Source: a virus
Length of the DNA: 24,123 nucleotides
IMG/VR virus record: IMGVR_UViG_3300030329_004562
Location: 1-24,123 of that record
Direction: 5' to 3' (one strand)
In this document: piece after piece, positions 1 through 24,123 of the stretch
Layout of the letters: each line of letters begins with the position of its first letter
Position numbering within the stretch: the first letter of the stretch is position 1
Translations under genes and position numbers: made by a program
Notes under the pieces: model-generated
Databases searched by the model: none
What the model saw: only the letters and a program-made list of their open reading frames with translations
Told to the model about the DNA's origin: nothing

Positions 1-1
1 C

Positions 2-163
2 AACCGTTCTGTAGAGATTGCTCAGTGGCTACTGTTCACAAACCCTTGGTTGCCAGACTTAACAGATGGGTCACTGTGGTATCACGCATCTTATGTACTC
101 CCTAAGTGGAGCAGAGTTAAGAAGAAGACTATGACCATAGACACACACATATTCTACCGATGA
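2..163 (+). CDS. Cell wall hydrolase, SleB/CwlJ-like (C-terminal part)
   Basis: Only the last 53 codons are present; the gene starts left of the window. The visible peptide has the end typical of SleB/CwlJ-type hydrolases (Hydrolase_2 family), including the pattern WYHASYVLPKW followed by a basic stretch and the ending IGxHxFY-like DTHIFYR. Proteins of this family cleave peptidoglycan, so in a phage it is probably the endolysin or a virion lysin. The stop codon overlaps the next start in an ATGA arrangement, which indicates translational coupling to the holin-like gene that follows. The call rests on the C-terminus only; the catalytic region is outside the window. Confidence 0.72.
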   Translation, partial: NRSVEIAQWLLFTNPWLPDLTDGSLWYHASYVLPKWSRVKKKTMTIDTHIFYR

Positions 164-507
164 GTGGACATCATCCTCCTGCACCAGAGGCATTTATGGA
201 GCTAGAACAAGCAATGGTTTTGATAGAGAGAATTGGTCTACCCGGAGTCTTGTTGGGAATCATGTGCTACTACATTATGAAGACACAACAAGCCCACAGA
301 GAAGAGATCATTAGGTGGGAAGAGAAGGACACTCTGGGAGACTCCAGACTAATCGATGTCATTAAGGAGCAGAACAAACAGAATGCCACCACTGCACAGG
401 CACTCAATGATCTGAATATTAGTAACAAGGATGTGACTAAGAGCAACGAAAGACTTGCTTCAGAGATTAAGGGAATGGCAGAAGCACTAATGGCAAGGAG
501 AAGATAA
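160..507 (+). CDS. Holin-like protein with one membrane segment and a coiled coil
   Basis: The protein has 115 aa. One hydrophobic segment lies at about residues 26-41 (GLPGVLLGIMCYYIM), followed by a long charged helix (residues 42-110) with heptad-like spacing. The start overlaps the stop of the cell wall hydrolase (ATGA), and the stop overlaps the start of the next membrane protein. Position between a lysin and a second membrane protein, small size and topology fit a holin, an antiholin or an inner-membrane spanin component. No family-specific motif was recognised, so the exact lysis role is inferred from context. Confidence 0.6.
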   Translation: MSGHHPPAPEAFMELEQAMVLIERIGLPGVLLGIMCYYIMKTQQAHREEIIRWEEKDTLGDSRLIDVIKEQNKQNATTAQALNDLNISNKDVTKSNERLASEIKGMAEALMARRR

Positions 508-860
508 TGGCTAAAGAAATCACAACTACAACTAAAGAAATCCCTGATCCTCCAAAACCTGTCAAAAAGTCAATGACAGTGAACGAGAGAATCCAAGTGA
601 GTAGATTCATTGCTCGATTCATTATTGCAATGAGTGCTCTGGGAATCTTTGCTTATGTTGTCCATGTTATGTTGGGGTCTGCAGATGAGTTGCCAGTTTC
701 CTCAAAAGACCTCTTAAACATTCTGATTGGTGCTTTCATACCCATCATTGCAGGGATAGCGAAGTTCTATTTTGAGAGTGGTGGGGATCTCCATCAGGAG
801 GATGAAAAGAATATGATACCACCCCATCCAGAAAAGGAAGGTAATGCACAAACTGTTTGA
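507..860 (+). CDS. Two-helix membrane protein, putative holin
   Basis: The protein has 117 aa. The N-terminus is hydrophilic and rich in Thr and Pro (residues 1-35). Two membrane segments follow at about residues 36-57 (IIAMSALGIFAYVVHVML) and 70-88 (LLNILIGAFIPIIAGIAKF), and the tail is charged. The start overlaps the previous stop (TAATG), giving tight coupling in the lysis operon. Two helices with a short loop and a charged C-terminus match class II-type holin topology. It could be the holin with the preceding gene as antiholin, or the reverse. Function is inferred from topology and neighbours. Confidence 0.6.
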   Translation: MAKEITTTTKEIPDPPKPVKKSMTVNERIQVSRFIARFIIAMSALGIFAYVVHVMLGSADELPVSSKDLLNILIGAFIPIIAGIAKFYFESGGDLHQEDEKNMIPPHPEKEGNAQTV

Positions 861-1101
861 ATCGATAGCCACTTGGGTATCTATTAAATTCGGAAAGGAA
901 ACAATGCTACCACCAGTATTGATGACAATGGCAGCAAACTTTATCTTGGACATGGTAAAGAACAAAGCAACAAAAACTGTGATGGCAGATGTTGAGAAAG
1001 CTTTGGGTAATGCACCTCAAGAGTTGAAAGATGCTTTTGACAAAGCAGTAGATGAGGATGCTTCACATGGTCATAAGTCCTTGTTGGATCTGATTAAGTG
1101 A
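844..1101 (+). CDS. Small protein of the lysis operon, unknown function
   Basis: The protein has 85 aa from the ATG at 844, which overlaps the end of the putative holin gene by 17 nt. A second start at 904 has a better-spaced purine-rich site (GGAAAGGAA at 892-900) and would give 65 aa beginning MLPPVLMTMAANF. The N-terminal half is amphipathic to hydrophobic (PPVLMTMAANFILDM), and the C-terminal half is charged and probably helical. I do not recognise the family. It sits between the putative holin and the M15A peptidase with overlapping ends on both sides, so it is probably co-expressed with lysis functions. Confidence 0.5.
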   Translation: MHKLFESIATWVSIKFGKETMLPPVLMTMAANFILDMVKNKATKTVMADVEKALGNAPQELKDAFDKAVDEDASHGHKSLLDLIK

Positions 1102-1586
1102 AGATCAGTAAGAACTTCTCTCTGGGGGAGTGTCTGAAGTCTGATACTGCCCAGAGGTTAGGTCTGAAGAATGAGATCACCCAGGAGGGTCTGGTTGCTC
1201 TGACCGCATTAGTCACCCACTGTATGCAACCTCTCAGAGAACACTTTGGGAGGTCCATCCGTTGCAACTCTGCATGGAGAACCCCCCTAGTTTCGGAAGC
1301 AGTGGGCAGTAGTTCCCGGTCACAACATTGCAGAGGTGAAGCTATGGATTGGGAGATTGTTGGTATTGATAACAAGGAACTGGCACAACAAGTCCCAAAG
1401 ATTCTGAGTGAGTGGGATCAGATGATCCTGGAATTGTATGATGAGTCTGAGAAGAATCCTGAGATCCGAATGGAGACAGGTTGGATACACCTATCCTACA
1501 ATCGGATGGGTGAGAACCGCAGACAGATCCTCAGAGCATTCCGCAAGGGGAAAAAGATCGTTTACGAACCTTGGGATCTGAGTTAA
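1098..1586 (+). CDS. Peptidase M15A-type peptidoglycan hydrolase
   Basis: The protein has 162 aa and begins with GTG in a GTGA overlap with the previous stop. The zinc-peptidase motif S-x-H-x-x-G-x-A-x-D is visible at residues 75-84 (SQHCRGEAMD; H77 and D84 as metal ligands), with the third ligand at H131 in WIHLSY. The opening NFSLGECLKSDTAQRLGL matches the usual start of phage and bacterial M15A domains. The family cleaves D-Ala-containing peptide bonds in peptidoglycan. With the SleB-like gene it gives the phage two wall hydrolases in one operon. It could also act in virion entry, but its position favours lysis. Confidence 0.82.
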   Translation: MKISKNFSLGECLKSDTAQRLGLKNEITQEGLVALTALVTHCMQPLREHFGRSIRCNSAWRTPLVSEAVGSSSRSQHCRGEAMDWEIVGIDNKELAQQVPKILSEWDQMILELYDESEKNPEIRMETGWIHLSYNRMGENRRQILRAFRKGKKIVYEPWDLS

Positions 1587-1831
1587 TCTGGGACTGTATC
1601 TGGGACTGAGATAGTCCCAAAACTGGTCCATTTGACTTTGGGACCAGTTTGGGACCAGTTAAGTTTCACACCCTCTGATCAGGGTATCTGACTGAAATCC
1701 CACGGTATTTCTCTTTTGCGAGAGTGGTGGAATTGGTAGACACGCAAGATTTAGGAGGGAGTGTGCAGACACTCCATGTGTCTGGTATTACACACTTATT
1801 GTGAAACCTTTCCATTCTTGAGACCAGTTTT
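1587..1831 (+). other. attP: Putative phage attachment site (attP) with arm-type repeats
   Basis: This is the gene-poor stretch between the lysis genes and the repressor/integrase genes. Left arm: TCTGGGACTG twice at 1587-1596 and 1599-1608, an inverted copy AGTCCCA at 1613-1619, AACTGGTCC at 1621-1629, and GGGACCAGTT twice at 1640-1649 and 1651-1660, 11 bp apart. Right arm: GAGACCAGTT at 1820-1829. Between them is the 5' half of a tRNA-Leu gene followed by two overlapping hairpins (1758-1775 and 1766-1784). Repeated short sites around a tRNA-derived core, next to a tyrosine integrase gene, are the expected form of an attP. No integration product is visible, so the exact crossover is unknown. 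Confidence 0.68.
1718..1756 (+). pseudogene. 5' half of a tRNA-Leu(UAG) gene, attP core
   Basis: The 39 bases read as a tRNA-Leu from the acceptor 5' strand (GCGAGAG) through the D arm (GGTGGAATTGGTAGAC) and the 5' anticodon stem (CAAGA) to the loop TTTAGGA, with anticodon TAG. Homology stops there: the following bases cannot pair with the stem, and no variable arm, T arm or CCA end follows. It therefore cannot make a tRNA alone. It is best read as the segment shared with a host attB in a tRNA-Leu gene. An attP normally carries the 3' part; a 5' part is uncommon. Confidence 0.72.
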
Positions 1832-1957
1832 GGAACTGATCTCTCCCATCAGAAGGTTAACCACAAAGATTAAGGACTGGATTTTCTCCTCCTGTTCTTC
1901 AATCTCATTTGATTTCTTCTGAATCTTCTTTTTTAATTTAAGAACCCCTTTCGTCAT
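1796..1957 (-). CDS. Small coiled-coil protein downstream of the repressor, doubtful
   Basis: This ORF gives 53 aa from the ATG at 1957, which overlaps the end of the repressor gene in another frame; a longer version from 1984 is less likely. The sequence is lysine- and glutamate-rich with heptad spacing (LKLKKKIQKKSNEIEEQEEK), then a short hydrophobic patch. It could be a small partner of the repressor, which itself ends in a coiled coil, or a former extension of the repressor separated by a frameshift. Its 3' end runs into the right arm of the putative attP. No family was recognised. Confidence 0.35.
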   Translation of the reverse strand: MTKGVLKLKKKIQKKSNEIEEQEEKIQSLIFVVNLLMGEISSKTGLKNGKVSQ

Positions 1958-2321
1958 GAGAAGATCCTCTAAGTTGTTGTGCAAGCACGGTTATGGTTTT
2001 CTCCAAAGCAACAATGGTTGCCTTTTGCTCTGAATAAGTTCTTTCTAGTTTCTCATAATCTTCTTTCAGTTTGTCATATTCCTCCTTTTCCTTGTGGTCT
2101 GACTCTCCTGTGAGTAACCACATATAATTGGTGTCAAAGGTTTTACAAATCTGTCTCAAGACCCTTTCCTGTGGGGTCTGAGCACCAACCTCAGTTCTGG
2201 CAATGGTATCCCGTGAGGAACCAATTGCCTTGGCAAAATCCCCCTGATTTAAATTCTGTTCTGAGCGGATCTGTTTGATCCGTCTCCCTAGTGCAATGGA
2301 CTCTTCTGTTTTTGGTTTCAT
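1938..2321 (-). CDS. XRE-family repressor with C-terminal coiled coil
   Basis: The protein has 127 aa. Residues about 10-65 form a lambda Cro/CI-type helix-turn-helix (LNQGDFAKAIGSSRDTIARTE) ending in CKTFDTNYMWLLTGE, which is typical of XRE regulators. Residues 75-115 are a coiled coil (EEYDKLKEDYEKLERTYSEQ), probably for dimerisation. There is no S24 peptidase domain, so RecA-dependent self-cleavage is not expected. It lies 30 nt downstream of the integrase gene on the same strand and is probably co-transcribed with it from the 3507-3651 region. It most likely controls the divergent early promoter and maintains lysogeny. Confidence 0.75.
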   Translation of the reverse strand: MKPKTEESIALGRRIKQIRSEQNLNQGDFAKAIGSSRDTIARTEVGAQTPQERVLRQICKTFDTNYMWLLTGESDHKEKEEYDKLKEDYEKLERTYSEQKATIVALEKTITVLAQQLRGSSHDERGS

Positions 2322-2351
2322 TACGTTTTGTTAATGAGTATTTTTGCTTAG

Positions 2352-3506
2352 TTATCTGCATAGCTTCGATTGCCTTTCAACCTGTTCTACAAGATTAAGG
2401 GAGTTGTCCTCCCTGAGATGAGCATAGCGTTTCACCAGATCTGTTCCTGAGTGTCCTAACTGTATAGCAATTTCCAGATCGGTTGCCTTACTCTGGGCAA
2501 GATAGGATGCACAACAATGCCTTAAATCATGCCAGTGAAAGTCCTCCAGACCTGCACGTTGACAAGCACCTTCAAAGGACTCCCTCAATGGAGTCTGTCC
2601 TGCTACCGGGGTTCCGTTTATGTGGAACACATATCCTGAGATACAGGGGGTCTTACGGAGGTCTCTGAGCATATCCAGTGCATCTCCTGTGACTGCAACC
2701 TTGCGGTTCAACCCTGTCTTGGTGTGGGTGAGGAGGAGCAGACCTTTCTCCAAGTCCACGTTCTCCCATTTCAGTCCTCCTACATAAGTGTCAAAGACCT
2801 TCTGGGGGTCTCTGAGGGGTCTGCCCTCTTTGTCTGTCTTATAGGACTTCTTGGGGAACAGTTCTCCCCTCCTGCATCCTGTCTGGATGGAGATCCTGAC
2901 TGCAAGGTACAGGTGTGGGTTGTTAGAGTTCTTGCACTCCTCATACAGTCTGTTCAACTCCTCCGGGGATAACCATCGGTCCCGTGCATTCTTGACCTTG
3001 AGAGACTTCACCCGTCTGCAGGGGTTGTCCTCAAGCCAATCTCTCTCCACTGCAAACTCAAAGACTGATGAGAGTGAGTAGACATACTTATTCTTCGTGG
3101 AGGGAGCACGGTCCTTCAGTGTGTCTCTGGCTACTGCAATGTCTCCCTTCTTAATCTCCTGGATCAGTCTCTTCCCTAACTGCTTCCTCCAGAAGTTGTG
3201 GTATAGCTCATACTGAACACCGTGTTTCTCATGGGAGAGGTGGAGGGTCCAGTAGTCATCCAGAAGTGCATTCAGGGTCATTCCCTCTGCAGGGTTGACA
3301 TACTGATCCAGGATCTCCTTATACCTCTCATTCAGAATCTTCTCGATCTCCCAATCCTCTGCACCTTTCTCAATCAGTTCCAGTTCTTCCTTCCGTGTCA
3401 TCAACTTAGGTCTCTTCCTGACCTTATCTATATAGATCAGAGCACGGTACTGCTCTCTGGATGGGTCATACCACAACCACTCATACTTACCCCGTCCTCC
3501 TGCCAT
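2352..3506 (-). CDS. int: Tyrosine-type phage integrase
   Basis: The protein has 384 aa from the ATG at 3506, chosen because AAGGAG lies five bases upstream; an upstream ATG at 3551 would add 15 aa without such a site. Order: basic N-terminal arm-binding part, SAM-like core-binding domain (about 75-165), catalytic domain. Catalytic residues visible with this start: R212 in TGCRRGE, K263 in THTKTG, H326 and R329 in HDLRH, H352 in LGH, and the nucleophile Y361 in RYAH. The enzyme recombines attP with attB, and the putative attP lies beyond the repressor gene. The gene runs opposite to the early genes, with a shared intergenic control region. Confidence 0.93.
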   Translation of the reverse strand: MAGGRGKYEWLWYDPSREQYRALIYIDKVRKRPKLMTRKEELELIEKGAEDWEIEKILNERYKEILDQYVNPAEGMTLNALLDDYWTLHLSHEKHGVQYELYHNFWRKQLGKRLIQEIKKGDIAVARDTLKDRAPSTKNKYVYSLSSVFEFAVERDWLEDNPCRRVKSLKVKNARDRWLSPEELNRLYEECKNSNNPHLYLAVRISIQTGCRRGELFPKKSYKTDKEGRPLRDPQKVFDTYVGGLKWENVDLEKGLLLLTHTKTGLNRKVAVTGDALDMLRDLRKTPCISGYVFHINGTPVAGQTPLRESFEGACQRAGLEDFHWHDLRHCCASYLAQSKATDLEIAIQLGHSGTDLVKRYAHLREDNSLNLVEQVERQSKLCR

Positions 3507-3540
3507 TTTGCTCCTTGTTGAAAAAAAGTTAAAAAAGTTC

Positions 3541-3569
3541 TTGACACGCATTTATGATTGATGCATTAT
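3541..3569 (+). promoter_or_regulatory. Early rightward promoter, sigma70-type
   Basis: TTGACA at 3541-3546 and CATTAT at 3564-3569 are separated by 17 bp, giving a consensus -35 and a 4 of 6 -10. It points to the early + strand genes starting at 3652. The 3507-3651 interval also must hold the leftward promoter for integrase and repressor, which I could not place. Imperfect mirrored pieces (GATTG-ATGC near 3556 and GCAATC near 3581) and a TATAAT at 3618-3623 with no good -35 are also present. The repressor operator is probably in this stretch, but no clear palindrome was seen. Confidence 0.55.
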
Positions 3570-3651
3570 TCACACATAACGCAATCAATTCACTTAATTC
3601 ATCATCTGAACAATACTTATAATTTAACTGTGCAGGAGATGCAAGAGAAAA

Positions 3652-3834
3652 ATGAATGAATTTGAATTTAACAGACTTATCAGTGCTTTAGAAAAGCTGA
3701 CCAACGAGGTTCATGCCATGAGGATGGAGATCACTCCTGAACTGAGAAGGACTGAAACCCTCAGAAGGCAGCAGATTCAGGAGGATCAACTGATGTCCTC
3801 CATCCGCAAGGTGAGAGATAAGGTAAATGCGTGA
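3652..3834 (+). CDS. Small helical early protein, unknown function
   Basis: The protein has 60 aa and is almost entirely charged and predicted helical (FNRLISALEKLTNEVHAMRM), with a possible coiled coil. It is the first gene after the divergent control region and overlaps the methyltransferase start by four bases (ATGCGTGA), so both are likely translated from one transcript. It is too short and simple to assign; position is compatible with a Cro-like or antirepressor role, but no helix-turn-helix was seen. Confidence 0.5.
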   Translation: MNEFEFNRLISALEKLTNEVHAMRMEITPELRRTETLRRQQIQEDQLMSSIRKVRDKVNA

Positions 3835-4898
3835 TCTACGTTCTGGATCTCTTCAGTGGAATCGGAGGGTTCACACTCGCATCACAGTGGGTGGGTGGGT
3901 ACATGACTCTGGCATTCTGCGAAATCGAGGACTACTGCAGGAAGGTTCTGTCTCAGAACTTCCCCGACATCCCAATCTTTACTGATGTCAGAAAACTCCA
4001 CCCAACTGATGTTATTCCCAGAGATGGAGTCATCCACCTCATCACAGCAGGATTCCCCTGCCAAGACCTCTCCGTTGCAGGAAACCAAGCAGGAATTGAG
4101 GCAGACAGGTCAGGTCTCTTCTTCCAGATCCTCAGACTCAGTGATGAGTTCTATGCCTATAGCAGAGTTAGACCATCGTTGCTCCTGGAGAACGTCCCAA
4201 ACCTGCTTACTGGAAACGGGGGAGATTGGGCAAGAACCGTTTACTCAGAACTGGCCGTCAGAGGGTATCGTTGCGAGTGGAAAATTATATCCGCAAGTGA
4301 TGTGGGAGCACCTCATCTCCGCAAACGATGGTGGTGTCTCGCATACCTTCCCAACTCCAAATACAAAGGATCACGATTCAGAGACTCTGCAGAAATGGGA
4401 GAACAGAGCAGAGAAGAAAAAAGAACAGGGGATCAATCTGCACTTTGCACTGAGACATCACGTTCAGAAATTTCCTACTCCAAGGGCTTGCACGGCAATG
4501 TCAGCAACGATCACTCCAGAGTCCTCATGGAAGGACAATCGATTTCCGAATCTGGAGACCGTGGTAGGGAGGATGACATGGCCCACACCAAACGCATGGG
4601 ATGGAGCACGGGGTCCGTTGAGCAGGGAGAAGATGGAGGAGGGATACCACCAGATCACACTGGTGAGTGCAGTGAAGCATACATCATCAGATTCAGGAGC
4701 ACTGAACCCAGATTGGGTGGAGCACTACCTGATGGGCTATCCCCGTGGATGGACGAACCTGCAGACCTCCCCAGAGTGACTCATGAGAAGAAGTACCGAA
4801 AACAAAGACTCATGTCCTTGGGGAACAGTATTGTCCCTGCGGTTGCGATGATCCCACTGAGAAGGTTCAAGGAGATCCATGAGAAGCAATCTGCTTAA
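3831..4898 (+). CDS. dcm: DNA (cytosine-5-)-methyltransferase, Dcm-like
   Basis: The protein has 355 aa and starts with GTG. C5-methyltransferase motifs are in order: I (DLFSGIGGF, residues 6-14), IV (GFPCQDLSVAGN, catalytic C77), VI (LLLENVP, 117-123), VIII-like (SDVGAPHLRKR, 156-166) and X (LGNSIVP, 330-336). The stretch about 175-320 is the variable target-recognition part and is rich in S, R and E. The enzyme methylates cytosine in a specific DNA sequence and probably protects phage DNA from host restriction or modulates expression. It is followed at once by a VRR-NUC nuclease. A second long ORF lies in the +1 frame within this gene at 3985-4779. Confidence 0.9.
   Translation: MIYVLDLFSGIGGFTLASQWVGGYMTLAFCEIEDYCRKVLSQNFPDIPIFTDVRKLHPTDVIPRDGVIHLITAGFPCQDLSVAGNQAGIEADRSGLFFQILRLSDEFYAYSRVRPSLLLENVPNLLTGNGGDWARTVYSELAVRGYRCEWKIISASDVGAPHLRKRWWCLAYLPNSKYKGSRFRDSAEMGEQSREEKRTGDQSALCTETSRSEISYSKGLHGNVSNDHSRVLMEGQSISESGDRGREDDMAHTKRMGWSTGSVEQGEDGGGIPPDHTGECSEAYIIRFRSTEPRLGGALPDGLSPWMDEPADLPRVTHEKKYRKQRLMSLGNSIVPAVAMIPLRRFKEIHEKQSA
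3985..4779 (+). CDS. Long ORF nested in dcm in the +1 frame, possible dual-coding gene
   Basis: This open frame has 264 codons and lies wholly inside the methyltransferase gene. It does not look like random translation: the motif [FW]PTP[NR] occurs three times (residues 122-126, 163-167 and 199-203), and the C-terminus has NPDWVEHYLMGYPRGWT (241-257). From memory, similar PTP repeats and a NP-x-WVE-x-LMG-x-P-x-GWT ending occur in phage proteins annotated next to or within Dcm genes. No good ribosome binding site precedes ATG 3985; ATGs at 4009 and 4024 are alternatives. It may be a translated overlapping gene or a frame kept open by constraint on Dcm. No function is assigned. Confidence 0.42.
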   Translation: MSENSTQLMLFPEMESSTSSQQDSPAKTSPLQETKQELRQTGQVSSSRSSDSVMSSMPIAELDHRCSWRTSQTCLLETGEIGQEPFTQNWPSEGIVASGKLYPQVMWEHLISANDGGVSHTFPTPNTKDHDSETLQKWENRAEKKKEQGINLHFALRHHVQKFPTPRACTAMSATITPESSWKDNRFPNLETVVGRMTWPTPNAWDGARGPLSREKMEEGYHQITLVSAVKHTSSDSGALNPDWVEHYLMGYPRGWTNLQTSPE

Positions 4899-5289
4899 CC
4901 CTTCTGAGGGACAGATTCAGGCATCCATCCTCTCATGGGGAGATTGGCAGGAGGGGGTTCAGATGTTCAGGATCAACGTCATTGGAGTCCCAATGAAGGA
5001 TGGGAAGTTCAGACCTTCCTCCAATGTGGGTATGGCAGACATCCACATGACTGTCAGGACAGAAGGGATCTCAGTAGGGGTGTGGCTGGAGGTCAAGAGG
5101 AAAGGCAAACACCAGAGCAAGACCCAGAAAGACTTTGAGAGAAGGGTCAAGGAACAGAGTGGGTGGTACTTCATCGTCAGGTCCATCGAGGATGTTCAGG
5201 AGGTGGTCAGGATCATCCGTGATGACACCTGGAAGAAGATCAACAAACTACGCAAGGAGTTCAACGAATACGAGACAGGTCAAGGATGA
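4879..5289 (+). CDS. VRR-NUC domain nuclease
   Basis: The protein has 136 aa. The PD-(D/E)XK core of the VRR-NUC family is visible: GMADI (D54), then WLEVKRKG (E71, K73) and Q83 in KTQKDFE, followed by the strand GWYFIVRS. Family members cut branched or structured DNA, and in phages they usually serve recombination, replication or Holliday junction resolution. The start overlaps the end of dcm by 20 nt. The pairing with a methyltransferase also allows a restriction-modification reading, but VRR-NUC proteins are not usual restriction enzymes. Confidence 0.8.
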   Translation: MRSNLLNPSEGQIQASILSWGDWQEGVQMFRINVIGVPMKDGKFRPSSNVGMADIHMTVRTEGISVGVWLEVKRKGKHQSKTQKDFERRVKEQSGWYFIVRSIEDVQEVVRIIRDDTWKKINKLRKEFNEYETGQG

Positions 5290-5366
5290 GTCCTGTGTCA
5301 CCTGCTCCTCAGTGCAGGTCTCCTTATCAAAGAACACAGGTAAGGTCCAAAGAGCCTTCATTTTGA
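5286..5366 (+). CDS. Very short ORF after the VRR-NUC gene, doubtful
   Basis: The ORF gives 26 aa and starts in an ATGA overlap with the preceding stop, with AAGG just upstream. The peptide is rich in Pro, Ser and Arg (MSPVSPAPQCRSPYQRTQVR) with one cysteine. It occupies part of the 142-bp gap before csrA. The coupling suggests it could be translated, but it may be chance; no family was recognised. Confidence 0.22.
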   Translation: MSPVSPAPQCRSPYQRTQVRSKEPSF

Positions 5367-5431
5367 CATCCAAAGGACAGACGAATTCTCATGGTTCGTG
5401 TTCCTGCCTGTCTCCCAATCAAAGGAGTGAT

Positions 5432-5641
5432 ATGGGTCTAGTGCTTAGTAGAAGAGTGAAACAAAGACTGTACATCAAACGGGGGGACCGTGTGGTGGCA
5501 GAGATAGAAGTGGGGAAGGTCAGTGGGAAGACCGTCTGGCTATACATTGATGCAGATGAGGATCTGTATATCACAAGAGACAAGGAGTGGGGTGAAAAAC
5601 GATTCGATCAGGAAGTACCCGTTTCAGGGGTACACGATTAA
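5432..5641 (+). CDS. csrA: CsrA-family RNA-binding regulator
   Basis: The protein has 69 aa. An ideal ribosome site (AAAGGAG at 5421-5427) precedes ATG 5432; an upstream start in the same frame is not supported. The sequence aligns with CsrA/RsmA over its length: LVLSRRVKQRLYI matches LILTRRVGETLMI, and VSGKTVWLYIDADEDLYITRD matches the [20 protein letters not shown] region. R49 lies where CsrA has its RNA-contacting R44, and strand one has paired arginines R7 R8. CsrA dimers bind GGA motifs in mRNA leaders and usually block translation. The C-terminal 15 residues extend beyond the fold. It may tune phage or host mRNA use during infection. Confidence 0.82.
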   Translation: MGLVLSRRVKQRLYIKRGDRVVAEIEVGKVSGKTVWLYIDADEDLYITRDKEWGEKRFDQEVPVSGVHD

Positions 5642-5780
5642 GTACAGTGCGTTTCACCAGATGTGGGAGGTGGTAAAAAAAAACCACAGAGGACAGGGAG
5701 GGTCTGTGGCTATCAGACCGTTCCGTTCCAAAGTACAGGCAGAGAAATGGGTAATAAACCAAGTGAAAAGTGATGGGTGA
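5592..5780 (+). CDS. Small basic protein, unknown function
   Basis: The protein has 62 aa from GTG 5592, chosen because AAGGAG lies four bases upstream inside csrA; the frame is open further upstream but that part looks like a csrA shadow. It overlaps csrA by 50 nt. The layout is beta-rich then helical: YTIKYSAFHQMWEVVKK, a short basic Gly-rich loop, then FRSKVQAEKWVINQVK. This resembles small phage proteins with an aromatic strand and a terminal amphipathic helix, but I cannot name the family. The stop overlaps the start of the next gene. Confidence 0.55.
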   Translation: MKNDSIRKYPFQGYTIKYSAFHQMWEVVKKNHRGQGGSVAIRPFRSKVQAEKWVINQVKSDG

Positions 5781-6384
5781 TTATAAATTAGAAGTGAGAA
5801 TTAAGAATGGGAAATTCTCAAAAATGATGGAGAGTTTTGGAATAAAAACAGTTGCTGAATTAGCAAAGAAATCAAACGTCAATCTGGCAGCACTTTACTC
5901 CATAGCAAATCTTCAGTTAGATCCGTTTCTAAGAGTCCGTGATAGTTATCTTGGGACAAGAATTATAGAGGGACACTATAAGAAAGCATACAAAGAATTA
6001 AGTGATTTCTTCTGTGTATCCCCCTTAGACCTCTGGCCTGAAGACCTGAAGGAATCCTTAAAGAAATCAGTCACTACTAAATATTTTGATCTGAAAGATA
6101 TTTCACAGTTGGGACCAATAGTAGGTCATAAGGAGTTGCCTGATCCTGAAGAACATACAGATAAATATTTTCAAAAACAAATAATAGAAAAGGCATTATC
6201 TTCAATTAATCCTAAATATGAAAAAGTATTAAGAATGCGGTTTTTTGAAGATTGCACTTACGGTCAAATTGCAGATGAACTTGGTATTTCTGGAGAAAGA
6301 GTAAGGCAAATGATTATGAAAGGTTTAAGGCAAACAAAATTAATCCATAACAAAGATTTAAAATCATTCTGGGAGGAAAGTTAA
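5773..6384 (+). CDS. XRE-like helix-turn-helix fused to sigma70 region 4
   Basis: The protein has about 203 aa; ATG 5773 is preceded by an in-frame GTG at 5770. Residues about 25-95 resemble an XRE domain (TVAELAKKSNVNLAALYSIA, then DFFCVSPLDLWPE as in XRE regulators). Residues about 138-192 are a sigma70 region 4: ALSSINPKYEKVLRMRFFED, then the helix-turn-helix TYGQIADELGISGERVRQM. Region 2, which opens the -10, is missing. The protein could steer RNA polymerase to phage promoters or act as a co-regulator. It is AT-rich compared with its neighbours, a sign of separate origin. Stop and next start overlap (TAATG). Confidence 0.72.
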   Translation: MGDYKLEVRIKNGKFSKMMESFGIKTVAELAKKSNVNLAALYSIANLQLDPFLRVRDSYLGTRIIEGHYKKAYKELSDFFCVSPLDLWPEDLKESLKKSVTTKYFDLKDISQLGPIVGHKELPDPEEHTDKYFQKQIIEKALSSINPKYEKVLRMRFFEDCTYGQIADELGISGERVRQMIMKGLRQTKLIHNKDLKSFWEES

Positions 6385-6557
6385 TGGATTACCAAGGACT
6401 TTGTTCAGAGGACTACAACCGGGAGAGATTCGGAGTACACCCTCCCTACTGCTCCATCTGCAACTGCATGATCGAGCAGGGTGAGGAGTGGGAGGAGGAC
6501 TTTGATCTCCAGTTTCACAGTCAATGTTTAGAAGAGAGATGTGATGCCACACAATAG
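6384..6557 (+). CDS. Small zinc-finger-like protein
   Basis: The protein has 57 aa. A strong ribosome site (GGAGGAAAG at 6372-6380) precedes ATG 6384, which overlaps the previous stop. It contains a C-x2-C-x-C cluster (YCSICNCM, residues 22-29) and H-x2-C further on (HSQC, 45-48), separated by an acidic loop (EQGEEWEEDFD). This spacing fits a small treble-clef or LIM-like zinc site. The function is unknown; small phage proteins of this kind may bind host proteins or nucleic acid. It overlaps the next gene by 14 nt. Confidence 0.55.
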   Translation: MDYQGLCSEDYNRERFGVHPPYCSICNCMIEQGEEWEEDFDLQFHSQCLEERCDATQ

Positions 6558-6897
6558 ATTAACATTTGTAAAATTTCATCACTTTAGTCACTACACCAGA
6601 AAGGGCTACACCGAAAAGATCCCATTTGACCTCTATAGGTGTGAGTGTGGAAACGAGGTGGTGAGAAGAAGGACTTCAGTCAAGTCTGAGAACCAGAACT
6701 CCATCTTCAGTTGTGGATGTCTGAGATTGGATAATGTGAGGAAGCTCCATACTTCAGGTCTTGCAGTGAAGGGGAACAAGGCAGGGAGAAAGAAAGGTTG
6801 CACCCCTCACAACAAGGGAAAGACCCGGATTACACAGAATGGGAAGATCCGCTATGTGGATGATCAAGAGTTAGCAGAAATTTATTACGGGGTGTAA
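6544..6897 (+). CDS. Zinc-ribbon protein with NUMOD-like basic motif
   Basis: The protein has 117 aa from ATG 6544 (GTG 6541 adds one residue). The N-terminal half has YRCECGNEVVRRR followed by SCGCLR, a C-x-C...C-x-C ribbon seen at the start of many phage HNH or AP2-type endonucleases. It is followed by GRKKGCTPHNKGKTR, similar to the NUMOD3-like motif in homing endonucleases. No HNH catalytic motif is present. It could be a degenerate or accessory DNA-binding remnant of a mobile endonuclease or a stand-alone DNA-binding protein. The stop overlaps the next start (TAATG). Confidence 0.55.
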   Translation: MPHNRLTFVKFHHFSHYTRKGYTEKIPFDLYRCECGNEVVRRRTSVKSENQNSIFSCGCLRLDNVRKLHTSGLAVKGNKAGRKKGCTPHNKGKTRITQNGKIRYVDDQELAEIYYGV

Positions 6898-7769
6898 TGA
6901 AAATCACAAACGAATTAGGTCTGCCAGAACCACTGGTGGATGCAGTCAGAAACGATGGGTACACCAAGGGAGATGCAGACTTCTCCGTGACAGGTCTCAT
7001 TGGTCCTCCCTACCAGAGAAAGCTCATGGGGGAGTTTGGGGAGAAGATCACTGAGGATGTCTCTGAGAGGATCTGGAGTCTCTTTGGTCAGAGTGTCCAC
7101 GCAATCATCGAGAGGTCTGCCCAGGATGGTACAGGGAAGTATCAGATTGAGCAGAGACTCTATGCAGAGGTGATGGGGAAGAGAATATCAGGACAGATGG
7201 ATCTCTACGATGTGGAGAGAAAAGCCATCCAGGATTGGAAAGTCACCTCATGTTGGGCAGTCAAGGATGACTCCTACAAAGGAGATTGGGAGAAGCAGTT
7301 AAACATCTACAGATGGTTAGCAAAGAAAAACGGGATGGAGGCCACGACACTGGAAGTAGTCGCAATCCTAAGAGATTGGTCCCGTTTGGAGAGAATGAGA
7401 AGGGGGAATGGATACCCCCCTCATTCCGTTGCAGTGAGGGAGATCCCGATCTGGGGAGATGAGATGGTGGAGGAGTATATTGAGACCAGAGTGCAGCTTC
7501 ACCTGAACCCAGACCCTCCTGTGTGTACCTCAAGGGACAAGTGGGAGAAAGAGACCACCTATGCCGTGAAGAAGGAGGGTGCCAAGAGGGCAGTCAAGGT
7601 CTGTCAGACCAAGGAGGAAGCACAGGAATACATTGATGAGAAACAGTCAGACGATCTCTCAATCGAGACACGCAAGGGAGAAGCAGTGAGGTGTCTCAGT
7701 TATTGTCCTGCAAGGTCTTTCTGCAATGAAGCAGGAAAGATGGAGAAGCAGGATTCAATCCCATTTTAG
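6897..7769 (+). CDS. RecB/Cas4-like PD-(D/E)XK exonuclease
   Basis: The protein has 290 aa. RecB-type nuclease motifs are in order: H68 and E72 in SVHAIIE, D102 in SGQMDLY, D113-W-K115 in IQDWK, and Q134...Y138 in QLNIY. Cysteines C266, C270 and C276 near the C-terminus suggest an iron-sulphur site as in Cas4 and AddB. Such proteins degrade or resect DNA ends, and in phages they often pair with an SSB for recombination. The last residues are DSIPF, close to the C-terminal tip of SSB proteins and to that of the next gene product (DGIPF). Confidence 0.82.
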   Translation: MKITNELGLPEPLVDAVRNDGYTKGDADFSVTGLIGPPYQRKLMGEFGEKITEDVSERIWSLFGQSVHAIIERSAQDGTGKYQIEQRLYAEVMGKRISGQMDLYDVERKAIQDWKVTSCWAVKDDSYKGDWEKQLNIYRWLAKKNGMEATTLEVVAILRDWSRLERMRRGNGYPPHSVAVREIPIWGDEMVEEYIETRVQLHLNPDPPVCTSRDKWEKETTYAVKKEGAKRAVKVCQTKEEAQEYIDEKQSDDLSIETRKGEAVRCLSYCPARSFCNEAGKMEKQDSIPF

Positions 7770-7781
7770 AAAGGAAAAGTT

Positions 7782-8324
7782 ATGGGATTTCTACCACAGG
7801 ACTATAAGGAACCGTCATCAGGCAACAACCGTTATCTCAGACTGCAGAAGGATGAGACCGTGAAGATCCGTATCCTTGGGTCTTTCGAGGACTCCACCGG
7901 GATCATGGGTTATCAGGGTTGGACCACCGATGAGGAGGGGAACCGCAAACCCATCAGATCCATTGAGGATGAGAAGGGAACTTTGCAGGGAAAGTGTGAT
8001 CCAGGAGAGAAGGTAAAGTTCTTCTGGGCTTTGCCTGTCTACCATTACGAGGATGAGACCCTCAAGGTCTGGGAGATCACCCAGAAGACCATCAGGGATC
8101 AGATCTCCGCATTAGCAGGAGATGAGGACTTCGGGAACCCCAACCACTATGACATCAAAGTGTCACGGACAGGAGATGGGTTTGACACCTCCTACAACAT
8201 CAAACCCCTCCCTAAGTCTGAGTTCTCCAAGGAGGTTCAGAGTGTCATCGATACAGAACTCATTCATATCAAGATGAAGGAACTGTTCACCGGGGGTGAC
8301 CCCTTTGACGGGATTCCATTCTAG
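7782..8324 (+). CDS. Single-stranded DNA-binding protein, phage type
   Basis: The protein has 180 aa, with a clear AAAGGAAAAG site before ATG 7782. The N-terminal RYLRLQKDETVKIRILGS is the opening seen in many phage SSB-like proteins; the middle has aromatic strands (FFWALPVYHY, KVWEIT) expected in an OB-fold. The C-terminus is acidic and ends DPFDGIPF, matching the DDDIPF tip by which SSBs bind partners. It probably coats single-stranded DNA during replication and recombination, working with the nuclease before it and the initiator and loader genes that follow. Assignment rests on the tip, length and context. Confidence 0.68.
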   Translation: MGFLPQDYKEPSSGNNRYLRLQKDETVKIRILGSFEDSTGIMGYQGWTTDEEGNRKPIRSIEDEKGTLQGKCDPGEKVKFFWALPVYHYEDETLKVWEITQKTIRDQISALAGDEDFGNPNHYDIKVSRTGDGFDTSYNIKPLPKSEFSKEVQSVIDTELIHIKMKELFTGGDPFDGIPF

Positions 8325-8326
8325 TC

Positions 8327-8551
8327 ATGTCTGCTCCTAACTGGAAAGACTATGAGCATATCTTGGTTAATATGAATAAGTCTATTAAGGACATCAAGAA
8401 CGGGATCAGGAATGAGAGTGAAGCAAATTATGAATACTTCTCAGGAAAATTAGCGAGGATGGAAAAGGATATGCACATGATCATGCACATTCAAAAGTAC
8501 ATTCTTCATCAAATTGATCCTGCATTATTTCCTGACCCAGATAAGGATTAG
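8327..8551 (+). CDS. Small helical protein, unknown function
   Basis: The protein has 74 aa, nearly all helix with coiled-coil spacing (YFSGKLARMEKDMHMIMHIQ) and many methionines and histidines in the second half. It starts two bases after the SSB-like stop and has no obvious ribosome site, so it may rely on coupling. It is followed by the replication initiator. No family was recognised. Confidence 0.5.
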   Translation: MSAPNWKDYEHILVNMNKSIKDIKNGIRNESEANYEYFSGKLARMEKDMHMIMHIQKYILHQIDPALFPDPDKD

Positions 8552-8555
8552 TTTA

Positions 8556-9335
8556 ATGAATCACATGGAAGTGATGAAACAAATAGTAAAGGACTCTAAA
8601 CTTAGCAAAAACGAGATTAGAGTCCTGCTTGCTATATTAAGTTTCTCCAGAAAACAAAAGAAGCAGATCAAACGCAGGTACCTCTCAGAACTGCTTCAAA
8701 TACATGAACAACATATCTCCAGAACCACATCAAATCTGGAGAAAAAAGGTTATCTTTCCAGAGATTACTCTGAGGGGGTCTGCACCTATGAACTGGCACC
8801 TGACAGGGTACCACCCGTGGTACGTACCAAAACTGACACAGGGTACCAAAAAGAGGGTACCAAAACTGACACAGGTACCACGGGTGGTACCCCCCGACAC
8901 TATATAAAAGATATTACAGTACTAGGTAAAGATATACAGAAGGGGGGGTCTGGGGGGGAAACAGAGGGGGGTGCAGACAAAATCCCCTTTTCTGAGATCA
9001 TCAGAGATTTGAATGAGCTTGCAGAAAAATCATTTATGTCCTCTGGTCAGAAAAACAGAGAACTAATCAGAGCAAGATGGAATGAAGGATTTAGATTAAA
9101 AGATTTCTTACATGTTCACAAAGTCAAAACTGAAGAGTGGAAGAGCAATGTGGACATGAATAAATATCTCAGACCAGAAACTTTGTACTCCAATAAATTT
9201 CACGGTTATGTAAATGAAAAGTTAAAAGATGAAATCGAAAAGATTGCAGAACAGGAGAAGATGAACTCCCCAGAGACTCAGGAGGACATTGAGTATCTCA
9301 GAATGCTGACCGGGAATACCAAACAACTGAACTGA
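8556..9335 (+). CDS. Replication initiator with winged helix and phage C-terminal domain
   Basis: The protein has 259 aa from ATG 8556, with AAGGAT seven bases upstream. The N-terminal part (about 1-85) is a winged-helix domain (LSKNEIRVLLAILSFSRK, then EQHISRTTSNLEKKGYLSRD). The middle is low-complexity with a repeated TKTDTG unit. The C-terminus carries NMKYLRP-like DMNKYLRPETLYSNKFHGYV, the mark of the conserved phage C-terminal domain Phg_2220_C. This order matches DnaD-like or lambda O-like initiators, which bind the origin inside their own gene and recruit the helicase through a loader. The loader-like gene follows with a one-base overlap, and the repeat array inside this gene is a candidate origin. 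Confidence 0.75.
   Translation: MNHMEVMKQIVKDSKLSKNEIRVLLAILSFSRKQKKQIKRRYLSELLQIHEQHISRTTSNLEKKGYLSRDYSEGVCTYELAPDRVPPVVRTKTDTGYQKEGTKTDTGTTGGTPRHYIKDITVLGKDIQKGGSGGETEGGADKIPFSEIIRDLNELAEKSFMSSGQKNRELIRARWNEGFRLKDFLHVHKVKTEEWKSNVDMNKYLRPETLYSNKFHGYVNEKLKDEIEKIAEQEKMNSPETQEDIEYLRMLTGNTKQLN
8807..8938. repeat. ori: Candidate replication origin inside the initiator gene
   Basis: A perfect 17-bp inverted repeat (GGTACCACCCGTGGTAC at 8807-8823 and its complement at 8875-8891) flanks two copies of a 19-bp direct repeat (GTACCAAAACTGACACAGG at 8824-8842 and 8857-8875), 33 bp apart. GTACC cores recur throughout. Immediately after comes an AT-rich stretch (about 8900-8938, starting CTATATAAAAGATATTACAG), suitable as an unwinding element. 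Iterons plus AT-rich DNA in the middle of the initiator gene is the lambda-type origin arrangement. The repeats fall in the low-complexity linker of the protein, where they are tolerated. Confidence 0.62.
8942..8971 (+). other. G-run block, possible G-quadruplex
   Basis: Runs of seven, seven and six G lie at 8942-8948, 8952-8958 and 8966-8971, separated by TCT and AAACAGA. A run of seven can supply two triplets, so a four-stranded quadruplex is possible on the + strand. It directly follows the AT-rich part of the candidate origin. It encodes the linker KGGSGGETEGG in the initiator. Confidence 0.5.
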
Positions 9336-9865
9336 TGCACCCTAAGAACCAACTCATCGATCAGATCCTCAAGGGTCTCTCAAGCAATTACAGAAAACCC
9401 AACGGAGATCCCATTGAAATCTCTGCAGTGGATCGAGGGAACTGGATGGTAACCCTGCAGGACCTCAGTGAGGAAGCACTCACTCTGGGTCTGCATACCT
9501 GTCTCAAAGAACTCAAGTTCATGCCCTCCATTGCACGGTTCAGAGAGTGCTGTGAGATGACCAGAGAGCAGAAGGCACAGTGGAACCCTGACCCTGAACA
9601 GAAACTCCTGGAGGGACCACAGAGGGAACGCTACGTCCCAGAGGAAGGAGAACTGAGGAGGAAACTCGATGAACTGATGACTGAAGTGCAGGAGAAGAAA
9701 GTCAAACCTCAACCCCAAAGGTATCCCTTCACAGTCTCAATGGAGGATGGATCAACAATGAAAGTCTTCTACAAAATGATTGATGGAATTGAGTACGAAT
9801 GTGTGGAAGCAGAACCAAACTCAGAGGGGAAACTCATCCCCACACTTAACAGACACACTTGGTAA
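9335..9865 (+). CDS. Lambda P-like helicase loader
   Basis: The protein has 176 aa and starts one base inside the stop of the initiator gene (TGATG). The N-terminal half has the pattern of replication P family proteins: W37 in NWMVTLQDLSEEALTLGL, then LKELKFMPSIARFRECC at about 59-75, where the family has a P-[ST]-x-x-F-[KR] motif. The C-terminal half is charged with a basic stretch and is less conserved. Such proteins bring the host DnaB helicase to the origin. The gene order initiator then loader supports the call. Confidence 0.7.
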   Translation: MHPKNQLIDQILKGLSSNYRKPNGDPIEISAVDRGNWMVTLQDLSEEALTLGLHTCLKELKFMPSIARFRECCEMTREQKAQWNPDPEQKLLEGPQRERYVPEEGELRRKLDELMTEVQEKKVKPQPQRYPFTVSMEDGSTMKVFYKMIDGIEYECVEAEPNSEGKLIPTLNRHTW

Positions 9866-9867
9866 CC

Positions 9868-10716
9868 ATGAGAAATCCATACGAAATCGAAACTCCTGCA
9901 GTGATCTCCTTCTCAGGAGGAAGGTCTTCAGGATTCATGCTTTGGAACATCATCCAGGCATTTGGAGGAACCCTCCCTGAAGACATCAAAGTGATCTTCT
10001 GCAACACAGGTCTGGAACACCATGAGACCTACGAGTTTATCCACAGGATTGAGCAGAACTGGTGTCCTGTCATCTGGCTTGAGTACGATGAGAGAAAAGT
10101 CACCAAAGAAGTTCAGAGGGATGATGGTCTGGATGTGGTCACTGTCACCAAGGCTCATCACAAACTGGTGGATTATCACACTGCTTCTAGGTCTGGAGAA
10201 CCGTTTGAGCAGGTGATCAACTACAAGAGTTATCTCCCCAATCCTGTGACTCGATTCTGCACTCAGGAACTCAAGATCAAACTCTCAGACCGTTTCATGA
10301 AGGAGATCTCTGAGGAGTACACGAACTGTGTGGGACTCAGAGCAGACGAGCAGAAACGGGTCTCCAGACTGAAGGGGAGAAGAGTGAAGGTGGAAGTCGT
10401 TGCTCCCATGTCAGAAGCAGGACACACCAGAGAGGATGTGATGAACTTCTGGAACGGACACCCTCTGGATCTGAAACTCCCACTGGACTCCAACATCTTC
10501 GGCAACTGTGTGGGGTGCTTCCTCAAGGGGTACTCCAAACTGGAAGCCATTGCAGAGAGAGAGCCAGAGCAGATGGACTTCTGGATTCGGATGGAGGAGA
10601 AGACCGGGAACACGTTCAGGATTGACCGTCCCAAATACTTTGTCATCAAACGTGATGCTCACAAGCAACTCGCTTTTGACTTTGGTGACACCATTGATTG
10701 TTTTTGCACCGATTAA
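9868..10716 (+). CDS. PAPS reductase-like PP-loop protein
   Basis: The protein has 282 aa from ATG 9868 (a TTG at 9859 is less likely). The ATP-pyrophosphatase loop SFSGGRSSGFM is at residues 14-24, followed by CNTGLEHHETYEF (45-57), PVTRFCTQELK (126-136), GLRADEQKR (157-164) and GNCVGCF (212-218). Cysteines C131, C214 and C217, with C278 and C280 at the end, could hold an iron-sulphur cluster. The family activates or reduces sulphur donors. DndC of the phosphorothioate DNA modification pathway is related, and phages carry many members of unknown role. Partner Dnd genes are absent here, so phosphorothioation is not claimed. Confidence 0.75.
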   Translation: MRNPYEIETPAVISFSGGRSSGFMLWNIIQAFGGTLPEDIKVIFCNTGLEHHETYEFIHRIEQNWCPVIWLEYDERKVTKEVQRDDGLDVVTVTKAHHKLVDYHTASRSGEPFEQVINYKSYLPNPVTRFCTQELKIKLSDRFMKEISEEYTNCVGLRADEQKRVSRLKGRRVKVEVVAPMSEAGHTREDVMNFWNGHPLDLKLPLDSNIFGNCVGCFLKGYSKLEAIAEREPEQMDFWIRMEEKTGNTFRIDRPKYFVIKRDAHKQLAFDFGDTIDCFCTD

Positions 10717-10729
10717 CTGAAAGGAACCC

Positions 10730-10960
10730 ATGATAACCAAGAAACAGATACTCCAACCCCATGACGTCATCCGCATCCTCAAGGCAGAGGGGTGGGATAC
10801 CATCGTCAGATCCACTGTCACACGCTGGTGTCAGAACGGTAAGCTGCAGGCTACTAAGTTCAACGGGCAGTACTACATCAACCGTGCTCACTTTGAGGAA
10901 ACCATTCTGGAACCCATGAGGGCAGCCATCGGGACTGAGGAGGAGAGTGAGACCCCCTAA
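10730..10960 (+). CDS. Excisionase-like helix-turn-helix protein
   Basis: The protein has 76 aa, with AAAGGA seven bases before ATG 10730. It has the winged-helix pattern of MerR/Xis-type small proteins: LQPHDVIRILKAEG, then TVTRWCQNGKLQATKFNGQYYI, where the wing reads out an aromatic residue. The C-terminus is acidic. Such proteins act as excisionases or as regulators. A recombination directionality factor is expected in an integrating phage, but this gene lies far from the integrase, so a regulatory role is equally possible. Confidence 0.6.
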   Translation: MITKKQILQPHDVIRILKAEGWDTIVRSTVTRWCQNGKLQATKFNGQYYINRAHFEETILEPMRAAIGTEEESETP

Positions 10961-11180
10961 GAGAACCGTCCTGTGGGCATTCTGGGAAGGAAAGTCCATG
11001 CTCCTCTCAGAAGCACGGAGGAGAGGGATGGAACGGGAATACTGGTGGGTGAACTATGATGCCATCGAGAGATCTCACGAGAGGGAGTACCAGAGACAGT
11101 GCAGAGAATACGAGAAGAGATTAAAGCTCAAAGCATTAGACCATCAGATCCAACTGAGTTCTCCCATCGATTACCCGTGA
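10947..11180 (+). CDS. Hypothetical basic protein at the end of the early operon
   Basis: The protein has 77 aa. It starts with GTG 10947 just after a strong GAGGAGGAGA site and overlaps the previous gene by 14 nt. It is Arg- and Glu-rich and helical (EREYQRQCREYEKRLKLKAL), with aromatic residues near the start (LWAFWEGK, EYWWVNYD). I do not recognise a family. It is the last + strand gene before the opposite-strand accessory island. Confidence 0.5.
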   Translation: MRPPKRTVLWAFWEGKSMLLSEARRRGMEREYWWVNYDAIERSHEREYQRQCREYEKRLKLKALDHQIQLSSPIDYP

Positions 11181-11256
11181 CTGAAACCCATTGATCCCAC
11201 AGAACTGGGTTTTCAGTGATTCAGAATCCATTGATTTCTAAGAAATGGTTTTTCAG
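11181..11256 (+). terminator. Hairpins at the end of the early operon, possible terminator
   Basis: CTGAAACCCA (11181-11190) pairs with TGGGTTTTCAG (11206-11216) with one bulge. Shortly after, ATTTC-TAA-GAAAT forms a hairpin next to GG and a TTTTT run (about 11228-11256). The second structure plus T-run could end transcription from the early operon. Both hairpins contain a copy of the CCATTGAT repeat, so the region may serve protein binding instead. From 11257 to 11429 there is no gene; it holds a G-rich stretch on this strand and one perfect hairpin, GGGAGCA-ggg-TGCTCCC (11399-11415), without a T-run. Confidence 0.38.
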
Positions 11257-11429
11257 ACCCAAAGGTTCCGGGGTAATTAGCCTAGATTGTGCTTAAAAGG
11301 GGGTCAGGAGAGAAGAAAGGGGTTGAGGGGTAGGTGAGTATAGGGTGAGTAGTGTTTGTTGCAAAAGAGATGCGTTCTGAGCACAAATGGGTGGGAGAGG
11401 GAGCAGGGTGCTCCCCCAGGTGTGTGAGT

Positions 11430-11618
11430 TTAGACTGCATTCAGAGTGCTTTGAGAAGGAGGAGTGTCCAACATCACTCTTGTCTGTACCATGACCTCCC
11501 TGCAGTCCATCAGTAACTTCCAGTTCTCAGGACTCCAATCCTCCTCCCTGTAGATATCACTCTCCTCCAGGTATCGATCAAAGTCCTGAACTGCTTCGCT
11601 GAGTACATCAGAGATCAT
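11430..11618 (-). CDS. Small acidic protein, unknown function
   Basis: The protein has 62 aa, acidic and helical (DVLSEAVQDFDRYLEESDIY, then WSPENWKLLMDCREVMVQ). Its start overlaps the stop of the upstream - strand gene (ATGA), so the two are coupled. It is the last gene of the leftward accessory group; the hairpin at 11399-11415 follows it. No family was recognised. Confidence 0.5.
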   Translation of the reverse strand: MISDVLSEAVQDFDRYLEESDIYREEDWSPENWKLLMDCREVMVQTRVMLDTPPSQSTLNAV

Positions 11619-12028
11619 GCTTCCTCCTGTTCATCAAATAAAACCTTGTCAAAGAGATCTATCTCAGGCAACCAAATGCACCACTGTGGATCTGATTCCG
11701 AAACTTCAAACAAAACGTAATAATCAAAACCCATTGATTTAAACCAACTGCATACTAAGTGCAGATCTGCAGCACTGTTATTTACAAAACAAAACTGACC
11801 CTGAATGTACTCATTCACATGCCCGTTGTAAGTCTCAGTCCAGAACTTAAATTCCGGGAGTGTATGAGTGCTTGAGAGTGAGGGATAAAATTCACCATTA
11901 TTGAAAGCAGGTAACTCACTAAATGCTTTGCATCGAGTCTGTACTGCTAATTCCGCAAATTCTTTCATTCTGTCTCCATTACTAGAAGGTTCAGGTAATG
12001 CCATTGGGTACGTTCTGTTATGTTCCAT
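11615..12028 (-). CDS. Hypothetical protein of the accessory island
   Basis: The protein has 137 aa. The ribosome site is the GGAG of AATCAATGGAG, one of the CCATTGATT-type repeats, so a repeat copy overlaps this gene's translation start. Residues 20-60 contain FAELAVQTRCKAFSEL; the rest is rich in aromatic residues and acidic (FWTETYNGHVNEYIQGQF, then YYVLFEVSESDPQWCIWLPE). It looks like a compact alpha/beta fold. The family is not recognised. The gene is AT-rich compared with the head genes. Confidence 0.52.
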   Translation of the reverse strand: MEHNRTYPMALPEPSSNGDRMKEFAELAVQTRCKAFSELPAFNNGEFYPSLSSTHTLPEFKFWTETYNGHVNEYIQGQFCFVNNSAADLHLVCSWFKSMGFDYYVLFEVSESDPQWCIWLPEIDLFDKVLFDEQEEA

Positions 12029-12051
12029 TTTACATTCTCCATTGATTAAGA

Positions 12052-12231
12052 TTAACTGGATTTTGTATCCATTGAAATTAATTCATCAATAATTTCAAAT
12101 CCTCTTTGTATGCTTAAATCTTTAATATACTTTGCATTGTTCTCAAAAAACTCTGCACACTGTCTTTTAGACCATTCAGGTTTTAAGTCCCTTATGTCTT
12201 GTTCATCCCATACGATAATTAATTGTTCCAT
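12052..12231 (-). CDS. Small phage/plasmid-type protein with WS-x-x-QC motif
   Basis: The protein has 59 aa from ATG 12231, chosen for its TGGAG site; a start at 12243 would add four residues. The sequence IIVWDEQDIRDLKPEWSKRQCAEFFE followed by DLSIQRGFEIIDELI resembles short proteins found in plasmids and phages near antirestriction-type genes, from memory. They have no settled function. It is the first gene after the iteron array and leftward terminator, so it may be expressed separately from the five-gene operon upstream. Confidence 0.52.
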   Translation of the reverse strand: MEQLIIVWDEQDIRDLKPEWSKRQCAEFFENNAKYIKDLSIQRGFEIIDELISMDTKSS

Positions 12232-12239
12232 TCTGTACT

Positions 12240-12365
12240 CCATTGATTGTGATTATTTGGATTTTCATAATCCATTGATTTGAGATCCATTGATTTTCAT
12301 CTCCAGGATTCTCATTGATTCAAAACCCATTGATTCCAAACCCATTGATTTTCTGCCAGTGGATT
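12240..12365. repeat. Iteron array, CCATTGATT with 15-bp spacing
   Basis: Copies of CCATTGATT start at 12240, 12272, 12287, 12327 and 12342, with a one-base variant (TCATTGATT) at 12312 and a weaker variant (CCAGTGGATT) near 12357. Neighbouring copies at 12272/12287 and at 12312/12327/12342 are exactly 15 bp apart. An inverted repeat GATTAT...ATAATC spans 12251-12272. Further copies lie at 11188 (CCATTGATC), 11228, 11731 and 12039. The array lies between a terminator and a gene start. Possible roles are operator, second origin or partition site; no protein partner is evident. Confidence 0.68.
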
Positions 12366-12385
12366 TTCACCCCGGATTCTGAGAC

Positions 12386-12425
12386 AAAAAAAAACTCCCA
12401 ACACTGCACGGGGCAGCGTGGGAGT
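12386..12425 (-). terminator. Rho-independent terminator of the leftward operon
   Basis: Read on the - strand, a stem ACTCCCA/TGGGAGT with an inner CTGC/GCAG stem is followed by nine T (12394-12386). This is a strong intrinsic terminator 13 bp after the stop of the last gene in the five-gene operon. It separates that operon from the three genes further left. Confidence 0.82.
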
Positions 12426-12437
12426 CTGTGAAATCGA

Positions 12438-12761
12438 TTAGTTAAAGATTTTGTTAATAACTAATGCCTGATTTCCTCTTTGATGAACCTGAACATAACA
12501 GTTATAAGAATTCATCTTCAAACCTGACTTTTTGCAAGTGCTTTGATTGTAAACTAATTGCAACCTAGTTTCTCCATTCTCATATTGGAGTAAGTCTTTT
12601 AGTCTACTCAAAACAGAGTCAATGAACTCAGGAGAACCTGTGATCCGAATTCCATCTTGATCATAAGTGCTCCCCGTGTGCTTGTAAGGAACTGGAACGG
12701 GTTTGAGTGCTTGATTTGTCTCAAGTTTGTTCCAGTGATTGAGTGCTTGATTCTTTCTCAT
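12438..12761 (-). CDS. Conserved phage/plasmid hypothetical protein
   Basis: The protein has 107 aa, preceded by AGGAGACAGAATG. The central part DGIRITGSPEFIDSVLSRLK then LLQYENGETRLQLVYNQ looks like an RRM-like beta-alpha-beta fold. From memory, similar sequences are common, unnamed, in plasmids and phages alongside the other genes of this operon. A role in DNA or RNA binding is possible but not shown. It is the last gene before the terminator. Confidence 0.58.
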   Translation of the reverse strand: MRKNQALNHWNKLETNQALKPVPVPYKHTGSTYDQDGIRITGSPEFIDSVLSRLKDLLQYENGETRLQLVYNQSTCKKSGLKMNSYNCYVQVHQRGNQALVINKIFN

Positions 12762-12842
12762 TCTGTCTCCTGATTAAGTTTAAAGATGATCCACAATAGA
12801 TCATCATCAAGAGCACTCAAAAAGAATGCTCTTTGTGATGAG

Positions 12843-13472
12843 CTATTCTGTTTTTATAGGCCTGAAATAAAGATCAAATTTCATGTAAAATTGACTTTGT
12901 TCAGACTGTTTGAAAATGAAATGATTTGATTCTAAAAAAGACTGATTCATATTTTTAAATATTTTAACTGGATCATCATCTTGTCCATGATGAAAACCAC
13001 TCTCATAGTGCTCATCATTCAGGACTTTAAAACAGTGCTTTTCCAGTTCAAAGTTATCGATTTGCAAGAGCCTGAAATTAACACTGTCTTTTTCTGGATT
13101 TATTTCATTTCCTTTGATCACAAAGTCTTCAATCAAAGTTTCCTGCAGTCCTGCATTCTCACTGATACAATCAAAACAGACTGTTTCACATTCATTGAAT
13201 AAGTGATAATAGGGCTGCCACTGGTAGCAATCAGGAGAAGTCCTGATAGCTTTGTTACAATCACAACACTGATACCACTCATCAGACCATTCAATCATGA
13301 AGTTTTCTTCAATCTGATCCATGACTTCCTGATCTTTCACTTGATTCCAATTAGCGAAAAAGATCTCCTCTTTTCCTTCATCAAGTGAATATCCCGGTTC
13401 ACTGTATTCATGGCTCATTTCATACCAGTCCAAGTTATCTTCAATCCAAGTTTTTAGCTCTGTTCTGTTCAT
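12843..13472 (-). CDS. Acidic zinc-binding protein, conserved hypothetical
   Basis: The protein has 209 aa. A zinc site is likely: YQCCDCNKAIRTSPDCYQWQ (residues about 68-87), then CETVCFDCI (about 95-103). This C-x2-C...C-x2-C-type arrangement with the phrase RTSPDSYxWQP is, from memory, found in plasmid and phage proteins of unknown function. The N-terminus is strongly acidic (WIEDNLDWYEMSHEYSEPGY). The ribosome site is AGGAGACAGAA. The second half is less conserved and rich in F, N and D. It could be an adaptor or inhibitor; no enzyme motif was seen. Confidence 0.6.
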   Translation of the reverse strand: MNRTELKTWIEDNLDWYEMSHEYSEPGYSLDEGKEEIFFANWNQVKDQEVMDQIEENFMIEWSDEWYQCCDCNKAIRTSPDCYQWQPYYHLFNECETVCFDCISENAGLQETLIEDFVIKGNEINPEKDSVNFRLLQIDNFELEKHCFKVLNDEHYESGFHHGQDDDPVKIFKNMNQSFLESNHFIFKQSEQSQFYMKFDLYFRPIKTE

Positions 13473-13484
13473 TTCTGTCTCCTG

Positions 13485-13694
13485 TTAAGAATTAGTTGGG
13501 TTTAAACTACCAATCACTGCATAAAGATTCATGATTGCCCTGCTCTTTCTTGTCTTCCCTACATTCCAGAGTAAGTTTCCATAATCTCCAAGAGCCTCAA
13601 GTATGTCTTCCTCAAGCTCTGGCAGGTTTTCTTCTAAGGTTTTAACATCTGGATCTTGGAATTTTTCAAGTGAATACTTTTCATAAATGTTCAT
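13485..13694 (-). CDS. Small acidic protein of the leftward operon
   Basis: The protein has 69 aa, with the AGGAGACAGAA ribosome site. It is acidic and helical (VKTLEENLPELEEDILEALG), then GNLLWNVGKTRKSRAIMNLY. It lies 12 nt upstream of the next gene in the operon. No family was recognised. Confidence 0.52.
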   Translation of the reverse strand: MNIYEKYSLEKFQDPDVKTLEENLPELEEDILEALGDYGNLLWNVGKTRKSRAIMNLYAVIGSLNPTNS

Positions 13695-13787
13695 TTCTGT
13701 CTCCTGAAATACTGGATTATTGAGGTGAGAAGACTCTCTCTCTTTAGTCTTCTCATTTTTCGTTTGCGGTCTATGAAGTCAGTCATG

Positions 13788-14096
13788 TTAAAAGTCCTGA
13801 ATGATTAGACTTTCAGAGTCTTCAATCTCTATGACTGTGGTGTAGTCTCTCAGGTCATCGATATCTGTGAAGTCATGGGAGCATGAATAGTAGTCTCTGA
13901 TTTCCTCAAAATTTTCATACTCTGAATACTCACAACACAGAGCAATGACATCTAATTCAATCGGTTCTCCAATGTCTTCTGATAAGTCATCAAGATAATC
14001 GTAAAGTGCTTTCAGTCCTTCATAACTGAAATTCTCAGGTCTGACTTGCCTGAATGCTTCTGCGAAACTGTATTCGTTTACTGTGTCAATAATCAT
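13788..14096 (-). CDS. Strongly acidic protein, possible DNA mimic
   Basis: The protein has 102 aa with 29 D/E and only five K/R, a net charge near -24. The core FSYEGLKALYDYLDDLSEDI, then PIELDVIALCCEYSEYENFE, and an ending TTVIEIEDSESLIIQDF, is a pattern I recall from many phage and mobile-element hypothetical proteins. Its size and charge resemble DNA-mimic inhibitors of restriction enzymes, but there is no sequence match to Ocr or ArdA that I can see. The start overlaps the previous stop (ATGA), and the leader is AGGAGACAAA. Confidence 0.62.
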   Translation of the reverse strand: MIIDTVNEYSFAEAFRQVRPENFSYEGLKALYDYLDDLSEDIGEPIELDVIALCCEYSEYENFEEIRDYYSCSHDFTDIDDLRDYTTVIEIEDSESLIIQDF

Positions 14097-14275
14097 TTTG
14101 TCTCCTGTGTTTTGAGGTCTTGGATGAGTGCTCCAATGGCTATGCTTGGAGCAAGGATGAAATTGACTGCTAACATCATCAGAGCAAAATCAGGTTTGAT
14201 CAGACATGCAAAGCAGAGAATTAAACCGATGATCAGGAAAAATACTGGAAGGTAAAGTGCTTCAAAGTATTTCAT
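14093..14275 (-). CDS. Small two-helix membrane protein
   Basis: The protein has 60 aa from ATG 14275, chosen because AGGAGACAGA lies just upstream; a longer open frame exists but runs through the promoter. Two hydrophobic segments are clear: FEALYLPVFFLIIGLILCFA and ALMMLAVNFILAPSIAIGAL. The tail DLKTQETK is cytoplasmic-like. It is the first gene of the leftward operon and overlaps the next start. Possible roles are superinfection exclusion or membrane anchoring; no family match was recognised. Confidence 0.58.
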   Translation of the reverse strand: MKYFEALYLPVFFLIIGLILCFACLIKPDFALMMLAVNFILAPSIAIGALIQDLKTQETK

Positions 14276-14303
14276 TCTGTCTCCTATATTGAGTTGATTA
14301 ATC

Positions 14304-14355
14304 ATCAGAGTTATTTCTGATAGTATTATTCTACTCTGCTTATGTTGCATGTCAA
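14304..14355 (-). promoter_or_regulatory. Leftward promoter of the accessory operon with leader palindrome
   Basis: On the - strand, TTGACA (14355-14350) and TAGAAT (14333-14328) are 16 bp apart, a near-consensus sigma70 promoter. About ten bases downstream a palindrome ATCAGA-N6-TCTGAT (14304-14321) lies at the likely transcription start, suitable as an operator. The leader then leads to the AGGAGACAGA site of the first gene. Confidence 0.68.
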
Positions 14356-14398
14356 GCACAAAACGCACAGAAAAGTGAAGAAAGTGAAAAAAATTCTC

Positions 14399-14499
14399 TT
14401 GACTGCAAAAAAAGTGAATGCTCAAATCAAACACAGTGAGCACAAAAAGCATAGGTCTATGCATTTATACCTATGCATCACTCGCATCATTTGCATAGG
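14399..14499 (+). promoter_or_regulatory. Late rightward promoter and GCATAG operator cluster
   Basis: A possible promoter is TTGACT (14399-14404) with TCAAAT (14422-14427) at 17-bp spacing; the -10 is weak. Downstream, the hexamer GCATAG or its complement occurs four times in 51 bp: GCATAG-gt-CTATGC (14449-14462), CCTATGC (14470-14476) and GCATAGG (14493-14499). The last copy abuts the start of the small terminase gene. This looks like a cluster of binding sites for a regulator of the packaging operon, perhaps the terminase small subunit itself, or part of a packaging site. Confidence 0.5.
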
Positions 14500-14501
14500 A
14501 T

Positions 14502-14993
14502 ATGGAGACAATTGAGGGTATGAGTTCAGCGGAAGTGATTGAATCAGAGAGAAAACCGCAGAAAACAGGACGCAAACGGTTTGAGATCACCCCGTCTGTC
14601 TTGGAGCAAGTGGAGAAATATTCGGGTTTTGGATTCAATATCTCACAAATTGCCACTGTGCTTGGAGTGGATGAACGGACAGTTTATGCTAAGAAAGCAG
14701 CCTTCTCTCAGTTTGATCAGGCTATTAAAAAAGGAAGACTCTCAGCCATTGGCAAAGTCTCCAATGCTCTTTTCGATTCTGCTATTTCTGGGAACATCAC
14801 TGCACAAATCTTTTACCTCAAAAACCGTGCTCCTGAAATGTACCAGGACGTGATTCAAAACAAGTTCACGGTTGAAGCAATCCACAAGCTCTCTGATACT
14901 CAACTCTTGGATGAAATCCGCAAAGACTCTGACATATCCTCTCAGGTCTCAGGAGTGCTGCCCATGCAGTCCCAGTCTCAGTCCCAAGAGTAA
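14502..14993 (+). CDS. terS: Terminase small subunit
   Basis: The protein has 163 aa. Residues about 25-70 form a helix-turn-helix (VLEQVEKYSGFGFNISQIAT, VLGVDERTVYAKK), then FDQAIKKGRLSAIGKVSNAL and the oligomerisation stretch NITAQIFYLKNRAPEMY, a pattern typical of small terminase subunits. The tail is rich in Q and S. The subunit recognises the packaging site and regulates TerL. The large subunit is 1.3 kb downstream. The ribosome site is poor, with a GCATAG operator copy at the start; an internal ATG at 14520 is an alternative start. Confidence 0.78.
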   Translation: METIEGMSSAEVIESERKPQKTGRKRFEITPSVLEQVEKYSGFGFNISQIATVLGVDERTVYAKKAAFSQFDQAIKKGRLSAIGKVSNALFDSAISGNITAQIFYLKNRAPEMYQDVIQNKFTVEAIHKLSDTQLLDEIRKDSDISSQVSGVLPMQSQSQSQE

Positions 14994-14995
14994 GC

Positions 14996-15508
14996 ATGAT
15001 GGAAGCAGAAGCAGTGATCGGAACGGATCAGAGAGAACCTGCACAAGATTCTGAATCTGTTGAGGAGTCTGTTTGGATCAGATCTGAGAGATCAGGAGAC
15101 AGAAACCTTATTCTCTCATCCTGGCTGCGAAGTGCTCTGCAGTTCCCAATCTGGCACGAAGGCAGGATCGGATCTCCATCGATCAACCTACCCCCCGGTG
15201 GGGGTACCCCCCTCTACTCCGCACACCAGTCAATCCTAAAAAAAATATTAGACCGCAGTCTAGTCTTAGTGGCCTCAGACCCGGAGGAGGAGGATCATGT
15301 CTTTGGGTACTGTGTCTTTGAGGAGGATTGTCTGCACTGGGTGTATGTGAAGAAGGATTTGCGGAGGATGGGATTGGGTACTTATTTAATAAGCAGGAGT
15401 GGGCTATCTGGAGACGTTTTGGAGGTATCACACAGGACCCCTGCCTTGAATCATTTTAAGGACAGGAAGTTTGTCTGGAACCCTTACAGGATGATGTTAT
15501 TTGAGTGA
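14996..15508 (+). CDS. GNAT-like N-acetyltransferase domain protein
   Basis: The protein has 170 aa. The N-terminal 80 residues look variable. The core is GNAT-like: FGYCVFEEDCLHWVYVKKDL, then RRMGLGTYLI, where R-x-x-G-x-G/A binds acetyl-CoA. A short end ALNHFKDRKFVWNPYR follows. Similar proteins sit beside terminase genes in phages. The target is unknown. The enzyme could modify a phage or host protein, or could be a structural relative. Confidence 0.6.
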   Translation: MMEAEAVIGTDQREPAQDSESVEESVWIRSERSGDRNLILSSWLRSALQFPIWHEGRIGSPSINLPPGGGTPLYSAHQSILKKILDRSLVLVASDPEEEDHVFGYCVFEEDCLHWVYVKKDLRRMGLGTYLISRSGLSGDVLEVSHRTPALNHFKDRKFVWNPYRMMLFE

Positions 15509-15710
15509 CCGCACCCGTGAGATGGTATTGGAGTATTTTGCAATGGTGGATGCCATCCGGGATGAGGAGCAGGATTATCAACTAAGAAAAAGAGGTTGGG
15601 TATATGAAGATAGAGATGATCATCATGGAGAAGGCGGTAAATCTTCCCGGTTTGGACAATGGGAGGGGATTAAGCCAGACGGACCATGGGGTATTGATGG
15701 AGTACAGTGA
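15501..15710 (+). CDS. Small hypothetical protein between GNAT and TerL
   Basis: The protein has 69 aa if it starts at TTG 15501, which overlaps the previous stop; ATG 15522 would give 62 aa. The sequence MVLEYFAMVDAIRDEEQDYQ followed by LRKRGWVYEDRDD is acidic and partly helical, and the C-terminal half is Gly- and Trp-rich. The 3' part overlaps the next ORF by 107 nt in another frame, so one of the two may be shorter than shown. No family was recognised. Confidence 0.42.
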   Translation: MSDRTREMVLEYFAMVDAIRDEEQDYQLRKRGWVYEDRDDHHGEGGKSSRFGQWEGIKPDGPWGIDGVQ

Positions 15711-15954
15711 TGGGTTTGTGAAGGTGTATGGAGCACCCGTGAAGATGGATGGGAGGTTAGTGAATTATATGATCCCGGTGGGGAACATTTTGATGATGGA
15801 GACAGAGGATGCCTACAAAGCCCGTAGCAAAGAAGAAGAGAAGTACGAAAAACGACTTGGGGTTCAGTCCTCAGCAAAGGGCGTTGTTGGAGCAGATGTT
15901 GTTCCGAAGTCGGGAAAAGCAAAGAAAGCAGGAGGAGCTAAGGCTAAAGGGTGA
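15604..15954 (+). CDS. Hypothetical protein overlapping the TerL start
   Basis: The protein has 116 aa from ATG 15604; ATGs at 15625 and 15697 are alternatives with similarly weak ribosome sites. The middle reads as a compact beta-rich domain (SDGFVKVYGAPVKMDGRLVN, YMIPVGNILMMETED), and the tail is a Lys/Gly/Ala-rich stretch (KSGKAKKAGGAKAKG) typical of disordered nucleic-acid-binding tails. The last 146 nt overlap the N-terminal region of TerL. Both frames look plausible. Confidence 0.48.
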   Translation: MKIEMIIMEKAVNLPGLDNGRGLSQTDHGVLMEYSDGFVKVYGAPVKMDGRLVNYMIPVGNILMMETEDAYKARSKEEEKYEKRLGVQSSAKGVVGADVVPKSGKAKKAGGAKAKG

Positions 15955-17323
15955 GGGGTTACAGAGGAGTCTGTTTCCTTCCCAGACGGGGTTTTTGGGA
16001 GATGGTAGGAAGAAGAAGTTAGCACGATGTTCAAGGAGAGCAGGGAAGACACATTTGGCAGCAGTGGGGTTATTGACTGCAGCAATCTCGACTCCGGGGA
16101 TCATGTGTCCTTACATCACTCTGAGCATCAAGAATGCGAGGAGGATTTTGTGGAACACGTTGGGAGAGATGGACAGGGCCTTTGGGTTGGATTTGGAGTT
16201 CAGGCAGAACGATCTGACAGTGAAGCTGTCGAATGGGAGCAGTATTGTGTTGGGGGGTGCACAGGACAGGGATGAGGTGGACAAGTGGAGAGGACCGAAG
16301 TATTCGTTGTGTGTGATAGACGAAGCACAGAGTATGAGGACCTCGATCTTACACACGTTGATAGAGGATGTCTTGGAACCTGCGACTTTGGACTTGGACG
16401 GGAGTATATGGATGTTTGGAACCCCGAATGCTTCCAGTTCTGGGTATTTTTATGATGCAGATGTTTTTGAAGCATCGTCTTGGAGTAGGCACAACTGGAC
16501 GTTACTGGACAACCCTCATCTTCCTGGAGCACGGGATTGGTTGGAGAGGAGGAAGGAGGAGAACAGTTGGAGTAATGAGACCCCGATATACAGGAGGGAG
16601 TATCTTGGAGAGTGGACAAGGGATGAAGAGAGCATGGTTTACAGGTTCAGTGTTGAGAAGAACTTGGTGGAAGCAGACTTGGAGGAGAATCACTGGGATT
16701 TCGTACTCGGAGTGGATTTGGGATATGAGGATAGCACTGCTTTCGTGGTCTTTGCGTTTTCAGAAGATGTGCCAGAGGTGTACTGCGTACATGCCGAAAA
16801 GGCTTCACATCTCACCATTGCAGAAATTGCGGAGAAGGTTAAGAGGTTGGAAGAAAGGTTCCAGTTCGTGAGGAGTGTCGTAGACACCGGGGGTCTCGGT
16901 AAGATGGTTTGTGAGGAGATGAACAAGCGTTTTGAGTTGAATCTGTTCCCTGCAGAGAAGTCGAGGAAGTTGGATCACATACGGTTGATGAACAGTGACT
17001 TTGAGAGGGGAAGAATTCAGATCTGCCATGGTCCGAAGACGGAGCAGTATGTGGATGAGTTGGTGTTATTGGAGTGGGATCAGAACCAGATGGAGAAGGG
17101 CAGGTTCATTGAGAATGAGAACAATGAGAACCACTGTTGTGATGCAGCACTCTATGCATGGAGGGAAGCACTGCACTACCTCCACAGGGAGCAGGTTCCA
17201 AAGCCTGAGTTTGGAAGTACCGGGTATTTTGATCAGTTGGAGAAGGAGATGGAGAGGGACATGATTGCCAAGGTCCAGAGGGTGGAGGATGCAGAGGAGT
17301 TGGAGTGGTGGGAGGTGAATTGA
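15809..17323 (+). CDS. terL: Terminase large subunit
   Basis: The protein has 504 aa; the start is supported by GGAG eight bases before ATG 15809. ATPase domain: Walker A CSRRAGKT (74-81), Walker B LCVIDEA (167-173), coupling motif FGTPN (203-207). Nuclease domain: D303 in LGVDLGYEDST, D359 in VVDTGG, D445 in CCDAALYAW, the three metal ligands of the RNase H fold. It powers DNA packaging into the procapsid through the portal and cuts the DNA. The first 50 residues are basic and overlap the preceding ORF. Confidence 0.93.
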   Translation: MPTKPVAKKKRSTKNDLGFSPQQRALLEQMLFRSREKQRKQEELRLKGEGLQRSLFPSQTGFLGDGRKKKLARCSRRAGKTHLAAVGLLTAAISTPGIMCPYITLSIKNARRILWNTLGEMDRAFGLDLEFRQNDLTVKLSNGSSIVLGGAQDRDEVDKWRGPKYSLCVIDEAQSMRTSILHTLIEDVLEPATLDLDGSIWMFGTPNASSSGYFYDADVFEASSWSRHNWTLLDNPHLPGARDWLERRKEENSWSNETPIYRREYLGEWTRDEESMVYRFSVEKNLVEADLEENHWDFVLGVDLGYEDSTAFVVFAFSEDVPEVYCVHAEKASHLTIAEIAEKVKRLEERFQFVRSVVDTGGLGKMVCEEMNKRFELNLFPAEKSRKLDHIRLMNSDFERGRIQICHGPKTEQYVDELVLLEWDQNQMEKGRFIENENNENHCCDAALYAWREALHYLHREQVPKPEFGSTGYFDQLEKEMERDMIAKVQRVEDAEELEWWEVN

Positions 17324-17604
17324 CCAAGGAAGAGTATCTGGACAGTTTGAAGGACATTGTAGGAAAGAAATGGTATTCCACAGATGATAATAGAAAGATC
17401 TTCATCACCATTGACAAGTCTCACTATGAACAACCTTGGTTGGTAAGTATTGCACAGGAGGGCAGTCCTCCACGGAATGATTTGGTGGTGAGAGGGTTGC
17501 CTTATGATTTTACAAGTGTTTGGTTTCGGGGCCGTGAAATCAGAAGTATTGACAAAGCAAAAAGATTAACTCAATTAGCGAGGGACTATGCCGGGATATC
17601 ATAA
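17305..17604 (+). CDS. Small hypothetical protein after TerL
   Basis: The protein has 99 aa, starting at GTG 17305 after AGGAG; TTG 17320 is an alternative. It overlaps the TerL end by 19 nt. The sequence KKWYSTDDNRKIFITIDKSH then QPWLVSIAQEGSPPRNDLVV, VWFRGREIRSIDKAKRLTQL suggests a small beta-rich fold with a final helix. No family was recognised. Its position between TerL and portal is typical of small phage ORFs of unknown role. Confidence 0.48.
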   Translation: MVGGELTKEEYLDSLKDIVGKKWYSTDDNRKIFITIDKSHYEQPWLVSIAQEGSPPRNDLVVRGLPYDFTSVWFRGREIRSIDKAKRLTQLARDYAGIS

Positions 17605-17635
17605 GAAGAAGAAGGGTAAGGGGAAGAAGAAGTGA
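17588..17635 (+). CDS. Tiny lysine-rich peptide
   Basis: The peptide has 15 aa, MPGYHKKKKGKGKKK, with nine Lys. Its start lies inside the end of the preceding gene, and its stop overlaps the next start (GTGA). No clear ribosome site is seen. Comparable tiny MPG-x-Y/H-KKK peptides are, from memory, present in the same head-gene position in other environmental phages, but they are usually left unannotated. It may be translated through coupling, and its charge would allow binding to DNA or to the acidic scaffold. Confidence 0.38.
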   Translation: MPGYHKKKKGKGKKK

Positions 17636-17793
17636 GTTGGGATGGAGAGGATTATGTTTTGTTGGGGAAGATCTGTTCCCTTTTAGAGAGGATTGCAGAT
17701 GCACTGGAAGAGAGGAATTACTGTGAGCATGGATATAATGTAAACAAGAACCCTGATGACATAGAAGAATGTTTGGAAGAGAAGAGAAACTGA
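17632..17793 (+). CDS. Small helical protein before the portal
   Basis: The protein has 53 aa from GTG 17632, with AAGGGGAAG upstream. It overlaps the tiny lysine-rich ORF by four bases and the next gene by 25 bases. The sequence DYVLLGKICSLLERIADALE is an amphipathic helix; the end is acidic and contains three cysteines in total. No family was recognised. Confidence 0.45.
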   Translation: MSWDGEDYVLLGKICSLLERIADALEERNYCEHGYNVNKNPDDIEECLEEKRN

Positions 17794-17993
17794 TCCTCAG
17801 AGATGAGATGAATCTGAGGGAGATCCGTGAGATGGTGACGTTTCTGAAGGACAGTGGAGTCAAGACCTTTGAGGGAATGGGAATTTGTGTGGAGTTTAAT
17901 CCTGAGATGGAAGTTCAGGAGATCCGTCCACCGATGGAGGGTCAGAGGGACCCTCTGGAGAGTGATATGATAACCTCACATTTTAGAAGCTGA
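17769..17993 (+). CDS. Small hypothetical protein upstream of the portal
   Basis: The protein has 74 aa from ATG 17769; ATG 17808 would give 61 aa starting MNLREIREMVTFLKDSGV, which looks like a natural beginning. The latter half FEGMGICVEFNPEMEV reads as a short beta hairpin. Its stop overlaps the portal start by one base. Similar short helix-then-hairpin ORFs precede portal genes in phages; the function is unknown. Confidence 0.5.
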   Translation: MFGREEKLILRDEMNLREIREMVTFLKDSGVKTFEGMGICVEFNPEMEVQEIRPPMEGQRDPLESDMITSHFRS

Positions 17994-19834
17994 TGTTCTG
18001 GTGGGAATCGGAGATAGATGATTGTCATGATGAGTTGATGGGAGTAGTCCATGAACTCAACGACACGCATTATGACAGGATGGTGTCCAATCTGGAGCAT
18101 CTGAAGGTGTATTCTCAGAGGAGGTATGATCTTCAGGACTTCAGGCAGGGTGTGGTGAAGAGTGCTTCTTATGCACTGGACCGCAGAGATGACCTGAGAA
18201 TGAGGTTGAATGTCACTCAGAGCATGATTGACACGATCACTTCCAAGATTGGGAAGAATCGGCCCCGTCCGATGTACCTGACAGAGGGTGGAGACTACGC
18301 TTTGAGGACAAAGGCGAAGATGATGGGCAGGATGATGGAGGGATTGTTCCTTCAGACGAAGCTTTATGATGTCATGCCCAAGATTTTCCAGGATTCCTGC
18401 ATTTTTGACCTTGGAGTACTCAAGATTTACCGTGAAAGTGACAAAATTGAGGTAGAAAGGGTCTTTGCAAACGAAATATTGTGGGATTTGGATGATGCCC
18501 TGTATGGGTCTCCACAGTCCTTATATCAGGTAAAAAAGGTCCATAAAACGTATCTTTTGGACCGTTTTTCGGGGTTTTCGTCTCAGATCAACAATCTGGC
18601 AAGCGGAAAGCAGGATGAGACTCCTGATTCAGACTTAATTGAGGTTGTAGAAGCATGGCACTTGCCCACTTCAGAGGAATCTGGTGATGGCAGACATGTG
18701 ATCTGCATTGATGGTGTCACTTTGTTGGATGAGGACTATGAAAGGAGCATCTATCCGTTCCTGTTTCTCAAATGGAGTGATTCGATTGTAGGATTCAGTG
18801 GAATTTCCTTAGCAGAGCAACTGTATCCTGTCCAGAGGGAGATCAATGCACTGTGTATCAGGATTCAGCAGTCGATGCACCTTCTCAGTGTGCCGATGGT
18901 GTTCCTGCAGGCAGGGTCCAAGGTTGCCCCAAGTCACATCAGGAACCAGCCTGGAACCATCATCCATTACAATGGACAACCTCCCACGGTTTACACTCCA
19001 CAGGCAGTCCATCCAGAGGTCTTTGCTCATCTGGACAGACTGTATCAGAGGGCATACGAGATCTCAGGGATTTCAGAATTGTCTGCAACAGGAAAGAAAC
19101 CTGCAGGATTGGAATCAGGGGCTGCTCTCAGGATTTATCACGATATAGAAACAGAGAGATTCATCCTCATCGGAAGACGTTATGAATCTGCATTCATGAG
19201 TGCAGCAGAGCACTACTTTGACTTGGCAGAAGACATTGTGAAGGACCGTGGTTCGTTTCCTGTGAACACGACGTACCGAAGAGAGATGACCAAGGTGGAC
19301 TTCAATAAGATCCGCATGGCACGGGAGGAGTTCATCCTGGAACCGTATCCTGTCTCGATTCTCCCCTCCCTTCCTGCAGGAAAGCTTCAGACCATTCAGG
19401 AACTGATCAACATCGGGGTCATAGACAAAAAGGAGCAGATTACCAGACTGCTCGATTTCCCAGACCTCAATTCAGTGACACAGGTTTATGAAGCAGCAGA
19501 AGCAGATGTGGAGTGGAGGATCTCCAAGATTTTGGATGAGGGAGAGTATGTGGGGCCAGAACCGTACATGGATCTGAACTTAGCCAAGCAGAGGTTTCAG
19601 TTAGCATATCTGGAAGCAAGGCAGAAGGGAGTGGAACCTGAAAAGATTGCCCTCCTTGATGAGTTCATTGTTCAGACTCAGACCATGTTGAACCAAGCAC
19701 AGACACAGTTACCGCAGGGGCTTCCAGAATCACCTGCAGTTGCTTCTCCTGCAGGGGAGGCTCCTGCACCAACGGAGTTGATGCCAGAGATGCCTGAGAC
19801 TCCAGAAACCCCAGAATCGCCATTACCGATATGA
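17993..19834 (+). CDS. Portal protein
   Basis: The protein has 613 aa. Recognition is by length, position between terminase and scaffold genes, and portal-like segments: NVTQSMIDTITSKIGKNRPR, SDSIVGFSGISLAEQLYPVQ, REINALCIRIQQSMHLLSVP, and the GLESGAALRIYHDIETERF stretch typical of portal stem and crown. The C-terminus is Q/P/E-rich and disordered (PETPETPESPLPI). Twelve copies form the vertex channel through which TerL moves DNA and to which the tail attaches. The gene overlaps the scaffold start by four bases. Confidence 0.85.
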   Translation: MFWWESEIDDCHDELMGVVHELNDTHYDRMVSNLEHLKVYSQRRYDLQDFRQGVVKSASYALDRRDDLRMRLNVTQSMIDTITSKIGKNRPRPMYLTEGGDYALRTKAKMMGRMMEGLFLQTKLYDVMPKIFQDSCIFDLGVLKIYRESDKIEVERVFANEILWDLDDALYGSPQSLYQVKKVHKTYLLDRFSGFSSQINNLASGKQDETPDSDLIEVVEAWHLPTSEESGDGRHVICIDGVTLLDEDYERSIYPFLFLKWSDSIVGFSGISLAEQLYPVQREINALCIRIQQSMHLLSVPMVFLQAGSKVAPSHIRNQPGTIIHYNGQPPTVYTPQAVHPEVFAHLDRLYQRAYEISGISELSATGKKPAGLESGAALRIYHDIETERFILIGRRYESAFMSAAEHYFDLAEDIVKDRGSFPVNTTYRREMTKVDFNKIRMAREEFILEPYPVSILPSLPAGKLQTIQELINIGVIDKKEQITRLLDFPDLNSVTQVYEAAEADVEWRISKILDEGEYVGPEPYMDLNLAKQRFQLAYLEARQKGVEPEKIALLDEFIVQTQTMLNQAQTQLPQGLPESPAVASPAGEAPAPTELMPEMPETPETPESPLPI

Positions 19835-20739
19835 CCGAAGAGACTGCAGTAGAAGAGACTGTTCAAGAAACCGTTGTTGAGGAATCTCCTCAACTCTCAG
19901 AAGAAGCCCAGCAATTCTTCAAAGACAGGGGGATCATCTCTGATGAACCTGTAGCAGAGTCCCAGGAGGAGTCTGCACCTGAAGCAGAGGTTGCTGCAGA
20001 GGAGACCCCGGAGGAACCGAAGGTTTCCAAGGTCTTCAGTGAGGTTGCAAAGAAGAAGAGGGAACTGTTCAAGCAGGAACAGGAACTCAAGGAAAAGAAT
20101 GAGGATTTATCGAAACTCAGAGATGCACGGAACCTGATCGAGCAGGGGAAGCATCTGGAAGCATCTGAGGTGTTAGGGTCATCCTATGAGTCCATGACAG
20201 ATCAGGTGCTTAACAGAGGTTCTGAGAGGACTGCACTGCAGAAGTTGCAGGAGGAAGTCTCAGTTTTGAAGAAGGAAAAGTTTGAAGCAGACAAGCAGAG
20301 ACAGAAGGAGATGGCATCCCAGGAGGTGCAGTCCTATGTCTCTGAGTTGAAGAGTATGGTAGATGAAACAGAAAAGTATCCGTTGGTGACATCCTTCTGG
20401 GATGAAGCCCAACAAAGCATCCTGGACATTCAGAAGCACTATGCCATGAACGGAAATGAAGCCCTCACCAACGAGGAGGTTCTGGAACAGGTGGAAAACA
20501 CCTACCGTGAGTTCATGGACCGTGCAGTTCAGAATGAAAAAGTGAGGTCTATTTATAAAATAGGATCACCCTCAGAAAAGGCAGAGCAGGGTGAAGTCCA
20601 GAAAAGTCAATCGAGGACACTTTCAAGCAAAGGAACATCCCGGTTGAGGACTTCAGAGACGAAGACAGGTCCACTCTCTAAACATGAAGCATTGGAGAGG
20701 GCAGTCAACGTCTTTCGTGAATCCAGATCGGGAGTCTAA
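19831..20739 (+). CDS. Scaffolding protein
   Basis: The protein has 302 aa. It begins with about 60 residues of Glu- and Val-rich disordered sequence (ETAVEETVQETVVEE), then a long coiled coil (AKKKRELFKQEQELKEKNED to KEKFEADKQRQKEMA), and ends in a basic Ser/Lys tail (LSSKGTSRLRTSETKTG). Acidic start, coiled-coil middle and basic end are typical of head scaffolding proteins. The position directly between portal and major capsid genes supports the call. It would guide capsid assembly and then leave or be degraded. Confidence 0.78.
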   Translation: MTEETAVEETVQETVVEESPQLSEEAQQFFKDRGIISDEPVAESQEESAPEAEVAAEETPEEPKVSKVFSEVAKKKRELFKQEQELKEKNEDLSKLRDARNLIEQGKHLEASEVLGSSYESMTDQVLNRGSERTALQKLQEEVSVLKKEKFEADKQRQKEMASQEVQSYVSELKSMVDETEKYPLVTSFWDEAQQSILDIQKHYAMNGNEALTNEEVLEQVENTYREFMDRAVQNEKVRSIYKIGSPSEKAEQGEVQKSQSRTLSSKGTSRLRTSETKTGPLSKHEALERAVNVFRESRSGV

Positions 20740-20769
20740 ACATGACTTTTTATTTGGAGTTTATTGACA

Positions 20770-22215
20770 ATGGCATCTGCCGACATGACAAGTTGGGACA
20801 ATGCTCTCAAGCAGTATTATCGAGATAAACCTGTCATTGACACGGTTTATAAGAATCACCCTTGGTTGACACTGGTTCCCAAGAACCCACGGTTCAAAGG
20901 GAAGAACATGCCTGTGCCCGTGATCTGAAACATTGGATCGTAATCGGATGAACTGCTGGGACACCTGACCGGGTAATGCCGAAGGCAATCAGCAGCCAAG
21001 CTAGGGAGGGCAAAGGTTCCCTGGAAGGTTCAACGACTAGGTGGTGAGACCCAACGATAATCCACCCACGAGCGTCCGACACCTCAGAAGAGGTGATGAT
21101 ATAGTCTGAGCTACATGGAAACATGTAGAAGTGGTAATTAAAAAAGCCACGGTAACATACCTGACGGAAGACCACAGGGGGTGAGCAGTACCTTCAGTAC
21201 TGCCCAAAGTAACGCAACTGCATCACAGATTGCAGAATTTCTGATCACCCGTAAGAAGCACTATGGTGTTGCAACGGTTGATGGTGAGACACTTTTAGCA
21301 TCACAGGGAAACGAATACGCTTTCCTTGATGCTGCAGTCACTGAAATCGATCAGGTTGCAAAATCAGTAGGGGATGCACTTTCCCGGCAATTGTTCAGGA
21401 CTTCTGATGCATCCATAGGACGGGTAAACAACTCATCCTTTGGTGTAACCACACTGGATCTGGTAACAGATACCGATGCACTGAACTTTGAAGTCAATCA
21501 GAAGATTGTCACTTCAGGAACCCTCTCAGGAGGTTCAGTCCGTACAGGTTCACTCACAGTCAGTGCTGTGAATCGGGATGCAGCTTCAAATCAGGTCACC
21601 ACCAGTGCAAACCTGAGTGCAGGAATCTCTGCAATTGCTCAGAACGACTACATCTACATCGAAGGAAACTACGATAATGGTGTGAGTGGTCTGGCAGACT
21701 GGATTCCTTCCAGTGCTCCAGGTTCCACGGCATTCTTTGGTCAGGACCGAAGTGTGGACCCAACCCGTTTGGGAGGTCAGAGAGTTGCCTACTCAAGCAC
21801 CCGTGAAGAGACCATCATTAATGGTCTTGGAAGATGTGCGAGAGAGGGAGGACAACCTGATCACATTTTCGTTTCCTTCACAGACTTCATTGCTCTGGAA
21901 AAGGAACTGGAGTCCACCGTTCAACGTGAAGTTGATCCAGATACAGGAGCAGGTTTCCGTTCCATGGAGATGTATGCCCCTTATGGTGTAGCAAAAATTA
22001 TCCCGGATAAGGATTGCCCCGTAGGAGTGGCCTATGCCCTTCAGATGGACACATGGCAGCTTGCCACCATTGGAGAAACCGTGGGCATCATCGATGCAGA
22101 CGGAAATCGGATTCTCAGACAGTCATCCGCAGATGGCGTAGAGGTCCGTGTTGGATTCTACGGTCAGCTAGCCTGTTCCGCTCCTGGGTTCAATTGCCGT
22201 ATAGCCCTAGCATAA
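20770..22215 (+). CDS. Major capsid protein, split by a group I intron
   Basis: Exon 1 is 20770-20926 (52 codons plus one base) and exon 2 is 21164-22215. Joined, they give 402 aa without a break, and the junction reads VPVIYGRPQGVSSTFSTAQ, a natural capsid sequence. Without splicing, a stop codon at 20926-20928 ends translation at VPVI. The protein has the HK97-like order: N-terminal arm, TRKKHYGVATVDGETLLASQ, then surface-loop repeats rich in S, T and G, then MDTWQLATIGETVGIIDADG and a conserved end. TGGAG lies ten bases before ATG. The next genes are decoration-like and connector proteins. Confidence 0.85.
20927..21163 (+). ncRNA. Group I self-splicing intron in the capsid gene
   Basis: The intron has 237 nt and no ORF. 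P1: exon end GTGATCT (20920-20926) pairs with the guide GGATCGT (20935-20941), with the required U-G pair at the splice site. Core: TGCC-gaa-GGCA hairpin, AATCAGCAGCCAAGC, and P7 from GACTA (21035-21039, in GGTTCAACGACTA) with TAGTC (21102-21106, in GATATAGTC). A GAAA-capped hairpin lies at 21111-21128. The last base is G21163, as group I introns need. The core resembles the IA-type introns of phages such as Twort and SPbeta, from memory. It must be removed before capsid protein can be made. Confidence 0.9.
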
Positions 22216-22224
22216 GGAGGAACC

Positions 22225-22602
22225 ATGGCAAGTCGAGTCTTCAGAGAGGTTCAGGCTCTTAACCCTGAAACGAAAATCGTAGGAGGGTCTTTCACCACAA
22301 ACGGGTCTTCAAGCCCTGACTCTGCCAATAACACTGGCAAGGGATGGAGTGTTGCAAGAACCGGGACGGGTGAACTGACGGTTACGCTGGAAGACACGTA
22401 TTCTGCCCTGATTTCTGGACAATGCTCCCTTGCACTTAATGCTGCAGGGGATTCCAAAGTCCAGTTTGGTGCAATTGATGTTGTGACTGCAAAGACCATC
22501 GTGATCCGCACGATCACGGGTACTTCTGCAGCAGACATTGCTGCCAATGCCAATAACAGGGTTCACTTCACACTGTTTCTCCGTAATACGGATATTACGT
22601 AA
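22225..22602 (+). CDS. Putative capsid decoration or head protein
   Basis: The protein has 125 aa, with a strong AAGGAGGAACC site. It is beta-rich (GKGWSVARTGTGELTVTLED, VVTAKTIVIRTITGTSAADI) with a conserved start RVFREVQALNPETKIVGGSF. Position directly after the capsid gene and its size fit a decoration or head-stabilising protein; similar short beta proteins of environmental phages start the same way, from memory. No catalytic motif was seen. Confidence 0.55.
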   Translation: MASRVFREVQALNPETKIVGGSFTTNGSSSPDSANNTGKGWSVARTGTGELTVTLEDTYSALISGQCSLALNAAGDSKVQFGAIDVVTAKTIVIRTITGTSAADIAANANNRVHFTLFLRNTDIT

Positions 22603-22610
22603 GGAGGAAC

Positions 22611-22829
22611 ATGATGGGTAGCGAAGCAGCAACCATCATCTTAGGACCCCTAAAGGGGAGTATGGGATCTCCAGACTCCCCCAAGGAATCCAAGAAAGAA
22701 GAGATGGAGGAATACGAGTATTCTGATGAACAGAAAGAGATGGCTAAAGAACTCGTCAAAGCAGTCAAAAGCGGAGATGAGGAGACCGTCTTAATGGCAA
22801 TCCACGGAATTATGATGAGTTATGACTGA
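22611..22829 (+). CDS. Small acidic head-region protein
   Basis: The protein has 72 aa; two ATGs in a row (22611 and 22614) follow AAGGAGGAAC. The middle is Pro/Ser/Lys/Glu-rich and probably disordered, and the end is a helix (EQKEMAKELVKAVKSGDEET, VLMAIHGIMMSYD). The stop overlaps the connector start by eight bases. No family was recognised; such small proteins after capsid genes may be head fibres or assembly factors. Confidence 0.5.
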   Translation: MMGSEAATIILGPLKGSMGSPDSPKESKKEEMEEYEYSDEQKEMAKELVKAVKSGDEETVLMAIHGIMMSYD

Positions 22830-23691
22830 TTACGTTTCCCTCACAGAGTTGAGGACTCTGACACGGCAGCGTGCAGATATGGAGAACTCTCAGTTTGTGA
22901 CTGATACAGAAGTCACCCGTTATCTGAACAACTCATGGGGGGAACTGTATTCCCTCATCAGTGATAATTTTAACGAGGACTACTACACCACAAGCACCAC
23001 GTTCTCTCTCACCTCTGGAACGGATTCGTATGATCTCCCATCAGATTTCTACAAATCGAGAGGGGTGGATTTGGTGGTCACTTCCACTGAATCTGTCCCA
23101 CTCAGACGTTACAATTGGGCAGAGAGGACCAGGAACAATCTCACGGTGTACGCACGGGACTATAAGTACCGTATCCAGAAAGGGTCCATTGTGTTTTCTC
23201 CTGTTCCCTCTACCAATGATTCCATAAAGCTTTATTACATCCCGTCTCCCAAAAGACTGATATCCAAGACCACGACTGCGATCACCAGAGGTGCAAGCAC
23301 GATGTGGACTGTGGGTGCAAACCACGGATTTGTGGTGGGAGACACCATTACAGGACAGAATTTCTTGGCTACAGACTATAATGTGGATCAGACCGTCAGT
23401 GCAGTGGGTGCTGCAACTGTGTCCACAGACTTGGATTCCACAGGTCTGTCTGATCCCACAACTTACGGGTCCATTGAGTCCAGGTTCGACTTCTATGCAG
23501 GGTGGGATGAGTACATCATCGTGGACTCTGCAATCAAGATGCTGGTCAAGGAGGAACAGGATGTGACAGGACTCATGGTTCAGAAGAATATGCTCAAGGA
23601 AAGAGTGATCACTGAGTCACAGAACAGGGATGCAGGAGAACCGCAGGTGGTGACCGATGTGGTTGCCTATGAGAAATATTACTACGCATGA
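22822..23691 (+). CDS. Head-to-tail connector/adaptor protein
   Basis: The protein has 289 aa. The start SLTELRTLTRQRADMENSQF, then VTRYLNNSWGELYSLISDNF and a beta part SYDLPSDFYKSRGVDLVV, matches the adaptor type found under portals in podoviruses (SU10-like adaptor), from memory. Residues about 155-205 hold a Thr/Gly/Ala-rich insertion, and the C-terminus is helical (DSAIKMLVKEEQDVTGLMVQ). It would form the ring joining portal and tail. Stop and next start overlap (ATGA). Confidence 0.62.
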   Translation: MTDYVSLTELRTLTRQRADMENSQFVTDTEVTRYLNNSWGELYSLISDNFNEDYYTTSTTFSLTSGTDSYDLPSDFYKSRGVDLVVTSTESVPLRRYNWAERTRNNLTVYARDYKYRIQKGSIVFSPVPSTNDSIKLYYIPSPKRLISKTTTAITRGASTMWTVGANHGFVVGDTITGQNFLATDYNVDQTVSAVGAATVSTDLDSTGLSDPTTYGSIESRFDFYAGWDEYIIVDSAIKMLVKEEQDVTGLMVQKNMLKERVITESQNRDAGEPQVVTDVVAYEKYYYA

Positions 23692-24002
23692 GCAGAGTTA
23701 ACTTTACACAGATTCACTCAGAGAATGCAGAAGTCACTCGATTGCAAAGTCATATCAAAACGACACTCACACCCCTCCTCCAGTTACCGATTTCAGACGG
23801 GGTGCTCATCAAGGATCTGTCTATTGAAACCACAGATACCCGAGTCAATCATGGTCTGGGGAGGACCTATGAGGGTTTCATCATTACACGATTACAGAGC
23901 AATGCAGTGATTTACGAGTCCAGTAGTACCAATGATGACAAGAACCTCTTCATCTTACTGAAGGGTTCCAGTGCAGCAACTGCAGACATTTACTTTTTCT
24001 AG
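23688..24002 (+). CDS. Small virion-type protein with VNHGLGR motif
   Basis: The protein has 104 aa. It is beta-rich, with the motif RVNHGLGRTYEGFIITRLQS, a pattern seen in small head or tail proteins of podoviruses next to the connector. The rest (NDDKNLFILLKGSSAATADI, YFF) completes a jelly-roll-like sequence. The exact place in the virion is unknown. Confidence 0.55.
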   Translation: MSRVNFTQIHSENAEVTRLQSHIKTTLTPLLQLPISDGVLIKDLSIETTDTRVNHGLGRTYEGFIITRLQSNAVIYESSSTNDDKNLFILLKGSSAATADIYFF

Positions 24003-24010
24003 GAGATCGG

Positions 24011-24123
24011 ATGCCTACTACCAATATGAGTCTGAATGAACCCTCTGTAGGTCAGACTTCAGGACCTGATTGGGCAACGGAGACCAATGCCAATTGGGAA
24101 ACTCTGGATGCACATGACCATAC
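24011..24123 (+). CDS. Start of a tail-region virion protein (partial)
   Basis: An AGGAG site at 24001-24005 precedes ATG 24011. The 37 complete codons read MPTTNMSLNEPSVGQTSGPD, then WATETNANWETLDAHDH and run off the window. The phrase (L)NxxLxxLDxHDH(T/S) marks the N-terminus of many phage tail and baseplate-like proteins with an HDH-type end, which continue with a Gly-rich HTxG region. Only the N-terminus is seen, so a tail fibre or needle cannot be told apart. Confidence 0.5.
   Translation, partial: MPTTNMSLNEPSVGQTSGPDWATETNANWETLDAHDH

Follow-up and report, generated by a model that had tools for sequence, protein, structure and literature searches.

The 24,123-nucleotide stretch of viral DNA analysed here, which we call the window, carries a gene for a C5-cytosine DNA methyltransferase, and inside this gene a second ORF runs on the same strand in the +1 frame, starting with an ATG at 3985 and extending over 264 codons, as the original prediction had it. 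The question that this arrangement raises is whether the nested ORF (hereafter N) is a gene in its own right or a by-product of the methyltransferase gene (hereafter M) and, if it is a gene, what its product could contribute alongside an enzyme encoded by the very same DNA. The features needed to answer it are the following.

3831..4898, plus strand: M, C5-cytosine DNA methyltransferase in the dcm frame; starts with GTG; frame 0 holds motifs I-VIII and X.
3985..4779, plus strand: N, +1-frame ORF nested in M; 264 codons, ATG at 3985, stop at 4777-4779.
4003..4017, plus strand: QLMLF close to the start of N, conserved in the N frame; resembles a beta-clamp-binding motif.
4348..4470, plus strand: PTP module 1 of N, residues 122-162 (from the module split).
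4471..4578, plus strand: PTP module 2 of N, residues 163-198 (from the module split).
4579..4701, plus strand: PTP module 3 of N, residues 199-239 (from the module split).
4365..4724, plus strand: stretch of the M frame that runs across the PTP modules (M residues 179-298); disordered by prediction, with relaxed constraint in the M frame.
4702..4755, plus strand: motif IX-like block of N, LNPDWVEHYLMGYPRGWT, residues 240-257 (from hhalign and near-invariance in homologues).
4797..4892, plus strand: helices that form motif X of M (GNSIVP), in frame 0 (AF2 helices 323-330 and 336-354).

M matches PF00145 with E=3.2e-39 over residues 4-220 only, and the Dcm family phrog_363 ('DNA methyltransferase') with E=2.4e-57. 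The catalytic motifs I-VIII (FSGIGG, PCQ, ENV, GAPHxRxR) all lie within M, as judged from PF00145 and the alignment, and so does motif X (GNSIVP), which adjoins the catalytic domain in frame 0; the motif IX element, L-x-P-x(5)-L-[QM]-G-[FY]-P, is missing from M and is found in N. The +1 frame of N comprises 290 open codons if counted from the preceding stop. N matches phrog_1008, likewise annotated as 'DNA methyltransferase', with E=1.4e-16 over nearly its full length (residues 13-259 on profile positions 34-281 of 329). No domain was recognised in N by Pfam and NCBIfam, and PDB sequence searches with N, with an 80-member N profile and with the N of locus L158 returned nothing relevant. The three [FW]PTP repeats that had been read from the sequence are there (residues 122, 163 and 199), and the C-terminal block, NPDWVEHYLMGYPRGWT (residues 241-257), turned out to be a signature of the family, LNPDWVEHYLMGYPRGWT varying hardly at all across 80 homologues.

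As for the neighbourhood of M, a 60-codon ORF at 3652-3834, for which a family match was sought and none convincing was found, has a stop that overlaps the GTG start of M (GTGA), which suggests translational coupling. The ORF at 4879-5289 overlaps the end of M and matches the phage resolvase/nuclease families phrog_824 and phrog_5702; a VRR-NUC gene adjoins the methyltransferase in the E. coli loci L287 and L288. Further downstream, a 204-codon ORF (5770-6384) has a C-terminus that by eye looks like sigma-70 region 4 (YGQIADELGISGERVRQ).

Relatives of N were sought by searching phage records, IMG/VR and GTDB genomes with tblastn and profiles for the N peptide in any frame; with the window included, this yielded 183 loci. 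In 172 of these N overlaps the catalytic domain of M in exactly the +1 frame, which bears out the suggestion of a second conserved protein, and in 168 of the 172 motif X lies in the M frame. Eight loci lack M, their contigs beginning inside the gene, and the rest are an apparent frameshift (L074), a tandem pair (L125) and a single-frame relative (L021). N as a free-standing separate gene was found at none of the 183. The loci come from phages, prophages and bacteria across many phyla, with Bacillota, Pseudomonadota, Spirochaetes and Actinomycetota among the hosts. Paenibacillus larvae phages annotate a nested +1 ORF of the same family in dcm (DIVA_50, 'g49 internal gene', and BLOOM_57); these annotations give neither function nor mechanism, and the internal gene is not discussed in the papers on these phages. 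Two further observations concern annotation: the E. coli prophages and satellites L282 and L284-L288 have the nested architecture and are annotated in RefSeq with M only, no restriction gene being recognised beside them (L282 is a prophage of E. coli PT62; a further homologue, L190, comes from a Salmonella phage), and in the Gordonia phage Bibwit (L191) a LAGLIDADG endonuclease ORF lies within a methylase gene annotated as joined from two pieces.

Could the conservation of Dcm, together with codon usage, suffice to keep the frame open? The odds originally attached to the open frame, about 3 in a million, are too strong: when synonymous codons are permuted with the M protein left unchanged, at least 290 open codons in the +1 frame arise with P=0.0036 (mean run 143), and a stop-free N interval with P=0.0032. 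The window gene alone thus offers moderate, suggestive evidence. Across loci the evidence is overwhelming, with P<0.05 in 147 of 162 loci. Frequent +1 stops in homologues, which the original prediction had proposed to look for, do not occur: over the catalytic half of 123 loci there are 68, where synonymous shuffles give 415, and 82 of these loci have no stop at all (6.5 expected), while a T4-like control methyltransferase without a nested ORF shows 25 stops against 27 expected.

The pattern of substitutions points the same way over the recognition half. Among 24 related pairs, substitutions in M are most frequent at codon position 3 in three regions: upstream, in the catalytic half and downstream. 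The recognition half differs. There the counts at positions 1, 2 and 3 are 1162, 733 and 866, and position 1, which is the wobble position of N, is fastest in 21 of the 24 pairs; the window's own relatives, aligned in the N frame, show the same pattern. Change at the 4-fold sites of M falls to 0.133 over this half, compared with 0.52-0.54 outside the overlap. Over the target-recognition half, therefore, the frame under selection switches from M to N. The reduction in synonymous Dcm change that had been proposed as a check is accordingly strong over the C-terminal half of N, but the drop over its N-terminal half is unspecific. There, over the catalytic half, the 4-fold value is 0.256, and T4-like/KP5-type control methyltransferases without a nested ORF (L188, L192-L196) give 0.277 over the catalytic region versus 0.52 and 0.48; since the control shows the same drop, we no longer count the low value as evidence for N. 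Unlike synonymous change, stop avoidance is valid evidence over this N-terminal half.

Profile scores divide in a similar manner: where synonymous shuffles give 3.7 bits for the C-terminal half of N and 30.6 for the N-terminal half, the real sequences score 87 and 62.6. The motifs of M thus impose roughly half of the N-terminal score, which together with the absence of a Shine-Dalgarno sequence in the window speaks for an untranslated by-product; the synonymous-shuffle, stop-avoidance and codon-position tests nevertheless reject that explanation, and we give it next to no credence. N is very probably a real second gene, and dual coding at this locus is strongly supported by the comparison of homologous sequences.

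How N might be translated is a separate matter. As had been remarked at the outset, its ATG lacks a good ribosome site, no Shine-Dalgarno sequence being found upstream (CCCAATCTTTACTG-ATG); several other genes of the window likewise have none. Among the relatives, 37 of 52 well-marked nested ATGs are preceded by an SD-like sequence, compared with 20% of random positions in the same genes, and internal initiation is thus the likely route by which N is translated. Alternatively, ribosomes translating M could be programmed to shift into the +1 frame after motif VIII, and maybe back before motif X, so that a fused chain would be made and N would never be started by itself. The selected frame does run 0, +1, 0 along the gene, as a double shift predicts, and relatives with everything in a single frame exist. 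A complete enzyme would, however, need two opposite shifts, and the upstream half of N would not be needed at all, yet it is kept open (68 stops versus 415 expected). Frameshifting would also leave unexplained both the conserved QLxLF start discussed below (32 loci versus 1.3 expected) and the SD-like sites before the nested ATGs, and we consider it highly improbable.

If N is a protein made from its own start, its content may be judged against what M appears to be missing. One-chain C5 methyltransferases carry their small domain between motif VIII and motif X. In the AF2 prediction of M, the catalytic domain has a pLDDT of about 95 and the motif X helices (323-330 and 336-354) reach 91-97 over most of their stretch; the 120 residues between motif VIII and motif X (179-298) fall below 50 and have almost no secondary structure. 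With this region predicted to be disordered, M appears to be without the small domain that C5 methyltransferases require. The original prediction had placed the target-recognition region in the Dcm frame and something else in N; the reverse seems to hold, the Dcm-frame stretch being fast-evolving and predicted disordered and N itself bearing the candidate target-recognition and motif IX region. The N block LNPDWVEHYLMGYPRGWT lies at the place expected for motif IX and was aligned by hhalign with single-chain and split mycobacteriophage methyltransferases at P=3.3e-10 and a probability of 96.7%; the match of the N profile to canonical motif IX enzymes is in the correct register and weak (P=0.038), too weak to stand alone. 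Predicted by itself, N gives a low-confidence fold (mean pLDDT 58.6, pTM 0.22), which fits an obligate partner and would also fit a sequence that is not a protein.

Relatives show how the parts can be redistributed. In the mycobacteriophages RitaG and Tweety the PTP element, FPEWMMGWPAGW and GNGV lie in one ORF together with motifs I-VIII, and the RitaG ORF fits PF00145 end to end. Because its PTP and motif IX elements sit in the M frame, Tweety is a single-frame relative with no true N; a +1 match in Tweety was rejected as N, as it covers profile positions 67-152 only and has no motif IX block. In the mycobacteriophages Romney (L186) and JewelBug (L187) the methylase is annotated as two genes whose ORFs overlap, the second in the +1 frame, and each pair looks like one split C5 methyltransferase. 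In L118, L132, L152 and L158 the M chain ends behind motif VIII and motif X has passed to the N frame, the N of L158 matching both phrog_1008 and the Dcm family phrog_363; these four are natural intermediates between the nested and the AquI-like split enzymes. Motif X packs in the catalytic domain, and its presence on one chain in some loci and on the other in the rest would be difficult to account for if the two did not form one enzyme. We are fairly confident that M and N would be two parts of one split C5 methyltransferase, M the catalytic subunit and N the small subunit for target recognition, with motif IX. Among the roles first considered for N (inhibitor, partner or unknown component), that of partner would then be the right one, and N would be more than an accessory, namely a subunit that the enzyme cannot do without.

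The recognition part of N is variable in a particular manner. The number of [FWLYA]xTP modules per N protein ranges from one to eight, and their median length is 38 residues. Between loci with catalytic domains under 60% identical there are 260 pairs of modules that reach an identity of 65% or more; 220 of these pairs differ in position or in the module count of N. Module 2 of the window, for example, is 85% identical to module 1 of L005, while the catalytic domains are 48% identical. The [FW]PTP repeats thus look like shuffled modules of about 38 residues, as in an exchange of recognition modules, and each may be a separate domain that reads a target.

The start of N carries a signal of another kind. 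Of 118 loci, 32 have Q[LM]xL[FL] in the +1 frame immediately ahead of the PCQ motif, where 1.3 are expected and 200 shuffles gave at most 4. The bacterial clamp-binding consensus is QL(S/D)LF, placed at the C-terminus (PMC9690074), as compared with QLMLF at the N-terminus of N in the window. The QLxLF start resembles a sliding-clamp-binding motif; if it tethered N to the clamp, methylation would take place at the replication fork, which is a lead only. Eukaryotic DNMT1 binds PCNA and so ties methylation to the replication fork. By analogy, one could imagine a widespread class of phage C5 methyltransferases with catalytic and recognition domains in two frames and a DNMT1-like, fork-tethering clamp motif on the nested subunit, an idea that we hold to be possible but rather unlikely.

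In Javan374-type Streptococcus prophage methyltransferases the recognition region and motifs IX and X are in frame 0, and there is in addition a +1 ORF (phrog_16143; L189:1052-1468 and L200-L260), which begins QMSLFEE (QMSLFEE...SLSDILE) and contains 1 stop where 360 are expected. Since this type keeps recognition in frame 0, its nested product cannot be the whole recognition domain, and a separate role is probable for the N-terminal part of these nested proteins. The existence of a +1 product beside a complete enzyme also lends some weight to the view that N is translated as a separate protein, be it an inhibitor, a regulator or some other partner, which merely overlaps a complete Dcm. M of the window type, however, has neither motif IX nor a recognition domain predicted to be ordered, and motif X can pass from M to N; we see only a very small chance that this view is correct.

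The split enzyme could be envisaged to work as follows. N would be translated separately, ribosomes starting at its ATG within M and reading the DNA in the +1 frame. M would supply motifs I-VIII and X, connected through a floppy linker, while motif IX and a row of [FW]PTP modules for recognition would come from N. Joined in a single enzyme, the chains would methylate phage DNA, and the modules would set its target sequence or sequences. No restriction gene was recognised nearby. Because the contexts are orphan, restriction-gene-free phages and prophages, the methylation would most likely serve evasion of host restriction.

If this is true, many lone 'DNA cytosine methyltransferase' annotations in phages and prophages describe half an enzyme. 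The other half would be lost whenever M is cloned by itself or recoded for expression, so that the enzyme would be scored as an inactive orphan. The pair would also be a large case of dual coding in which the gene falls naturally into a part constrained in one frame and a part constrained in the other, such that one can follow from base to base which way selection acts. Through its shuffled PTP modules it could offer a route to linking phage methylation specificity with sequence, and the QLxLF start raises a possible link between phage methylation and the replication clamp.

This kind of enzyme is known from M.EcoHK31I, while its breadth, its modules and its QLxLF start appear undescribed in the literature searched, in which few subscription journals were covered. 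A 1995 paper on M.EcoHK31I is said to place the small gene inside the large one, in another frame. We liken M and N to this enzyme, which consists of two polypeptides and recognizes YGGCCR, by its published description, according to which motifs I-VIII and X are in the large subunit and motif IX is in the small one (PMC3404938), the same split of motifs as here. M.EcoHK31I is, however, part of a restriction-modification system, whereas here no restriction gene was recognised nearby, and its recognition domain is assigned to the large subunit, whereas here the putative recognition modules are in N, which moreover begins with QLxLF. The small subunit of M.EcoHK31I has the accession X82231 (cited in PMC6174562). 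A search of Enterobacteriaceae genomes and E. coli records for M.EcoHK31I itself returned only prophage and satellite relatives, all orphans. M.AquI likewise consists of two polypeptides, and its small one holds motif IX together with a portion of the recognition region (PMC3404938); its motif X is in the small subunit, whereas here it is in M, except in the AquI-like L118, L132, L152 and L158. When M.SssI is split artificially, the best results come from a break located after motif VIII and ahead of the recognition domain (PMC3404938). N and M belong to phrog_1008 and phrog_363, a library that is silent on their being encoded by the same DNA in two frames. Finally, the multispecific C5 methyltransferases of Bacillus phages (SPR and its relatives; titles cited in PMC8936443) have several consecutive recognition domains in one enzyme; these enzymes are single chains, whereas in the enzyme proposed here the modules, if they are indeed recognition domains, would be borne by the separate chain N.
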